DNA from: Saccharopolyspora shandongensis
Lineage (GTDB): Bacteria > Actinomycetota > Actinomycetes > Mycobacteriales > Pseudonocardiaceae
NCBI RefSeq assembly: GCF_900106995.1
Contig: NZ_FNOK01000045.1
Span: 1 to 64,000, forward strand
Direction of reading: 5' to 3'
Length of the DNA stretch: 64,000 nucleotides
The notes beneath the pieces were generated by a model. The model did not search any database, was not told the DNA's origin, and saw only the letters and a list, made by a program, of their open reading frames with translations. The number at the start of each line of letters is the position of its first letter. Positions within the stretch are counted from its first letter, which is position 1. Position numbers and translations under genes: made by a program. Positions 1 to 64,000 of the stretch are shown piece after piece.

Positions 1-320
1 ACCTGGCGAAACGGCTGAAGATCAGCTCCACCACGGCATCCAACGACGCCACTCACCTTGCAAGATCCACCACGCGGTGATCATCACCGCCGACAGCTCT
101 CAGCATCCCACGTCACGCCGTCGTTGCAGTACTCCCTGCTCAAGGCCCCGGATGTGTCCGTGGAACGGATTGGCCCTTGCTCATGCGCAGGATCAAGGCG
201 ACCGCGTCCTCCGAGTGGACTGCCGGAGTCAGGACCTCCTGGAGGAGCAGGCCACGAATCGCGGCGATGGTGACGGAGGCCGTGGTCAGCGCTTCCTTGG
301 CGTCGAGCCCTTCGCGTTCC
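1..320. other. No supported gene in the left edge
   Basis: I see no frame with recognisable protein similarity in this stretch. The first recognisable residues of the next feature begin at about 321. The stretch may be the decayed 5' part of that regulator pseudogene or unrelated scar sequence. Confidence 0.4.
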
Positions 321-1693
321 GTACTCGATAACTGCGAACACGTGCTCGACAGCTGTGCAACCTCGCTGACTGTCTGCTGCGGGCGGCTCCCCGCCTTACG
401 ATCCTCGCGACGAGCCGGGAAGCGCTCGCTGTCACCGGCGAGGCCCTCTACCCGGTCCTGCCGATGTCACTGCCCGATCCGGAACGTCCCCTGCCTCCCG
501 TCGAAGCCCTCACCCAGTACGAAGCGGTCACCCTGTTCATGGAACGGGCGGCGGCCATCCGACCAGGATTTACGATCACCGACGACAACGCAGCCGCCGT
601 TGTGCGGTTGTGCCAACGACTCGAAGGAATGCCGCTAGCGATCGAATTGGCTGCCGCACGGCTGCAGGCCCTGTCGGTGGAGCAGATCGTCCAACGGCTC
701 GACGACCGCTACCGACTACTCTCTGCCGGTAGGCGGACGGTGCTACCGCAGCAACAGACCCTCCGAGCCCTGATCGACTGGAGCTACAAACTGTGCAGCA
801 CTACCGAACGCGTCGTGTGGGCGCGTCTGTCGGTCTTTGCGGGCACGTTCGATCTCACCGCGGCCGAAAACGTGTGCGCCGGTGACGGCATCGACCCCGA
901 CGACATCGCCGACCTCGTGGCCGGACTGGTCGCCAAGTCCGTGCTCCTCCTGGACAGCGACTCACCGCAGCCCGGATACCGACTTCTGGAGACCATCCGC
1001 CAGTACGGTTCCGAACAACTTGCCTCCCTCAACGAGGCTGCCGCACCTCGTCGTCACCGCGACTACTACGCACACCTCGTCGCCGAAGCCGAGCACAAGC
1101 TGTTCACACCCGAGCAAACACGACTGCTGACACAGCTCCGAAGCGAATACCCCAACGTCAGAGCTGCCTTGGAATTCTGCGCCAGCACCCCAGGAGAAAC
1201 CCACACCGGACTCGTCATGGCGACCGCTCTCTGGCAGTACTGGGCCGCCTCCGGCGCGGTGAGCGAAGGACGACGCTGGCTCGACCGCACGCTGGCACTC
1301 GCCCCAGAGCCTACGAACCAACGCGCACGAGGCCTGTGCGTCGCGGCATGGATGGCCATTCTGCAAGGCGACCTCACCAGCGCCGCAGACCGACTGAACC
1401 AGGCCCAGACGATCAGCCGGCACCTCGACGACGAAAAAGCGCTGGGCTACGTGGCGCTGTTCTCCGGCATCATCGAAGCTCTGCAGGGACACCTGAAGCA
1501 AGCGATGTCGTCGTACGAGCAAACCGTCGCGCACCACCAAGCAGTCCACGAGCCAATCGGCATTGCCATCGCCTCTCGCCTCGTCATCTCCCAACGCACG
1601 GCAGAAGCCCACATCGAGCACATCCTCGTCAAACTCGGATTCACTTCCCGGCACCAAATCGCAGCCTGGGCAACAGAACACCACCCAAACTGA
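321..1693 (+). pseudogene. Broken LuxR-family ATPase regulator (NB-ARC/TPR/HTH)
   Basis: The frame from 464 carries the C-terminal part of a P-loop ATPase regulator. It has GMPLAIELAAARL, the GxP-type motif of STAND NTPases, then TLRALIDWSY and a TPR-like region. It ends in a LuxR-type recognition helix, SQRTAEAHIEHILVKLGF. Upstream, VLDNCEHVLDSCAT (Walker B region) lies in another frame. The reading switches near 361-375, where one C appears to be missing. No Walker A is left. The TPR region is far too short for the family and jumps from EPIGIAIASRL straight into the HTH, so a large internal deletion is likely. Intact homologues are cytoplasmic transcription regulators of about 700-1000 aa. 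This copy is probably dead. Confidence 0.75.
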
Positions 1694-1790
1694 CCGATCA
1701 CGGCACCTCAACAGGGGATGGCCGCCTCTGCGCGACCGGCAGAAATAACGAGTCCACCGTCACCCACGAGGCGCCCACGGCCGCGCCACC

Positions 1791-1820
1791 GCCTCCGCCT
1801 CCGCCTCCGCCTCCGCCTCC
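1791..1820. repeat. Perfect (GCCTCC)5 hexanucleotide repeat
   Basis: Five exact copies of GCCTCC lie between the dead regulator and the IS110 tail. It is one of three hexanucleotide arrays in the window; the others are at 8345 and 22062. Confidence 0.9.
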
Positions 1821-1961
1821 GAGATGAACTCCGCGCCGGGGTGCGCACCGCCACCTTTGCCGTCACCACGAACTGCCCGGCCTGCTCGGACTCGGCCACA
1901 TACACCGCAGGGTGTCCCGACGTGTGCCCATACAGCCCTCGTGGCGCAAAGTCTTCGGCCG

Positions 1962-2417
1962 TCGGCCGCAAAGCGGGAGCAGCTCGATTCGCTCATCGAG
2001 GACCGATTCCGGGCACATCACCAAGCCGACGTGATCAAGAGCCTGCCCAGATTTGGCTCACTACTGGTAGCTGAATTCATCGCCGCAACCGGCGGTGATG
2101 TGATCTCCTTCGGTACCGCAGACCGTCTCGCCGGAGTCTCTGGACTTGCGCCCGCACCGCGCGATTCAGGCCGCATCACTGGAAACCTGTACCGCCCACA
2201 ACGCTACAGTCGGCGGCTTCTGCGGATCTTCTACCTATCCGCACAACTCGGCATCCAGCACTGCGCTGCCTCGAAGACGTACTACGACCGCAAGCGTGCT
2301 GAAGGGAAACGTCATATTCAAGCCGTACTCGCACTTGCCCGACGACGCCTCAACGTCTTGTGGGCCCTCTTACGGGACAACCGCATGTACCAACCGGTGA
2401 TACAGCCGGCTGTGTAA
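1962..2417 (+). pseudogene. IS110-family transposase, C-terminal fragment
   Basis: The frame encodes the IS116/IS110/IS902 C-terminal domain: a helix-hairpin-helix-like stretch (IKSLPRFGSLLVAEFIAATG), then FGTADRLAGVSGLAPAPRDSG, the YRPQRYSRRLLRIFYLSA region and YYDRKRAEGKRH. The N-terminal DEDD catalytic half is absent, so only about 150 of roughly 400 residues remain. Residues upstream of about 1962 in this frame do not look like the family. A second, independent IS110 remnant lies at 61510. This one is inactive. Confidence 0.85.
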
Positions 2418-2468
2418 TCCCACCAGGCATGTCGGGGGTGTCGGTGCTTGCACGTGTGCCAGGGGTTC

Positions 2469-3026
2469 TCAACGCTCTGCGTTGAGAGCTGCTGTTAGGG
2501 CCTTGTACGTCTGCTCAACTGCTCCTGCCACGCTCGGTACGACGATGGCTGCCCGCCTCATTCGGAGCACCTCGGTCAGCTGATCGTGCATGCCCGCGAG
2601 CAGCGACGGTCCACCGCTACGAGCCACGATCTCTTTGACCTGTTGGTGCCATGGAAGGTCGTCGTCCTCGCCGCGGCGGGCGAAGCGGTCCACCGACCGT
2701 TCCTTGGTATCCATCAACACAATCTCACAGAACTCGGCGCCATTGTCGTGCGCTACGGCCTCGAAGCGCTCAATCTCGCTCAACCGCCCCAGGAACTGCG
2801 GCATGACTATGTCGCGTCCAGCGCGCAGGTGCGTGCCGGCCATGCTCAGCGCAATCGGTCGCACGATCTCCCCGGTCTCCTCGAACCGATCGCGCCAACC
2901 ACCAATCAAGCCTCGCAACTGATCGATGTCTAGATTGAGCACACCGACATGGTCGTTCACGTAAAGCTGCGCAAGCGTCGACTTGCCAATACCCGGCGGA
3001 CCGTTGAGGTGGATGAGGCGAGGCAC
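2469..3026 (-). CDS. Small P-loop kinase-like ATPase (AAA_33 type)
   Basis: A 185-aa protein opens with HLNGPPGIGKSTLAQLYV, a Walker A motif at residues about 8-15, as in zeta-toxin/gluconate-kinase/AAA_33 small kinases. The downstream aspartate (LNLDIDQLRGL) and the arginine-rich lid-like stretch (DTKERSVDRFARRGED) fit a phosphotransferase that acts on a small molecule. No substrate can be assigned. The gene stands alone: an IS110 remnant lies downstream of its stop and unassigned sequence lies upstream. It is full length and intact, which stands out among the wrecks around it. A toxin role, as in zeta toxins, is possible, but no antitoxin is visible. Confidence 0.75.
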   Translation of the reverse strand: MPRLIHLNGPPGIGKSTLAQLYVNDHVGVLNLDIDQLRGLIGGWRDRFEETGEIVRPIALSMAGTHLRAGRDIVMPQFLGRLSEIERFEAVAHDNGAEFCEIVLMDTKERSVDRFARRGEDDDLPWHQQVKEIVARSGGPSLLAGMHDQLTEVLRMRRAAIVVPSVAGAVEQTYKALTAALNAER

Positions 3027-3989
3027 GCTGCGCAGTCTATGTGCGTTCGGGAATCGAACGCCACGCAGTTGACAACAGGATTGGGATTCCCCTACCTCGG
3101 AAACGATCGCGTGCTGTCAGGGCACACAAGAGTCATACTAGACCATGTGTTCGAACGGTCGGCTCGACCGCCAAGGAGTCCGGCGGCAACCGGTGCCGGA
3201 AGCCGCATGTTCCGGCCCGGGTCGACCTGGCGAAAGCGTTCCTGTATCCGGAGCCGGACGAGCCCGACGAGCCGGTAGAGCCGCTGCCGGATGGTTGGGA
3301 TCTTGATGCTGCTGTCGAGGGCAAACTGCTCTGCTGGTGACGCGACACCCGGCGCCGCTGGTGGGGGAAGTGCACCTGCGCGCACGACGCGGCAAAGGTA
3401 GCGGCGGCATCTGGCACACGTGGTGGCTACTCGAACCCGCCATCACGCAGATCTTCGACCCACCAGAGCGCTGCGGCTGATCTGCATCTGACCGTGAGCG
3501 GGGGACGTTGTGCCCTCCTGTGCTCCCGGCGGGATGTCGCAGGATCGGCGTGCCGGGACACAACCCGCTGCGAGGCTCGTCCGGGGCGGAAGGGCTCAAC
3601 CGCAGGTGCCCAAGGTCCGTCAGTTCACTGCCATCGACGATGACCCGCTCCGGCAAGCCCTCGATCAGAACCGCCGAACTCGGCAGGTGGGGCACGGTTG
3701 CCGTCTGGACAGGAGCGATCACCCTCGTTATCTGGAGGTCCGTTCTGGCCTCAGACACACGAGAGATCTTAGTTTCAGGTCGTGTGGCTGGTGAGTATCC
3801 GGCAGCTCTAAGGCACTGATCGCGCGGTAGATCTGGTTGTCACCCGCACCAGCCTCCGGCGGATGATCCGTTCTGAGAACAAGGCCTACTGGCCGGCCAC
3901 CAGCTCGACTAGACCGTCCTTCAACGAGGACTAAAGTCCCAGGTTGGCGCCCTGCCGCCAACGGCATGCTGAGCCGTGTGGGAGGGGGT
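3027..3989. other. About 1 kb without a confident gene
   Basis: Several overlapping frames are open but none resembles a known family. The minus frame starting at 3758 begins with a protein-like stretch (MSEARTDLQITRVIAPVQTA, then IEGLPERVIVDG) before becoming low-complexity. The plus frame around 3180-3340 is rich in Asp, Glu and Pro. Both may be decayed gene ends next to the Ku and Tn3 fragments. Confidence 0.4.
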
Positions 3990-3995
3990 GCTCGC

Positions 3996-4110
3996 ATGCC
4001 GTCGGCCATCTGGACCGGATACATCGCCTTCGGATTGGTCTCGATCGCCGTCCAAGTCGTAGCCGCCACCGAAAGCCGGTCAGTGACGTTTCGCCAAATC
4101 CACCAGCGCC
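3996..4110 (+). pseudogene. ku: Ku-type NHEJ protein, N-terminal fragment
   Basis: The first 38 codons (SAIWTGYIAFGLVSIAVQVV, then ATESRSVTFRQIHQ) match the start of bacterial Ku, which usually begins with an IWKGAISFGLVNVPVKLYSA-like stretch. Ku binds double-strand ends with LigD. The similarity stops abruptly at the Tn3-like segment, so only about 15% of the protein remains. The upstream GGGAGGGGG could serve as a ribosome site. An intact Ku may exist elsewhere in the genome. Confidence 0.7.
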
Positions 4111-4392
4111 GAACGCAAGATGCGCGACGCGCTCGCCGAGCGCGGCAAGGCCGGCGAGGACCGGCAGGCGCTGCTGGACGACCTGCTGACCATCATCACC
4201 GACACCGGAATCCCCGACGACCAGATCGGCGGCCTGATCCGGGGCGAGCGGATCGGGTGGCCACGCCTGCGGTCCGCGGTCGCACAGGCCGCGCCGCGGC
4301 TGCCGCGCGATCACGGGCATCTGGCCGCGCTCGACGGCTCCTACGGATACCTGCGCCAGTTCACCCCGCAGGTGCTGGACGCGGTGCGACTA
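4087..4392 (+). pseudogene. Tn3-family transposase, internal fragment
   Basis: The frame through the ATG at 4120 reads AKSTSAERKMRDALAERGKA and then LPRDHGHLAALDGSYGYLRQ with FTPQVL. This resembles the central part of actinobacterial Tn3 TnpA, which has the ELLPxDHGHLxFLxxxYxYLRQF pattern. Neither end of the roughly 1000-aa protein is present. It joins directly to a serine resolvase fragment, as expected for Tn3 elements, although the junction here is a deletion scar. Confidence 0.65.
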
Positions 4393-4813
4393 CATGCGCT
4401 CCGGCGACATGCTCACCCTCCAGGAGGCCGACCGGCTCGGCCGCAACCTTCTGGAGGGCCTGATCATGCTCAACGAACTGTTCGAGCAGGGCGTCGCGGT
4501 CAAGATCCTCGACGGCATCGCCGCCGGGGAGCACACCGAACGCAGCCTGATCCTCGACCTGGCGCTCGCACTCGCCGAGGACCGACGCCGCGACATCGTC
4601 CGCAAGACCCGCAACGGCCTCGAATCCGCCGCCCGACAGGGCCGCACCGGTGGCTGACCACGAGTCGTCGACGCCGACAAACGCTGCGCGATCCTGGCCC
4701 GCCGCGCCGAAGGCCAGTCCCTGCGCGAGATCGCCCGCGGCGTCGGCGTCAGCCTCGCCGTGGTGCACGGCGAGGTCACCGCCGCGGAAGCCGCAATCCG
4801 GCAGACGTCCTGA
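4388..4813 (+). pseudogene. Serine resolvase with internal stop (copy 1)
   Basis: The frame carries the second half of the resolvase/invertase catalytic domain (YMRSGDMLTLQEADRLGRNL), where DRLGRN is the conserved motif. The long helix ALALAEDRRRDIVRKTRNGL and a C-terminal helix-turn-helix (GQSLREIARGVGVSLAVVHG) follow. A TGA at 4655-4657 sits where the family has the Arg of GGRPRV, so CGA to TGA is the simplest change. The same frame then continues to 4813. The N-terminal catalytic serine region is missing. It is paralogous to the copy at 8168, and the two share the sequence just after the gene (ATCC..CCCGATT..CGGCGAGTAC). Confidence 0.85.
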
Positions 4814-4882
4814 CCGCGAAGCCTCTCGTCCGTCGTATCCACCCGATTCCCGGCGAGTACCGCGACGGCCTGGACCTCGCTG

Positions 4883-5953
4883 TCACATGCCTGTGGTGAC
4901 GGTGACGCCCGAGGACACGCGGCGTGGTGTGGTCACGCCGGTCACCAGGTTGCCGGTGGAGGCGATCGTCGCCGTCGTGCCGGTGCCGGCCTGGTAGTCC
5001 AGCCCGATCCCGGTGCCGCTGCCGCGGATGGTGTTGGCCACCACGGCCACCGCCGCCGCGCCGTAGTTGACGCGCACCGACACGAAGGCCGACACCCCGC
5101 CCGAAGGGCCCACGACCCGGTTGTGCGCGACGGTCGACGCCGCCTCGCCCTGCGCGGAGGCCCGGATGCCGAAGCCGGCGAAGCCCTCGAGGTAGTTGTC
5201 GGAGACGCTGCTGCCGAACAGACGCTCCGCGGCGATGGCCCCGCCTGCGACGTCGTAGACGTGGTTGCGTTCGACGTACCAGCCCGCGGTGTTGTCCAGG
5301 CTGATCCCGGCGGCGCCTGCGCCGGCGATCCAGTTGTCGGTCAACTGCCAGTCGGTGACCGCGTTGCCCGGGTCCTCGACCCGGATGCCACTGCCTCCGG
5401 ACTCGGCGACGTGGCACGCCGAGATCCGGCCGTTGACCTGACTGTTGCCCAACAGGGTCCCGTTCGCGGAGGGATTGGTCACCCGGATCCCGTGCCGGTT
5501 CGTCCCGAGCACCAGGACGTCCTCCACCACCGACGCCCACGACCGCAGCACAAGCCCGTCCCCGGCGCGGGGGTTGGCCTCCCGATTCCCCTCCAACGTC
5601 AACGAGCGGAGTGTGACGGGGGCACCGGTGAAGTCCGTGTCATCGAGGTAGGAATCGCTGGCCACCAACGCGGCCAGGTTCGCCCCGTCCGCCTGACGGA
5701 TCACCGTCCCGGTACGGGACGTCCCGCGATAGGAGCGGTCACCGAGCAGACGAATCGTGCCGTCGATCAAACACCGCCCGGAAATCACGATCTCCGCACC
5801 GACCGGGCTGGCCCCGATCGCCGCGTTGATCCGCTCGTCGTCCGACACCATGTCCGAACACTCCACCAACACTGTGCCCGAATCGACTGGCGCGGCGGCC
5901 GCGACCGCCGGCACCGACAGGGTGAGCGCCGCCAATAGCGCCATTCTGCGCAT
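4883..5953 (-). CDS. Secreted right-handed beta-helix protein
   Basis: A 356-aa protein when started at the ATG at 5953, which has AGGAG about 6 nt upstream and opens directly with the Sec signal MRRMALLAALTLSVPAVAAAA. The mature part has pectate-lyase/parallel-beta-helix repeats: NRHGIRVTNPSANG, SGGSGIRVEDPGN, GAAGISLDNTAGWYVERNHV and FGIRASAQGEA, about 22-25 residues per coil. Such folds bind or cleave polysaccharide. No catalytic residues can be named with confidence. It is monocistronic between a resolvase remnant and the small secreted gene at 6224. Function is therefore limited to extracellular carbohydrate-associated protein. Confidence 0.8.
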   Translation of the reverse strand: MRRMALLAALTLSVPAVAAAAPVDSGTVLVECSDMVSDDERINAAIGASPVGAEIVISGRCLIDGTIRLLGDRSYRGTSRTGTVIRQADGANLAALVASDSYLDDTDFTGAPVTLRSLTLEGNREANPRAGDGLVLRSWASVVEDVLVLGTNRHGIRVTNPSANGTLLGNSQVNGRISACHVAESGGSGIRVEDPGNAVTDWQLTDNWIAGAGAAGISLDNTAGWYVERNHVYDVAGGAIAAERLFGSSVSDNYLEGFAGFGIRASAQGEAASTVAHNRVVGPSGGVSAFVSVRVNYGAAAVAVVANTIRGSGTGIGLDYQAGTGTTATIASTGNLVTGVTTPRRVSSGVTVTTGM

Positions 5954-6223
5954 CGAATCTCCTGGTTCCGCTGAGGTCGCCCGATGCCGAATTCGACCCG
6001 GGCAAGTCCGGACGAGCACGACGCTGCGGGTGTGCGGGCTTTCTCGACACATCCGCAGCGTCGGTTTCGGTAAATGATCACCGCTCGCCCATCGGCGTCC
6101 TAGATCGGATCAGCCGAAGGGGCATTTCCTTCATGTGCGCATCCCCCCGGGAAGCTCACCCTGGCGGCCAATCTGCCCGTCCCGCATCCCTCGAAGGCTT
6201 GGGAACATGATTCAGGGCCGCGT

Positions 6224-6640
6224 TCAGCAGTTGCGAATCGTCCCTGAAACGTCCTTGACGTTGCCGGAATAGATCCAGCCAGGGTCCCAACTCTCCTCAC
6301 CGACCGCTTTGACGTAGTACCAGGTGTTGCCCGAATCGGGGTTGCGGTACTTGCAGATGGCCTTCAGCGTCGTGGGCACCGGCATGTCGTTCCACCCGAT
6401 GAAGTTGCAGCCTGCGGCCGGCCCGAACCTGAGTCTGATCGATTTGGTGGTCGTCATCGTCACGCTGGTGGGGTCGCCCCCGGGGGTCCAGGTGCAGTCC
6501 ACGCCTGCGGGGGCCTGTGGGGCGGAGACGGTATCCGGCTGAGCGGTCGCCGACGCTGACAGCAGCGTCGCGAGGGCTGCCGCGGTCGCAGCGACGGCAA
6601 TCCCGAGTCTCTGGAACAGTCGCAAGGTTTCCTCCTTCAT
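6224..6640 (-). CDS. Small secreted cysteine-containing protein
   Basis: A 138-aa protein has a signal peptide (GIAVAATAAALATLLSASAT followed by AQ) and a mature domain of about 100 residues. Four cysteines (VDCTW, AGCNF, AICKY and the final RNC) could form two disulfides. The mature part is rich in Trp and Tyr (GNTWYYVKAVGEESWDPGWI) and looks like the small SH3-like secreted domains of actinomycetes. No catalytic motif is visible. AAGGAGG lies just before the ATG. It is in the same orientation as the beta-helix gene, separated by about 270 bp, so cotranscription is uncertain. Confidence 0.75.
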   Translation of the reverse strand: MKEETLRLFQRLGIAVAATAAALATLLSASATAQPDTVSAPQAPAGVDCTWTPGGDPTSVTMTTTKSIRLRFGPAAGCNFIGWNDMPVPTTLKAICKYRNPDSGNTWYYVKAVGEESWDPGWIYSGNVKDVSGTIRNC

Positions 6641-6899
6641 AGTCCTGCCGAAGCGTCTGCGGAGCAGGACAAACGGATGTCATCCACACATCGCGATCGA
6701 CGGTGGTGGTTCACGATCAGCTCGCCGTGTGGAGAGCGCGTCATCGACTTCCATGACGCTTCGCCAGCCTGGCAAGACGGTGGGCGTGTGGCCAAGCCCT
6801 TCAGTGTGTCCCGGACGGCGATGCCAGGTCTTGCCTGGTCAGCTGGAGGTTGTCCGGTGACCCGGACAACCTCCGAACGGCCGATTCCCTCGGACTCGG

Positions 6900-7928
6900 A
6901 TGATCCACCAAGATGAGTCGGTGAGTCGTGACCGGATCCGACCGGAATCAGCGCAGGACGCCGAGGAGTTCTCCGCGCTTCTGCGGTCGCTCAAAAAGAA
7001 TTCGGGCCGCACCTTACGCCAATTGGAAGAACAAGCCGCCATACAGGGCGCGGTTCTGCCCCGCAGTACTGTCGCGGACATGCTGCGTCGTGGCGCGCTT
7101 CCCCGACCGGAATTGCTGGCGGTGTTCGTGCGCGCGTGCGGCGATGGGCAGTATTTGGCGGAATGGCTCAGCGTTCGTGAACGCTTGGCCGTGGGGCCGC
7201 ATCTCGACCAGGCGCCGGCCGCACCGGCAACCGAACCTGATGCCGACCCCATCCCGCACGGGACGGAGCGACGGCGTACCTGGGTGATCACGGCGGTGCT
7301 GACGGCCGTGGCGGCGGCAGTGGCAGCCGTGGCGTGGTGGCCGAGGACCGGAATCGACAGAGGAGTCACCTCCACTTCCGTCGACACCCCCGTCCACCCC
7401 GAGGTGCTGCCGCTGCCGTCCGCGGGCAGCTGGGTCCGGATACGCCCCGCAAAGGCACCCGACCTGTGCCTGACCGAAGGCCGCGAGCACACCGGACGCT
7501 ACGACTCCGCCGTGGCGGTCCTGCGCCCCTGCGCCGAGCCCGCAGGACCACGGGTGTTCCTCCAACCCGACGGCACGGAACTGGCCACAATCAAATGGGA
7601 AAGCCCCATCAACCACGTCATGGGCTGTCTCACCGTCGTGGAGACCGGCTTCATCAACGACATGCTCGAACCACAGGACAACTGCATCGCGGGCAAATCC
7701 GGGCAACTGTTCCACATCGAGCACGTCGGCGACCGGCACTACCGACTGCGTACCCCGGGCAGCGACCTGTGTATCGGGCTACGCGAGAACCTCACCGTGG
7801 TCGACACCGAAGCCCTCCGCCAACCGTGCGCCCCCCAGCCTGACCAGGAATTTCTGATCGACCTCACCTCTGGCGACCAGCCGAACCGCCCAGCGGTTCG
7901 GCTGCCTCAACTCCAACACGGAAAGTGA
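6900..7928 (+). CDS. XRE-type membrane regulator with lectin-like tail
   Basis: A 342-aa protein. Residues about 20-90 form an XRE-like helix-turn-helix (RTLRQLEEQAAIQGAVLPRS then TVADML). A single transmembrane helix follows at about 128-147 (WVITAVLTAVAAAVAAVAWW). The rest is extracytoplasmic, with ricin-B/SH3-like repeats carrying Cys pairs (LCLTEGREHTGRYDS, VLRPCAEP, LCIGLRENLTVV, RQPCAPQPDQEF). This architecture recurs in Pseudonocardiaceae and suggests a one-component sensor tying an outside ligand to transcription. ATG at 6900 is used; a GTG near 6921 could also serve. No partner gene is adjacent. Confidence 0.75.
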   Translation: MIHQDESVSRDRIRPESAQDAEEFSALLRSLKKNSGRTLRQLEEQAAIQGAVLPRSTVADMLRRGALPRPELLAVFVRACGDGQYLAEWLSVRERLAVGPHLDQAPAAPATEPDADPIPHGTERRRTWVITAVLTAVAAAVAAVAWWPRTGIDRGVTSTSVDTPVHPEVLPLPSAGSWVRIRPAKAPDLCLTEGREHTGRYDSAVAVLRPCAEPAGPRVFLQPDGTELATIKWESPINHVMGCLTVVETGFINDMLEPQDNCIAGKSGQLFHIEHVGDRHYRLRTPGSDLCIGLRENLTVVDTEALRQPCAPQPDQEFLIDLTSGDQPNRPAVRLPQLQHGK

Positions 7929-8167
7929 TCAGCAGATTCCTCGCACATTCTGACCCTGTCGGGGGCAGCACCTACCCGCGCCACCACCCGCATCCTCGGC
8001 CGCTTGCGTCGAACAGCAGCTCGACGTGACCCATCGAACGAGCGGTGCTCAAAACGTTATAAATCGATCTTCGTGCGCAAGAGGTAGCCGTCTGAACAGC
8101 ACGATCAGTGCTTAGCGCTGGTTTTCGTTCCGATGTTCCTCCTCATACACCGTCCAGCACTGACCGC

Positions 8168-8616
8168 GGCGATCGACTACATGCGGACCGGGGACATGCT
8201 CACCGTGCAGGAAGTCGACCGGCTCGGCCGCAACCTTCTCGAAGGCCTGCTCGTGCTCAGCGACCTGTTCTCCCGCGGCGATGCCGTCAAAGTCCTCGAC
8301 GGCATCGCCGCCGGCGAGCACACCGAACCAACCTCATCCTCATCCTCGACCTCGACCTCGACCTCGACCTCGACCTCGACCTCGACCTCGCGCTCGCCCT
8401 GGCCGAAAACGCCGCCGCGACATCGTCCGCAAAACCCGCAACGGCCTCGACGCCGCCCGCGCCCGCACCGGCGGCCGGCCCCGCGTCGTCGACGCCGACA
8501 AGCGCCGCATCATCCTCGCCCGGCACGCCGACGGCGAGTCCATCCGCACCATCGCCCGCGCTACCAAGGTGTCCATCGGCACCGTCATCGCCGAGAAGCG
8601 CACCGCCAACGGCTGA
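8168..8616 (+). pseudogene. Serine resolvase disrupted by a hexamer expansion (copy 2)
   Basis: The first part reads AIDYMRTGDMLTVQEVDRLG then RNLLEGLLVLSDLF in the frame of 8133. The C-terminal part (RRRDIVRKTRNGLDAARART, then GGRPRVVDADKRRIILARH and an HTH RTIARATKVSIGTVIAEKR) is in the frame of 8281. Between them the segment that should read SLILDLALALAED has been replaced by seven CTCGAC units, giving LD repeats, and the frame has shifted. The catalytic serine end is lost. It is a paralogue of the copy at 4388. Confidence 0.85.
8345..8390. repeat. (CTCGAC)7 plus partial unit inside resolvase remnant
   Basis: Seven perfect CTCGAC units (8345-8386) and CTCG follow. The paralogue at 4388 has a single CTCGAC at the equivalent place (ATCCTCGACCTGGCG), so this copy expanded in place by about six units. 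Confidence 0.9.
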
Positions 8617-8675
8617 TCACCACTGGTCAGGCATATCCGCCCGATTTTCGGCGAGTACTACGGCGACGCCCACTA

Positions 8676-8972
8676 CTAGAAACTCCGGGACCACTGCCCC
8701 ACCTGATCGCTGGTCACGCTGGAGCGGTCAACGGTCATCCTCAAACCGGGCGGACAACCCAACCACTGCCCGCGATCGGACCGCAGCCACGCGAGCTGCA
8801 TGCCCGCCACCAAGCGGTCGAGCTCCACCCCATGGGCATGAACGACCATCGGCACCTTGTCCGCACCCGGCCCCAGGCCCCGCTTGTACGACACCAAGGC
8901 GTCCAAGTCGATCCAGACCGGCCGCGGTGGGCTGATGCGGCGAGCCAGCATCCGATGAACACCTTCGAACAC
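8676..8972 (-). CDS. Short hypothetical protein, possibly truncated
   Basis: A 98-aa frame reads SPPRPVWIDLDALVSYKRGL then PMVVHAHGVELDRLVAG and QLAWLRSDRGQWLG, which is coherent, protein-like sequence. I do not recognise a family with confidence. The last 25 residues lose this character, so the 3' end may be replaced by foreign sequence. It lies in the scar region between the second resolvase remnant and a hairpin terminator. The call rests only on amino-acid composition. Confidence 0.35.
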   Translation of the reverse strand: MFEGVHRMLARRISPPRPVWIDLDALVSYKRGLGPGADKVPMVVHAHGVELDRLVAGMQLAWLRSDRGQWLGCPPGLRMTVDRSSVTSDQVGQWSRSF

Positions 8973-9225
8973 ACGTTCAGTATGTATCCGGCCTGCTCCT
9001 GATCACCAGCGTCTCAGCGGCCAAGATGGCGATCTCGCTGCTTCGCTTGCGCACCGCAACCACGGAGGATTTGGATGCGAGCCCAACCGGTCCACTACGC
9101 GGCGCGCAGGTGAAGTAAAAACTTGACGTCCAGGGGTTTGTCTGGCCATGTCGTGTGGTCCGCGGTTCACGGGGACGGTAAACCAGGCTGAAGCCGGTAC
9201 ATTCTAACCCGTTTCGCAGGGCCGA

Positions 9226-9257
9226 CGAGGGGCCTCCGCTTCGGCGGGGGTCCCTCG
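9226..9257 (+). terminator. GC-rich hairpin followed by TTT
   Basis: Arms CGAGGGGCCTCCGC (9226-9239) and GCGGGGGTCCCTCG (9244-9257) pair with a few wobbles around a TTCG tetraloop and are followed by TTT. This is an intrinsic terminator for plus-strand transcription. The 600 bp before it hold no plus-strand gene I can name, so it may be an orphan of a lost gene or belong to an unseen small RNA. Confidence 0.7.
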
Positions 9258-9393
9258 TTTAGTGCATGCGAACGAACGCTGTTTATGGCGCTGGTAGTCG
9301 TCAGTTCGTATTCACCTGAAAGTGCTTGCGTGTCACTCTGTGCAGTCATACGATCACAAGATTGTGCGAGCATAGGGACAACGAAGGGGACTT

Positions 9394-9927
9394 GTGGCGA
9401 CTGGGGCTGGCGAGACTGATCAGGGTAGGAATATGCCCACAGGAAGCGGTGGGGTTAATTCTGAGGAGGCCGAGAGGAGGCTTCAAGAGGAGTATCGGGA
9501 GAAGGTAAAGAAGTTTGACGAAATCGAAGATGACCTGAGGGCTGCTCGGACCTTTCAGAGAATTTTCACTCTTTGCTTAGCGGGTGCAATCGTCCTGGCT
9601 TTCTTGCTGGGATATACGGTTATCGTTGGCCTATGGCGGGCGCAGCCTGAATTTACCAGATGGGCTGGCCTGGTCATTGTTATCGGGCTATGGATAGCGA
9701 TGACCGTGATAATCTGGAAGAATCGAAAGAAAATAGTTGCGAAAGCAGGTGATCTTCGCAACGCACTCCAAGATCGCCAGACGGCGGCTGCTAACCTGCC
9801 TCTAGATTCGCCGTCTGCATTGCGAATCTACCGGGAGGCGTCGCTAGACCTCCCTTGTAACTGCCATGATCAAATGGCGGTTTCCTGGCGACGGGAACGC
9901 GCGGGAACGCGTGACAACCCGTCGTAA
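9394..9927 (+). CDS. Two-TM protein with N-terminal coiled coil
   Basis: A 177-aa frame starts at GTG 9394 (GAAGGGG upstream); an ATG at 9433 is an alternative. Residues about 24-52 (EEAERRLQEEYREKVKKFDE then IEDDLRAARTF) are predicted to form a charged coiled coil. Two hydrophobic helices follow: IFTLCLAGAIVLAFLLGYTV and AGLVIVIGLWIAMTVIIW. The tail is cytoplasmic and basic. The gene is visibly richer in A and T than its neighbours, which suggests a foreign origin. No family is recognised. It sits next to plasmid/AICE-type remnants, so a role in a mobile element is possible but unproven. Confidence 0.6.
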   Translation: MATGAGETDQGRNMPTGSGGVNSEEAERRLQEEYREKVKKFDEIEDDLRAARTFQRIFTLCLAGAIVLAFLLGYTVIVGLWRAQPEFTRWAGLVIVIGLWIAMTVIIWKNRKKIVAKAGDLRNALQDRQTAAANLPLDSPSALRIYREASLDLPCNCHDQMAVSWRRERAGTRDNPS

Positions 9928-10353
9928 CGAGGAGGAACAAGAGCCGCTGACCTGCAGGGATGCGCGAAACAGCTGGTCGGCCGCAGCGGGCCACTACCTT
10001 GACACGGTAGTGCTCACTCGTGACGTTTGTGCTGGTGACGGCATAGCGCTAGCGGGCATGGCTGTGGTGCGTTCGGTTGTCTGCCTCTGCCAGCCCAACC
10101 GGTCGACCGCTCCAGAAGCGGCCGGCGAGCCAAGGCGGTCGCGCGCCAGGTCTGTTCTTCGTGCTCCGCCTCTCGCTGATGGTGATGGGGTCTTCGCGAC
10201 GTTGGGTTCTTCAGGTAGCCGGTCATGGGAGCGTGGTGCTCGAAGATCAACGTGAGGAAGCCGTAGTTGGTGCCTTTTCAGCAGAGATCGTCTGCGGACG
10301 ATGGAATGCGGTGGGCTGCCTGAGGTGCGGCAGCCCACCGCGGGGCCCGGCTC
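9928..10353. other. No confident gene; possible small minus ORF
   Basis: The only coherent frame is a minus ORF at 10014-10250 starting MIFEHHAPMTGYLKNPTSRR and rich in His and Arg. It could be a small protein cotranscribed with the DUF2637 remnant upstream, but I do not recognise it. Confidence 0.3.
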
Positions 10354-10942
10354 TCACTGCGCTGGCTTCAACGACACCGCCCCGGGTTGGCGATGTTGCC
10401 GGACGTGGCGGGTCAAGGCGCGGGCGCGGCGCGAACCGATGCCAAGGCGTCGGCGGAGTGTGTCGGCCGAGATCGGACGGTGGTGCGAGTTCCAATGCTC
10501 GGCGTCGAGCTGACATGCCTGCTCGACCAACGGATCGTCTTCATTGCCATGCGATGTCTCCGGGCCTGCGTCTTCGCTGCAAGTGTGCTGACCAGGCATC
10601 TTGTTGACGGCCGTGCGCGGCGCTGGCACATCGTCCGGATCTGCCGGCCTTGCATCTCTTGATCGGGTCTCTTCAGCCTCGGCGCTGGTCTCGTTGGCAG
10701 TCTGGACCCGATGCCGCTTCAACGCCTGGTTCAACAGTTCGACCGACAGCAGCAACGCCAGCGGCGGGCAGGCCGCCACCGCGATCGCGAAGGCACTCAG
10801 CTCAGGAGCGGAAGCCACGTTCGCGCACAATATGACAGTTCAATTCCGAGGCTGAACGACAGCCACGCTTTCCACTGCCCGCCGTCGCGTCGGCTGTGGT
10901 CGTACTTCCATAGCTCGACCGTGGCCATTGTCAAGGCGAAGT
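10354..10942 (-). pseudogene. DUF2637/SpdB-like protein of an AICE or plasmid, frameshifted
   Basis: Two minus frames together give a DUF2637-type protein. The first reads MATVELWKYDHSRR then [15 protein letters not shown]. The second, after a one-base shift near 10825-10830, reads [20 protein letters not shown] then [16 protein letters not shown]. The hydrophobic helices match the membrane part of the SpdB family, used in intramycelial spreading of actinomycete conjugative elements. The tail ([20 protein letters not shown]) is a helix-turn-helix, common in this family. The N-terminus is missing and a group II intron 3' end abuts it, so the intron probably landed in this gene. Confidence 0.7.
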
Positions 10943-11242
10943 CGGCCCGGAGCGCCCTGCCGGTGTTTCCACCGGTGGGTTTCTCCGGGCCGCTTCCCGA
11001 ACCCGGCGTGCCTGTTACCAGGCACCGGGCTCTCCACACATCCCAGAGGGCGTTGGGTGTTCTCAGGCCGTGCTCGGCCAGGGCGAAGGGATCTTGGTTC
11101 CCCGGTAGGAGTAGTAACGGATCTTCACTCCTGCCGGGTTGAACAAGGTCATCTCGCCGGTGGCGGGCCACCATCCGTCGCAGGTGAATTGGCGGCGGAG
11201 TTCCTTCCAGTTGGTGCGCCGATGCTTGCGGCGAAGCCATAA
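10943..11242 (-). mobile_element. Group II intron 3' fragment with maturase tail
   Basis: The minus strand encodes the last ~58 residues of a group II intron reverse transcriptase/maturase (LWLRRKHRRTNWKELRRQFT, ending YYSYRGTKIPSPWPSTA), stopping at 11063. After it comes non-coding intron RNA sequence: GTGGAGAGCCCGGTGCCTGG, then CACGCCGGGTTCGGGAAGCG, then the ACCGGTGGAAACACCGG hairpin. These are typical of actinobacterial introns downstream of the ORF. The 5' intron domains and most of the RT are absent. The exact 3' splice point is not resolved; I place it near 10943. Confidence 0.8.
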
Positions 11243-12153
11243 CCTTGCGTCTCGTCTTTGGCCGCGTCGATGAAGGCCTGTGCCATGACTGACAGGGTCC
11301 GGCGGCTGTGCCAACCCACGCCGATGACGCGGGGGTGGATCCCGCTCAGGCGCCGCGCGTGTACGTCGGCCCGCTCGGGGAGAACGGCGAGTTGCGAAAC
11401 TACCGCAGCGGCGTAGCCGTGCGCTGCCAGGTCAAGCAGAGTGGCGTTGTGGTTGCTGCGGAAAACCACCCTGGACCTGTAACCGGGGCGTCCCGAGCGC
11501 GCCTCCAGGGTGTGCGGCGTCCGCAGGTGCGCATACGACATGAGCGGTAGGTCGGGGTAATCGTCCAGATTCACCGGGCCGTCCTCGCGGGCAAGTGGTG
11601 ACTGCTTTGACACCGCCAGCACATAGGGGTCCTCGATCAATGTCTCGGTGGCGAATGGTCCGTCTGGCATCGGGAAGACGACGAAGGTCAGATCCAGTTG
11701 GTCGGACTCGACCAGCTGAAGCAGATCGCCGTCATCAGGCAGTTCGGTCAGGACAACTTGTGCCTTCGGAAGTACGTCCCGCAGCTTCGCCAGGATCGGC
11801 GCGAGCAGACTCGATCCGACGCTCTCGAAGCAGCCGACCCGAAGAATCCCGGCGGCGCCCCTGGACAGCGCCCCAGCGTCCACCGCAACCCGCTGCATGG
11901 CGCCAGTGATCGTTTCTGCGTGCTGTAGCAAGAGCCGGCCCGCTGGCGTGAGTGTCACCGACTTGCCACCGGCTGAGCGCTCGAGGAGCTGGCTGCCGAT
12001 CAGTGACTCGAGCCGCTGGACGTGCTGGCTGACCGCCGACTGCGTGTACCCGAGTTGCGTCGCAGCCTCGGTGAACGAGCCGAAACGGGCTACATACGTC
12101 AAGGACACGAAGTGCCGAAGATCCAGCTTCATGTACGAGGGCAGAGCGTCCAT
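11149..12153 (-). CDS. LysR-family regulator, 3' end replaced
   Basis: A LysR-type regulator with the N-terminal winged helix at residues about 8-66 (HFVSLTYVARFGSFTEAATQ, LGYTQSAVSQHVQRLE) and a periplasmic-binding-like effector domain (ILRVGCFESVGSSLLAPILA). It is divergent from the oxygenase-lyase operon with 115 bp between starts, the usual layout for a LysR activator of that operon. Recognisable sequence ends near residue 304 (AFIDAAKDETQG), about the natural length of the family. The last ~30 codons overlap the group II intron tail in another frame, so the native stop was lost. Start at 12153; Met8 at 12132 is an alternative. It is probably still functional. Confidence 0.85.
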   Translation of the reverse strand: MDALPSYMKLDLRHFVSLTYVARFGSFTEAATQLGYTQSAVSQHVQRLESLIGSQLLERSAGGKSVTLTPAGRLLLQHAETITGAMQRVAVDAGALSRGAAGILRVGCFESVGSSLLAPILAKLRDVLPKAQVVLTELPDDGDLLQLVESDQLDLTFVVFPMPDGPFATETLIEDPYVLAVSKQSPLAREDGPVNLDDYPDLPLMSYAHLRTPHTLEARSGRPGYRSRVVFRSNHNATLLDLAAHGYAAAVVSQLAVLPERADVHARRLSGIHPRVIGVGWHSRRTLSVMAQAFIDAAKDETQGYGFAASIGAPTGRNSAANSPATDGGPPPAR

Positions 12154-12179
12154 GCCCCGACTCTCCCATAAGCAAGTCG

Positions 12180-12195
12180 AATATTTGTCAGTATT
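12180..12195. promoter_or_regulatory. Candidate LysR box between divergent genes
   Basis: AATATTTGTCAGTATT lies midway between the LysR start and the operon start. It has AATA..TATT arms and an ATA-N-TAT layout compatible with the T-N11-A rule. The arms are short, so this rests mainly on position and on being an AT-rich island. Confidence 0.35.
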
Positions 12196-12268
12196 TTTTG
12201 TCGCTGGATGTAATGGGAACCTTCGAGCAATGTGGTGCGCACAACACCATCTCCGAAGGAGTTACACC

Positions 12269-13078
12269 ATGACCACCACCAAGGTTACCCTCGGCGACGT
12301 CATCGATCTGGAGCGATACCCGATCGATCAGCTGAACAGCCGGAAGGGTCGCGCGCTGATCGACTTCTGTCACGCGTCGCTCGCCTTCGAAGGAGCATGC
12401 CAATTGGCTGGCTTCTTCCGTCCGGAAGCGGTCGATCGTCTGGTCGCGGAGGCCCAGGAGAAGCAGAGCGCGGCATACCGCACCGACGACACTCACAACG
12501 TCTACTTCGAGCAGGTGCCGTCAGAGAGCGCCGCCGACAACCCGGCCGCGGTCTTGCAGCACAGTTCTAAGCTGACGATTGCTTGGGACCTGGTCGGCGA
12601 AGACTCCCCGCTCCGGGTGGCCTACGAGTCTGACGAATTGACGACATTCCTGGGTCAGGCACTCGGGATGGAGACCTTCTACCGCTATGCAGATCCGCTC
12701 GGTGCCGCGTCTTTGATGATTTTCAACGAGGGCGACGAACTCGGCTGGCATTTCGACCGTTCACCCTTCGCGGTCACGGTCATGCTCCACCCAGTGGTTT
12801 TCGGCGGTGAGTACCAGTATTTCCACAACCTCCGCACGGCCGACAACCAGAACTCGTCCGGAGTGCTAGCTGCTCTTCGGGGCGAGCAGCCCGGGCGCAT
12901 CACTTTGGCCGGGGAGCCTGGCGCTCTGACCATGTTCCGTGGGCAACACTCGCTGCACCGCGTCACCCCGGTTGAAGGCGCCGAACCTCGCATCAACGCA
13001 GTCCTCTCCTACTCAGAGCGCCCCGGCGACAAGCTGAATGCCTTGACGCAACAGCTCTTCTACGGCCGCACGGCCTGA
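12269..13078 (+). CDS. 2OG-Fe(II) oxygenase, HxD type
   Basis: A 269-aa protein starting at ATG 12269 (GAAGGAG upstream). The double-stranded beta-helix core carries GWHFDRSPFAVTVML, giving metal ligands His161 and Asp163. The distal ligand is probably His230 in HSLHRVTPV, and Arg241 or a nearby Arg would bind 2-oxoglutarate. The overall pattern resembles the BesD/HalD amino-acid halogenase and hydroxylase group. Because the second ligand is Asp and not Gly, hydroxylation is expected, not halogenation. It is first in a four-gene operon with two lyase-fold proteins and a transporter. An amino acid or amine is a plausible substrate (inference). Confidence 0.8.
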   Translation: MTTTKVTLGDVIDLERYPIDQLNSRKGRALIDFCHASLAFEGACQLAGFFRPEAVDRLVAEAQEKQSAAYRTDDTHNVYFEQVPSESAADNPAAVLQHSSKLTIAWDLVGEDSPLRVAYESDELTTFLGQALGMETFYRYADPLGAASLMIFNEGDELGWHFDRSPFAVTVMLHPVVFGGEYQYFHNLRTADNQNSSGVLAALRGEQPGRITLAGEPGALTMFRGQHSLHRVTPVEGAEPRINAVLSYSERPGDKLNALTQQLFYGRTA

Positions 13079-13138
13079 CTTCGGGCCAGGCTTCGGGGCA
13101 GTGGTTCCAATGCGGAAGCTGGTGCTGAAGGAGATCTC

Positions 13139-14569
13139 GTGGTCACCCTTCTAGACGGCTCCTCACTCACGGTCGACGAACTGCTCCGGCTTGGCGTCCA
13201 GGAGCACCCCGAGATCACCATCGACGCGCAGGCCCGAGCCCGGGTGGCCGATTCTGCTGTCCTGGTCAACCAAGTGGTTCGACGTCGAGCGGTGTACGGC
13301 CGGACCACCGGTGTTGGTGCCAACCGCGACACCACAATTAGCGGCAACATCACCCACGACCTGCGGCTCCTGCGTAGTCACGCGACCAGCTCCGGGGAAG
13401 TGCTCGACCCGGTCACGACCCGGATGGCGATGATCGTGCGGCTCAACCAACTGCTGCACGGCGGCTCGGGAATGCACCCGGGCATTCTCGATGCTCTTGC
13501 CATCGCCATCCGGGAAAACCGGATCCCGGTGGTGCACGCCGCCGGTGCCATCGGCACCGGAGACCTGTCCGCGATGGCCGAGATCGCTCTCGGCCTGGCT
13601 GGCGAGACCACCCTCCGCGATGGCAGCCGAAGACCCTTGTGGAGGCCAACACCCGGTGATTCGTTACCGATCATTTCAACCAACGCGGTCACGATCGCCA
13701 GCACCTGTCAGGTACTCGGGCAACTCCGTCGCTGGATCACCCATCACACTGTGGCGGCCGGGCTCTCGTTCATCGCCGTTCGGGCGTCCGCGGAACCCTT
13801 GCAACCCTCGGTTCAGGAAGCCCGACCCCATCCTGGACAAGTCCGGGCGGCGGCCGAACTACGTACCCTCCTGAGCGGGATTGAGTTCCGGGCAGCACGT
13901 GTCCAGGACTCCTACGGGTTTCGCGCCTATCCGCAGGTGGCCGGCGCCCTGCTGGACAGCCTGGACGGCCTGGAGCGGGTACTCGTCACCGAGGCGAATG
14001 CAGCCGCGGAGAATCCACTGATCGACCTGGCCGCCCACGATGTCTTCCACAACGGCAACTTCCACGGGATATCGGTCGCCCTCGCCGTCGACCACGTCAA
14101 GCTCGCCCTCTCCTCACTAGCCCAGCTGTCGGTAGCCAGAGTCACCGACCTGTCATCGCCGGAGATGACGGGCCTGCCAGCCTTCCTCGCCGATGGCACT
14201 CCCGGCAGCAGCGGAATGATGCTGCTGGAGTACAACCAAGCCGCCGCACAGGCCGCCCTGCGGCAAAGCGCGCAACCGGCCACCCTGGGATCGGTCGTCA
14301 TCTCTCGAGGCACCGAGAACCACTCCAGCTTCTCGACCCAGGCCGCACGGCAACTACACCAGTGCCTGGAGTCGGCAACCGATGTGCTCGCCTGCGAACT
14401 CCTGGCCGCGATCCGAGCGCTCGACCTGCGCAACGAGCGACTCCCTGGCACCGGCCACCTGAGCGCCTATCTGCGGCGGATCGGCCGGGAACTCAACCAC
14501 GATCTCGCCGATCGATCACTCACCACCGACCTCGCCACGGTCCGCCACTTCCTGACCGCCGACCAATAG
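13139..14569 (+). CDS. Aromatic amino acid lyase-fold protein, altered MIO site
   Basis: A 476-aa member of the HAL/PAL/TAL family starting at GTG 13139, with AAGGAG just upstream. It keeps the catalytic tyrosine loop (VYGRTTGVG, Tyr53), GNFHGISVALAVDH, RVQDSYGFRAYPQVAG and the helical core. The MIO-forming segment, normally GSxGASGDL, reads GAIGTGDL at about 136-143. One residue is missing or Ala-Ser has become Gly-Thr. If Thr cyclises, a methylated MIO-like group could form; otherwise there is no electrophile. Classical ammonia elimination by the textbook mechanism is therefore not assured. It is cotranscribed with an oxygenase, a transporter and a second, more divergent lyase. Confidence 0.85.
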   Translation: MVTLLDGSSLTVDELLRLGVQEHPEITIDAQARARVADSAVLVNQVVRRRAVYGRTTGVGANRDTTISGNITHDLRLLRSHATSSGEVLDPVTTRMAMIVRLNQLLHGGSGMHPGILDALAIAIRENRIPVVHAAGAIGTGDLSAMAEIALGLAGETTLRDGSRRPLWRPTPGDSLPIISTNAVTIASTCQVLGQLRRWITHHTVAAGLSFIAVRASAEPLQPSVQEARPHPGQVRAAAELRTLLSGIEFRAARVQDSYGFRAYPQVAGALLDSLDGLERVLVTEANAAAENPLIDLAAHDVFHNGNFHGISVALAVDHVKLALSSLAQLSVARVTDLSSPEMTGLPAFLADGTPGSSGMMLLEYNQAAAQAALRQSAQPATLGSVVISRGTENHSSFSTQAARQLHQCLESATDVLACELLAAIRALDLRNERLPGTGHLSAYLRRIGRELNHDLADRSLTTDLATVRHFLTADQ

Positions 14570-14577
14570 GATCCCCG

Positions 14578-15903
14578 ATGAACCAGCCCACCCCAACGGA
14601 CGAAACGGGGACGGCCGAGGGCTCGATCGCCCTGGACCAAGTGCCCTTCGGACGATTCCACCTGAAAGTCACCGCCATGACCTTCGGAGCCAACTTCTCC
14701 GACGGTTACGCACTCGGAATCATCGGCAGCGCGCTCCCGCTGCTCACCGACCAATGGAACGTCAACGGGTTCTGGCAGGGAATGCTGGCCAGTTCCGCGC
14801 TGATCGGGCTGTTCTTCGGCTCGCTGATACTCGGGCCGATCGCCGACAAGATCGGCCGCCAACGCGTCTACGTGCTCAACTTCATCCTCATCGCCATCGC
14901 CTCACTGCTGCAGTTCTGGGCACCGAACGTAGAGACGATCTTCATCCTGCGATTGCTTATCGGGTTCGGCCTCGGCGCCGACTATGCCGTCGGGCCGACG
15001 CTGCTGTCAGAATTCGCGCCACGCAAATCCCGCGGCCTCATGCTCTCGTCCCTCACCGTGCTGTGGACGGTGGGCTATGTCATCGCCAACATCCTCGGCA
15101 CCTACGTGACCGTCGGGTCCGACACCTGGCGCTGGCTGCTCGCCTCCGGTTGCATCCCTGCCGCCATCGTGCTGGTCATCCGGATCGGCAGCCCGGAATC
15201 CCCAGGATGGCTGATGAGCAAAGGCCGTGCCGAGGAAGCCCGCGCCATCGTCACCAAATATCTGAAGGCCGAAAACGTCCGGATCCCCAAAACCCACACC
15301 GAGGACGCCGGTCAGTTCTCGGAACTGTTCAGCCCAGCACTGCGTAAGAACACCTGGTTCGGCATCTTGTTCTTCTCGGCACAGGTCCTGCCCTACTTCG
15401 CGATCTACACCTTCGTGTCGACGATTCTCGGGGCGATGAATGTGTCGAACGAAAACACCCAGAACGTGCTGATCAATTTATTCCTGCTCGTCGGCGGCGT
15501 CGTCGGCGTGTACTTCATCGACAAGATGCCGCGCCGCGGGTTCACCCTGTGGACCTTCGTGATCCTGGCAGGGTCACTGCTGGTGCTGGGCATCGTCGCA
15601 CATGCGAACCCGTGGCTGATGATGATCCCCTTCATCATCTACTCGTTCGTCATGTCGGGCGCCTCCAACATCACTCAGGTATATCCACCCGAGTTGTTTC
15701 CCACCAGGCTCCGCGGGACCGGTGTCGGCCTGCTCAACGCGACCAGCCGGATCAGCTCGGCCATCGGCACCTTCCTGCTCCCGATCAGCATCACCCATTG
15801 GGGCGTCAGCAACTCGATGTACTGGCTGGCCGCAGTGCTCGCCTTCGGTGCCGTGATCACCTACTTCTGGGCCCCGAACACCGAGTCCCAGAAACTCGTC
15901 TGA
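14578..15903 (+). CDS. MFS transporter of the lyase operon
   Basis: A 441-aa, 12-helix major facilitator starting at ATG 14578, 8 nt after the lyase stop, so translational coupling is likely. The loop 2-3 signature GPIADKIGRQRVYVL and a helix-4 region LIGFGLGADYAVGPTLLSEF place it near the aromatic-acid/metabolite:H+ symporters (AAHS/sugar-porter type). The loop 8-9 equivalent FIDKMPRRGF and the late PPELFPTRLRGTGVG motif are also present. It lies in the inner membrane and most likely imports the substrate of the two lyases and the oxygenase; export cannot be excluded. Confidence 0.85.
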   Translation: MNQPTPTDETGTAEGSIALDQVPFGRFHLKVTAMTFGANFSDGYALGIIGSALPLLTDQWNVNGFWQGMLASSALIGLFFGSLILGPIADKIGRQRVYVLNFILIAIASLLQFWAPNVETIFILRLLIGFGLGADYAVGPTLLSEFAPRKSRGLMLSSLTVLWTVGYVIANILGTYVTVGSDTWRWLLASGCIPAAIVLVIRIGSPESPGWLMSKGRAEEARAIVTKYLKAENVRIPKTHTEDAGQFSELFSPALRKNTWFGILFFSAQVLPYFAIYTFVSTILGAMNVSNENTQNVLINLFLLVGGVVGVYFIDKMPRRGFTLWTFVILAGSLLVLGIVAHANPWLMMIPFIIYSFVMSGASNITQVYPPELFPTRLRGTGVGLLNATSRISSAIGTFLLPISITHWGVSNSMYWLAAVLAFGAVITYFWAPNTESQKLV

Positions 15904-15949
15904 TTCCCCGTCGCTAACCTGAGCCACGTCGCTTCCGAGAGATACGTCC

Positions 15950-17440
15950 ATGATCAGTTCCGTCACACTCGGGTCCGCGCCGATCTCGTTCGAGGAGTTC
16001 GTCGCGGTCGCCCGCCACCACGCGACAGTGGAGTTCTCATCCGAATACCGAGAACGGGTCATCGGATCAGCGACTTTGATCGATCGTTTCCTCGCCGAGA
16101 ACCGACTCATCTACGGGGTGAATGCCGAACAGCTCCAGGAAAACATCGTGATGTCGCACGCGGTTTCCGTCGGGGAGCCGCTCTCCGAAGAACTTGTGCG
16201 CGCCATCCAGCTGATGACACTGATCAGTCTCGGCCAGGGCTTCTCCGGGACCCGTCTGGAGACTCTGGACCTGATCCGCGAGCTTTTAAACCGCCGCGTC
16301 ACGCCTGTCGCTCCTGGCAACGGATCGGTCGGGTATCTCGCCATCGAGGCGCATCTAGCTCTGGTGCTCATCGGCAGGGGCCGCGCCACCGTCGAAGGGC
16401 ACACCGTCGACGGTGCCGAAGCACTGCGACAGGCCGGACTCGCCCCGCGTCGGCTGCAGGCGAAGGAGGGCCTGACCCTTACCAACGGCTGCCACTCAGT
16501 CACCGGAATTTCAGTTCTGGCGGCCCACGACATCGCACACCAATCGCGCTTGGCTGACCTGCTCGCCGCGCTGGGTTACGAGGCGCTGAAGTGCACCACC
16601 CGATCCCTTGACCCGCGGCTACACGCTCTGCGCAAGCACCCCGAGCAAGCTGCCTGCGCGCGGAACCTGGAACGACTCCTAGACGGCAGCCAGATCGCTA
16701 AACGATTCCGGGACTACCGCGTTCAGGACCCGTACATGTTCCGAGCACTCGCGCAGACCCATGGCGCAGCGCGACGGTTCATCACTGACACCAGCAGGGT
16801 CCTCGCCGAGGCACTCGCGTCGGTCGGGGACAACCCCGTGCTGGTCCCCGACGGAGCCGGCGATGGTACCGCCATCATGGGCGGAAACTTCGACGGTACG
16901 TACATCGCCATGGCTGCTGACACGATCACCACAGACGCCGCGGTACTGGCGAAGGTCTCGGAACGGCGGACCGATCGGATGGTCAACAGTGCGTTCAGTG
17001 AGCTGCCAGCCTTCCTGGCGCCGACACCCGGCCTGAATAACGGCCTGATGATCCCGCAGTACACGGCTGCCGGGCTGCTGATGGAGATGCGCGCTGACTC
17101 TGCACCGGCTTCGGTCGACTCAGTACCAACCTCCGCCAACCAAGAGGACCCGGTCAGCAATGCCTATCTTGCCGCTCAGCAGTCCTATCGAGTAGCCGGC
17201 AAACTCCGCTACGTGCACGCGATCGAACTGCTCACCGCGACTCAGGCGCTCGATCTACTCGATGTCCCAGAACACAGTGCTCCGGCTGTACGGGCCATCC
17301 ACGACATGGTCCGGCAACGGGTTCCCTTCGCTGCCACCGACCGACTGTTCGGACTCGACATCGAAGCCACAGGCGAACTACTCAGAGGCGACGAGCTTCT
17401 CAACGCTGCCGAAGGCGTGGCTGGCCCGCTGGAGTTCTGA
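15950..17440 (+). CDS. Second lyase-fold protein without the MIO tripeptide
   Basis: A 496-aa HAL/PAL-family protein. Family landmarks are LIYGVN (Tyr55), LTNGCHSVTGISVLAAHD, RVQDPYMFRALAQTHGAARR, GDNPVLV and MGGNFDGTYIAMAADTI. Where the family has GSVGASGDLAPLAHLAL, this protein has GSVGYLAIEAHLAL (125-138). The three MIO residues Ala-Ser-Gly are precisely absent and the following Asp is Tyr. The loop after YGVN (normally TGFG plus ~15 residues) is also shortened, running directly into AEQLQENIVMSHAVSVG. The frame is intact over its whole length, so this looks selected, not decayed. It could be a partner subunit or a lyase with another mechanism. Confidence 0.85.
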   Translation: MISSVTLGSAPISFEEFVAVARHHATVEFSSEYRERVIGSATLIDRFLAENRLIYGVNAEQLQENIVMSHAVSVGEPLSEELVRAIQLMTLISLGQGFSGTRLETLDLIRELLNRRVTPVAPGNGSVGYLAIEAHLALVLIGRGRATVEGHTVDGAEALRQAGLAPRRLQAKEGLTLTNGCHSVTGISVLAAHDIAHQSRLADLLAALGYEALKCTTRSLDPRLHALRKHPEQAACARNLERLLDGSQIAKRFRDYRVQDPYMFRALAQTHGAARRFITDTSRVLAEALASVGDNPVLVPDGAGDGTAIMGGNFDGTYIAMAADTITTDAAVLAKVSERRTDRMVNSAFSELPAFLAPTPGLNNGLMIPQYTAAGLLMEMRADSAPASVDSVPTSANQEDPVSNAYLAAQQSYRVAGKLRYVHAIELLTATQALDLLDVPEHSAPAVRAIHDMVRQRVPFAATDRLFGLDIEATGELLRGDELLNAAEGVAGPLEF

Positions 17441-17444
17441 GCTC

Positions 17445-17875
17445 ATACGCCGACGCCGGACGCCGGCTCTTCGACCTTCACCTCAATTACGAGACCGCAG
17501 CCCCCTACCCGCTCGACGGTCGCGACGTGGAGCCCGTGGGCGATGAGTACGACTTCTTCGCGGTAGGGCGAGCGCAAGATGAGTTTCGGCAAGGCCACGC
17601 CCGAGCAGAAGGCCGCCGGGGAGAAGGTGGACCGGGCGACGGCCAACTACAACAACCGGATCACCTTGCGAGGCATCCCCGACCGAGCCCACCGCTACAC
17701 GCTCGGCTCTCGCTCGACTGTCGAGTGGATCACCGAGCGGTAGCCGAACGAGTGGTCAGGCGAACTTGGGAACCCTCGGTCCATCTTCGATCTCCTCGCC
17801 CGTGTCGTGACGGTCTCGGTGGAGACGATGGACATCGTCGACCAACTGCCGGCGCTTGAGGTCATCCCTGGCTGA
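17445..17875 (+). pseudogene. Type ISP restriction-modification enzyme, C-terminal remnant
   Basis: The plus strand reads RRLFDLHLNYETAAPYPLDG, then RMSFGKATPEQKAAGEK in a shifted frame, NNRITLRGIPDRAHRYTLGS with RSTVEWITER, a stop, and then PNEWSGELGNPRSIFDLLAR with VVTVSVETMDIVDQLP. This matches the target-recognition/C-terminal end of single-chain LlaGI-like restriction helicase-methylases (YRYMLGSRSAIEWIIERY pattern). The N-terminal nuclease, helicase and methylase are gone, and a segment after WITER is deleted. Confidence 0.7.
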
Positions 17876-17927
17876 ACTGGTCAGCTGCTGTGTCCTCGGG
17901 TACGTCGGTCTCGGCCTGCCGGTCGCC

Positions 17928-19110
17928 TGTGGGGTTCCAGAATCGGCTCCCCATGCCTGACCTGCGACGTTAAGCTATGCGCTCGTACTCGTTGATCAAG
18001 CCGCCAAGCACCGGTCGACGTTTGATCCGCTCACTGTCGAGGTCTGCAACTGGGTAACTCGGCCGTGGTGGCCGAAGCTCGCGGGCACGGTGCGGCCGGC
18101 GCCCGTTGTAGTGTCGGATGTACTCCGTAAGCACTGCACGCAGGTGCCGTTCACCAAAGATCAACAGGCGGTCGGTGAGTTCGGCTCGGACAGTGCGCAC
18201 GAACCGTTCAGCAAAACAGTTCGCCCGCGGGCAGCGTGGGGGAGTCTTGACGACGCGGATACCTACATCAGCAAGGACCGCATCGAACGACGTGGTGAAC
18301 TGGCCGGCTCGGTCCCGGACGAGGAATCGGAAGTCGGTGATGTCATCGCCGAGGTCCATCAGCAGGTTGCGGACCTGCTGAGTGGTCCACGCCCCGTCTG
18401 GGTTCGTGGTCGTGACCAGCAGGTGCACACACCGGCTGCCGACCTCCATCACGAAGAACACGTAGACCCGTTTGAGGGTGACCGCGCAGTCCACGTGAAA
18501 GAAGTCGCACGCCAGCATGGTCGAGGCCTGCATGCGCAGGAACTGTCGCCAGGTCGTGTCGGTGCACCGGGTCGGTGCTGGAGGGATGCGCAATCGCTTG
18601 AGAACGCGGCGGATCGTCGAGGCGCCCACTCGATAGCCGAGCTTGAGTAGCTCACCCTGGATCCTCTGGTATCCCCAGGTGTGATTCTCCTTGGCCATGC
18701 GCTCGATCAACACGGCGACATCGTCATCGACGGGCGGGCGGCCGATGCGGTGTGGATATGTCCACTTCCTGGCAAGCAGACGACGATGCCAGCGCAGCAT
18801 CGTGCCTGGCGTGACCAACCGGTTCGCTCGCAGCACCTTCGGTAACAACCGGATTAGCGCGGCGAAGACCGCCCGGTCGGCCCAGTCCATCCGGGGTTTC
18901 GGGTTGGTTCTGCGCAGCACCTCGTGACGCAGCACCAGCAGTTCGACGTCCTTCGACACCGACGAGCGGCCGAGCAACACCAGCCAGCCCACAAGCCGTA
19001 TGAAGATCAGATAAACCAGACGCAGGGACACGGTTCGCGATCACGCCCTGCCCGGCGAGCGCAGCGATAGCCGCAGGTCGGACACGCGGGCCAACTTCTG
19101 GAACCCCACA
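17928..19110 (-). mobile_element. IS with rve-type transposase, copy 1 (intact)
   Basis: The element is bounded by inverted ends TGTGGGGTTCCAGAA (17928) and TTCTGGAACCCCACA (ending 19110). The pairing extends two more bases outward (CC/GG), so the exact end may be 17926-19112. Length is about 1.18 kb with one transposase gene on the minus strand. The same ends bound a decayed copy at 34758-35945 in the same orientation. No clear target duplication is seen. Its right end abuts a LuxR remnant. Confidence 0.85.
17970..19031 (-). CDS. Transposase with integrase (rve) core
   Basis: A 353-aa intact transposase. The N-terminal part has an IS481/IS3-like helix-turn-helix (MLRWHRRLLARKWTYPHRIG, then [20 protein letters not shown]). 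The catalytic core shows DDE residues in context: [20 protein letters not shown] (first Asp), [20 protein letters not shown] (second Asp) and NCFAERFVRTVRAELTDRLL (Glu). It ends in YNGRRPHRARELRPPRP, typical of these elements. Complete frame and complete ends suggest it could still be active and could act in trans on the copy at 34758. Confidence 0.9.
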   Translation of the reverse strand: MSLRLVYLIFIRLVGWLVLLGRSSVSKDVELLVLRHEVLRRTNPKPRMDWADRAVFAALIRLLPKVLRANRLVTPGTMLRWHRRLLARKWTYPHRIGRPPVDDDVAVLIERMAKENHTWGYQRIQGELLKLGYRVGASTIRRVLKRLRIPPAPTRCTDTTWRQFLRMQASTMLACDFFHVDCAVTLKRVYVFFVMEVGSRCVHLLVTTTNPDGAWTTQQVRNLLMDLGDDITDFRFLVRDRAGQFTTSFDAVLADVGIRVVKTPPRCPRANCFAERFVRTVRAELTDRLLIFGERHLRAVLTEYIRHYNGRRPHRARELRPPRPSYPVADLDSERIKRRPVLGGLINEYERIA

Positions 19111-19127
19111 GGTGTGGTTCCGACGCG

Positions 19128-19319
19128 GTGGAGCTCACCGAGCGCGAGGTCGATGTGCTGCGGTTGATGGCCGACGGCTGGTGCACTGCGGAGATCGCCG
19201 GCGGGCTCGGCTACTCGGAGCGGACGGTGAAGAACGCGCTCTCTTCGGTGACGAGTCGGCTCAAGCTGCGGAATCGTGCACACGCGGTCGCCTACGCCCT
19301 GCGGGCCGGGATCATCTGA
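19128..19319 (+). pseudogene. LuxR helix-turn-helix remnant
   Basis: Sixty-three codons form a complete LuxR C-terminal HTH (LTEREVDVLRLMADGWCTAE, then ERTVKNALSSVTSRLKLRNR). The N-terminal domain is cut off exactly at the IS right end, 18 bp upstream, so insertion truncated the gene. A free HTH could still bind DNA, but no promoter is evident. Confidence 0.8.
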
Positions 19320-19447
19320 GCGCGATTCGTGCCCGGCATCTCGGCGAGCCGGCGGGCGATCTGTCGTCGCTCGAACCGGCCACGCCCATCGACGACATCC
19401 CACGGGGATGACTGCGGGTTTATCTGAATTTGTAAGGGAATGTAGCC

Positions 19448-20619
19448 ATGCGTGAGGCAGTGATCTGTGAGCCGTTGCGGACGCCGGTGGGGCGTTACGG
19501 CGGCGTGTTCAGCAACGTCCCGGCGGCCGACCTTGCGGCCGGCGTGCTGCGGGAGTTGTTGCACCGCACTAAAATCGACGGGTCCGATGTGGACGATGTG
19601 ATCTTCGGGCAGTGCTACCCGAACGGGGAGGCGCCGGCGATCGGGCGGGTCGCCGCGCTGGACGCGGGCCTGCCGGTGACGGTGCCGGGCCAGCAGCTGG
19701 ACCGGCGGTGCGGGTCCGGGCTGCAGGCGGTCATCGACGCGGCGATGCGGGTGCAGACCGGCATCTGCGACCTGGTCATCGCCGGTGGTGCGGAGAGTAT
19801 GAGCCAGGCCGAGCATTACGCGCTGGGTCTGCGTTTCGGGTTCAAGGGCGACTCGACGCCGTTGTCGGACCGGATCGGGCGCGGCCGGGTTACCGCCGGT
19901 GGCAAGCACTACCTGGTGCCGGGCGGGATGCTGGAGACCGCCGAGAACTTGCGTAAGGAGTACTCGGTCAGTCGCAGAGCGCAGGACTGGCTTGCGTTCG
20001 ACTCGCACCAGCGTGCCGTCGCCGCGCAGGCGGAGGGCCGCTTCGCCGACGAGGTGCTGGTTGACCAGGACGAACACCCGAGTGCTGACATCTCGCTGGA
20101 GGCGCTGGCCGTGTTGCGGCCGGTGCGGTGGTCAGTCGATCCGGGAGCCACCGTCACTGCCGGCAACGCCAGCGGGCAGAGCGACGGCGGCGCCGCCTGC
20201 ATCGTGACCACGCGCGAGCGCGCGGACGAGCTGGGGCTGCGGCCGCTGGCGCGGCTGGTGACGTGGGCGGCGGCCGGGGTCGAGCAGTCCCGGACGGGCA
20301 TCGGCCCGGTGCCCGCGACCGCGGTGGCGCTGGAGCGCGCGGGACTGGAACTGGGGGACCTGGACCTCATCGAGCTCAATGAGGCGTTCGCGCGCAGGCA
20401 TTGGCGGTGACGACGGCCTGGAAGCTGGCGGAAGCCGATTTCGAGCGGGTGAACGTCAACGGCTCGGGTATCTCGCTGGGCCACCCGGTGGGTGCCACCG
20501 GTGTGCGGATTCTGGCCACGATGCTCCGCGAGCTCGACCGCCGTCAGGGCCGCTATGCGCTGGAGACGATGTGCATCGGCGGCCAGGGTCTGTCGGCAGT
20601 CTTCGAACGAATCGCCTGA
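19448..20619 (+). pseudogene. Acetyl-CoA acetyltransferase (thiolase), one frameshift
   Basis: The first frame (19448-20410) gives a thiolase N-domain with the acylation cysteine in QQLDRRCGSGLQAV (Cys88) and the NEAF motif at its end. The second frame (from about 20398 to 20619) continues with [34 protein letters not shown] (catalytic His) and [11 protein letters not shown] (catalytic Cys). The join at TTCGCGCGCAGGC needs one extra base. All active-site residues survive and no other damage is visible, so this is either a very recent mutation or a sequencing error. The product would condense or cleave acetoacetyl-CoA-type thioesters. AAGGGAATGT precedes the ATG. Confidence 0.8.
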
Positions 20620-21212
20620 CCACACAACGATTTCGTAATCGCGTGACTCCGACACGCCGACGTCGTGCCGCGGGCGAGACAGTCGACGTTGGGGTCTCGA
20701 CTGTTCGAGAGAGGCGGTGTGGGCAACGATTTTCGGCCACCTGTTGACCTTCCACGCTGCAGCAGTCATTGAGTTCGTGGTCGGCACCCAGCAATCTGGT
20801 CAAGGAACGGGTACGGGTGTGGTAGCGGCGTCGAAGGAGTCTGGGCGTCGGGACGCTGCGCAGGTCGGCCCAGACGGTCACCAGCCGTCCGGCCATGGTC
20901 TCGTGGAGCGAGATCGTCTGTAGACCAGAACGGACGGGGAGTTGCCCGCTGGGCGGCATTCGCGCGGAAAACCCCACCGCCGCGCCCTCACCGCCTTCCT
21001 GATCCACCGCTGCCGGTGGTTCGATCCCGTCGACCAGCAGCGTGGGTGCCGCTGACCGGGGTTCCGGCCAGCAAGTCACCGGTAAGGAAACTGCCGGGCG
21101 GTTCTGCCGCCTGTTCTGCGTGGTAATCGGTGGATCGATGCGCTGTGCTGGTGGAGCAGACCACGATGGATCACGTGCCTAGACGGGGCGGACAACCGAA
21201 TGAAGACGACAT
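20620..21212. other. About 590 bp without a confident gene
   Basis: No frame carries a recognisable family. A minus frame has a coherent stretch (SLHETMAGRLVTVWADLRSV) vaguely like the C-terminal part of IS481-type transposases, but it is too short to support. The end of this region should hold the promoter of the sigma factor gene. Confidence 0.35.
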
Positions 21213-21800
21213 ATGACTCATGTCTCAGCTGTTAAGACAGAGATCGCGTTCGAGCGGGCGAGCAACGCTGCCCCCTGGCGTCACGAGTGCAGTAACGACG
21301 CGGACACTGCACTAAAAGGACTCTACGACGCCTACTACTCAAGACTGCTGGCATACGTCACGCGAATCCTCGCCGATCAGCACCATGCCGAAGACGTGGT
21401 GCAGGAAACAATGCTGCGTGCCTGGTGTCACGCAGACCCCCTGACACCCGACCGCGGCTCGGTGTGGGGCTGGCTGACCCGCGTCGCCCACAACCTCGCG
21501 ATCGACCGGATCCGAGCGCGCCGCGCACGGCCCGTCGAGGTCGAGGTCGAGGAAACGGTGGAGGGAGCAACGCACGGCCGCAACACCGACCATTCCGACA
21601 CCGTGATCAACATGATGTTCGTCGCCACCATGGTGAACAAACTGGTACCCGCGCACCGATCTGTGCTCCACGCGGTGTACTACGCCGACCGCACCGCCTC
21701 GGACGCAGCCAGCGCACTCGGCGTCCCGGTCGGCACCGTCAAATCACGATTGCACCACGCACTGCGCAACCTCAAACAGACACTGGAACACCAACGCTGA
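21213..21800 (+). CDS. ECF sigma factor
   Basis: A 195-aa sigma-70 family protein with only regions 2 and 4. Region 2 runs from about 30 to 105 (LYDAYYSRLLAYVTRILADQ, HHAEDVVQETMLRAW, VWGWLTRVAHNLAIDRIRAR). Region 4 is a helix-turn-helix at about 140-190 (LVPAHRSVLHAVYYADRTAS, ALGVPVGTVKSRLHHALRNL). The linker is acidic (EVEVEETVEG). It resembles the SigK/SigL-like ECF group. No anti-sigma gene of zinc-binding or membrane type follows. The next gene encodes a small Glu-Pro-repeat protein about 140 bp downstream in the same direction. Targets are unknown. Confidence 0.85.
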   Translation: MTHVSAVKTEIAFERASNAAPWRHECSNDADTALKGLYDAYYSRLLAYVTRILADQHHAEDVVQETMLRAWCHADPLTPDRGSVWGWLTRVAHNLAIDRIRARRARPVEVEVEETVEGATHGRNTDHSDTVINMMFVATMVNKLVPAHRSVLHAVYYADRTASDAASALGVPVGTVKSRLHHALRNLKQTLEHQR

Positions 21801-21938
21801 CCGCCACGCCGGCTAGCGGATCTTCCGCCTCCCGAGAACGGCACTTCTATTTCTGCCGATGGTTCTTCATGGCGGTAGGCGTGTCAGGCGCGCATTCTTG
21901 ATCCAGGTTCCCGAATCGCTCAAACTCGAGGAGTTGAC

Positions 21939-22187
<249 letters not shown>

Positions 22188-22235
22188 CACCGACGGGTTC
22201 CGGGTCAACTTATCCGGCGGATGTTCTCCGTAAGA

Positions 22236-24671
22236 TCAACTCCCAGTTGAGCGTAGTTTCTCGCGCATCTTGACGGCTTCCTCACTGTCGAGCATGTCGC
22301 ATAGGGGCAGCGCCCGTTCCCGTTCGCCGCGTGCCGCGACGGGGTCGCCCAACTCGTCCGACAATGACGCAAGTTCGCAGAGCGTCTCGACCTGGGGCAA
22401 TGGTTGGGCGACACGCTCGAACAGTGCGAGCGCATCGGTCAACCGGGCACGTGCATCTGGTTGATTCCCCTTCTCGCGCAAGAACTTCCCGCAGGCATGG
22501 AGCGCGCGGGCCTGACCCATCACAGAGCCGTGTGCCCGGAACAGCTCCAACGCCTCCTCGCACTGGCGGAGCGCCACGTCGAGCGAGCCGAGTGCGGCCA
22601 GATTCTTCGCCGAGCGCAGCAGTAGATAGGAATAATTGGTGTCGTCCACGGGGATACGCGGGCCGTCCGGTGATCGCCTGAAGTAGTTCACGCAGACGTC
22701 GAACTCTTCAGCTGCATCGAGAAGCCGGCCCTCCGAGTGCCAAGACGTGGCCCGCATCGTTCGTGCGATGTGGAGGCCAAGCGGGTATTCGGCCTCGCTG
22801 AACAGCATCACCGCTTCGTCGAGCATTGTGCGGGCGGTAGTCGGGTGGCCCATACCGAGTTCGATGTTGGCCATGTAGGTCTTTGCCCAGCCCTGTTCAC
22901 GCAGGTCACCTGCGTCAACAGCGGCCTGCCGCGCCTGCTGGGTCAACCGGACGGCATCATTCGGACGGCCCAGCAGCGTGAACAGAACCCAGGACAGGTA
23001 GTTGCGTTGAGCAGCCTCGTCGCGCTTGCTGTCGATCGCGAGGGCCGACCTCAAGCCGAGATCGAACACCTCGTGCCAGATAGTCGCGGTGCCGCCGATC
23101 TCGGAAAACCAATGCATGGCTTCAGCCAAGTCCAGGACCTGCTGGTGTTCGGCCCGTGCCGCGGCGCCCTTCAACGCGGCCAGCCAGTTCTCCGTCTCCA
23201 CCTCGAGCCACCGGCCCGCACCGGCGTGGTCGGCGAACGACGAGGTCGCCGTCGGGGATACCCCCTCACAAGACGGCTTGAAGTACCGGCCCGCCGCCGT
23301 CGCCGTCGTCACCAGCCAATTCACCAGGCGGTCCTCTGCCGCCCGCACGGCCTCGGGAGCCTCCTCCTGGGCGAGCCGCTCTGTCGCGAACACCCTGAGA
23401 AGGTCGTGGAACTGGTACCGGCCTTCCTCGGGAGACAGCTGTAACAAGCTCGCATCGGCCAGTTCTTCCAGGAAGAGGTCCGCCTCGTCCTCGTCTGGCG
23501 CTTCGACGAGCGCCACGACGGCGCCCGCCGAGAAATCGGCTGGCACCAGAGCGAGCCGACGGAACACCATGGCCGCGGTCGGACTGAGCTGACGGTACGA
23601 CAGTTCGAATACCCTGCGGAGGTTGAGGTCGCCGGCGGTGAGCGCTGTCAAGCGCCTGCCATGATCCCGTAGCTGGTCGACGAGTCGGCTGAGCGGCCGC
23701 GAGGGACGACTCGCGAGGCGGTTTCCCGCAATGCGGAGCGCGAGGGGCAGCCGCCCGCACAACTCGACCAACTCGACTGACGCGCCACATTCCCGCGACA
23801 CGCGCTCCGCCCCGACGATGGCCGACAGCAGCGCGACGGCGTCGTCCCGGCCCAACACGTCCAGGCTGAACCGGCTGGCCCCTTCGATGCCCACCAGCAT
23901 TTGGCGACTGGTGATCAGGGTGAGGCACTGCGGCCCGCCGACCAGGAGTGGGCGCACCTGTGCCTCATCGGCGGCGTCGTCGAGGACGATCAGAGTGGCG
24001 CGTTTGCGAAGCAGGGACCGGCACATGCTTGCCCGGTGTTCCATCTCGGCTGGGATCTGGACAGCGTCTACACCGAGCGATCTCAACACCAGGTGCAGCA
24101 CGTCCGCGGGTTCGCTCGGTTCGGGCGACATCCCGCGCAACTTCAGGAAGAGTTGACCGTCGGGAAAGAGCTCGGCGAGTTCGTGCGCGGTCCTGACCGA
24201 AACGCTCGTCTTGCCGGTGCCGGGAGGCCCGCTCAACACCGCGATGTGGCCCGATCGCCGGTGGCCGCCAGCCAGCTCCTCGGCGAGAGCGCGCAACGCA
24301 TCGACATCGTTCTCGCGCCCCACGAGGTCGTCGACGTCGGGTGGCAGCACGCTCATGACGGCTGGCCCGTGAACAGGGGCTGGTAAAGCGATGGGCACGG
24401 CGTGAGCGCGGCCCTGCTTGGCGACCTCTTGCAGATGGGCCAGCTCTGCATCGGTCAATTCCAATGGGCTGGCGAGCGCCTCGACCGTGCGTCGCTGGGG
24501 GCCCTTGGCGATTCCTCGCTCCATGTCGCTGATGGCCCGGACGCTGACACCGGACCCTTCGGCCAGCTCCTCTTGAGTAAGTTTGGCGCGTGCGCGGTAC
24601 CGCCTCAACAGCGTGTTGAAACTTGCGGGAGCGTGTTCGAAAGCCGCGTCCGACATTCCCGAATTATCCAT
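22236..24671 (-). CDS. XRE / NB-ARC / TPR STAND regulator
   Basis: An 811-aa protein with an XRE helix-turn-helix at about 19-75 (LTQEELAEGSGVSVRAISDM, ERGIAKGP). An NB-ARC NTPase follows at about 115-370, with Walker A LSGPPGTGKTSV (147-158), Walker B ATLIVLDDAADEAQ, a LTLITSRQML sensor region and GRLPLALRIAGNRL. A winged helix (YQFHDLLRVFATERL) leads into C-terminal TPRs. This is the common actinomycete ligand- and ATP-gated transcription regulator, often cluster-associated. It is complete. A broken paralogue starts divergently at 24869. An anti-phage STAND role is conceivable, but the DNA-binding domain argues for transcription control. Confidence 0.85.
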   Translation of the reverse strand: MDNSGMSDAAFEHAPASFNTLLRRYRARAKLTQEELAEGSGVSVRAISDMERGIAKGPQRRTVEALASPLELTDAELAHLQEVAKQGRAHAVPIALPAPVHGPAVMSVLPPDVDDLVGRENDVDALRALAEELAGGHRRSGHIAVLSGPPGTGKTSVSVRTAHELAELFPDGQLFLKLRGMSPEPSEPADVLHLVLRSLGVDAVQIPAEMEHRASMCRSLLRKRATLIVLDDAADEAQVRPLLVGGPQCLTLITSRQMLVGIEGASRFSLDVLGRDDAVALLSAIVGAERVSRECGASVELVELCGRLPLALRIAGNRLASRPSRPLSRLVDQLRDHGRRLTALTAGDLNLRRVFELSYRQLSPTAAMVFRRLALVPADFSAGAVVALVEAPDEDEADLFLEELADASLLQLSPEEGRYQFHDLLRVFATERLAQEEAPEAVRAAEDRLVNWLVTTATAAGRYFKPSCEGVSPTATSSFADHAGAGRWLEVETENWLAALKGAAARAEHQQVLDLAEAMHWFSEIGGTATIWHEVFDLGLRSALAIDSKRDEAAQRNYLSWVLFTLLGRPNDAVRLTQQARQAAVDAGDLREQGWAKTYMANIELGMGHPTTARTMLDEAVMLFSEAEYPLGLHIARTMRATSWHSEGRLLDAAEEFDVCVNYFRRSPDGPRIPVDDTNYSYLLLRSAKNLAALGSLDVALRQCEEALELFRAHGSVMGQARALHACGKFLREKGNQPDARARLTDALALFERVAQPLPQVETLCELASLSDELGDPVAARGERERALPLCDMLDSEEAVKMREKLRSTGS

Positions 24672-24868
24672 GCCGGCTCAGCACGGACAAGCCTTGGCCC
24701 CGGAAGAGATGCGTGGTCGGCGGCTCGGCGGGATCGCGGCGGCAGACACTCCCGCCGCTTGCCGAGATCGTAGGTGAGCAGGTGATCGAGTGTTTAGTAT
24801 TGATCACTGGGCGCGATGGGCATCTGTCGTGCCGGGGTGGCTTGGTTGAGGAGGTACGAGTGCGCGTG

Positions 24869-25976
24869 ATGGCGAACCAGTTGCAGCCGCCGCCGTATCC
24901 GTTCATCGATCGTGATGACGTTCTGGCTGCGTTGGCTGTGCAGGTCGAACGGGCCACGCGTGACGACCGCCCCGCCTTGGTGGCGCTGGATGGTCTCGGG
25001 GGAATCGGCGTTACCTCCACTGCGCTGCAGTTCTATGCGAAGCACAAGTCGTGGTTCCCGGACGGCGCTTTGCAGGTCAAGCTGAGCGATCCGCAATGAG
25101 ATGGTGCCGGTCGGTGAGGCGCTCAACGGGACGTTGCAGAAGCTGGGAGAGGCACCTGGCGATCTCCCGGCGACGGTGGCGGACCGCTCGGATCTGCTTC
25201 GTGGCCTGTTTGCGGACAAACGGGTCTTTCTGCTGCTCAATGATGCGGTGACCGTTGCTCAGGTGAACGCGTTTCTGATCAACTCGGCGGGATCGGTCGT
25301 GGTCGCGACGAGCAGGGACGAATTGCCGGGGTTGCGTCGGCTGGGATTCACCAGGGTCCGGGTACGTCCGCCCGATGACGAACACAGCGTGGCGCTTTTG
25401 GACGCGTCGGCCGGGCGCGCGTGGGATTGCGATGCCCAGACCAAAGCGCATCTCATCGCGGTCTGCGGCGTTTACCCTCTGGCCTTGCACGCGGTCGCGT
25501 CGCTGGCCGAAGAGCCGTCGCCGGGTTGGCTTATCAAGCGCCGGCTTGAACGGGGTGGGCTTGCGCTGTTCCAGGTCGACGAGGAGAAACCGGTGCGGGG
25601 TCCGCTAGATCTGGTTTACGAGAATCTCCCCGCCGATGCCGCTGAGGCATATCGGATGCTGGCGTTGCACCCGGGCACGTAGTTCACTCTGGCGGCGGCA
25701 GCGGTGGTTCTCGGTACCAGTCTGGATGACGCTGGCCGCGGATAGCGGGCAGCAGGCGTTGGTGCTGTTCAGCCGTGACGGTTCGTCGCGCCGGAAGGGC
25801 GAAGTCTGCCGGCTGCTCGCCTCGATCGTGGAGCGGCGGGGGACCACGTCGCTGTGATCGAATACCTGGGGCAGGCCGCGGAACATTACGCACTGTGTGA
25901 TCCAGGCGAGGCCGAGGCGATCCGTCAGCGGCTGGCCGAACTAGATGGGGATTCTTCCGGCGAACACGGTTCCTGA
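24869..25976 (+). pseudogene. NB-ARC/TPR regulator remnant with several lesions
   Basis: The pieces follow in order. First comes PPPYPFIDRDDVLAALAVQV with LVALDGLGGIGVTSTALQFY (decayed Walker A, GIGVTS where GxGKTS is expected), ending at a stop at 25097-25099. After a +1 shift come KRVFLLLNDAVTVAQVNAF (Walker B), VVVATSRDELPGL and GVYPLALHAVASLA up to a TAG at 25680. The same frame then continues with FTLAAAAVVLGTSLDDAGR. The tail (AEHYALCDPGEAEAIRQRLA) resembles a last TPR. Most TPRs are deleted. It is divergent from the intact STAND regulator. Confidence 0.75.
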
Positions 25977-26116
25977 CGCACTCGGTACTCGCCCGACGCC
26001 GTCCGCACGACCAGGACTGCCGGTATCTGGTGATGCCGGCCGGTGGAGGTCATCCAGAGATAGTACGCGGAAGCCCAGATGACCGGGTCCGGCGCACCTC
26101 CGTGACCGACCGGCAT
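25925..26116 (-). CDS. Short hypothetical protein
   Basis: A 63-aa frame (DPVIWASAYYLWMTSTGRHH, QIPAVLVVRTASGEYRVRQE) looks protein-like and starts 31 bp after the next ORF upstream on the same strand. It overlaps the tail of the plus-strand NB-ARC remnant by about 50 bp. No family is recognised. Confidence 0.35.
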   Translation of the reverse strand: MPVGHGGAPDPVIWASAYYLWMTSTGRHHQIPAVLVVRTASGEYRVRQEPCSPEESPSSSASR

Positions 26117-26147
26117 GACCCGGACCGGGTTGATGCCGCGGCGGCGA

Positions 26148-26408
26148 CTAGGCAGTCCTGCCCGTGGTGATCGCGGCGGCCAGGGTTGTTCCGGGAGATT
26201 CGCGCAGCGTTTCGTCCCACCACAGGCGCACTGAGGTTGTCAGCTCTCGTTCGTGGCAGAACAGGATGTCGGCGTTGGTGCGCAAGCTTCGGATCGGGTG
26301 CTGGAAGCCGACGACCAAGTGGGCACCACCAGGCGGCGCCGGGCCATCGGTCCGTCCGATGAGGACATCCGCCGGTAACCGCCGCACCCGGGCAACGGAT
26401 TCGTCCAT
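26148..26408 (-). CDS. Hypothetical protein, N-terminus possibly lost to IS
   Basis: An 86-aa frame when started at the ATG at 26408: VARVRRLPADVLIGRTDGPA, HLVVGFQHPIRSLRTNADIL, FCHERELTTSVRLWWDETLR. The composition is convincing but the family is not recognised. The IS remnant begins directly upstream at about 26416, so the original gene may have been longer. It would form a small operon with the ORF at 25925. Confidence 0.4.
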   Translation of the reverse strand: MDESVARVRRLPADVLIGRTDGPAPPGGAHLVVGFQHPIRSLRTNADILFCHERELTTSVRLWWDETLRESPGTTLAAAITTGRTA

Positions 26409-26415
26409 CGACGTT

Positions 26416-27640
26416 GCCCTTGCCGAAAACCTCATCCGTGCAGGCCATGTGGCATGCTCGTACTCGTGGAGGATGCCGCCGAGGCGATCGCGTCGGCGTA
26501 TGTTCAGGCGAGCGATCTTGTCGGGATCTGCGATAGGCGTGGGTAAGGGGTTCAACGAGCGGATGTTGGCCATGCCCCGATGCGGGCGGTGTTCGTTGTA
26601 GAACTGTTCGAACTCGCGCAGGACGTGGAGCAGGTGACGCTGGTTCCAGATCAAGGCGCGATCCAGAAGCTCCGCCGGCAGGTCTGCACTCACCTCTCCA
26701 TGATTGAGTTCATCGTCGGTATCTGGACGCCGCTGAGCACGACCTCGATCCCGGTATCCGACAGAACCGTATCGAAGAGGGCAGGGAACTTTCCGTCGCG
26801 GTCCCGGATCAGGAACCGTGCCTGGCGGGGCATACGGATCCCGGTGAGCACGACCTCGATGTCCGAGTCTTTCAGGATCGCGTCGAACAGCGCGGGGAAC
26901 TTCCCGTCCCGATCTCTGATCATGTATCGCGCCCGGCAGCTGGCGTCTTCGAGGTCCATGACGAGATTCCTGGCGGCTTGTGTCGCCCAGGATGCGGTCG
27001 GGTGCGTGGTGGCGCCCAGGATCCGGATTCGCTGGGTGGTGTGCTCGATGACGGCGAGCACATACAGTCTCGTTCCGGGTAGGGTGACGGTTTCGAAGAA
27101 GTCGCAAGCTAGCAGGGCGTCGGCCTGGGAGCGCAGGAACTCCGCCCAGGTGCTGGAGTTCCGTTCGGGTGCCGGGTCGATCCCCGTTTCCTTGAGGATT
27201 TCCCAGACGGTCGAGGCGGCTACTTTCACGCCCAGGATGAGCAATTCACAGTGCGGTCGGCGGTATCCCCGGCTGGGTTCTCTTTTGCCAGGCGCAGCAC
27301 CAAAGCACGGACGGTGCGTGGCCGGCCAGGGCGCTTTGGTTGGGAAAGGGCAGCGTGGCGGTGTGCGGCGAGGTCGCGGTGCCAGCGCGGCACGGTGTCC
27401 GGGCGTACCAGCAGCCGCAGCTTGCCCAGCACGTTCCGTGGCAGCTGGTGCAGGAGCGCAGCCATAAACGCTCGATCAGCCGGGGTGAAGCGCGCACCCT
27501 ATTCTTTCCGAGTTACCGCTCCAGCACCGTGATCTGATGGCGCAAGGCGAGGATCTCGATGTCCTTGTCACAGTCGTTCATCGGCAGCAGGCGCAGCATG
27601 GCGAACGCGTTCGTCATACCGAGGTAGGCCAGTCGCAGCT
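26416..27640 (-). mobile_element. Decayed IS with rve transposase and internal duplication
   Basis: Minus-strand pieces give an integrase-core transposase: MTNAFAMLRLLPMNDCDKDI and EILALRHQITVLER near 27540-27620, MAALLHQLPRNVLGKLRLLV, LLACDFFETVTLPGTRLYVL (first Asp), MIRDRDGKFPALFDAIL (second Asp), and FYNEHRPHRGMANI near 26600. Frames change at least twice and a stop lies in the N-terminal part. The second-Asp block occurs twice in tandem (IRDRDGKFPALFD at about 26800 and 26910). A short fragment of the same element's end recurs at 36269-36348. Confidence 0.8.
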
Positions 27641-27987
27641 GCACAGTCGATCACCATGCCGTGGCGCTTGACAGCAGCGAAAGCGTCCGGTCGAGCGACT
27701 ACTCGACTTCCCTGGACGTACTGCCCACCGCCTCGCACCAGGGCGGATGAGGTTATCGGCAAGGGCAGCGCCGCCGCCCTACCGCTCGCCTCCTCCTCTC
27801 ACCTCAGGCGCGACGATTGGCGCGATCCCCACCGCGTGTTGAAGTGCCGTCCGGGCCAGTCCCCGCCCTCGTGAGCAGTCGACATCCTTGCGAGGACAGC
27901 CGGCCTTGCGGGGTCGGTGGTCGTCCTGCTGCGGTATGACTCATGTCGCCGGCCAAGGCGGCACCGTGTTGCCGGCCTAGCCTGCAC
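27641..27987. other. Non-coding region before the vanR promoter
   Basis: I see no gene here. The end of this stretch leads into the candidate VanR box at 27988. Confidence 0.5.
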
Positions 27988-28018
27988 GCGGTTTTCGATA
28001 CGTCGGCGATATCCGCCC
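27988..28018 (+). promoter_or_regulatory. Candidate VanR box upstream of vanR
   Basis: GCGGTTTTCGATACG is followed by TCGGCGATATCCGCCC, 19 bp before the vanR start. Nearly the same block (GCGATTTTCGATACG, CGGACGATATGCCGCCC) lies upstream of vanH at 34437. CCGTGTTG also occurs 24 and 19 bp before the block at the two sites. Co-occurrence at both resistance promoters supports a shared regulator site. Confidence 0.65.
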
Positions 28019-28036
28019 GCTCCTACGATTGAGAGC

Positions 28037-28732
28037 ATGCGTGTGCTGGTTGTCGAGGATGAGCCCTACATGGCCGAGGCCATCCGCGATGGACTGCGCC
28101 TGGCGGCGATCGCGGCCGACATCGCCGGAGACGGCGACACCGCTCTGGAGATGCTGAGTATCAACGCCTACGACATCGCCGTCCTCGACCGCGACATCCC
28201 CGGGCCTTCCGGCGACGAGGTTGCCGAACGCATCGTCGCTTCAGGCAGCGGCATGCCGATCCTGATGCTCACCGCTGCGGACCGGCTGGACGACAAGGCT
28301 TCCGGGTTCGAGCTAGGCGCCGATGACTACCTCACCAAGCCGTTCGAGCTGCAAGAACTCGTGCTCCGTCTCAGAGCCCTCGACCGCAGGCGTGCCCACA
28401 ACAGGCCGCCAGTGCGGGAGCTCGCCGGCCTGCGGCTGGACCCGTTCCGCCGCGAGGTCTACCGGGACGGCCGGTACGTCGCGCTCACCCGGAAGCAGTT
28501 CGCGGTGCTCGAAGTCCTCGTGGCCGCCGAAGGCGGTGTCATCAGCGCCGAAGAGCTCCTGGAACGGGCTTGGGATGAGAATGCCGACCCGTTCACCAAC
28601 GCCGTGCGCATCACGGTATCCGCACTGCGCAAGCGGCTCGGCGAACCCTGGCTGATCGCCACGGTGCCTGGCGTCGGCTACCGCATCGACACGGGACCGG
28701 ACGCCGGGAGGGAGGGAGGCGAATGTGGATAG
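28037..28732 (+). CDS. vanR: VanR-like response regulator
   Basis: A 231-aa OmpR/PhoB-type regulator starting at ATG 28037. The receiver domain (1-115) has the acidic pocket VVEDEP, phospho-acceptor Asp51 (VLDRDIPG), the Thr/Ala switch LMLTAADR and Lys101 in YLTKPFE. A winged-helix domain (130-225) ends in AVRITVSALRKRLGEPWLIA and TVPGVGYRI. It overlaps the next gene by 8 nt, so it is cotranscribed and translationally coupled with vanS. It is expected to activate vanHAX in response to glycopeptides or cell-wall stress; the divergent cassette and shared upstream motif support this. Confidence 0.88.
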   Translation: MRVLVVEDEPYMAEAIRDGLRLAAIAADIAGDGDTALEMLSINAYDIAVLDRDIPGPSGDEVAERIVASGSGMPILMLTAADRLDDKASGFELGADDYLTKPFELQELVLRLRALDRRRAHNRPPVRELAGLRLDPFRREVYRDGRYVALTRKQFAVLEVLVAAEGGVISAEELLERAWDENADPFTNAVRITVSALRKRLGEPWLIATVPGVGYRIDTGPDAGREGGECG

Positions 28733-29816
28733 GGCGCCTGGGTTGAGCGTTCGTCTCAAGCTCACCTTCAGCTATGCCGGCTTCCTCATGCTGGCCGGCG
28801 CCGTGCTGCTCGGGGCGTTTGCGGGGTTCCTGGGCGACTACCGGGAGAGGGCACAGGACGCTGGCGAGGTTGTGATCGCGCCTTCGGGCACCGAGCTACT
28901 GCGTGACTTCGCACCGGCGGCCGCCGGCGCGATTGTGTTCCTCCTGGTGTTCGGTCTCGCCGGAGGGTGGATTCTCGCTGGGCGGATGCTGGCCCCGCTG
29001 ACCCGCCTCGCCGATGCCACGCGCACGGCTGCGAGGGGTTCGCTCTCTCACCGGATCGAGTTGGAGGGGCGCCAGGACGAGTTCCGAGAGCTCGCTGACG
29101 CCTTCGACGGCATGCTCGCGCGGCTCGAAGCGCATGTCGCCGAACAGCAGCGCTTCGCAGCCAACGCTTCCCACGAGCTGCGTACTCCACTTGCGATCAC
29201 GCAGACCCTGCTCGACGTCGCTCGCAACGATCCGAACCGGGAAAGCAGCGAGCTCGATGAACGCCTCCGCGTCGTCAACGCCCGAGCGATCGACCTCACC
29301 GAAGCACTGCTGCTGCTCAGCCGCACTGACCAGCGCTCCTTTTCCCGAGATGACGTTGATTTGTCGCTCATCGCGGAAGAAGCCACCGAAACACTCCTCC
29401 CGCTTGCCGAGAAACATGACGTCGTCATTGAAACCTCCGGAGACATCACCCCGACCATCGGGTCCCATGCGCTCCTGCTGCAGTTGACCACGAACCTCCT
29501 GCACAACGCGATCGTCCACAACCTGCCCGAATACGGCACCGTTGAGGTCAGCACCGCTGTCGGTCCCGAGGACGCCGTGCTCACGGTCGAGAACACCGGC
29601 GACAAGCTCAGCCCGCACGTGGTCGCCACGCTCACCGAACCGTTCCAGCGCGGCACCGGACGCGTCCGCAGCGACCATGTAGGTGCCGGCCTCGGTCTGG
29701 CGATCGCCAAGAGCATCACCCAAGCGCACGACGGAACGCTCTCGCTCAGCCCGCGCGCCGGCGGCGGGCTCTGCGTCACGGTACGACTACCCACGACAGC
29801 TCGGCAGGTCACGTAG
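28725..29816 (+). CDS. vanS: VanS-like sensor histidine kinase
   Basis: A 363-aa membrane kinase starting at GTG 28725 inside the end of vanR, after GGGAGGGAGG. TM1 is at about 12-38 and TM2 at about 64-86, leaving an extracytoplasmic loop of only about 25 residues, as in actinobacterial VanS proteins. HAMP (AGRMLAPLTRLADATRTAAR), HisKA with His150 (NASHELRTPLAITQTLLDVA) and HATPase with N box LTTNLLHNAIVHN, G1 VENTGDKLS and G2 GAGLGLAIAKSI follow. It is convergent with the murG paralogue. The short sensor loop suggests it detects the drug or a membrane-proximal lipid II state; which one cannot be read from sequence. Confidence 0.87.
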   Translation: MDRAPGLSVRLKLTFSYAGFLMLAGAVLLGAFAGFLGDYRERAQDAGEVVIAPSGTELLRDFAPAAAGAIVFLLVFGLAGGWILAGRMLAPLTRLADATRTAARGSLSHRIELEGRQDEFRELADAFDGMLARLEAHVAEQQRFAANASHELRTPLAITQTLLDVARNDPNRESSELDERLRVVNARAIDLTEALLLLSRTDQRSFSRDDVDLSLIAEEATETLLPLAEKHDVVIETSGDITPTIGSHALLLQLTTNLLHNAIVHNLPEYGTVEVSTAVGPEDAVLTVENTGDKLSPHVVATLTEPFQRGTGRVRSDHVGAGLGLAIAKSITQAHDGTLSLSPRAGGGLCVTVRLPTTARQVT

Positions 29817-29930
29817 GCAGCGGGACGAGATTCCAGCTTGGCCGGTGTACCCGCGTCGCTCGTAGAACCTGTGCGCGTCCGGCCGGCGATCATTGCTGGT
29901 GACCTCCATCCGAACGCATCCCCGCATGGT

Positions 29931-31064
29931 TCACTCCAAGCCTCGTGAGTCGATACTTCGTTGCTCCGCGACCGCGGTGAGCACGTGCCGGGCCAGGATG
30001 ACGTCCGCGTCCGGTGCGCCAGCCGCCGACGCGTGGGCTGACATCTTCGCGATCCGCTCGGGATCGGTGAGCACCGGGATGAGCGTGGTTTCGATCCAAG
30101 TCGGATTAAGGTCAGCGTTGTCGACGAGCAGTGCCCCACCGGCAGCGACGACCGGCTCGGCGTTCAACCGCTGATCAGCGCCGCGCAGCGGCAACGGGAC
30201 ATACGCGGCAGGCAATCCGACGGCGGCCAGTTCGGCGCACGTCATCGCCCCGGAGCGGCAGATCACGAAGTCGGCCGCGGCGTAGGCGTACTGCATTTCG
30301 TCGACGTAGGGGACGGCGACGTAGGGCGGGTCGGCGGGGCGGCCGGACGGCACGTCGACCGTGTGCCGCGGCCCGGTGATATGAAGGACCTGCACGCTGG
30401 CCGCCCGTAACGCCGCCGCGGCGCCGGACACTGCAGTGTTGATCGCTCCCGCACCCTGCGAACCGCCGGTGACCAGCACTACCGGCCCATCGCGGCGCAG
30501 CCCGAACCGTTGCCGAGCCGCGTCGCGCAGCGCGGCCCGGTCGAGCCCGGCGATCGCGGGCCGCAGCGGGATGCCGATCGCGGTGGCATGGGCGAGACGA
30601 ACACCTGGCGCAGCGGCGAACACATGCCTCGTCATCCGAGCCGCCACTCGGTTGGCCACTCCGGGCCGCGCGTTCGCTTCGTGGACGACGATCGGCAGGC
30701 CACGTCGTCGGGCGGCGAGATAGGCCGGCATAGCTACGTAACCGCCGAAGCCCACCACGACCTCGGCTCGCACACGGTCGAGCACTGCACCGGCTACCCG
30801 GACCGAGTCGCGGAGCCTGGTCGGCGTCTGTAACAGGTCGCTGCTCAGCCTGCGCGACAGCGGCACCGGCGGGATGAGTTCGAGCGGGTAGCCGCGAGCG
30901 GGGATGAGCGTCGTGTCCAGTCCGCGGACAGTGCCGAGAGCGGTGATCTCGGCAGTGGGCTCCAGACGGCGCAGCGCGTCGGCGAAGTTCATCGCGGGCT
31001 CGATGTGCCCTGCCGAATGGCCACCAGCGACAACGACGCGCGGTGGCGGCTCGCCTGGCATCAC
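29931..31064 (-). CDS. murG: MurG paralogue of the van cassette
   Basis: A 377-aa GT28 glycosyltransferase like MurG, which adds GlcNAc to lipid I at the inner face of the membrane. The N-terminal acceptor domain has VVAGGHSAGHIEPAMNFADA, the actinobacterial version of the GGTGGH loop, with VVGFGGYVAMPAYLAARRRG and PIVVHEANARPGVANR. The donor domain has VTGGSQGAGAINTAV, YAAADFVICRSGAMTCAELA and LPLRGADQRLNA. All hallmarks are intact, so it is probably catalytic. Its ATG overlaps the stop of the C39-like gene (ATGA). The housekeeping murG normally sits in the dcw cluster, so this is an accessory copy in the resistance operon. Confidence 0.85.
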   Translation of the reverse strand: MMPGEPPPRVVVAGGHSAGHIEPAMNFADALRRLEPTAEITALGTVRGLDTTLIPARGYPLELIPPVPLSRRLSSDLLQTPTRLRDSVRVAGAVLDRVRAEVVVGFGGYVAMPAYLAARRRGLPIVVHEANARPGVANRVAARMTRHVFAAAPGVRLAHATAIGIPLRPAIAGLDRAALRDAARQRFGLRRDGPVVLVTGGSQGAGAINTAVSGAAAALRAASVQVLHITGPRHTVDVPSGRPADPPYVAVPYVDEMQYAYAAADFVICRSGAMTCAELAAVGLPAAYVPLPLRGADQRLNAEPVVAAGGALLVDNADLNPTWIETTLIPVLTDPERIAKMSAHASAAGAPDADVILARHVLTAVAEQRSIDSRGLE

Positions 31065-31645
31065 GATGTCCCTCCGATCAAGATTCCTCGGTTCGCGTGA
31101 AACCGCTCGAATACATGCATGGGTAGCGCTGCAGAGTCTGAATTGTGGGAGTAGCCCGACGGATTGTGGAACCGCACTACACCGTCATCGACCGCATAGA
31201 CCAGCACGAGGTGGCCTCCACGTTGGGGCTCGTGGGTGTTCGGGTCGCGAATCTCAGGTGATACTGACGCGATCATGACCTGTCCGGGTCGCACCTCTCG
31301 GCTGGATACATGAATGGGCGTGTGCTCGACCAGTTCGCAGTGAAATCCGAACTGTGAGCTGACCCAGGCCATGAACGGCCGGTAGATGAGTCCTTGGACC
31401 TTGCCGGAGGGCTCCACCACGTAGCAGCCCAAGTCGAGGGCCAGCGCGAGGAGTTCGCCCATCGGCAGCCGGATGTCGGTCCATCCCTGGAGCAGCGACT
31501 GCAGGCACGCTAGACCGCAGACCTTGCGGGACCAGAACAGGTATTCCTCGCTTGAGCGGTATCCGTCGGAGGCCCAGTCGTGCAGTCGCGATGGATCGGT
31601 GCCACCCAAGAAGACCTCCAGCCCCGATAGGTCGGTGCGCCGCAT
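31061..31645 (-). CDS. C39-like cysteine peptidase in the van operon
   Basis: A 194-aa protein from the ATG at 31645 (GACGAGG upstream); an ATG at 31732 inside vanX is in frame but lacks a ribosome site. A papain-like triad can be placed: Cys43 in RKVCGLACLQSLL, His145 in GGHLVLVYAVDDG and Asn161 in FHNPSGYS. This is the C39-like (peptidase_C39_2) pattern. There is no signal peptide or membrane helix, so it should act in the cytoplasm. It lies between vanX and murG with a 4-nt overlap to murG. It may cleave a peptide or an isopeptide/amide bond in a wall precursor (inference). Confidence 0.75.
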   Translation of the reverse strand: MRRTDLSGLEVFLGGTDPSRLHDWASDGYRSSEEYLFWSRKVCGLACLQSLLQGWTDIRLPMGELLALALDLGCYVVEPSGKVQGLIYRPFMAWVSSQFGFHCELVEHTPIHVSSREVRPGQVMIASVSPEIRDPNTHEPQRGGHLVLVYAVDDGVVRFHNPSGYSHNSDSAALPMHVFERFHANRGILIGGTS

Positions 31646-31703
31646 GACGACCTCGTCGTTGCGTTCCAAATGTCCCCACTGCGAGATGCAATGGAGACTC
31701 CGA

Positions 31704-32312
31704 TCACGTGATGGGAAAGTCGAAGTAGACATCAGGATGGGGCTCGTTTCTCAGCGTGTAGTGCCACCATTCGCAGTCGTACCGATCGAATCCGCAGTCC
31801 TCCATGATGGAACGGAGATGCTCACGGTTTTGGGCCTCGGTTGGCGTGATTCCTCGGGCTCGATGATGTGAGATCGGGTCCATGAGGTCGTGGCCGCCAC
31901 CCATGGGAGCAAGCTCACCGGTGGCAAGGTGATAGAGGGTCAGATCGACGGCGCTGCCCCTGCTGTGGCCCGACTTCGCGGCCACATATCCGTTCTTGAA
32001 CATCTGGGGCCGGTCGATGTTCGGGTAGTGCCGCAGTTTGGTCCGGCCGTCCTCGGGCTGTTCCGACCAGCGTAGGAAGCAGTCGACGGCGCGTTGGGGG
32101 CGATACCCGTCCCAGAGAAGCAGCCCGAAGCCAAGGGAGGCTGCCTTCTCGCGTGCTTGCTCCAGGGCCGCGCACAGGGACCGGGTGCCGACGATGCGAT
32201 TCGCGAGATAGCCGTCTACGGGTTTGCCGGTGAAGTTGTCCCAGGTGGCGTACTTGGCATCCCAGCGGACGCCCGGCACCCGATCGTCAACGTAGACGAA
32301 GTCGTCGTTCAT
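31704..32312 (-). CDS. vanX: D-Ala-D-Ala dipeptidase VanX
   Basis: A 202-aa zinc dipeptidase that removes D-Ala-D-Ala so that only D-Ala-D-Lac enters wall precursors. The catalytic set falls at the same numbers as in enterococcal VanX: Arg71 (DGYRPQ), zinc ligands His116 and Asp123 (SGHSRGSAVDLTL), catalytic Glu181 and ligand His184 (CEWWHYTL). It has no signal peptide, as required for cytoplasmic action. Its start overlaps the vanA stop by 4 nt (ATGA), giving tight coupling. It is full length and intact. Confidence 0.95.
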   Translation of the reverse strand: MNDDFVYVDDRVPGVRWDAKYATWDNFTGKPVDGYLANRIVGTRSLCAALEQAREKAASLGFGLLLWDGYRPQRAVDCFLRWSEQPEDGRTKLRHYPNIDRPQMFKNGYVAAKSGHSRGSAVDLTLYHLATGELAPMGGGHDLMDPISHHRARGITPTEAQNREHLRSIMEDCGFDRYDCEWWHYTLRNEPHPDVYFDFPIT

Positions 32313-33349
32313 CGCTTCTTCCCGTGCAGTGTCATCGAGATGAGCCGGTCGATCAGATCGGACAGCGGCACCCCTGCGGCGGCCATCATCCGCGGGTAGC
32401 GGCTGTAAGACGTCATGCCGGGCATGGTGTTGACCTCGTTGAGGACCACCCGCCCGTCGTCGGTGAGGAACATGTCGACGCGGGCAAGTCCCTTGCAGCC
32501 CAGGGTGCGGTAGATGGTCTTGGCGGTCTCTTGGACGAGCTGGCGCGATTCGTCGGAGATGTCGGCGGGAACGATGAAGGTCGAGTTCTCCGATCCGGTC
32601 TCTGGGGAGTCCTCCTGGTGGATTCTGAAGAATCCGTGCGAGAGGTCAACGCGGTCCACCTCGCCCACGATCAGGCCGAACTGTTCCCCGAGGACCGCGC
32701 AGCCGATCTCGCCGCCGGCCACCGCCTCCTCGATCAGAACCCTCGAGTCGTACTGTCGCGCTGCGCTCAGCGCACTCGGCAACTCGTCTTTGTCGGTGAC
32801 TTTGCTGACGCCGAACGATGAACCTGATCGAGCCGGCTTCACGAAGACGGGATAAGGGAGACGGTCGGGGTCGACCTTCTCGTTCTCCGCGACGACCCAG
32901 AAGTTCGGCGTGGCGATTCCTGCGCTCTTGGCGACGGTGTAAGCCAGGGACTTGTCCATGCACACGGCCGAGCCCTGGACGTCGCAGCCGACGTAGGGGA
33001 TGCCGGAGAGGTCCAACAAGCCCTGGATCGCGCCGTCCTCGCCGAGCTTGCCGTGAAGCACGGGAAAGACGACGTCGAGACGTCTCGCCTCATAGCCCTC
33101 CTGCCCCATGACCAGCAGGCCGTGCACACTTCGGGCGGGTGACAGCATGGCTGGGCGAGCGCTGCCATTCTCCCAATCCGCGCCTGGGCCGTCACAGAGC
33201 TTCCAATCGCCGCCCGTGGTGATGCCGATCCAGAACGGTTCGTACTTCTCGGTGTCGAGGTTCCTGGCGACCTCTTGCGCCGATTTGACGGAGACGGGAT
33301 GCTCTTCGGACGCGCCACCAAAGATGATTCCGACCTTCAATCTGCTCAT
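32309..33349 (-). CDS. vanA: D-alanine-D-lactate ligase VanA
   Basis: A 346-aa D-Ala-D-X ligase (ATP-grasp). The N-terminal GIIFGGASEEHPVSV, the ATP-binding VFVKPARSGSSFGVSKV and the metal-binding end ARVDMFLTDDGRVVLNEVNT are all present. The omega loop reads HGFFRIHQEDSPETGSE with His244, the residue that favours D-lactate over D-Ala at neutral pH in VanA; Ddl has Tyr-Ser-Tyr-Lys-type loops. This supports depsipeptide formation and so vancomycin- and teicoplanin-type resistance. It overlaps vanH (stop) and vanX (start) by 4 nt each. Confidence 0.95.
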   Translation of the reverse strand: MSRLKVGIIFGGASEEHPVSVKSAQEVARNLDTEKYEPFWIGITTGGDWKLCDGPGADWENGSARPAMLSPARSVHGLLVMGQEGYEARRLDVVFPVLHGKLGEDGAIQGLLDLSGIPYVGCDVQGSAVCMDKSLAYTVAKSAGIATPNFWVVAENEKVDPDRLPYPVFVKPARSGSSFGVSKVTDKDELPSALSAARQYDSRVLIEEAVAGGEIGCAVLGEQFGLIVGEVDRVDLSHGFFRIHQEDSPETGSENSTFIVPADISDESRQLVQETAKTIYRTLGCKGLARVDMFLTDDGRVVLNEVNTMPGMTSYSRYPRMMAAAGVPLSDLIDRLISMTLHGKKR

Positions 33350-34398
33350 GTTGTTTTCCCACTCTCAAAGTTCAGGCAGTTGATGAGACTGTTCTCGACG
33401 GTGTCTTGCAGGGCGTGGTCCGTGTAATAGGCGGAGTGCGGGCTGATCAGCACATTCGGCAGGCGCTGCAGCCGCACCAAGGCCTCGTTCTCGATATGCC
33501 TGTTTCGGCAGTCGGCGTAGAAGATGCCTTCCTCGCCTTCGAGGACATCCAGCGCCGCACCGCCCAACCTGCCGCTCTCCAACGCCGACAGGAGAGCCTC
33601 GGTATCGAGCAGCGGGCCGCGCCCTGTGTTGACGACGTACGCGCCGGGCTTCATCCGCTCGATGCGATGACGATCGAGGAGATGATGGGTGTCCGCGGTG
33701 AGCGGGGTATGGAGCGTGACAATGTCGCTCTGCTCGATCAGTTCATCGAGCGGTACGTAGTCGACCGAGGCTTGATGTCGGCTGTCGTGGGCCAGCACGC
33801 GGCAGCCGAAGCCTCGCAGTCGGTCGATAACCGCTGTGCCGATGCGGCCTGTTCCGATCACCCCGACGGTCAGGTCTCGCAGCTCCTTGCCGCGAGTGTC
33901 GCTCAGCCGATAGTCGTGAGCGTCGGTGCGGCGGATGGTGGATTTCGCGTGGCGCACGGCCATCAGCATCAACATCAACGTGTAGTCGGCCACGCTGTCC
34001 GGTGAGTAGGCGACGTTGCCCACCGAGATGCCGACGCGCTCGGCGTACTCCAGGTCGATGTGGTTGTAGCCGATGCTTCTGGTGGAGATGTATTCCACAC
34101 CGGCCTTGCTGAGCGCCAGAAGCGTGGGATTGGTGATCTGAGTCTTGTGGTTCACGCTGATGCATCGGTTGCCACGTGCCAGTTCAGCGTTGGTCTCGCA
34201 GACGGCGTCCTCGGTGATGGTGGGCGACAATCCGAGGCGTGCCCCTATCTCCTGGAACAAGGTGGCTTCGTCCTGGCCGCATCCGAAGACCGCGAGTCCT
34301 GTCGTCGGGATGGACGAGGGAGATGGCTCGGCCATCGTTCGGGCGCGACGGTCCGTGGTCGCTTCGCTGTAGATCGAACCCAATTCGCTGGAGGCCAT
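33346..34398 (-). CDS. vanH: D-lactate dehydrogenase VanH
   Basis: A 350-aa D-2-hydroxyacid dehydrogenase that reduces pyruvate to D-lactate for VanA. It has the NAD motif VGVIGTGRIGTAVIDRLRGF, catalytic Arg in VVNTGRGPLLD, Glu in the VLEGEEGIF segment and His in LISPHSAYYTD. The VanH-typical YISTRSIGYNHIDLEYAERV and VAYSPDSVADYTLMLMLMAV are present. The start at 34398 has TTGAG 5 nt upstream; Met22 (34335) would give the usual family length but lacks a ribosome site. It is first in a five-gene minus-strand operon, with the candidate VanR box 39 bp upstream. Confidence 0.94.
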   Translation of the reverse strand: MASSELGSIYSEATTDRRARTMAEPSPSSIPTTGLAVFGCGQDEATLFQEIGARLGLSPTITEDAVCETNAELARGNRCISVNHKTQITNPTLLALSKAGVEYISTRSIGYNHIDLEYAERVGISVGNVAYSPDSVADYTLMLMLMAVRHAKSTIRRTDAHDYRLSDTRGKELRDLTVGVIGTGRIGTAVIDRLRGFGCRVLAHDSRHQASVDYVPLDELIEQSDIVTLHTPLTADTHHLLDRHRIERMKPGAYVVNTGRGPLLDTEALLSALESGRLGGAALDVLEGEEGIFYADCRNRHIENEALVRLQRLPNVLISPHSAYYTDHALQDTVENSLINCLNFESGKTT

Positions 34399-34436
34399 GT
34401 CTCAAGTCAAGACAGCGCCGTGTTGTCAGCACGTAT

Positions 34437-34469
34437 GCGATTTTCGATACGCGGACGATATGCCGCCCC
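34437..34469. promoter_or_regulatory. Candidate VanR box upstream of vanH
   Basis: GCGATTTTCGATACG followed by CGGACGATATGCCGCCC matches the vanR upstream block (27988-28018) at about 27 of 31 positions, with one-base gaps. It lies in the 83-bp gap between vanH and the MurF remnant. It is on the same DNA strand as at vanR although vanH is transcribed the other way. Confidence 0.65.
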
Positions 34470-34480
34470 AAGCTGCCGGG

Positions 34481-34599
34481 TCACGTGAGCGCAGCGGCGA
34501 TCTCGTCGAGGCGCGCCGCGCGGGAGGCCTTGACGAGCACCACATCGCCCGCGGCGAGATGGCCGCGAGCCATTCAACGGCCGTCTTGTTGTCAGCCAG
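34481..34599 (-). pseudogene. murF: MurF C-terminal remnant upstream of vanH
   Basis: The last 25 codons read [20 protein letters not shown] then EIAAALT, ending at a TGA (34481-34483). This is the hallmark end of MurF (GDVVLVKGSRxxxME). Just before it, in a frame one base off, comes [12 protein letters not shown], the preceding MurF helix. The rest is missing. MurF adds the terminal dipeptide or depsipeptide to UDP-MurNAc-tripeptide, and accessory murF genes accompany vanHAX in glycopeptide producers. The ancestral operon therefore probably began with murF. Confidence 0.8.
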
Positions 34600-34732
34600 A
34601 CGAGTACGTGACTACCAGGGACCTGGACCCGTCAAGAAACACGACCTCCACTGGGGGCACGAGAAATACATGGACGGGCTGAAACGGAACCTCGGCGAAA
34701 CGATCGTCTGCTACCAGCGCACAGCCGAATAG
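34600..34732 (+). pseudogene. Unidentified 3' gene end
   Basis: A plus frame ends with GPGPVKKHDLHWGHEKYMDG and LKRNLGETIVCYQRTAE before a TAG. The composition is protein-like and there is no start in frame after the MurF tail. It looks like the C-terminus of a gene deleted together with most of murF. The family is not recognised. Confidence 0.35.
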
Positions 34733-34757
34733 CCCACACGGTTCCTCTCCCGGAGCC

Positions 34758-35945
<1,188 letters not shown>

Positions 35946-36163
35946 CGCGGAGATGCGGGTCTGGCCCTCGATGATCACCGACCGGGCGAGTTGGATCATC
36001 AGGTTTTTGGCCATCGGTACACCTTCCCATCGGGTGTGGTGAACGCTGGCCTTGGACAAGCTCCACGGTTGCAGCCGAGTGACCGACTGTGTCTGAGGGG
36101 CGAGTTGCACGCTAACTGCACGCCTTCTGCTTCCCGAAATCGGTTGAGGCAGGGGGCTTTTTG

Positions 36164-36214
36164 CTGTCCCGCCTGTCCCACCTGGAGTCCACCTGGGACA
36201 CCTTGGCGGGACAG
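36164..36214. other. Nested double inverted repeat
   Basis: CTGTCCCGCC (36164-36173) pairs with GGCGGGACAG (36205-36214). Inside it TGTCCCA (36174-36180) pairs with TGGGACA (36194-36200). CTTTTT lies just before on the plus strand. It sits between the IS copy and the dehydratase genes. It is not a standard terminator for the minus-strand operon, because no T tract follows on that strand. Confidence 0.6.
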
Positions 36215-36268
36215 GCGGATTTACTTTGTGAACTGCGAGAATGTCGGCTGGTGCACGACCGGGACAGT

Positions 36269-36348
36269 GCCCCTGCCGAAAACCTCATCCTCCCTTGTCA
36301 TGCGGTATGCGGGTACTCGTGGAGGATGCCGCGGCGCGGGCATCGGTT
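36269..36348. mobile_element. Short end fragment of the 26.4-kb IS
   Basis: CCTGCCGAAAACCTCATCC and ACTCGTGGAGGATGCCGC recur from 26416-26475 in the same order and spacing. Only about 80 bp remain, marking a lost insertion next to the dehydratase operon. Confidence 0.65.
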
Positions 36349-36391
36349 CCTCGTCACAAGGGGTTGTTCTTCGGAAGGCGACAAGTCCACA

Positions 36392-38857
36392 TCAGAGGTC
36401 CTTCCAGTGCACCCCGTCCACCTTGAAGTCCAGTTCGATGGGAGGGGCGTCCTCCGTGACGAACCCGATCTCCTTGATCTGCGACAGTGCCGCCCTGGCC
36501 TGGTACTTGACCCGGGCCATGTAGTCGTTCTCCGTCGGTACAGGGTCGGGCGCATCGCCCCGCTGCGTGTAGAGAGCGGCGTTCTTGCCGATCTCCTCGA
36601 AGATCGTCGGGGTCATCACCGGTGCCTGGGGGAAGAGTTCCAGGTTCTGCAACCGCCGTAGGTCCGCGTGGTGAATGACGGTGGTACCGCGGGACAGGAT
36701 GCCCACACCGATCTTCGATCCGGAGTGCTTGGCCGCCGTGTGTGCCACGGCAGCGACATCGGCGCTGTGCAGGCAGCGAATGAACCGGGGGGTGCCGCGA
36801 CCGGTCTTGATGCCTGCGATCAGCGCCTTCAGGATGTCGGCGAAAGCGTACTCGCCGGTGATGGTCGTGCCGCTGAAGCGGCCGAAGCCCGGGGAGAGTG
36901 CGATGACGACTTCGTGGGGATCGTCTCGCTTCTCTGCGGGATTCCCCTCCTCGAAGGTGAGTCGGCGCATCGCCTGTTCGTCCGCTTTTTTCTTCTTGGC
37001 TTCAGGGGTGTCAGCGTCATCTTCTCCCGCGTCGTCGACACGTCGGTGGGGGTGGGTCTCGATCAGGTGCCGGAGGACCTTCATCTCCTCCCAGCGTTGT
37101 CCGCTGGGGCGGTATCCGGTGCCGGGTCCGGCGTAGTCGTTGGGGTCGTTGACCGCCGAGCGCGGAGTCATTCCGGGATCTGGGTCCAGGATGGCCGAGG
37201 TCTGCAGCAGATCACCGGAGACCCGTTGCCGCAGCATGGTCAGCATGTTGCTGACAGTCTCCGCATGCTGGGGGTCCTTGTCCAAGGCCCGCACCACTTC
37301 CAACCCGGAGATTCGCTTCTTGTCGATATAGTCGGCGGCCTTGAGGTCCTGGTGGATGTCCCGTTTTGGCATGTCGGCGCTGGAGAAGGCGTTTATTGCG
37401 GCCTGGATCTCGTCTTCGAGGACCGTGATAGGCGGGTCGAGCTCCAGGCCGGCGAGCACGGTCTGCAGAGCGCGTGCGGCACTTTCACGGACCGTGCTGA
37501 TCTCCTTATCGGTCACGTGGCGCAGGCCACCGTCGACTTGGAAGTCACGTTGGAGGGTGTTCCAGTCGTCGTAGTCCAGCACGTCCTCGTTGGAGCCGGC
37601 GAACATGTTGTCCTCGTTGGGGACACTGGAGTATCCACCGGTCACCAGGTCTGACCCGGCCAGCAGTTGCGGCAGGAACCGGGCGGTGGAACGCATCTTC
37701 GAATGCGAGAACGCCTGGTCGTTGCCTGCCGAGCATTCCAGATCGACCATCGCGGTGATCATGTTCTCGGCCACCACGGCACGCATGCCGGCGGGCACGG
37801 CTCCGGGCAGACCGATGCAGCTGATCGAGCCGTTCTGCAGGCCCTGCACGCCTGCGCCCTTGGTCACCAGGATGCATCGTATTTCCAGGTAGAGCATGGA
37901 CTTGCCGTCGGCGTGGCCCATGAGGACCTCTGAGCCGGTACCGGAGGTGAACCGGGCCTTGATGCCGCGGGAGGCGTAGGCAGAGGCAAGGAATGCCTTG
38001 GACCATGGGGTGTCGTCCCCGTCCTCGAAGACCTGCTCCGTGCCGTAGACCGAGACCGTCTCGGCGTAGGTGGTCAGTCCGCGCATACCCAGCTTGAGTG
38101 TCGTGGCTTCCTCGAGGGCGCACTGGGTGAGCACTCCTCCTCGCCCCGTCTGTGAACCGATCAGTAGGGCAATCGCGACCAACGGCGCGTATCTCACCAC
38201 GCCGAGTGTGGTCTCCAGTTCGCGGAATCCCCGTAGCGCCGCCTCGGCGGCGTCGGCGGCGATCAGGACTGGGTTCTCCAGTTTGTTCGTGGTGTGCGCC
38301 TGGTTGGCGGGGGTGCGCCGGGCACGCATCTTCTGAAACGCCATCATCAGCTCGACCACGTTCATGGTCTTGGCGACTTCCAGCAGCTTCGCCGGGGTCA
38401 GCCCGCGGGAGACCGTGAGTACCTCTTGGCGGGAGATCGTCGGGGAAACGAGCATGTGTGCGATCTCTGTTGCCGAGAGGGCCATTGCCTTCTCGGTCAC
38501 CGAGGGGTCGATGACCTTGTCGGCGATGAACCTGTCGATGAAGTCGAAATCCGCGCGTTTCCTGCCGTCCATTTCGACAATCTGGCCGTGGTCCACACGC
38601 ACGCTGGGTTTCGGGTCGGCTGGACTGTCCATCGCGACCAGGCCCATCGACGGCCATTCCTTGATGAACCCGTCCTTGTTGACCTCGCGCTGCTCCAGTG
38701 CCAATGTCCGTCGGAGCTTGCCGTCCGGCGTCGTAACCGGTCTGGTGGGGCTGCCATCGTGGGCGGGGGTGCTGTCGTCTGCGTTCCCGGTCCTGGACTG
38801 GGTGGGTACGGCGAGATCTGTGGTGGGGTGGGTCCGAGGCTGTGGCGAGCTGGTCAC
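36392..38857 (-). CDS. B12-dependent diol/glycerol dehydratase, fused alpha-beta subunit
   Basis: An 821-aa protein. Residues about 45-600 match the large subunit (PduC/DhaB1), with TYAETVSVYGTEQVFEDGDD, TPWSKAFLASAYASRGIK, SGTGSEVLMGHADGKSMLYL and TKGAGVQGLQNGSISCIGLP. After a Lys-rich linker (EAKKKKADEQ) residues about 645-821 match the medium subunit (PduD), with VVIALSPGFGRFSGTTITGE and KIGVGILSRGTTVIHHADLR. The enzyme uses adenosylcobalamin to convert 1,2-propanediol or glycerol to an aldehyde. Enterobacterial subunits are separate, so the fusion is notable. The start overlaps the gamma-subunit stop by 4 nt. No reactivase or microcompartment gene is nearby. Confidence 0.92.
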   Translation of the reverse strand: MTSSPQPRTHPTTDLAVPTQSRTGNADDSTPAHDGSPTRPVTTPDGKLRRTLALEQREVNKDGFIKEWPSMGLVAMDSPADPKPSVRVDHGQIVEMDGRKRADFDFIDRFIADKVIDPSVTEKAMALSATEIAHMLVSPTISRQEVLTVSRGLTPAKLLEVAKTMNVVELMMAFQKMRARRTPANQAHTTNKLENPVLIAADAAEAALRGFRELETTLGVVRYAPLVAIALLIGSQTGRGGVLTQCALEEATTLKLGMRGLTTYAETVSVYGTEQVFEDGDDTPWSKAFLASAYASRGIKARFTSGTGSEVLMGHADGKSMLYLEIRCILVTKGAGVQGLQNGSISCIGLPGAVPAGMRAVVAENMITAMVDLECSAGNDQAFSHSKMRSTARFLPQLLAGSDLVTGGYSSVPNEDNMFAGSNEDVLDYDDWNTLQRDFQVDGGLRHVTDKEISTVRESAARALQTVLAGLELDPPITVLEDEIQAAINAFSSADMPKRDIHQDLKAADYIDKKRISGLEVVRALDKDPQHAETVSNMLTMLRQRVSGDLLQTSAILDPDPGMTPRSAVNDPNDYAGPGTGYRPSGQRWEEMKVLRHLIETHPHRRVDDAGEDDADTPEAKKKKADEQAMRRLTFEEGNPAEKRDDPHEVVIALSPGFGRFSGTTITGEYAFADILKALIAGIKTGRGTPRFIRCLHSADVAAVAHTAAKHSGSKIGVGILSRGTTVIHHADLRRLQNLELFPQAPVMTPTIFEEIGKNAALYTQRGDAPDPVPTENDYMARVKYQARAALSQIKEIGFVTEDAPPIELDFKVDGVHWKDL

Positions 38858-39336
38858 GGCTGGTCCTCATCAGTGCTCGTCGGGTGCTGTCCGGCGCCGT
38901 TCTGGTGCCGGAACAGATTGCGCTCCTCGTACACCTCGATCGCTTCACGGACCAGTTGGGCGCAGAGCGGCGCGTCCTTTTCCTCCAGTTCGGCGGCGAC
39001 CTTCGTCATCTGCTCGCGATTTGCGAGGCTCGGCCGCATAGCATCGTAGAACTCCAGAATTTTCTTCTCGTCATCGAATTGAGTCAATTCCGCGGCGCGG
39101 CGCAGGTTATCCGCAAGTTCGGGGCGGCCCGCGTCCTTGGCTATCTGCGCCTGCAAAATCAGGCTTTGCGGGTGAATTCTCAGGTCATCGTTTACCAGGT
39201 CGCCCTCCCGCATCTTCGCGAGGGTGATTTCAGTGAAAGCCTTATCGCTCTTGGTGCGCAACAACTCGGGACGCTCGGTGGACAGGGGATAGTCATACCT
39301 GCTGACCGTTGGCACGTGCGTTCCCGTTCGATCCAT
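38854..39336 (-). CDS. Diol/glycerol dehydratase small (gamma) subunit
   Basis: A 160-aa protein with the small-subunit pattern (YPLSTERPELLRTKSDKAFT, EITLAKMREGDLVNDDLRIH, PQSLILQAQIAKDAGRPELA, NLRRAAELTQFDDEKKILEF) and the conserved YDAMRPSLANREQM tail. It completes the heterohexameric enzyme with the fused alpha-beta chain encoded next (ATGA overlap). CGAAGGAG precedes the ATG. Gene order, gamma before alpha-beta, is the reverse of pduCDE. It is divergent from the GXWXG gene. Confidence 0.9.
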   Translation of the reverse strand: MDRTGTHVPTVSRYDYPLSTERPELLRTKSDKAFTEITLAKMREGDLVNDDLRIHPQSLILQAQIAKDAGRPELADNLRRAAELTQFDDEKKILEFYDAMRPSLANREQMTKVAAELEEKDAPLCAQLVREAIEVYEERNLFRHQNGAGQHPTSTDEDQP

Positions 39337-39761
39337 AATCTGTTTCCTCTCCGAAGGAGTGTCGACCGTTTTGGGCCACAGGTGACCAAACGTCCTCGCG
39401 GGACGTCAAACGAGGAGACACCAACGAGCCTCGCCGTGCAGAACCACCGTTCAGAGAACCGGAAGCAGGAAGCTCTGTGTGGCCGGATACAGGCCGTAGT
39501 CGAGAACGCTAGAATGGTGGAGAATCTCACCATTGGTACGGCAATTCGTGGTCAACAACTCATGTCGTGACATAAAGCCAGGAGTCGAAGACGTACCGCT
39601 CCGGGTGAGAACCAGGTCATTCCTGGATGCGGGTACACGTACTTGCTACCGTCAGGTGGTTCCAGTCGGAAACCCTGCCGCGGTGCAGGAGAATGCGCGC
39701 CGGGAAGCCGAAGCGCCCGCTGTCCGCGGATCAGGAATCCAGTGTGCCTATGGAGACGCAG
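39337..39761. promoter_or_regulatory. Divergent promoter region, 425 bp
   Basis: This stretch separates the dehydratase operon from the GXWXG gene. I looked for a cobalamin riboswitch and did not find a convincing B12 box on either strand. It contains the inverted repeat at 39513 and a second small one (CCAGG-TCATT-CCTGG near 39614). Confidence 0.45.
39513..39534. promoter_or_regulatory. Inverted repeat AATGGTG-N8-CACCATT
   Basis: Seven-base arms with an 8-base centre lie in an AT-richer patch about 180 bp from the dehydratase start and 230 bp from the GXWXG start. Position and symmetry fit a dimeric repressor or activator site serving one or both promoters. Confidence 0.5.
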
Positions 39762-40271
39762 ATGAGCGCGACCCAGACGTTGGATACGATTCAGGTTTTC
39801 CGTCGGCTGCGCGATCAGAGCAGTGGCGTGAATACCGACGAGTTGGATGCACTGTTCCAGAAGTTGGAGTCGGTCTCCTTCGGCAACCTGATCGGCGGCC
39901 GTTGGAAGGGGGGCGTGTTCCAGACTGGACACAAAGCGATCAAATGGCTCGACGAGATCAAATGGTACGGCAAGCAGTTCAATTCGCAGCTCGACGTGAA
40001 ACCCCTGCTGTGTCGCGAGGAAGATGGGGAAATCTATTCCCGGCGGCAGAATGATGGCGAGGCCAGTATCTGGAGGATTGAGTTCAGGGAAGAGCTGTCG
40101 GCCGCGATGGTGTACGACAAGGTCGCGATCGTCGATCACTTCCGTTTGGTGGACTCGGCGACCGTGATGGGGATCATGACCGGCAAGGACGATATGGTCT
40201 ACGACAACGGTAAATACTGCTACTTCTATCTTGAGCGGGACCGCCACGCCGGTGGCACCGAAGGAATGTGA
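39762..40271 (+). CDS. GXWXG / DUF4334 protein
   Basis: A 169-aa protein starting at ATG 39762 (GGAG 6 nt upstream). It has the GXWXG domain at about 30-90 (FGNLIGGRWKGGVFQTGHKA, WYGKQFNS) followed by DUF4334 (IWRIEFREELSAAMVYDKVA, IVDHFRLVDSATVMGIMTGK). The fold resembles lipocalin/START-like ligand binders. Function is not established. It is divergent from the dehydratase operon, so a role with the diol, its aldehyde product or a hydrophobic precursor is possible but unproven. Confidence 0.8.
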   Translation: MSATQTLDTIQVFRRLRDQSSGVNTDELDALFQKLESVSFGNLIGGRWKGGVFQTGHKAIKWLDEIKWYGKQFNSQLDVKPLLCREEDGEIYSRRQNDGEASIWRIEFREELSAAMVYDKVAIVDHFRLVDSATVMGIMTGKDDMVYDNGKYCYFYLERDRHAGGTEGM

Positions 40272-40319
40272 GAAGTGGCTGGCTGTGAATAGGTGCAAGC
40301 GTCACCAACCGCTGTTCGC

Positions 40320-40911
40320 GGTCCAGGGGCGAATGCCTGCGATGTAATCGTGTTCCATTCGCTGGCGACGTCGCCCGCCCTGCCGAGCCCTGGCGGCTAA
40401 TCGCCTCCCGCACCGGGTCTCGGCGCCTCGTGCTCGAGGAAACCAGGACCGCACTGCACCCCGTCCCCTTGGCCCCGGTGCAGGGGTGGAAGTAGATGAC
40501 CTGGTCGTTGAGTGCGGTGGTGGAGATCGCGGAGAGCACTGTCTTGCTGCGGTGTGGGCCGAGGCGCCGTTGGTCTGGAGGCGGTGGAGGAAGCCGCGGA
40601 TGTGGTCGGGCAGGATCTCGTTCATCCGCATTGGCCCGAACTCGGCCAGCAGGTACTTCTGGGTGACCTGTTGGTAGCCCTGGCGGGTGTTGAGTTCCAT
40701 GACGTGGTTTGGGCAGCCATACCTCGGCGACGTAGCGGGCGAAGCGTTGACGTCCGCTTGCGAGGTTGACGAGCCGGGTGAAGGTGCCGGCGGAACGTTG
40801 TCGGCCGCGGAGGTCCCAGTAGTAGGCGGTGTAGCAGCGTCGCCGTATGGACAGGGCCTGCTCGACCGCCACGTGATCACCGGATCTTGGTCGGTCGACG
40901 GGCGTGATCAT
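40320..40911 (-). pseudogene. Tyrosine recombinase (phage integrase) remnant
   Basis: Pieces in shifting frames give WDLRGRQRSAGTF, FARYVAEVWLP, HVMELNTRQGYQQVTQKYLL (SAM-like core-binding domain), LPDHIRGFLHRLQTNGASAH and VLSAISTTALNDQVIYFHPC. The order matches the N-terminal half of actinomycete integrases. The catalytic half with R-H-R-Y is missing. It is a plausible relic of the element that used the tRNA-Pro site 4 kb away. Confidence 0.75.
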
Positions 40912-40916
40912 GATCT

Positions 40917-41506
40917 GTGATGGACGAGCTGTCGTTGCGGTTGGTGCCGGATGAGTTGTGGGGCCTGGTTGAACCGTTGGTTCCGCCGGCGAAGGAACGA
41001 CCGCAGGGCGGATGGATGTCGCGTGTGGATGACCGGAAAGTGTTCACTGCGATCGTGTTCGTGCTGACCGGCGGATGCGCCTGGCCTCCCAGCGTCAGGG
41101 TGAAAGTCCCTACCGCGCACCGGCGCTTCAGTGAGTGGACCGAAGCGGATCTGTGGCGGCGACTGCACCAAGCTGTTCTCGACGAGTTCGGAAGCTGAGG
41201 GATGATCGACTGATCCCTGGCGATGCTGGATGGTGCATCGCTTCGCGGGAAAAGGGGGATCTGTAACCGGTTCGAACCGGGTCGATCGAGGCGGCGGCTC
41301 CAAGATCCACGCCCTGTCCGGCTGCTTGGGCATCCCGCTCGCGGTTGGTATTTCCGTGGCCAACACCCACGACAACGCAGCGCTCAAGCCGCTCGTGTTG
41401 GCCATTCCCGCGATCCGGTCCGGTGAAGGCCATGCCGCTTCCGTCGCGCGAAACTCCATGCGGACAAGGCATACGACGAACACGGCTACACATAACCCCC
41501 ACTGAG
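40917..41506 (+). pseudogene. IS5-family transposase remnant
   Basis: The first part (LSLRLVPDELWGLVEPLVPP, VFTAIVFVLTGGCAWPPSVR, HRRFSEWTEADLWRRLHQAV) is the usual N-terminal DUF4096-like domain of IS5 elements, ending at a stop at about 41196. After a shift come GGSKIHALSGCLGIPLAVGI and SVANTHDNAALKPLV, the region around the first catalytic Asp, and then decay. The DDE set is incomplete. Confidence 0.8.
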
Positions 41507-41601
41507 ATCACCTCAGTGGAAAGAACCCGGGACACATCAGAGCCTCCATCACCCCGGGACGGTTCACCTCAGCATCTGACGTCGTCGTGCGCCGTGTCCG
41601 T

Positions 41602-43119
41602 TCAACCTGTGCGCGCGACGGTGGACGATGGTGCCTGGGTTTGACGCTTCTTGGCTGCGAGCCACATGCCCGTGATGAGGACGGCTACGAACAGCGTGCA
41701 GAGGACGAGTGAGACGGGGCGGGTCACGAAGATCGTGGGGTCCCCATCGGACATGGTGAGCGAGCTCCGCAGGTTGGATTCCAGGGTGCCGCCGAGGATC
41801 GCGGACAGCACGAGGGGGCCTGGTTCGAAGCTGGTCTTGCGCATGGCGTAGCCGAGGAGTCCGGCGACCACAGCGACGACCATGTCGAAGGTGCTGTTGT
41901 TCAGTGAGTAGACGCCGACCATGGTGACCATGACGGTCACGGCGCTGATCACGCTCATGCGGATCTTCAGCAACTGCACGAATGCGCCGACCAGTGGGAT
42001 GTTGAGCACCAGCAGCATCAGGTTGCCGATGAACATGGAGGCCATGATCCCCCAGAACACGTCCGGGTGTTCGCTGACGAGCGTGGGTCCAGGTGTGATG
42101 CCTTGTAGCAGCAGGGCGCCGAACATCAGGGCCATCACGCTGCCGGTGGGCAGGCCTAAGGTGAGCAGGGGCAGGAAACTGGCCGTCGAACCGGCGTTGT
42201 TCGCCGTTTCAGGTCCGGCGACTCCTTCGATGGCACCGTTGCCGAATCGGGTCGGGTCCTTTGCGCGGCGGCGTTCGACGGCGTAGGACGTCATCGAGGA
42301 GAGCACGCTGCCACCACCGGGAACCAGACCGAGCACTGAGCCGATGAGGGTGCCGCGTGCGATGGGCCCCGCAGAGGCGCGCAGGTCCTGGCTGCTTGGC
42401 CACACCTTGCCGGTCTTGGCGGCCAGCGGTTTCTGGTTGGAGCCGTGGTGGAGGTTGTGGAGGACTTCGCCGATGCCGAACATGCCCATGGCGATGGCGA
42501 CGACTTCAAGGCCGCCGAGCAGGTCCAGGGAGCCGAAGGTGAACCGTGCTACGCCGTCGACGGGATCCTGGCCCACCGTCCCGATGAGCAGCCCGAGCCC
42601 GAGCATCGCGAGTGCTTTAATCAGCGATCCTCGCGCGATGGCCAATACCAGCAGGAGGCCCAGCAGTGCCACTGCGAACAGTTCAGGTGGTCCGAACTTG
42701 CCGGCGAGTGCGGCCAGTGGCGCCGCTATGGCGACGAGCATGACCGTGGCCACGACTCCGCCGACGAACGACCCGATCGCTGCGGTCCCGAGCGCTGTGC
42801 CGGCACGTCCTTGCCGGGCCATCTCGTAGCCGTCGAAAGTGGTGACGATCGAGGCGACCTCACCTGGAACTCGGACGAGCACGGCTGTGATGGTTCCGCC
42901 GTACATCGCACCGTAGTAGATCCCGGCGAGCAGGATGATCGCGCCGGATGGTTCGAGTGCGTAGGTGACCGGTAACAGCATCGCGATGGTCGCTGTCGGC
43001 CCCAAACCTGGGAGGACACCGATCACCATGCCAATGACGACGCCGAGCAGCACCATCAGGAGGTTCGTGCCGCTGAGCGCGACGCCGAACCCGTTGAGCA
43101 GTCCATCGAGCTGGGGCAT
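41602..43119 (-). CDS. tctA: TctA, large membrane subunit of a tripartite tricarboxylate transporter
   Basis: A 505-aa, roughly 12-helix protein starting at the ATG at 43119. The family signature GVIIGMVIGVLPGLGPT-like stretch (LGVVIGMVIGVLPGLGPTAT) is near the N-terminus. LAGIYYGAMYGGTITAVLVR, VPGEVASIVTTFDGYEMARQ and GLVPGGGSVLSSMTSYAVER follow. It forms the channel of the TTT uptake system with TctB and delivers substrate from the lipoprotein TctC. It follows tctB by 5 nt, so the three genes form one operon. Likely substrates are tri- or dicarboxylates; the exact one cannot be read. Confidence 0.92.
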   Translation of the reverse strand: MPQLDGLLNGFGVALSGTNLLMVLLGVVIGMVIGVLPGLGPTATIAMLLPVTYALEPSGAIILLAGIYYGAMYGGTITAVLVRVPGEVASIVTTFDGYEMARQGRAGTALGTAAIGSFVGGVVATVMLVAIAAPLAALAGKFGPPELFAVALLGLLLVLAIARGSLIKALAMLGLGLLIGTVGQDPVDGVARFTFGSLDLLGGLEVVAIAMGMFGIGEVLHNLHHGSNQKPLAAKTGKVWPSSQDLRASAGPIARGTLIGSVLGLVPGGGSVLSSMTSYAVERRRAKDPTRFGNGAIEGVAGPETANNAGSTASFLPLLTLGLPTGSVMALMFGALLLQGITPGPTLVSEHPDVFWGIMASMFIGNLMLLVLNIPLVGAFVQLLKIRMSVISAVTVMVTMVGVYSLNNSTFDMVVAVVAGLLGYAMRKTSFEPGPLVLSAILGGTLESNLRSSLTMSDGDPTIFVTRPVSLVLCTLFVAVLITGMWLAAKKRQTQAPSSTVARTG

Positions 43120-43124
43120 CGCGA

Positions 43125-43616
43125 TCACCTCGGGAGGAAGGCGTCGACGGGCAACGGCACGTCGAGCAGCTTGACGAACACGACGTAGATCACCAGGCCG
43201 ACGCCAGTCGGCACCAACGCCGAAACGAGCCAGGATTCCTTGGCGAGGAAACGGAGCCAGACCATCCCGGTCACGACGCATGAGGTGACGATCCCGGTTG
43301 CCTTCAGCAGTGCGATGAACGCGGCGAGCAGGAGCACGCCCCACAGGATCAGGTGGAATTCGGCACGGCTGATGTGCTCGACCGTCCGAAGAGGACGTTT
43401 GAACAACATGGCCGCGGATGTCGCCACGAGGAGGATTCCGGCGAACACCGGCCACAGGCCAGGCCCTGCAGGTTCGCCGTTGCGCTGTTCCAGCAGGATG
43501 CCACTGATCGCCGCCGCAACTCCAATGGCCAACAGCGCGACGCTCGGCACGACGCTGGTCCTTGAAGGTCCTCGGCGCTCGTCCGCATTCTCCGGTGCCT
43601 GTTTCTTCGTCGTCAT
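43125..43616 (-). CDS. tctB: TctB, small membrane subunit
   Basis: A 163-aa protein with four hydrophobic helices (ALLAIGVAAAISGILL, LWPVFAGILLVATSAAML, HLILWGVLLLAAFIALL, SALVPTGVGLVIYVVFVKLL). It has the GPGLWP motif typical of TctB. Its start overlaps the tctC stop by 4 nt. The hydrophilic N-terminus is cytoplasmic. It is the expected partner of TctA in this operon. Confidence 0.88.
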   Translation of the reverse strand: MTTKKQAPENADERRGPSRTSVVPSVALLAIGVAAAISGILLEQRNGEPAGPGLWPVFAGILLVATSAAMLFKRPLRTVEHISRAEFHLILWGVLLLAAFIALLKATGIVTSCVVTGMVWLRFLAKESWLVSALVPTGVGLVIYVVFVKLLDVPLPVDAFLPR

Positions 43617-44575
43617 CGCCGCACCAGGTCAACGAGCGCTTTCTCAGTCTCAGCCAGCAGTTCGGCGACGTGCGGGCCGTCCAGGTCGGGGTCGGGGGAG
43701 TTGTCGCCCACCACGGAGAGGACCTGTTCGTCGGTGGTGCAGGTGGTCAGCGTCCGGCTGAGCTTGTCGAGCACCATCGGGTGGGTGCGGGAAGGGGCAG
43801 CCCAGTACGTCACGATCCCCGGTCCTGGGAGTTGTCCTGCCCCGTATCCCAGTTCGGCCAGGGTTGGTACTTCGGCGAGGTAATCGGGTCGGTGGTCGGC
43901 GGTCACTGCGAGTACTCGGACCTCTCCGGAGCGGATCGCCTTCACGACGGGCTTTCCGCTGGGTGCGACTAGGAGGTCGTAGTCGCCGTGGGCGAGCCCG
44001 CGTTGACCTTCGCCGAGGCTGCCGTAAGCGATCTGGTCCGCCTTGAGCCCGTAGTTGTCCACTAGTCCCTTGACGTTGAGGCCCGAGGATGTCGCCGGCC
44101 CCGAGGTTGCGACCACTACGTGATCGTCGGCGCTGATGAGCTGGCTCAGCGAGGTGATCGGACTGGTCGGGGAGACGAGGAGGACCGACGGAGTGGTGCT
44201 CGTGGCGCCAATCGGCACCAGTGATTTCGCGTTGTAACCGGCGTCCGGGGTGAGCATCGGAGCGATCACACCGGTGCTGGTGGTGGCCTGCGCCAGCGTG
44301 TAGCCGTCGGGTTTGGCGCGGATGACTTCGTTCATGCCGATCGTGCCGTTGCCGCCGCCGCGGTTTTCCACCAGAACAGACTGACCAAGTTTCGTTTCGA
44401 CGCACTTGCCGTAGAGCCTGGCCAAGGTGTCATTCGACGATCCCGCTGGAAACGGGCTGATGAGTCGAATGCTGCGGCTTGGGTAGTCCTCCGGGTTCCC
44501 GGTGGATTCTTGCGCACATGCGGCCAACAGCATCGCAGCTGCACCGACCGCCAGCGCCGTTGCTGGCCTGCTCAT
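43613..44575 (-). CDS. tctC: TctC/Bug-type substrate-binding lipoprotein
   Basis: A 320-aa lipoprotein from the ATG at 44575, where the signal MSRPATALAVGAAAMLLAAC ends in a lipobox (Cys20). The Bug family pattern follows: YPSRSIRLISPFPAGSSNDT, LGQSVLVENRGGGNGTIGMN, VIRAKPDGYTLAQATTSTGV and VPIGATSTTPSVLLV. It would bind a carboxylate outside the membrane. The upstream in-frame ATG at 44680 is unlikely because it would bury the signal peptide. It is first in the tctCBA operon, and the tRNA-Pro scar lies upstream of it. Confidence 0.9.
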   Translation of the reverse strand: MSRPATALAVGAAAMLLAACAQESTGNPEDYPSRSIRLISPFPAGSSNDTLARLYGKCVETKLGQSVLVENRGGGNGTIGMNEVIRAKPDGYTLAQATTSTGVIAPMLTPDAGYNAKSLVPIGATSTTPSVLLVSPTSPITSLSQLISADDHVVVATSGPATSSGLNVKGLVDNYGLKADQIAYGSLGEGQRGLAHGDYDLLVAPSGKPVVKAIRSGEVRVLAVTADHRPDYLAEVPTLAELGYGAGQLPGPGIVTYWAAPSRTHPMVLDKLSRTLTTCTTDEQVLSVVGDNSPDPDLDGPHVAELLAETEKALVDLVRR

Positions 44576-44799
44576 GATGTCCTCTCGAAGACTGGAGATC
44601 CTGACCGCGGATCGTTCATGCCGGGATTCGTATGCCGAGAGTGCGCGAGCAGTGTTGTCAGGCGAGTCGAAGGAAGTCAACTATCGCGGCGATACCCTGC
44701 CGATCGCCGATGAACAAGATCGGCGATCACGATGTGAGCCGCACCGGATTTCCTTCGGTTTCTCTGTTCTCGCAGCGAGCTGTCTCTTGTGGACTGTGT

Positions 44800-44842
44800 T
44801 TTGGGAACAAGGGGTCGCAGGTCCAAATCCTGTCGTCCCAAC
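44800..44842 (+). pseudogene. 3' part of tRNA-Pro (attachment-site scar)
   Basis: AAGGGGTCGCAGG-TCCAAAT-CCTGT gives variable bases plus a T arm (stem GCAGG/CCTGT, loop TCCAAAT). CGTCCCA-A-C is the 3' acceptor strand with discriminator. Actinobacterial tRNA-Pro(GGG) ends almost identically. No matching 5' acceptor (TGGGACG), D arm or sound anticodon arm precedes it. A lone tRNA 3' end is the classic footprint of an integrated element. Confidence 0.7.
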
Positions 44843-44853
44843 AGAGTGACAGG

Positions 44854-44887
44854 CCCGCTGACCAGTACGTGAGTGCTGGTCAGCGGG
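44854..44887 (+). terminator. Perfect 12-bp hairpin terminator
   Basis: CCCGCTGACCAG and CTGGTCAGCGGG flank a 10-base loop and are followed by ACTTTTG. It sits 11 bp after the tRNA-Pro 3' end, where a tRNA terminator is expected, so it probably belongs to the original tRNA gene. Confidence 0.85.
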
Positions 44888-45040
44888 ACTTTTGAACGTC
44901 GCCGATCGGTAAACGTAGACGTACTGATCGAGGACGATGACCGAAGGCGACGGATGGCTCTCAGTGGTGCCGTTGGGGTGCACCCGACGCGACAGATGTG
45001 TCGCAGGCGTGGGGCCCACTTGGATGTACCGAGGTAACGA

Positions 45041-45616
45041 TCACTCCGCTGATCTGGGGTTTTTGCGCTGGTTGGCCCTGAAGCGCGCTTTCTTCTGACG
45101 ATTCCCGCACGTGTTCATGTCACACCATTTGCGGGTGCGACTTTGGCTGGTGTCGAAGAAGGCGGCTTGGCAGGTTGGTGATGCGCACAGGGCCAATTTT
45201 CCGTCTCGTTCGCCTGCGATGATGCTGATCGCGTCGGCGGCGATCACGCTGAGGGCATCCTCCACGCAGGAAGCCGAGCTGAGCCGCCATCGCCGCTTGC
45301 CCTCGGGCGTCAGGATAGCCGCGGCCCGACCCTGAGCGCTGCAGTCATTGATGACTTGGACAGCGGACGCAGGGAGAGCGTCCTGGATCGCGGCCGCTGT
45401 CGCGGCGGCGTGAATCGACTCCCTCAGTTCCCGGGCGAGGTCGAGCTGGGCAGTGGTGCAGGAGTCCACGGCGAGGCCGCTCACTGCCAGCCAGTCGATG
45501 AGTCGGTGCGGCGTGGGAATGCGCTCCACAGCGTCGCCACGACGCTCCGTCAGTGTCGCCGTGAAGCTGGTCGCTAGCACGTTACCGAGGCGAAAGTCGG
45601 GGAACTCGGCACGCAT
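45041..45616 (-). CDS. CGNR zinc-finger transcription regulator
   Basis: A 191-aa protein with an ABATE-type N-terminal domain (FRLGNVLATSFTATLTERRG, PTPHRLIDWLAVSGL, ELRESIHAAATAAAI). The C-terminal CGNR zinc finger is CASPTCQAAFFDTSQSRTRK then WCDMNTCGNRQKKARFR, with four cysteines and the CGNR sequence itself. The fold suggests a ligand-responsive DNA-binding regulator. It is divergent from the epoxide hydrolase with only 82 bp between the starts, which contain two near-identical 31-bp repeats. Control of the hydrolase and of its own gene is likely. Confidence 0.85.
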   Translation of the reverse strand: MRAEFPDFRLGNVLATSFTATLTERRGDAVERIPTPHRLIDWLAVSGLAVDSCTTAQLDLARELRESIHAAATAAAIQDALPASAVQVINDCSAQGRAAAILTPEGKRRWRLSSASCVEDALSVIAADAISIIAGERDGKLALCASPTCQAAFFDTSQSRTRKWCDMNTCGNRQKKARFRANQRKNPRSAE

Positions 45617-45624
45617 GGAACCAC

Positions 45625-45697
45625 CTTAGCAGGTTGCACGAAGGCAAGGAGGTCTGCTAGAACCGTCTAAGCCGGTTCCACGATGGCCAGGAGGTCT
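45625..45697. repeat. Two 31-bp direct repeats spaced 42 bp
   Basis: 45625-45655 and 45667-45697 match at 26 of 31 positions (shared core AG(C)xGGTTxCACGAxGGCxAGGAGGTCT). The 42-bp period is four helical turns. The second copy includes the AGGAGG ribosome site of the hydrolase. This is a candidate operator pair for the CGNR protein. Confidence 0.7.
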
Positions 45698-45698
45698 C

Positions 45699-46871
45699 AT
45701 GCCCCGTCTGACCAGCGACGTGCAAGCATTTGAAGCCCGCGCAACTGACGCTGACCTCGACGATCTGCGCGCGCGACTGGCCGCCGCGCGGCTGCCGGAG
45801 GCTGAGACGGTCTATCGCGCCGCGCCCGACCCTCGCCGATGGGAACAGGGCGTTCCTCTCGCCGACCTCGTCGATGTCGTGAACTACTGGCGCACCGGGT
45901 ACAACTGGCGGTCGTTCGAAGAGCGCCTCAACCGCATCGGCCAGTTCCGCACGACCATTGATGATCTGGGAATCCACTTCTTGCACCGCCGATCCGCGCG
46001 CGCAGATGCCACTCCGCTGATCTTGACGCACGGCTGGCCGGGCAGCATTGCTGAGTTCATCGATGTAGTAGACGAGCTAGCAGATCCGAAAGATGCAGAC
46101 GCGCCGGCGTTCCACGTCGTGGTCCCGTCGCTACCAGGCTTTGGTTACAGCGACAAGCCGGCCACCACCGGGTGGGGAACCGAAAAGATCGCGGCCGCAT
46201 GGGTGGAACTGATGGGAAGGCTCGGCTACAGCAAGTTCGCAGCCCACGGCGGCGACTGGGGAGGTAATATCACCACGGTTCTCGGCGGCAGGTTCCCGGC
46301 GCACGTTCTCGGCATCCACACAACGTTCGCGGAGGGACCGCCCGGGTTGACAACGGACGGGCTGACGGCGGTCGAGCGCAAGTGGGCCGAGGAAACCCGC
46401 GATTTCTGGCGCCACCGCGCGGCGTACGCGAAGCAGCAGGCGACCCGACCGCAGACCATCGGCTATTCGCTCGTCGACTCACCGGTCGGGCTTCTTGCCT
46501 GGATCCTTGACAAGTTCGCCGAGTGGACAGACACCGAAGATAGCCCGTTCGAGACGATTTCCAGAGACCGCGTTCTTGACGACGTCACCCTGTATTGGCT
46601 GACGCGGACCGGCGCATCGTCGGCCCGCATCTACTACGAAAGCCACAACTCGCTGGATCCCGAACTCCGGGTCGACGTCCCGGCAGCGATCAGCATGTAT
46701 CCCCGCGACATCGAGAAGTGTCCGCGCGCCTGGGCACAGGAGCGGTACCGGCAGATCGTCCGATGGAGGTCTCCCGAAATCGGGGGACATTTCCCGTCGC
46801 TGGAGGTTCCCGAGTATTTCGTCAAAGATCTGCAAGAGGGCCTCGCGGCAGTGCTGGCCGCTAATCGGTGA
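45699..46871 (+). CDS. Epoxide hydrolase (EPHN type)
   Basis: A 390-aa alpha/beta hydrolase starting at ATG 45699. The N-terminal EPHN domain (FEARATDADLDDLRARLAAA, RWEQGVPLADLVDVVNYWRT) is followed by the oxyanion motif HGWPGS, the nucleophile Asp186 in AAHGGDWGGNITT and the base His364 in GGHFPSLEVPEYF. It resembles microsomal/juvenile-hormone-type epoxide hydrolases of soil actinomycetes. It opens epoxides to diols in the cytoplasm. It is divergent from the CGNR regulator. The natural substrate is not shown by context. Confidence 0.9.
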   Translation: MPRLTSDVQAFEARATDADLDDLRARLAAARLPEAETVYRAAPDPRRWEQGVPLADLVDVVNYWRTGYNWRSFEERLNRIGQFRTTIDDLGIHFLHRRSARADATPLILTHGWPGSIAEFIDVVDELADPKDADAPAFHVVVPSLPGFGYSDKPATTGWGTEKIAAAWVELMGRLGYSKFAAHGGDWGGNITTVLGGRFPAHVLGIHTTFAEGPPGLTTDGLTAVERKWAEETRDFWRHRAAYAKQQATRPQTIGYSLVDSPVGLLAWILDKFAEWTDTEDSPFETISRDRVLDDVTLYWLTRTGASSARIYYESHNSLDPELRVDVPAAISMYPRDIEKCPRAWAQERYRQIVRWRSPEIGGHFPSLEVPEYFVKDLQEGLAAVLAANR

Positions 46872-47248
46872 ACGCGGCTGGGTGCCGGCGCTCGATCACC
46901 GCCTGATCCGGCTCAAGGCGTTGCCCGACGGCTTCCAGACCGAGTTCGTCGAGACGGCAGAACGTGGTCGGACAGGGCGCGGCGAAGATGGCGTGGAGCA
47001 TGTCGAGATCTTTCGGATGGCAGACCTCGACGCCTAGCCGCCAACACCCCCGACTACACCCTCAACTGCGAAGAGCCTTTGCGGCACATTGTGGATCTTG
47101 CCGGATCGCTTCGGTGGTCGACTCATCGTCGTGACCATGCCGCGACGATACGGCGGATCGTCGTCGACCTAATTGATCATTGCGGACGGGCCTTGGTCAG
47201 CGTCCTCGACATGGTCGAGGCGATCGCCCCGCCCTGGCGGGTCCGGGT
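46872..47248. other. Intergenic scar, no supported gene
   Basis: A short plus-strand stretch after the hydrolase (RLIRLKALPDGFQTEFVETA in one frame) looks like a gene fragment, but I cannot place it in a family. The remainder shows nothing recognisable. Confidence 0.4.
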
Positions 47249-48697
47249 TTAGGCGACGGGACTGGTGCTACGGCTCGACTGGCCGGTGAGGTTCTCCGGG
47301 CGCAGCAAGTCGTCCAGCTGATGTCGGTCCAGTTGGCCGTGTCGCAACACGAGGTCGTACACGCTCTCCCCGGATTCCAGGGCTTGTTGCGCGATCCTGG
47401 TCGCCACGTCGTATCCGAGGATGGGATTCAAGACCGTGACTAGGCCGATCGAGTATTCGACCGTTCGGCGGAGATGTTCGCGATTGGCGCTAATGCCGCA
47501 TATGCAGCGATCGGCCAGTGTTTGGCAGGCGACGGCGAGATGTTCGATGCTCTGGAAGAGGCTGTGCATGATGATCGGTTCGAATGCGTTGAGCTGCAGC
47601 TGGCCACCTTCGGCAGCGAGGCTGATGGTGACGTCGTTTCCGATGACCTCGTAGGCGATCTGGTTGACGACTTCGGGGATTACCGGGTTCACCTTGCCGG
47701 GCATGATGCTGGACCCGGCCTGGACCGGTGGCAGGCTGATCTCGGTGAGTCCGGCGCGTGGACCGGACGACAGCAGTCGAAGGTCGTTGCAGATTTTGGA
47801 GAGCTTGACCGAGACTCGCTTGAGCACACCGGAGAGCTGGACGAAGGCGCCGGCGTCTTGTGTTGCCTCGACCAGGTCGGCCGCAGTCACGAGATCGATC
47901 CCGGTGGCGGCGGCCAAGTGGTCACGTACCCGACGGGCATATTCCGGAGGGGCCGTGATGCCAGTCCCGATCGCAGTTGCGCCCAGGTTGATTTCCCGAA
48001 TCAGCGTGCGAGCCTCGGCTACCCGGTCGATGTCCTCGCTGAGCATGACCGCGTACGTTGCGAACTCCTGGCCCAAGGTCATCGGCACGGCGTCCTGCAG
48101 TTGGGTGCGCCCCATCTTGAGCACGTCGGCGAACTCATCAGCCTTGTCCGCGAAGGCTTGCCGTAGGACGGTCATGCTGTCAAGCAGTCGCCCGATCGCG
48201 AAGTAGGCTGCCACCTTGATCGCGGTGGGGTACACGTCGTTGGTGCTTTGGCTTCGGTTCACGTCCTCGAGGGGATGCAGGTACGCGTACTCCCCGCGCT
48301 GATGCCCTAGCTTTTCCAGCGCGCGGTTGGCAATGACCTCATTGGCGTTCATGTTTGTGGAGGTTCCCGCGCCGCCCTGGATGACGTCGACCACGAACTG
48401 GTCGTGGAACTGGCCGGTCCGGATCTCGTCACAGGCGTCGCTGATCGCCTTGGCCTTATCAGCGGCAAGCACACCGAGGTCGGAGTTAGCGCGAGCCGCG
48501 GCCTGCTTGACGCATGCGAGCGCGACCACCAGATCTGGGTAAGTCGAGATCGGAATGCGGCTGATGGCAAAGTTCTCGCACGCTCGCAGCGTGTGCACGC
48601 CCCAGTACGCCGATGCCGGTACGGCGCGGTCGCCGATCAGGTCGTGTTCGAGTCGGGTGGCACCGGTCTCGGATCGCGAGGGGTCGAGGGCGGTCAC
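47249..48697 (-). CDS. aspA: Aspartate ammonia-lyase family enzyme
   Basis: A 482-aa member of the aspartase/fumarase superfamily starting at GTG 48697 (GGAGG 5 nt upstream). It has the three conserved regions: GGAGTSTNMNANEVIANRAL, SQSTNDVYPTAIKVA and the mobile signature loop AGSSIMPGKVNPVIPEVVNQ with the catalytic serine. The start of the protein (RLEHDLIGDRAVPASAYWGV) matches AspA better than FumC. It would release fumarate and ammonia from aspartate or an N-substituted aspartate. It follows the ureohydrolase gene by 29 bp in one operon, which suggests it uses that enzyme's product. Confidence 0.85.
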   Translation of the reverse strand: MTALDPSRSETGATRLEHDLIGDRAVPASAYWGVHTLRACENFAISRIPISTYPDLVVALACVKQAAARANSDLGVLAADKAKAISDACDEIRTGQFHDQFVVDVIQGGAGTSTNMNANEVIANRALEKLGHQRGEYAYLHPLEDVNRSQSTNDVYPTAIKVAAYFAIGRLLDSMTVLRQAFADKADEFADVLKMGRTQLQDAVPMTLGQEFATYAVMLSEDIDRVAEARTLIREINLGATAIGTGITAPPEYARRVRDHLAAATGIDLVTAADLVEATQDAGAFVQLSGVLKRVSVKLSKICNDLRLLSSGPRAGLTEISLPPVQAGSSIMPGKVNPVIPEVVNQIAYEVIGNDVTISLAAEGGQLQLNAFEPIIMHSLFQSIEHLAVACQTLADRCICGISANREHLRRTVEYSIGLVTVLNPILGYDVATRIAQQALESGESVYDLVLRHGQLDRHQLDDLLRPENLTGQSSRSTSPVA

Positions 48698-48726
48698 GGG
48701 AACCTCCAGGGTTGGTGGCAGCGGCC

Positions 48727-49728
48727 TCAGCGAGCCAGCGGTTCTTCGTGCGTTCGGTCGTTGCGCTGCAGGTATGGCGCACTGTCGGCGACCCGTGCCA
48801 TGAACTCCAAAGCGAGTTGAGCCCCGAGTAGCGACGTGTTGTTGGAACGTACGTCGATCATCGGGTTTATCTCGACGATGTCGAATCCGATGACGTTGGT
48901 GTGCCGGGCGATCGCAAAGAGGGTCTGCTTGAGCTCCTCGTAGGCGAACCCATCAGGTTCGGCAGACGCGCAGCCCGGAACGAGCGGCATATCCAGCACA
49001 TCGATGTCCATGCTGACGTAAACCGCGGCACCGGACGGAATCTTGTCCAGCACCCGCTCCATACCGTGCCTCCGGAACTGCTTCATCGTGATCACGTCGT
49101 TGCCGTTGCGCTTGGCGTCTGACAGGTCGTCCTGGCTCATCCGCATGCTCCGCATCCCGACCTGAACCATCTGACCGACGTGCGGCAGTGACGACATCTT
49201 CCGGATGGGGCTGCCGTTGCCGTACTCGGCGCCGTGCACGAACGGGCGGAAGTCGAGGTGCGCATCGAAATGCAGCAGGACGACCGGCTGCTCATACGCC
49301 CGGACCACCCCCCAGGAGATCGCGTGGTCACCACCGAACACCACGGGCAGCGCGCCGGCATCGAGGATCTTGCGCACAGACCGCGTGACGTTGTTCATGG
49401 TCTGCTCGGGGTTGGTGTACACGACATCGACATCGCCGCAGTCGACGATTCGGTTGTTCTTGGTCTCGTGGACCAAGTAGCGGCGGTCCTCGTCGAGATC
49501 GTAGTAACCGCCATGCCGCTGGGTCGGACCGTACTCGGCATAACGCACCGACATCTCCCGGATCTGGCGCGGTGCCATGCGTGCTCCGGGGTACCACGGT
49601 GATCCCTCATCGCTGGGCACGCCCAGGATCGCGATATCGGCGTCGAGTTCGTCGAGGTCGGTAGCGATCGGAGCGCGCAGGTAAGAAGGGATGCCGACGA
49701 ATGGCAGGTTGAGCTTGGGCTCGGACAT
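48727..49728 (-). CDS. Ureohydrolase (agmatinase/guanidino-acid hydrolase family)
   Basis: A 333-aa binuclear manganese hydrolase. Metal ligands are visible: His135 (FGGDHA), Asp155, His157 and Asp159 (LLHFDAHLDF), and Asp241 and Asp243 (SMDIDVLD). The substrate loop after the last ligands is unusual, PLVPGCASAEPDGFAYEE in place of the common PGTGTPEPGG, so agmatine is not a safe call. It cleaves urea from a guanidino compound. Between a transporter gene and an aspartase gene, a guanidino dicarboxylate such as guanidinosuccinate is an attractive candidate (inference). Confidence 0.82.
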   Translation of the reverse strand: MSEPKLNLPFVGIPSYLRAPIATDLDELDADIAILGVPSDEGSPWYPGARMAPRQIREMSVRYAEYGPTQRHGGYYDLDEDRRYLVHETKNNRIVDCGDVDVVYTNPEQTMNNVTRSVRKILDAGALPVVFGGDHAISWGVVRAYEQPVVLLHFDAHLDFRPFVHGAEYGNGSPIRKMSSLPHVGQMVQVGMRSMRMSQDDLSDAKRNGNDVITMKQFRRHGMERVLDKIPSGAAVYVSMDIDVLDMPLVPGCASAEPDGFAYEELKQTLFAIARHTNVIGFDIVEINPMIDVRSNNTSLLGAQLALEFMARVADSAPYLQRNDRTHEEPLAR

Positions 49729-49771
49729 GCTTGATATTCCTTAGATTGTCGAGTGGATTAGTTGCTGATGG

Positions 49772-51115
49772 TCAGGGCGCTGTTGCCGTAGTAGAGCTTT
49801 TGACCTCGAGCGGCGCGATCTCGCCGACGACGAAGATGTACACAAGGCAGCCGAGCAGCGCGACCGCACCAGCGACGATCAGTCCGATGACGAACGACCC
49901 GGTCGATCCGTAGATCAGCCCGATCAGGACGGGACTCACGACCCCGGCCAGGTTGGACACCGCGTTCTGGATGCCTTGGATCGAGGACGCCCACGAGCGA
50001 GCAGCTCGTGGTGCGATATCCGCTGGCAGCGTGACGATGCTCGACGTCGCGAAGGTGACACCCCCGAATGACACGGAGAGCAGCAGAAGCGCCACCGTGC
50101 TGCTCTCCACCACGGCTGCGAGGCCGATCAGCGAAGACACGAGCATTCCCCCGACAATGCAGGACTTACGGGCGAAGGTCAGCGAGTGCCCGCGACGCAC
50201 GAGTGCGTCCGATGCCCAGCCGCCGACGAAGTTCCCGATGAAAGCCACGATCGCAGGAACTGTGCCGAGCAAGCCCAGTTTGAGGAGCGAGAACCCGCGT
50301 TCATCAACCAGGTACGAGGGGAACCACGTGATGAAGAAGTAGATGACGAAGGACTGGCAGGAGAACCCGAGCGCCATTCCCCACACCGTGCGGTAGCGGA
50401 AGAGGTCGCGCCAGCGTAGTTGCGGCGCGTTCTGGTCAGGATCGGTGTCGGCGGCCGTGTGCTGGAACTGCCCGGCCTCGATGTGGGCCAACTCGGCGGC
50501 GTTCACTTTGGGGTGCCGGCGCGGGTCGCGGTACATCTTCAGCCAGAACGCGACCCAGATCAATCCCAGCAGGCCGGTCACGAGAAACGAGCCACGCCAG
50601 CCCAGCCACGCGATCAACGCCGTGACCAGAGGTGTCGCGAGCAATGTGCCGCCGCGCGCACCGCTGTCGTAGATACCGGATGCCGTGCCGCGCTCGTGGC
50701 TGGGGAACCACCGCTCGACCAACTTCGTGCACGCGGGGAAGGCGGCGGCCTCACCAACTCCGAGCATCATCCGGAGTCCGATGAGCGAACCCGCACCGCG
50801 GACGAACATGGTCGCCGCCGTGCACACGGACCACCATGCCACGGCTGCGGCGTACATGATCCGACTGCCGAATCGGTCGACCATCCATCCCATCGGGATC
50901 TGGAAAAGGGAGTAGGTCCAGAAGAAGGAGCCCAAGATCAACCCGGTCAGCGCGGGATCGATGTTCAGTTCCTTGGTCATGTACGGCATGGCGACCGACA
51001 AGTTCGCCCTGTCGACGTAAGCAATGGTCAAACCGGCGAATGCCAGCCACGCCATCACCCATCTGACTCGTGTGCGCCGCTGGCTTCGTTGCTCCGCGGC
51101 CGCTTTCGCAGTCAT
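49772..51115 (-). CDS. MFS transporter (anion:cation symporter type)
   Basis: A 447-aa, 12-helix protein from the ATG at 51115 (GAAGGG upstream); an earlier in-frame start at 51250 would add 45 non-family residues. The ACS-family pattern is clear: LAFAGLTIAYVDRANLSVAM, PMGWMVDRFGSRIMYAAAVA, MMLGVGEAAAFPACTKLVER and ERGTASGIYDSGARGGTL. Relatives take up organic anions such as hexuronates, phthalate and glucarate. It is first in the operon with the ureohydrolase and aspartase, so it should import their substrate. The bidirectional promoter region contains the 51270 palindrome. Confidence 0.88.
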   Translation of the reverse strand: MTAKAAAEQRSQRRTRVRWVMAWLAFAGLTIAYVDRANLSVAMPYMTKELNIDPALTGLILGSFFWTYSLFQIPMGWMVDRFGSRIMYAAAVAWWSVCTAATMFVRGAGSLIGLRMMLGVGEAAAFPACTKLVERWFPSHERGTASGIYDSGARGGTLLATPLVTALIAWLGWRGSFLVTGLLGLIWVAFWLKMYRDPRRHPKVNAAELAHIEAGQFQHTAADTDPDQNAPQLRWRDLFRYRTVWGMALGFSCQSFVIYFFITWFPSYLVDERGFSLLKLGLLGTVPAIVAFIGNFVGGWASDALVRRGHSLTFARKSCIVGGMLVSSLIGLAAVVESSTVALLLLSVSFGGVTFATSSIVTLPADIAPRAARSWASSIQGIQNAVSNLAGVVSPVLIGLIYGSTGSFVIGLIVAGAVALLGCLVYIFVVGEIAPLEVKSSTTATAP

Positions 51116-51269
51116 GTTCGATTGCCCTTCGCGCTCAGCAGACAAGGGACACCTCGGGGTCTCCGGGAGGTCGGCGGTTAATCCAGCTTCGAGGCTCGTA
51201 GGCCGTGGGGTCATCGACCGATCGCCGGCGACTGGAGCGCCACGCAGCAAGAGTGCATCTTCGGCAGAT

Positions 51270-51289
51270 GCCTGTCAATATTGACAGGC
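51270..51289. promoter_or_regulatory. Perfect 20-bp palindrome, probable operator
   Basis: GCCTGTCAATATTGACAGGC is a perfect palindrome in the 277-bp gap between the MFS gene and the FCD regulator gene. GntR/FadR-type dimers bind such sites. It most likely controls both directions. Confidence 0.75.
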
Positions 51290-51392
51290 CACTGTCGTTA
51301 GTGATCGCGATGCGGAAGATTTGACAGAACGAGGCCGATCGCTCGATCATGTGGGCACGAGACTTCTGCCTACGAAGGAGCACGACCGACCC

Positions 51393-52154
51393 ATGCCGCG
51401 CTGGCTAGACGACGGAGTGGCCGACGCGATCCTGACCGCCATCGACGAAGCCGACGGACCGGTCGGGGCACGACAGGTCCGCATCGGACTCGCCGGACGG
51501 GGGCACCAACTCTCGGAGTCGAGCATCGCCCGCCGGCTACGGGATCTCGATGCCCAAGGCCTCACCCAACCGGTCGGGTCTAAAGGTCGGACTGTGACCG
51601 CCCGCGGCGCGGAAGTCGTTCGTCGTTCCCGCCGCACCGCCAGTGGAGCCGACCTTGCGGCCGCCACCGAGATCAAAACAGCCGAGGATCTACTGAACCT
51701 GCTCAGGGCACGCCGAGCAATCGAGCCGGAAGCCCTGCGCGACGCCACCCGGAACACCACGCCAGCTCACGTCGAGCAGTTGCGCGGGATCGTTGAAGCA
51801 CATCGTCAACAGCTGGCAGCCAGCGAGGCAGTCCCTCGCGATGTCGCGCTGCGCTTTCATCGTGAGGCGACGACACCAACGCAGAACCCGCTCGTGCAAG
51901 CGATGCTGAGAATCGTCCTCGACAACACCCTCGATCGCGTCGAAGAAGCACTCGACGTCATCCTTGAAGCCCACCACCACGCTGACATCAGCGTCTCCGA
52001 GCACGAGGCAATAGTCGATGCCATCGCAGACGGCGACGAAGAACGTGCAAGCGAGCTGATGCGCGCGCACCTCGACCGACTACTCAACGAGGTGGAGAAG
52101 TTCCTCGTCATGCACGACTCAGGCCTGGTCGAACGCATGCTCCGGCGCCGCTGA
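51393..52154 (+). CDS. FCD-domain regulator with atypical winged helix
   Basis: A 253-aa protein from the ATG at 51393 (GAAGGAG about 12 nt upstream); a TTG at 51321 is an alternative. The C-terminal two-thirds are an all-helical FCD domain (LLNLLRARRAIEPEALRDAT, FHREATTPTQNPLVQAMLRI, HEAIVDAIADGDEERASELM, RAHLDRLL), as in FadR-subfamily GntR proteins. The N-terminal 70 residues (ADAILTAIDEADGPVGARQV, ESSIARRLRDLDAQGLTQPV, GSKGRTVTARG) do not look like a GntR helix-turn-helix. They resemble the NrpR/RNase R-type winged helix (HTH_12). It is likely repressed or induced by the guanidino or dicarboxylate substrate of the divergent operon. Confidence 0.82.
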   Translation: MPRWLDDGVADAILTAIDEADGPVGARQVRIGLAGRGHQLSESSIARRLRDLDAQGLTQPVGSKGRTVTARGAEVVRRSRRTASGADLAAATEIKTAEDLLNLLRARRAIEPEALRDATRNTTPAHVEQLRGIVEAHRQQLAASEAVPRDVALRFHREATTPTQNPLVQAMLRIVLDNTLDRVEEALDVILEAHHHADISVSEHEAIVDAIADGDEERASELMRAHLDRLLNEVEKFLVMHDSGLVERMLRRR

Positions 52155-52226
52155 ACCAAGAACTCCGATCGGCACCTCCGTTACGTTTTCGGCTCTGATC
52201 AAGAATCCTGATCGGTGTCAAGCCCC

Positions 52227-52750
52227 TCAAACCGTAGAGACCTGAGTTGTGGGGATCTTGAGGTTTGTGATCGCGTCGCGCGCTGCGGCGGGTCTCGATC
52301 CAGGACACGATCGCCAGATGCAGTTCCTCGCGGGTGCGCCACCGCCTGGTGTCGAGAACGTTCTTTTGCAGCAAGGAAAGAGCGATTCCATCGCGGCGTT
52401 GTCCCCACACGCGCCGACCCTGCCCATGGATCCGGCCAGCTGGTGGCGGCGCAGTAGTCGCCGGAACTTCTTCGACCGGAACTGGCTACCGCGATCCGAG
52501 CGGACGATCATGCCGCGCGGGTTCCGGAGTGCGATGGCGTTGCGTAACGCCGCGACGGCGAGTGAGGACTTCATCCGGTGGCTGATCGAGTAGCCGACGA
52601 TGCGGTTGGAGTAGCAGTTCTTGACCGCACACAAGGGATCCGGGTTTTTCACGGAGGTCGCGAGTATCCCGATGGGCGTGTCGTGCGGTATCGCCAAGAT
52701 CAGGTACTGGCCGGCGTGACATCACCTCGGGTGGCCGCTGTCCACGGCGG
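52227..52750 (-). pseudogene. IS3-family transposase (orfB) remnant
   Basis: Minus frames read DPLCAVKNCYSNRIVGYSIS, LAVAALRNAIALRNPRGMIV, SDRGSQFRSKKFRRLLRRHQ (second Asp) and SMGRVGACGDNAAMESLFPC (Glu). This is the C-terminal half of an IS3 orfB. The end is shifted and decays after the Glu motif, and the N-terminal half and orfA are missing. Confidence 0.82.
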
Positions 52751-52842
52751 GCGGGCTTCTTCATGTGGCGAATGCGTGCCTTGGCGGAACTCCGCCATCG
52801 TCAGCCGATCATCCGGCCGGATCGCGATGTTAGAACACCCGC

Positions 52843-55800
52843 ATGTCATCTTCCTCACGGCCCATTTCGTCCTGTACAAGGCGGCGATTGATCGCCGCGG
52901 CAGCAACGGCCGTACTGATCGCGACCGGATTCACCACGGTCCAGATGCCGGTGGCGGCGGCCGACCCGCCGACGGCCGCCAAGGCCGCAGCCCCCTACAA
53001 GCAGACCGTCACTCTGATCACCGGCGACGTGGTCACCGTCACCACTTCCGGCGACGGCGCGGAGACGGTTGACGTCGACCGGCCGGACGACGCTACCGGC
53101 GGCGTGCACGTCCAGGAGAGCGGCGGCGATCTGTACGTCCTGCCAGACGAGGCGATGCCGTTGCTGGCCGCCGACGAACTGGACCGACGGCTGTTCAACG
53201 TCACCGACCTCATCGAGATGGGGTATGACGACGCGAAGGCCCCGAGTGTGCCACTGATCAGCACCTACGCACCGGTCCGGACCGCCGAGCCGGTCACGCC
53301 GAAGGGTGCGAAGCTGGTCCGCGACCTGCGCGGGGTCGGTGCCGCAGCGCTGGCGGTGGACAAGAAGCAGACCCGCGCCTTCTGGACCAGCGTCGCGCCG
53401 GTCGCCACCGGCTCCAAGCCGGCGCTCGGCAGCGGAATCGCGAAGCTCTGGCTGGACGGCCGGGTCACCGCCAACCTCAAGGAGAGCGTGCCGCAGATCG
53501 GCGCGCCGGAGGCGTGGGCCGCCGGCTACGACGGCAGCGGTGTCAAGGTCGCGGTGCTGGACACCGGGATCGACGCCAGCCACCCTGACCTGGTCAACCA
53601 GATCGACGACAAGGTCAGTTTCGCGCCGGACGAGGACACCTCCGACGTCAATGGGCACGGCACCCACGTGGCCTCGACGATCGTGGGCACCGGCGCGGCC
53701 TCCGACGGCACGTACAAGGGTGTCGCGCCCGGCGCGGATCTCATCGTCGGCAAGGTCCTCAGCAACGACGGTTTCGGCCAGGACTCCTGGGTGCTCGCAG
53801 GCATGCAGTGGGCAGCCGAATCCGGGGCGGACGTGGTCAGCATGAGCCTGAGCGACCCGACGCTCTCCGACGGGACCGACCCGATGGCGGTCGCGGTGGA
53901 CACGCTGTCCGCGCAGTACGGCACGCTGTTCGTCATCGCCTCCGGCAACGCCGGGCCGCAGAGCATCGGCACGCCCAGCTCGGCCGCCAGCGCGCTGACT
54001 GTCGGCGCGGTCGACAAGCAGGACCGGTTGGCGGGCTTCTCCAGCACCGGTCCGCTGGTGCGCAGCGGCGCGCTCAAGCCGGACATCACCGCCCCCGGCG
54101 TCGACATCACCGCCGCCCGCTCGCAGCAGATGACCACCGGCACCGGCCCGTACCGGACCATCAGCGGCACCTCGATGGCCACCCCGCACGTGTCGGGCGC
54201 AGCAGCGATCCTGGCCCAGCGGCACCCGGACTGGTCCGGCGCGCAGCTCAAGGAAGCGCTTATGAGCAGTGCGAAGGGTCTGGACGCCAGCTACACGGCG
54301 TACGCGGTGGGCACCGGCCGGGTCGACGTCGCCGCCGCCGTACGCGAGAACGTCCGGGCGACCGGCTCGGTCTTCTTCGGCAACTTCGACTGGCCGCACG
54401 AGCCCACCGACGCCCCGGTGACCAAGCCGGTGACGTTCACCAACTCGGGCAGCGACGCCGTGACCCTGAACCTCGCCACCACCGGTTCGGGCCCGTTCTC
54501 GCTGGGCGCCGACTCCGTGACGGTGCCCGCCGGCGGGAGCGTCGACGTTCCCGTCACCGGTGATCCGACCAAGCCCGGCACCGGCCAGTTCACCGGCTAC
54601 CTCGTCGGCACCGACGCCGCCACGGGTAAGGCGGTCACGCGTACCTCGCTCGGTTTACTCAAGGAGGACGAGCGCTTCGACCTGAAGATCAGGCTCATCG
54701 GCCGGGACGGCAAGCCCGCCACCTCGACGGTCGTGGTCAAGAAGGACGATGGGTCCGACCCGTTCATCTACACCATCACCGGTGAGATGACGCTGCGGAT
54801 GCCGCCGGGCACCTACACCGTCGATTCGTCGCTGGACGTCCCGGGCGAGCGGCCCGACTCGCTCGGCCGCGCCCTGCTGGTGGCCCCGGAGACCGTCCTC
54901 GCCAACTCCGGAGCCGAAGTGGTGCTGGACGCGAGCAAGGCGCGCTTGCTGGACACCACCGCCCCGCAGCGGAGCGAGGACCGGCAGCGCAAGCTCGACT
55001 ACACAGTCAATTTCGCCAACGGCGACAGCTACCGCAACGGGTTCATCGTGCCGGTGAAGTACGACGACCTCTACGTCACCCCGACCAAGCAGCTCAGCCA
55101 CGGATCGTTCACGATGGTCACCCGGTGGCGCAAGGGCGAGCCGCACCTGAGCGTGGACGTCCCCGGCCTGCCGCCCGTGGACGTCACGGTCCAGCCGGGC
55201 AGCACATTCGCCGCCGGCAACGACACCCTGCCTGCGGTCTACGCGGGCACCGGTGCAGCCGACGAGTACGCCACGCTCGACGCGAAGGGCAAGGCCGCGG
55301 TGGTCACCCGCAGCGATGCGGTCAGCGCCCAGGATCGTGCCGCCGCCGCCGTGGCCGCCGGGGCGAAGCTCCTGCTGGTGGTCAACGACGGCGTCGGCGT
55401 GCTCAACGAGTCCGTTGGCCAGTCGCCGATCCCCGTCGCCACCGTGCACCGCGACGCCGGAGCGCAACTGATCGACCTGGCCAAGACCGGCACGCTGAAG
55501 CTGATCACCAACCAGGTCCCGTACGCGGGCTACGTCTACGACCTGACCCGCGACTACACCGGCCAGGTACCGGACAAGGCGCTCATGTACCACCCGAGCC
55601 AGCAGGATCTCGCCCGGATCGACGCGGGCTACAACAACATCACGAAGCCGATGGAGGGCGGCGGCTACCGCTTCGACCTGACCTTCGTCCCGTCGATCGG
55701 CTTCTCGGAACGGGAGTGGCACCCCGGCACCCGCACCGAGTGGGTCACCCCGGATCAGGTCTGGAGCGAGTCGCACGTTCAGGGCACCTGGACGGACGTG

Positions 55801-56541
55801 GCCAACCGCTACGCGTACGCCAAGGGCACCACCACCCGGCTGGACTGGTTCGCCCCCGCGATCCGGCCGGCGTTCAACCGGGCGTTCGCGGTGCAGAACA
55901 GCCGCTGGGGCGACTTCATGACCATCAACGTGCAGGCGTGGAGCCCGTCGGCCGACGAGCTGGAGCACGGCGGATACCTGGACTACGGTTCGGTGCCGGT
56001 CAACATGAAGCTCTACCAGGGCGACCAGCTGCTGTACGAGAAGAAGAACTCGTCCGACCTGCAGTGGAAGTCGGTGCCGACTGGGACGCTGCCCTACCAC
56101 CTGGTGCTGGACGCGTCCCGCCCGGCCGAACAGTGGCGGCTGTCGACCCGTACGCACACCGAGTGGGACTTCGTCTCCAGCACCAACGATGCGGACTTCT
56201 TCGAGCCGTTCGCGCTGCTGCAGATGGAGTACCGTCTCGACACCGACCTGCACGGTGACGTGAAGGCGGGCACCACCGAGGAAATCCGCGTCAAGCCGAT
56301 TCCCCAGGCCGGCGGCGGCCCCAGCACCGGCAACGTCACCTCAACGACGCTGGAGGTGTCGTACGACGACGGCGCCACCTGGCAGCAGGTGACCTTGAAC
56401 AAGGGCGCCGACGACTGGTGGAACGGCGAGCTAAAGCTGGCGAAGCAGCCGGGCGGCTTCGTGTCGGTCCGAGCCACCGGTACGACCGACGCCGGCTTCA
56501 GCATCAATCAGGAGATCATCCGGGCCTACGGCCTTCGATGA
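52843..56541 (+). CDS. Large secreted subtilisin-like serine protease (S8)
   Basis: A 1232-aa protein. A Sec signal (RRRLIAAAATAVLIATGFTT) and a propeptide (KQTVTLITGDVVTVTTSGDG) precede an S8 catalytic domain at about 215-500. Its triad is Asp240 (VAVLDTGIDASHPDLV), His272 (GHGTHVASTI) and Ser444 (SGTSMATPHVSG), with oxyanion Asn in IASGNAGP. The C-terminal ~700 residues include a beta-sandwich (VTKPVTFTNSGSDAVTLNLA) and a PA-like domain near 800-880 (GKAAVVTRSDAVSAQDRAAA). It acts outside the cell. The regulator gene starting 135 bp downstream in the same direction is a recurrent neighbour of such proteases in actinomycetes. Confidence 0.92.
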   Translation: MSSSSRPISSCTRRRLIAAAATAVLIATGFTTVQMPVAAADPPTAAKAAAPYKQTVTLITGDVVTVTTSGDGAETVDVDRPDDATGGVHVQESGGDLYVLPDEAMPLLAADELDRRLFNVTDLIEMGYDDAKAPSVPLISTYAPVRTAEPVTPKGAKLVRDLRGVGAAALAVDKKQTRAFWTSVAPVATGSKPALGSGIAKLWLDGRVTANLKESVPQIGAPEAWAAGYDGSGVKVAVLDTGIDASHPDLVNQIDDKVSFAPDEDTSDVNGHGTHVASTIVGTGAASDGTYKGVAPGADLIVGKVLSNDGFGQDSWVLAGMQWAAESGADVVSMSLSDPTLSDGTDPMAVAVDTLSAQYGTLFVIASGNAGPQSIGTPSSAASALTVGAVDKQDRLAGFSSTGPLVRSGALKPDITAPGVDITAARSQQMTTGTGPYRTISGTSMATPHVSGAAAILAQRHPDWSGAQLKEALMSSAKGLDASYTAYAVGTGRVDVAAAVRENVRATGSVFFGNFDWPHEPTDAPVTKPVTFTNSGSDAVTLNLATTGSGPFSLGADSVTVPAGGSVDVPVTGDPTKPGTGQFTGYLVGTDAATGKAVTRTSLGLLKEDERFDLKIRLIGRDGKPATSTVVVKKDDGSDPFIYTITGEMTLRMPPGTYTVDSSLDVPGERPDSLGRALLVAPETVLANSGAEVVLDASKARLLDTTAPQRSEDRQRKLDYTVNFANGDSYRNGFIVPVKYDDLYVTPTKQLSHGSFTMVTRWRKGEPHLSVDVPGLPPVDVTVQPGSTFAAGNDTLPAVYAGTGAADEYATLDAKGKAAVVTRSDAVSAQDRAAAAVAAGAKLLLVVNDGVGVLNESVGQSPIPVATVHRDAGAQLIDLAKTGTLKLITNQVPYAGYVYDLTRDYTGQVPDKALMYHPSQQDLARIDAGYNNITKPMEGGGYRFDLTFVPSIGFSEREWHPGTRTEWVTPDQVWSESHVQGTWTDVANRYAYAKGTTTRLDWFAPAIRPAFNRAFAVQNSRWGDFMTINVQAWSPSADELEHGGYLDYGSVPVNMKLYQGDQLLYEKKNSSDLQWKSVPTGTLPYHLVLDASRPAEQWRLSTRTHTEWDFVSSTNDADFFEPFALLQMEYRLDTDLHGDVKAGTTEEIRVKPIPQAGGGPSTGNVTSTTLEVSYDDGATWQQVTLNKGADDWWNGELKLAKQPGGFVSVRATGTTDAGFSINQEIIRAYGLR

Positions 56542-56675
56542 GACCGTTCGAAGGGCCCCGGGGCGGCGACGTTCCGGGGCCTGTCTCGTCTGACCTCCCG
56601 CCATTTGGGGCTGGGCAAGATCCATCGCCGCGCATAGTCTCCCCGCAGCGACGGGTGGAGGGAAGGCGGCCGCCG

Positions 56676-57662
56676 ATGCTGGGCGCGTTGGGCCTGAGCC
56701 CCGAAGACGAAGCGGTCTACGGCGTGCTCGCTGGACGTGCCGAGGCGAACTCGGCAGAGCTGGCAGACGCCCTGCACCTGCCCGTACCGGTGGTCGAGGC
56801 GGCGCTGTCGCATCTGTTGGCGTGCGGTCTGGTGAAGTCCACCCCCGACGGCGAATTCACCGCGGCGCCGCCCGCGGTCGCGCTCGGGGCGTTGATCAGT
56901 GAACGGCGGGCGGCCCTGCGGAGCGCCGAGCTGGCGCTCGTCGAGCTCGCCGAGGAGCATCGCAAGGCGACGGCGGGCCGCACCATCAGCGAGCTGATCG
57001 AGGTGGTCACCGGCGTCGAGGCGGTCCGGCACCGGTTCGCACAGGTGCAGCACGCCGCCCGCACAGAGGTTCGCAGCTTCGTCACCGCGCCTGTCGTTGT
57101 CGTACCCATAGGTTCCAATTCGGCCGAGTCGCAGCTGGTGGCCCAAGGCGTGCGCTACCGGGTCGTGATCGAACGGGCGGTGCTCGCCGAACCCGGCGCA
57201 GTCGACGAGGCCATCGAGTCACTGCGCAAGGGCGTCGAGGTGCGGGTGGTCGAGTCGCTACCGATCAAGCTCATGCTGGCCGACACCGAGCTGGGCCTGG
57301 TGCCACTGACCGTCGCGCCTGGGGACGAGCCCGGTGCGGTGCTGCTGCACCGCGCCGGGCTGCTCACTGCGATGGACGCACTGTTCGAGATCGTATGGCG
57401 GTACGCCCATCCGCTCAACGTTTCCACATTCGGCGAGCTGACCGCCGAGGAAACTCACGGTGGAGACGCGGACGCCCCGACCGGGCTGGACCGAAGGATC
57501 CTGGCTCTGCTGTTGGCCGGGCTCACGGATCACGCGGTCGCCGCCCAGCTCGACCTCTCCCTGCGAACCCTGCAACGCCGCCTACGACATCTGATGGATC
57601 TCGCCGGGGTCGACACCCGGATGCAGCTGGGCTGGCACGCGGCACGCCACGACTGGGCCTGA
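56676..57662 (+). CDS. TrmB / LuxR-type transcription regulator
   Basis: A 328-aa protein from ATG 56676 (GGGAAGG upstream). Residues 1-65 form a TrmB winged helix (LGLSPEDEAVYGVLAGRAEA, ADALHLPVPVVEAALSHLLA). The middle is the PLD-like TrmB effector domain (VRYRVVIERAVLAEPGAVDE, VEVRVVESLPIKLMLADTEL). Residues about 265-325 are a LuxR helix-turn-helix (DRRILALLLAGLTDHAVAAQ, LDLSLRTLQRRLRHLMDLAG). It is full length. It probably controls the adjacent protease or acts on a wider regulon; no operator is evident. Confidence 0.85.
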   Translation: MLGALGLSPEDEAVYGVLAGRAEANSAELADALHLPVPVVEAALSHLLACGLVKSTPDGEFTAAPPAVALGALISERRAALRSAELALVELAEEHRKATAGRTISELIEVVTGVEAVRHRFAQVQHAARTEVRSFVTAPVVVVPIGSNSAESQLVAQGVRYRVVIERAVLAEPGAVDEAIESLRKGVEVRVVESLPIKLMLADTELGLVPLTVAPGDEPGAVLLHRAGLLTAMDALFEIVWRYAHPLNVSTFGELTAEETHGGDADAPTGLDRRILALLLAGLTDHAVAAQLDLSLRTLQRRLRHLMDLAGVDTRMQLGWHAARHDWA

Positions 57663-57716
57663 TCGAAGGGCACGCCAGCCTGCAGTACTAGGGCTGGGGC
57701 GAGTGGGGATTGGGGG

Positions 57717-60700
57717 TCAGCGAGCGGGCCAGGGGCGGGCGTCTCGCAGCAGTCCGAGCATCCCGGAGACGAGCCGCATCTGCTCGACCGTCCGGATGTC
57801 CGCTTCCAGCAGCCGCGGGCTGCACACCAGCACCGCCACCGACTGCGCTCGCGACAGTGCCACGTTCAACCGGTTGCGGGACAACAGGAAATCCAGTCCG
57901 CGGGGCAGGTCGATCGCTGACGAGGACGTCATCGTCGTCACCACCACCGGGGCTTCCTGGCCTTGGAACCGGTCCACCGTGCCGACGCGCACGTCGCCGA
58001 AACCGGCGTCGGCCAGTGCGTGCGTGACCGTCCGCGCCTGCAGGTTGTACGGCGCCACCACGAGGAAATCCGCGTCCGTCAGCGGACGGCCCTGCCACGT
58101 GCGCCCGTGCAAGTCCGCGATCACCGACACGACCTGCGCCGCTTCCTCGATCGACCGCGTGGTGTTCCCGCGGTGCTCCACCGACGCGAGGTACAGCCCG
58201 GAGGCGAAGCCGTCGACCGAACGGTCCGCGGACGGGTGCGAGTGCAGCAAACCCGCGTACGACAACCGGGAAACCGGCGCGCACACGGCCGGATGCATGC
58301 GTCGTGTCTGGTCCAGGAAGTAGCCCAGCTCGGTCGGCATGATGTCCGCATCGCCGATCAGGTGCCCCAACGCCGACGCCTCCGCGCCCGCCGGGTGCGT
58401 GCCCTGCACGACCTGCGGCAGCTGCTGCGGATCGCCCAGCAGCACCACGTTCTTCGCGCACATCGACACGGCCAGCGCGTCCGCGAGCGCGAACTGCCCG
58501 GCCTCGTCGATCACCAGTACGTCGAACGGTTCCTCGCGCACGGCGGCGTTCGCGAATGTCCACGCGGTGCCGCCGACGAGGTGCCCGTCGTTGTGCTCGT
58601 CGCGCCATTTCGCCAACGCGTTGTTCGTCTTCGGCTGTTCCCACGGCAGCGCGGGATCAGGCGTCCGACGCGGCCGTTTCGCGCACGCCATCGACGGCGC
58701 GTTGCCGAGCGCGGCGGACAGCACGTTCTCCACGGCCTTGTGGCTGTTGGACGTCACACCGACCGTCCGCCCGGACCGCACGAGGTGCGCGATCAGCTTG
58801 CCCGCCAAGTACGTCTTCCCCGCCCCGGGCGGGCCCTGCACCGCGAGCACCGACCCGTCGAGCGCGTCGACCGCCTCGATCACGGTGGCCACCGAGTCCT
58901 CGCCGGGCGCGGGCAGCGCACCGCCGCGCAACCGCGGGATCCGGCGCAGCAGGTCCACGCCCGGATGCGCGGGCAGCTCCGGGAGCGTTTCCCCGACCAG
59001 CCGGGCCAGGCCGGCCACGGCCTCGTCCTTCGGCGCGGGCCGCACCGGGCCGCCCGGCAGGACCGCGACCGGTCGCTCGTCCGACGTGCTGTCCGGCGCG
59101 CTGCTCTCCTCCAGCGTCAGCTCGACCGCCGACGCCGCCACGACCTTCGCGTCCCGCGCATCGGCGCTGTACCGCAGCCGCACGCCGTCCCCGACCGCGA
59201 ACGGATGCGGCCGGTCCGGGTCGCACGTCACCACGAGCGTGCGCTTGGCCGTGCGCAGCCGTCCCGACGGCGGCGCCCACTCCTCCGCGGACACCGACAC
59301 CGGCACAGCGCAGGTCGTGTCCACCTCGAGGTCGCCGACCGGTGCGGCGAGCTGCCGGAAGAACTCCCACCACGCCGGGTTCGTCTCGCGCCGGTGGTAG
59401 CCGACGGAGGCGGCGAGCAGCGCGCGAGCGTGGTCGTCCGGGGTGAAGTCGGCGGGATCGTCGGGCAGGCCGTCGAGCAGCGGGTCGACCAGCGCCGCCA
59501 GCGCGGCCGCGCGTTCGGCCCGGCGCAGCGCGGCCTCTTCCTCCTCCGTCTGCCGCAGCAGGGCGTCCACTTCGGACTCCGGTGCTGGGGTTGCGAGCTC
59601 GATGCCCGCTTCCTCTCGGACGCGGTGCAGGAATTCCAGCAGCCGCAACGTGGACACGCAGTCGTACTCGTTGTAGTCGGCGATGCCGCGCAGCACCTCG
59701 TCGGCCTCTTCGATGTCGCCGGCCTTGGCGAGCGTCAGGTAGTCCTCGTACGCCTCGATGCTCGACGCGGCCGTCTTCACGTCGCCGTCGCGGGCTTCCG
59801 GCATGTACAACGGTTCGAGGTACTTGATCGAGTACGATCGCTGGCCGACGCGCAAAGCCTTGCGCACCACGGCATACAGGTCGACCATCCGGCCGCTGCG
59901 CAGCAGTTCGTCCACGGCCTCCTCGCGCGTTCCGTGCACTGCGGCGAGCCGCTTGACGGCCGTGACCTCGTACGGCGCGTAGTGGAAGATGTGCGCGTCC
60001 GGATCGTCGGTCAGCCGGGCGGTGGCGAAGTCGACGAACTCCTCGAAGGCACGCTTCTCCTGCCGACGCGTATGCGCCCAAAACGGTGTGAAGCGCGCGT
60101 CGGGCGTGACGGCGCCGAACAGGTACTCCAGCCCGGCACCGCCGAGCGCATACGGGTCGCCTTCCATGTCGAAGAAGATGTCGCCCGGGCTCGGTGGCGG
60201 CAGCTCGGCCAGCGCCGACGGGTCGATGACCTCATACGCCAGTTTTCCGGTTTCGTCCTGCCGCACCTGGATCGCGGCCTGCGCGCGCAAGGTCGCGAAC
60301 GTGCCCGCCGACATGTCACGCGGCCGGTCCGACGGCTCGGCGGTGGCGAGCGCGTCGATCGTGCCGAGCCCGGCCGTCGCGAGCTTGCGCCGCTGTTCGC
60401 CACGCATGCCCGCTACCAGCGACAGGTCCCGGTCCGCTTCGCGCGCGGACGAGCAGTGGACAGCGAAGCCGCAGCCGGTGCAGGCGGGGCGTTCGTCGGC
60501 CCACATGCGTTCCGGCAGCCGTGGCGGCCGCGTGACGAGCCGGTCACGGAGGCGATCGAGCAGCGGCAGGAAATCGTCGACGCGCAGGCTGCGCGTGGTG
60601 CCGTCACCGAGCAGCAGGTGCATCTCCGGCCCGGCCGGCCAACCAGCGCGGCGCAACGCGTCGGCGTACGCGGTGAGCTGCACGACCGCGGATGGCTTCG

Positions 60701-61091
60701 CGTGCCGCGCGAGCTTCGTGTCGTAGACCTCGTACCGGCCTTGGTCGTCGCGGAGCAGGAAATCGGCGCGGCCGGAGAACTCACCGTCGTGGAAGACGGC
60801 CTGGTAGACCACCGGCGCCCCCGCCCGCAGCGCTTCCTCGGTGGCCTTCGCGGCGGCGACCTGGTCGGGCTCGTCGATTTCGATCACGGTCTTGCGCTCG
60901 TCACGCAGCCGTTCCAGCGTGGCTGCCTCGTGCGCGTGGCCGTGCTTGACGGCCAGCCGGTCGGGCCCGGAGCCCGGGCGCGGCGCGCCGGGCAGTCCCG
61001 CCGCCAACGCTTGCTTGAGGATGCTGCGGTGTTCGCATTCGAGCAGGTCGGCGAGGTCGGACGGGGTATGCATCGCCTGGCAGTCTGACAT
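57717..61091 (-). CDS. TM0106-type RecB-like nuclease fused to SF1 helicase
   Basis: A 1124-aa protein. The N-terminal RecB/Cas4-like nuclease (about 25-240) has the GRADFLLRD and YEVYDTKLAR motifs (Asp and the conserved Lys), followed by Cys pairs in PACTGCGFAVHC that could hold a metal cluster. An RNase H-like segment follows (DIFFDMEGDPYALGGAGLEY, VDLYAVVRKALRVGQRSYSI). The C-terminal half is a DNA2/NAM7-type SF1 helicase with Walker A VQGPPGAGKTYL, Walker B VLVIDEAGQFALADAL and the later motifs GDPQQLPQVV, VGTVDRFQGQEAPVVVTTM and LNVALSRAQ. It would process DNA ends or flaps. It is monocistronic. Membership in repair or mobile-element defence is not shown by context. Confidence 0.88.
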   Translation of the reverse strand: MSDCQAMHTPSDLADLLECEHRSILKQALAAGLPGAPRPGSGPDRLAVKHGHAHEAATLERLRDERKTVIEIDEPDQVAAAKATEEALRAGAPVVYQAVFHDGEFSGRADFLLRDDQGRYEVYDTKLARHAKPSAVVQLTAYADALRRAGWPAGPEMHLLLGDGTTRSLRVDDFLPLLDRLRDRLVTRPPRLPERMWADERPACTGCGFAVHCSSAREADRDLSLVAGMRGEQRRKLATAGLGTIDALATAEPSDRPRDMSAGTFATLRAQAAIQVRQDETGKLAYEVIDPSALAELPPPSPGDIFFDMEGDPYALGGAGLEYLFGAVTPDARFTPFWAHTRRQEKRAFEEFVDFATARLTDDPDAHIFHYAPYEVTAVKRLAAVHGTREEAVDELLRSGRMVDLYAVVRKALRVGQRSYSIKYLEPLYMPEARDGDVKTAASSIEAYEDYLTLAKAGDIEEADEVLRGIADYNEYDCVSTLRLLEFLHRVREEAGIELATPAPESEVDALLRQTEEEEAALRRAERAAALAALVDPLLDGLPDDPADFTPDDHARALLAASVGYHRRETNPAWWEFFRQLAAPVGDLEVDTTCAVPVSVSAEEWAPPSGRLRTAKRTLVVTCDPDRPHPFAVGDGVRLRYSADARDAKVVAASAVELTLEESSAPDSTSDERPVAVLPGGPVRPAPKDEAVAGLARLVGETLPELPAHPGVDLLRRIPRLRGGALPAPGEDSVATVIEAVDALDGSVLAVQGPPGAGKTYLAGKLIAHLVRSGRTVGVTSNSHKAVENVLSAALGNAPSMACAKRPRRTPDPALPWEQPKTNNALAKWRDEHNDGHLVGGTAWTFANAAVREEPFDVLVIDEAGQFALADALAVSMCAKNVVLLGDPQQLPQVVQGTHPAGAEASALGHLIGDADIMPTELGYFLDQTRRMHPAVCAPVSRLSYAGLLHSHPSADRSVDGFASGLYLASVEHRGNTTRSIEEAAQVVSVIADLHGRTWQGRPLTDADFLVVAPYNLQARTVTHALADAGFGDVRVGTVDRFQGQEAPVVVTTMTSSSAIDLPRGLDFLLSRNRLNVALSRAQSVAVLVCSPRLLEADIRTVEQMRLVSGMLGLLRDARPWPAR

Positions 61092-61509
61092 GCGCGCCTG
61101 TCCGGGTCGGCACCATGGGTGCCGACACGCCGTGGCAGTAAACCCCGGTCGTGCGGGCGGTGATGACTCCGACGGCCGCCGGGTTCGACCGGTCCACGCT
61201 CGATTTGGCCGGGTTCCTGGGTGAGGCCACCCGGGTGCGTGATGTCGAAGTCATTCTTGACGAGTCAGAAGCACCACAGCGTCGAGGGCAAGCAACGACG
61301 CGAGAGGACCTAGCCGCAGATCCGGGAAAACCCGTGGAGTAAAAGAGTGTCCGAGGACGGAGTTGCCCCATATGCCTATCCGTTCCAGCGAGGCAGAATC
61401 GACTTGTAACACGGAGCACAGTCGAACCATTCCGTCCATCGTGGACAAATCCTGGGCGGCTGCGGGTGAGTAAACCGTTTCCCTGTCTGCGGAATCGATC
61501 ATACCCCCG
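61092..61509. other. About 420 bp without a supported gene
   Basis: Short frames only, none like a known family. It lies between the helicase start and an IS110 fragment and should include the helicase promoter. Confidence 0.4.
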
Positions 61510-62003
61510 CTGATCGCCGGCTGGCCTGCCAGCTGCTGGGCCTGGACCGGGAGATCAAAAGCCTTGACAAGCAACTCACCGAACGCTTCCAAGCTCACCC
61601 CGACGCCGAACGGATCACCAGAATCGACGGCTTCGGGCCGATCCTGGGGGCCAGCTGCTGGCCGACACCGGCGGCGACCTGCTCGCCACTCTCGGCAACC
61701 CCGGCCGCCTACGCCGGCCTCGCACCGGTACCCCGCGATTCCGGCCGAGTGCGGGGCAACCTGCACCGCCCGAAGCGCTACCACCGCGGGCTGCGGCGAG
61801 TGTTCTACCTGGCCGCATTGTCGAGCATCAAACGGCCAGGCAGCCCCTCTCGTGGCTTCTACCAGCGCAAAGTAGTGAAGGAAAGGTTCACGCCCAGGCA
61901 TTGATCGCGCTTGCCCGCCGCCTGGTCGACGTCATCTGGGCGCTCCTGCGCGACGGCCGCACATTCCAGATCACACCGCCCAACCTGCCTCAAGCGGCTT
62001 GAC
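61510..62003 (+). pseudogene. IS110-family transposase, C-terminal fragment (second)
   Basis: Plus frames read LLGLDREIKSLDKQLTERFQ, ITRIDGFGPILGASC, AYAGLAPVPRDSGRVRGNLH, RPKRYHRGLRRVFYLAALSS and FYQRKVVKERFTPRH. At least two frameshifts interrupt the IS116/IS110/IS902 domain. The tail (ALIARRLVDVIWALLRDGRT type) is out of frame. The N-terminal DEDD half is absent. Confidence 0.82.
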
Positions 62004-62019
62004 ACGATCAATGAAGTTC

Positions 62020-62688
62020 CTAATGCTCCGCGATGTCGTCGATAGCCGGCGCGGAGGTCGCCGCACGCCACGGGCGTCCCAGCAGCTCTTCGGCGCCCTT
62101 GAGGTCACCGGCCGCCAGGCAGCTGCGTATCAGGGTGGAGGAGCAGGCCCGGCCGCCGTGGGCGACGAGCGGCACGGCGTCCAAGGTGAAGCCGAGCCGC
62201 CTTCCCGCGCGGCCGAGCAGGGCGGTGTCGCCACCGCCCCCTCGGCCGAAGCGGAAGTTCTCGCCCACCACCACGGCGCGAGCCCGGAGCGCGTGGCCGA
62301 GGACTCGGTCGGCGAACTCGTCGGCCGCGATGCCGGCCAGCGCCGCGGTGAACGGCAGCACGAGTACGGCGTCGATGCCGAGGCCGTGGGCGAGGCGGAC
62401 GCGTTCTTCGAGCGACGCCAACTGCATGGGCGCGCGCTCCGGGCAGGTCACCGTGAGCGGGTGCGGGTCGAAAGTGAGCAACACGGACGGCAGCTCGTGC
62501 TGGGCCGCCCGCTCGCGCACCCGCCGGACCAGCGCGGCATGACCACGGTGGAATCCGTCGAAGACGCCCATGGTCACCGCGCCGCCTTGCCAGTCGGAGG
62601 GCACGTCGCGCAGGCCCGTCCACGTAGTACCCGAGGACCGGGCTGCCGACGTGAATTCCGGGCGGCTCGGGGACGATTGTGCTGTCAC
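62020..62688 (-). CDS. Single-domain FAD synthetase (RibF N-terminal type)
   Basis: A 222-aa protein like the adenylyltransferase half of bifunctional RibF. It has VTMGVFDGFHRGHAALVRRV (HxGH-like nucleotidyl transfer motif), LLTFDPHPLTV, ERVRLAHGLGIDAVLVLPFT and VVGENFRFGRGGGGD. It ends in SSTLIRSCLAAGDLKGAEEL with GRPWRA. The riboflavin kinase domain is missing, so it should only turn FMN into FAD. It lies 94 bp downstream of the HpaB-type monooxygenase in one operon and probably supplies its cofactor. A housekeeping RibF is expected elsewhere. Confidence 0.88.
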   Translation of the reverse strand: MTAQSSPSRPEFTSAARSSGTTWTGLRDVPSDWQGGAVTMGVFDGFHRGHAALVRRVRERAAQHELPSVLLTFDPHPLTVTCPERAPMQLASLEERVRLAHGLGIDAVLVLPFTAALAGIAADEFADRVLGHALRARAVVVGENFRFGRGGGGDTALLGRAGRRLGFTLDAVPLVAHGGRACSSTLIRSCLAAGDLKGAEELLGRPWRAATSAPAIDDIAEH

Positions 62689-62746
62689 ATCCGCATCCTT
62701 GGGGTGTCGAAGTACGGGTGATGCTCATCGTGCTGCTCCGAGCTGG

Positions 62747-62773
62747 GCCGGGGCGGCACCGGACCGCCCCGGC
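62747..62773 (-). promoter_or_regulatory. 10-bp perfect hairpin between monooxygenase and FAD synthetase
   Basis: GCCGGGGCGG and CCGCCCCGGC pair around a 7-base loop just after the HpaB stop. No T tract follows on the minus strand, so it may protect or partly attenuate the message and not terminate it fully. Confidence 0.6.
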
Positions 62774-62781
62774 AGCAGCGG

Positions 62782-64000
62782 TCAGCGGCGGTGGATGCTC
62801 ACGTCGTCCGGGTTGATCAGGTCCGGCACGGTCCAGCCGTTCAGGTCGTACTCGGCCATGCACTGCTCCGCGAAGCCCTTCATGGCGTCGGCGGTGCCGG
62901 AAGCCTGAGCGGTGAAGAGCATCTCCGCGCGCACCTGCTCGTGGTTGCCGGAGTAGTTGCGCTCGTACAGCTCGTGCCGGCCGCCGAACTCGCTGCCGAT
63001 GGAGTCCCAGATCAGCTTCATCAGCTTGACCCGCTCGACGGAGTCGTAACCGTTGGACCCGCGCACGTACTTGTCCAGGTAGGGGCGGATCTCCGGGACG
63101 GAGAAGTCCTTGGCGTTGGAGTTGAGGTAGATCAGTCCACTGCCCAGGTCCTGCATGATGATTTCCTTGATCCGCGGGTAGCCCAGGGTCATGAACCAGC
63201 GGTAGGCCAGGCCGTAGTCGAGTTTCGGCAGGAGGGCGTCGTCCTTCCAGGAGTCCGGGTTGTTCGCCATGGCGTCGGTCAGGCCCCAGAACAGGTTGCG
63301 CCAGGCGATGACCTCGCCCACGCGGGTCTGGATGCCGCGGAAGTCCTTGGTGCCGGTGACCTCCACGCCCTTCATCAGCAGTCCGGCGATGAAGTCGAGC
63401 TTGACGGCGAGGCGCGTGCAGCCGTGGAAGGTGAAGCGGTGCAGGAAGCCCGAGCCGGGGAAGAACGTGCTGGCCTTCTCGGCGTCACCGTAGATGAAGA
63501 CGTTCTCCCAGGGGATCTTCACCTTGTCGAGGATGAAGATGGTGTCGTTCTCGTCGAAGCGGCTGGACAGCGGGTAGTCGAACGGGCTGCCCATGACGTC
63601 GGCGTTCATCGCGTAGGAGTGCCGGCTGATCAGCTTCATGCCGGGCGTGCCCATCGGGACGGTGCAGACCAGCGCGAACTCCTTCTTCTTGATCGGCAGG
63701 CCGTAGTGGGCGATGAAGTTGAAGTGGGTGATGGCCGAGCCGGTGGCCACCACCTTGGCGACGCTGATGACCAGGCCGTCGTCGCGTTCCTCGTCGACGT
63801 GGACGAAGATGTCCTTGACCTCGTCGGGGTTGCGGTCGCGGTCGACCGGCGGGTTGATGATGGCGTGGTTCCAGTAGAGGACCTTCTCCTGCGACTCGGC
63901 GTACCAGCGCCGGGCGTTGTCGCCGAAGGGTTGGTAGAAGTCGCTGTTGGCGCCGAGGGTGCCGAGGAAGGCCGCCTTGTAGTCGGGGCTGCGGCCCATC
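62782..64000 (-). CDS. HpaB/PvcC-family FADH2-dependent monooxygenase (partial)
   Basis: At least 405 residues, with the 5' end beyond the window; relatives carry about 110-120 more N-terminal residues. Conserved stretches include [80 protein letters not shown] and [15 protein letters not shown]. From memory it closely resembles Sam5, the 4-coumarate 3-hydroxylase of Saccharothrix espanaensis, and more broadly SgcC-type tyrosine hydroxylases. It ortho-hydroxylates a phenol using FADH2 from a separate reductase. The linked FAD synthetase supports a biosynthetic or phenol-modifying role; more of the cluster probably lies to the right. Confidence 0.88.

Follow-up and report, generated by a model that had tools for sequence, protein, structure and literature searches.

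The two lyases encoded in a single operon of Saccharopolyspora shandongensis are both missing the x-Ser-Gly tripeptide that becomes MIO, and MIO chemistry is regarded as a hallmark of this enzyme family. We propose that they belong to lines that eliminate trimethylamine from histidine betaines (ergothioneine, hercynine) without MIO, which is the best explanation of the data at a probability of about 0.58, the substrates being those that we infer from clade membership and gene context. The operon lies in the window (the whole stretch of 64,000 nucleotides that was analysed), and its five genes are closely packed in the order that was originally predicted, each at the expected position. These genes, and the sites within the lyases discussed below, are as follows.

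11149..12153, minus strand, LysR-family regulator (PF03466 and PF00126), divergent from the operon
12269..13078, plus strand, HalD-family 2OG-Fe(II) oxygenase (PF23169, 34.2 bits, cut-off 26)
13139..14569, plus strand, TGD lyase, a putative MIO-free relative of ergothionase (PF00221, 364 bits)
13544..13567, plus strand, MIO loop codons of the TGD lyase, GAIGTGDLSAMAEIAL, Gly136-Leu143, one residue short
14578..15903, plus strand, MFS transporter of the aromatic-acid/H+ symport or organic-cation type (PF00083/PF07690), ATG at 14578
15950..17440, plus strand, SVGY lyase, a putative second MIO-free line, with the Tyr loop truncated in the window copy (PF00221, 465 bits)
16120..16124, plus strand, junction of a 15-residue in-frame gap, Asn58/Ala59, with TTGFGxN removed (from alignment to relatives)
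16322..16336, plus strand, MIO loop codons of the SVGY lyase, GSVGYLAIEAHLAL, Gly125-Tyr129, three residues short

The oxygenase starts at the ATG at 12269, which has AGGAG upstream, and the MFS protein matches TIGR00895 and TIGR00898 below the cut-off of each. A transposase and a shortened thiolase lie downstream of the SVGY lyase. One PF10017 methyltransferase (EgtD family) is encoded in the genome, as are two urocanases. At the window, tblastn found no urocanase gene within 6 kb, and the transporter there is the MFS protein, with no OpuC-type ABC transporter detected.

Both lyases have the PF00221 fold, scoring far above the cut-off of 27.3 bits, and like HutH of P. putida (1b8f/1gkm) they retain the equivalents of His83, Arg283 and Glu414, as do 22/22 TGD rows and 11/11 SVGY rows. 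They differ from HutH in that Ala-Ser-Gly is gone and in scoring below the cut-off of the HutH equivalog TIGR01225 (296.4 bits for the TGD lyase and 454.9 for the SVGY lyase, against 539.15). The original reading of the two motifs was borne out by alignment: the SVGY loop is GSVG-Y-LA, with three residues fewer, and the TGD loop is GAIG-TG-DL, with one residue fewer at the MIO site. A canonical Ala-Ser-Gly displaced nearby, which would have spoken against that reading, was found near neither motif in an alignment with 16 HutH rows, one PF00221 row and the P. putida HAL. Chance or sequencing noise can be ruled out, since GTGDL is kept in 29/29 other TGD loci read for the motif and a Tyr replaces the tripeptide in 11 other SVGY loci. 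The position of HAL Tyr280 is Tyr in 18/18 HutH rows, and Leu in 4/4 ergothionase-like rows and in 8/11 SVGY rows.

The TGD lyase belongs to a large actinobacterial clade with an affinity to ergothionase, an enzyme described as lacking MIO in PMC13405746 (citing Maurer 2019). The T. denticola ergothionase (PDB 6s7j), which entered the PDB alignments by way of two plasmid-borne relatives, has the loop SSIGEGDITT, one residue shorter than GSVGASGDL of HAL, and IG-TG-DL of the TGD lyase and IG-EG-DI of 6s7j are thus both one residue short and without Ser. The tree was built from 22 of 42 TGD proteins together with 16 HutH rows (a subset of the HutH loci). In it the TGD lyases and ergothionases formed one clade with the MIO loop removed (SH-aLRT 97), and did so again (bootstrap 99, SH-aLRT 97) when the Tyr-loop, Asn195 and Glu414 columns were also removed and the long branch L128, present in the first tree, was excluded. 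The TGD lyase is sister to the ergothionases in the tree and is not nested inside them. The motif GVGxN[K/R] occurs in 21/22 TGD rows, 3/4 ergothionase-like rows (exceptions L092 and L126) and 0/18 HutH rows, and Ser-[Ser/Thr/Cys]-Asn at HAL Asn195-Gly-Thr occurs in 20/22, 3/4 and 0/18, respectively. The AlphaFold model of the TGD lyase gives TM-scores of 0.91-0.92 to 6s7j chains and 0.88-0.89 to P. putida HAL chains, while that of the SVGY lyase gives 0.88-0.89 to HALs and 0.84 to ergothionase, its nearest structures being HALs and aminomutases, and both models agree with the tree grouping. By plain profile score the TGD lyase is not specially close to ergothionase, as 6s7j is tenth at 262 bits, behind HALs (281-314) and AdmH (264.5). 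The likeness to the ergothionases of T. denticola (6s7j/6s7q) and Burkholderia sp. HME13, which are ergothioneine trimethylamine-lyases, lies in fold, shortened loop, GVGxN[K/R] and common clade, but identity is only about 24% and no urocanase lies within 6 kb at the window. On sequence grounds the TGD lyases are a new branch beside the known ergothionases. The proposal of a different elimination chemistry is supported, as both lines are without MIO residues and the TGD lyase groups with an MIO-free enzyme. Characterized lyases with the same variants had been named as evidence against the original finding; ergothionase is one for GTGD in architecture, and the literature covered gave none for SVGY.

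The SVGY lyases are apparently an undescribed line, separate from ergothionase. Their clade comprises 11 other loci in Firmicutes, Synergistota, a deltaproteobacterium and Curtobacterium, and is supported at 98/94 (bootstrap/SH-aLRT) with the diagnostic columns removed; the lyase genes of L032 (Curtobacterium) and L041 are split over frames, so that neither alignment A1 nor the tree includes them. Their loop is two residues shorter still than that of ergothionase, and a grouping of SVGY with ergothionase was rejected (p-AU 0.008), while a single origin of all MIO-free rows was not (p-AU 0.064). The annotated SVGY records that we read carry the name histidine ammonia-lyase. A search of 394 class-level and 396 phylum-level actinobacterial genomes at E ≤ 1e-86, a threshold under which more divergent SVGY members could fall, gave matches in 5 and 21 genomes besides our own; the 19 of these 26 that were fetched (5 and 14, leaving 7) held no further SVGY genes, all having ASG, CSG or SSG before Asp. 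In the literature covered, which did not extend to the primary ergothionase papers, we found no MIO-free family member besides ergothionase.

Gene context was read by tblastn within 6 kb at 41 TGD, 11 SVGY and 20 HutH control loci; a separate scan of genome contigs, made with one sequence and six peptide patterns, reaches close relatives only. The 41 TGD loci had an OpuC-type ABC transporter in 19, a CDO-like dioxygenase in 18, an amidohydrolase in 18, MFS in 3 and HutU in 2, and the 20 controls had 4, 0, 0, 0 and 17, respectively, in a comparison that favours TGD because the reference proteins came from TGD loci (apart from HutI, from L048, and the oxygenase, from the window). HutU is thus missing in 39/41 TGD loci, and the OpuC-type transporter in 22/41, five of them on stretches of less than 12 kb. 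EgtU- and OpuC-type betaine ABC transporters are neighbours of TGD lyases elsewhere, and a Rhizobium lyase (L126, IGAAD) adjoins an OpuAC protein and HutC. The case that the OpuC-type transporter makes for a betaine substrate is weakened by its presence near canonical HutH in 4/20 controls, which fits histidine as well as betaine, and the binding protein of L104 scored lower with EgtUC chains (about 78 bits) than with choline/nicotine-sensor proteins (80-95 bits). BCCT and SSF transporters carry other solutes too. A transporter lies beside 9/11 SVGY loci, namely BCCT in L031 and L034, SSF in L027, L028, L041 and L047, and MFS in L026, L032 and L048. Homologues of the window MFS protein are found at those last three and beside TGD lyases in L089, L090 and L091. 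HutU is near two SVGY loci, L032 and L048 (the latter also with HutI and an agmatinase-family gene), and missing within 6 kb in the other 9/11.

The claim that both lyases keep the Tyr loop did not hold for the window SVGY copy. Tyr55-Gly56 is still present, but 15 residues between Asn58 and Ala59 (TTGFGDN... in relatives) are absent, and their columns are filled in 10/10 relatives of alignment A1; the contig of L030 begins just before these columns, so that its Tyr lies outside. With these residues gone the window copy is perhaps inactive, and the chances are about even that it is a dying or dead copy of a real clade, leaving only the TGD lyase, the MFS protein and the oxygenase to matter here. 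The in-frame gap is found in this copy alone among 11 proteins, six substitutions hit positions that do not vary among the other 10, and the downstream transposase and shortened thiolase fit such decay. However, no stop codon interrupts the reading frame, the His83, Arg283 and Glu414 equivalents are kept, six substitutions lie inside the leave-one-out range of 0-10 deviations, and an assembly error at the gap is possible.

A further explanation is that the lyases act on an amino acid hydroxylated or activated by the 2OG oxygenase, in a single pathway. The oxygenase is upstream in the same operon, and free amino acids are the substrates of HalD-family enzymes. Halogenases of this type have HxG and hydroxylases HxD, and the motif of the window oxygenase is GWHFD, with Asp in place of the Gly/Ala of HalD; it matches the family of HalD/BesD-type 2OG enzymes (PF23169), but given His-x-Asp (HFD) we read it as a hydroxylase and do not expect halogenation. 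The expectation that the lyases always co-occur with this oxygenase failed among readable loci, as the 2OG gene was found within 6 kb of 0/41 TGD, 0/11 SVGY and 0/20 HutH control loci. A carnitine acyltransferase follows the oxygenase in 3/4 distant loci read, and its closest relative (50%, L150) has a divergent LysR-like protein, read by eye, and no lyase. We therefore consider a single pathway improbable.

Somewhat less probable again is that the TGD lyase is an ordinary aromatic ammonia-lyase or aminomutase that makes an MIO-like group from Gly-Thr-Gly, with Thr dehydrated instead of Ser. Thr is present in 22/22 TGD rows with Asp two places later in 21, and G-T-G-D can be aligned to A-S-G-D with an upstream gap. 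Yet the third Gly is missing in 3/22 rows (GTAD or GTAE), and ergothionase-like rows have EG, EA, QA or AA at the same site in a group whose namesake reportedly does without MIO. The printed chain of 6s7j also lacks an X there, a weak sign, as 7tqr, 6v6h and 1b8f print X at MIO but 1gkm and 1gkj plain ASG.

That the two lyases form a heteromer with common active sites needing both is very improbable: the genes share one operon and HAL-family active sites are assembled from several subunits, but the two are in different clades, and no other fetched stretch with a readable motif (74 TGD, 12 SVGY plus L041, and 77 canonical xSG-D, several holding the same gene and with limited flanks) had two types. 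Co-occurrence counts in the loci read here reject the heteromer and an obligate oxygenase partnership alike.

Under the preferred reading, MIO-free betaine elimination, both lyases would derive from the histidine ammonia-lyase fold, and we propose that MIO was given up because the substrate, a histidine betaine, already carries a good leaving group in its trimethylammonium. The MFS protein would bring the substrate in, and the retained active-site residues would take the beta-proton, with trimethylamine expelled to leave an imidazole acrylate. The ergothionase-like TGD lyase would most likely use ergothioneine or hercynine, and the SVGY clade most likely hercynine, yielding urocanate for HutU, whether or not the window copy still works. 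The oxygenase and divergent LysR may be a separately recruited module, whose substrate could be this betaine or one related to it. It is possible, though we hold it only tentatively, that SVGY is a second, independently evolved MIO-free C-N lyase with the HAL fold, keeping a conserved Tyr at the tripeptide site, that in Firmicutes, Synergistota and Actinobacteria splits hercynine into urocanate and trimethylamine, and that TGD is its actinobacterial ergothioneine-side counterpart, the two forming an undescribed histidine-betaine catabolic route.

A 2026 paper limits ergothionase to a few genera on the basis of a one-sequence BLAST and cautions that divergent homologues are unaccounted for (PMC13405746). 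Two clades without MIO residues suggest that, at least once, members of the family switched to substrates that carry their own leaving group. If histidine betaines are the substrates, these genes would mark ergothioneine and hercynine breakdown in actinobacteria and anaerobes, and a source of trimethylamine.

The central observation of the original prediction, that two PF00221-family lyases of one operon both lack the Ala-Ser-Gly tripeptide from which MIO is formed, is real, and both of its motif readings are correct (GAIG-TG-DL in lyase 1, the TGD lyase, and GSVG-Y-LA in lyase 2, the SVGY lyase). Neither window lyase reaches the HutH equivalog cut-off, and among the loci examined only the window has both lyase types together in one operon, where the gaps between genes are short:

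11149-12153 (-), LysR regulator
12269-13078 (+), 2OG oxygenase, HalD family (PF23169)
13139-14569 (+), lyase 1 (TGD)
14578-15903 (+), MFS transporter
15950-17440 (+), lyase 2 (SVGY)

Directly downstream of the operon lies a transposase-like gene (rve_3, 17970-19031), and at 19448-20410 there is a short thiolase (320 residues); the match to its C-terminal domain ends at profile position 53 of 123.

The TGD lyase represents a large new branch next to a known enzyme kind, ergothionase. Among 397 searched genomes of the order, 49 (that of S. shandongensis among them) have matches above 200 bits, at 50 places in all, after which scores drop to 183 bits; the sole gene read from this lower group, on contig C61 of the same genome, is canonical (CSGD). 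The motif G-x-[IV]-G-T-G-D-L is present in 29/29 other TGD loci read, and GTAD or GTAE occurs in three of the 22 aligned TGD rows. The printed sequence of Treponema denticola ergothionase (PDB 6s7j), obtained through two plasmid-borne relatives of which it is the best solved match (270 and 275 bits), has the loop SSIGEGDITT, one residue less than that of histidine ammonia-lyase (HAL). These plain letters are no proof of a missing MIO, because some HAL chains likewise print plain ASG; the absence of MIO from ergothionase is stated in PMC13405746 (citing Maurer 2019).

TGD lyases and ergothionase have MIO loops of equal length and share GVGxN[K/R] after the Tyr (21/22 TGD rows, 3/4 ergothionase-like rows), and the Asn-Gly-Thr of HAL is replaced by Ser-[Ser/Thr]-Asn in 20/22 TGD and by Ser-[Ser/Cys]-Asn in 3/4 ergothionase-like rows. 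Trees join the TGD and the four ergothionase-like rows both without the loop columns (SH-aLRT 97) and without any diagnostic columns (99/97). The AlphaFold model of lyase 1 (pLDDT 82.7) gives TM-scores of 0.91-0.92 against 6s7j chains compared with 0.88-0.89 against P. putida HAL chains; Foldseek ranking by E-value puts HAL chains first, and a plain TGD family profile places 6s7j just tenth by score, which counts against closeness to ergothionase. On a Burkholderia arboris replicon (L124:2752-8512), a urocanase-family gene and an S-Me-THD-like gene lie upstream of an ergothionase-like lyase whose start, by eye, resembles a signal peptide.

The SVGY clade is a new HAL-fold variant without the MIO residues. 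Among homologous loci outside the window (L handles), Tyr replaces the tripeptide in L026-L032, L034, L041, L047 and L048, with two such copies in L028, one having SVAY. They come from Clostridium, Maledivibacter, Faecalimicrobium, Synergistota, Dethiosulfovibrio, Acidaminobacter, Curtobacterium, one Tissierellia and one Clostridiaceae MAG, a deltaproteobacterium and Priestia. Lyase 2 and ten aligned proteins form a clade (98/94) separate from ergothionase, and the AlphaFold model of lyase 2 (pLDDT 84.1) resembles HALs and aminomutases more closely than it does ergothionase. That the MIO residues were lost twice is favoured, not proven, because grouping SVGY with ergothionase (p-AU 0.008) or with TGD (p-AU 0.009) is rejected whereas one shared origin for all MIO-free rows is not (p-AU 0.064). 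The type is rare in actinobacteria, with 0/19 among the other high-scoring actinobacterial loci read (seven more matches lie outside this count) and Curtobacterium as the only actinobacterial case from the species-wide scan.

The window copy of lyase 2 may be impaired. The prediction that both lyases keep the Tyr loop proved wrong here, since Tyr55-Gly56 is retained and a stretch of 15 residues behind it (TTGFGxN and on) is gone in frame, although present in 10/10 relatives of the alignment. At six further sites lyase 2 deviates where the other ten rows are constant; a leave-one-out count gives 0 to 10 such sites in the other rows. The gap may be a true deletion or an assembly error, and one of the two operon lyases may be broken. 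The Curtobacterium orthologue (L032:9959-11558), at 62% over its better part, has the full TTGFGDN loop; its coding sequence lies in two frames in the assembly.

We take the 2OG oxygenase as a module separate from the lyases. It is a HalD-family protein that retains the iron-binding His-x-Asp, and a constant partnership with the lyases, which the original prediction proposed to check, did not hold, as a tblastn context scan placed it beside neither lyase type at other loci. Matches at E <= 1e-20 occur in 45/394 genomes of the order, S. shandongensis included, with 29 to 37% identity except at the best two places; the best outside genome reaches 50%, and near that relative the divergent LysR is retained and no lyase was found. 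Four more divergent loci were read, one of them this genome's second copy. A choline/carnitine acyltransferase follows the oxygenase in three (L170, L172, L173), an order that suggests quaternary-amine substrates for the oxygenase family; in the fourth, L171, gene calling left the gene unresolved.

Neighbors within 6 kb (tblastn) were compared between 41 TGD loci (38 from genomes of the order, two plasmid-collection records and one own-genome paralogue) and 20 canonical HutH loci, a comparison biased to TGD because the reference proteins come mostly from TGD loci.

Genes within 6 kb of the lyase (TGD loci; HutH control)
OpuC-type ABC transporter: 19/41; 4/20
Cysteine-dioxygenase-like gene: 18/41; 0/20
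Amidohydrolase: 18/41; 0/20
Window-type MFS transporter: 3/41; 0/20
HutU: 2/41; 17/20
RpiR: 7/41; 2/20
LacI: 17/41 (TGD)
IclR: 13/41 (TGD)

In L086, which holds the nearest TGD relative of lyase 1 (50%), the ABC transporter lies at a distance of 66 bases. Near SVGY lyases we found BCCT (2/11), SSF (4/11) and window-type MFS (3/11) transporters, and HutU (2/11). These neighbors are compatible with quaternary-amine uptake and an imidazole product, but the ABC transporter is no more than suggestive because some HutH loci have it too: it is close to canonical hutH-hutU in L139, L141, L145 and L146, and in some actinobacteria its cargo may be histidine itself. Beside SVGY lyases of anaerobes a protein of ~315 residues recurs (L027:6780-7730, L028:7029-7967, L030:1362-2348, L031:13159-14103), with a 4Fe-4S domain in all three scanned (L028, L030, L031), as does a 180-residue protein (L027, L028, L029, L041) that gave no Pfam match in the two scanned (L027, L028).

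Ammonia is a poor leaving group, hence the need of HAL, PAL and TAL for MIO. In the simplest reading, the TGD and SVGY clades would both follow the ergothionase route, acting on histidine betaines. Ergothionase releases trimethylamine from ergothioneine, according to PMC13405746 (citing Maurer 2019), and PMC9732360 describes EgtU as an ergothioneine transporter with an osmoprotectant-type binding protein that discriminates ergothioneine from hercynine ~10,000-fold. The S. shandongensis genome has one EgtD-family methyltransferase (PF10017) and therefore may make hercynine, and with two urocanases it can probably process urocanate. TGD lyase, amidohydrolase and cysteine-dioxygenase-like gene are all present in 18/41 TGD loci (L050, L052, L101, L103, L105-L107, L109-L115, L118, L119, L121, L123), most of which also have LacI, and many IclR and the OpuC-type ABC transporter; L052 is a second TGD lyase of the same genome (contig C38:101828-103198). 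This recurring actinobacterial set is a candidate ergothioneine-degradation cluster, and its cysteine-dioxygenase-like gene would fit a step that oxidizes the sulfur atom in ergothioneine or thiourocanate.
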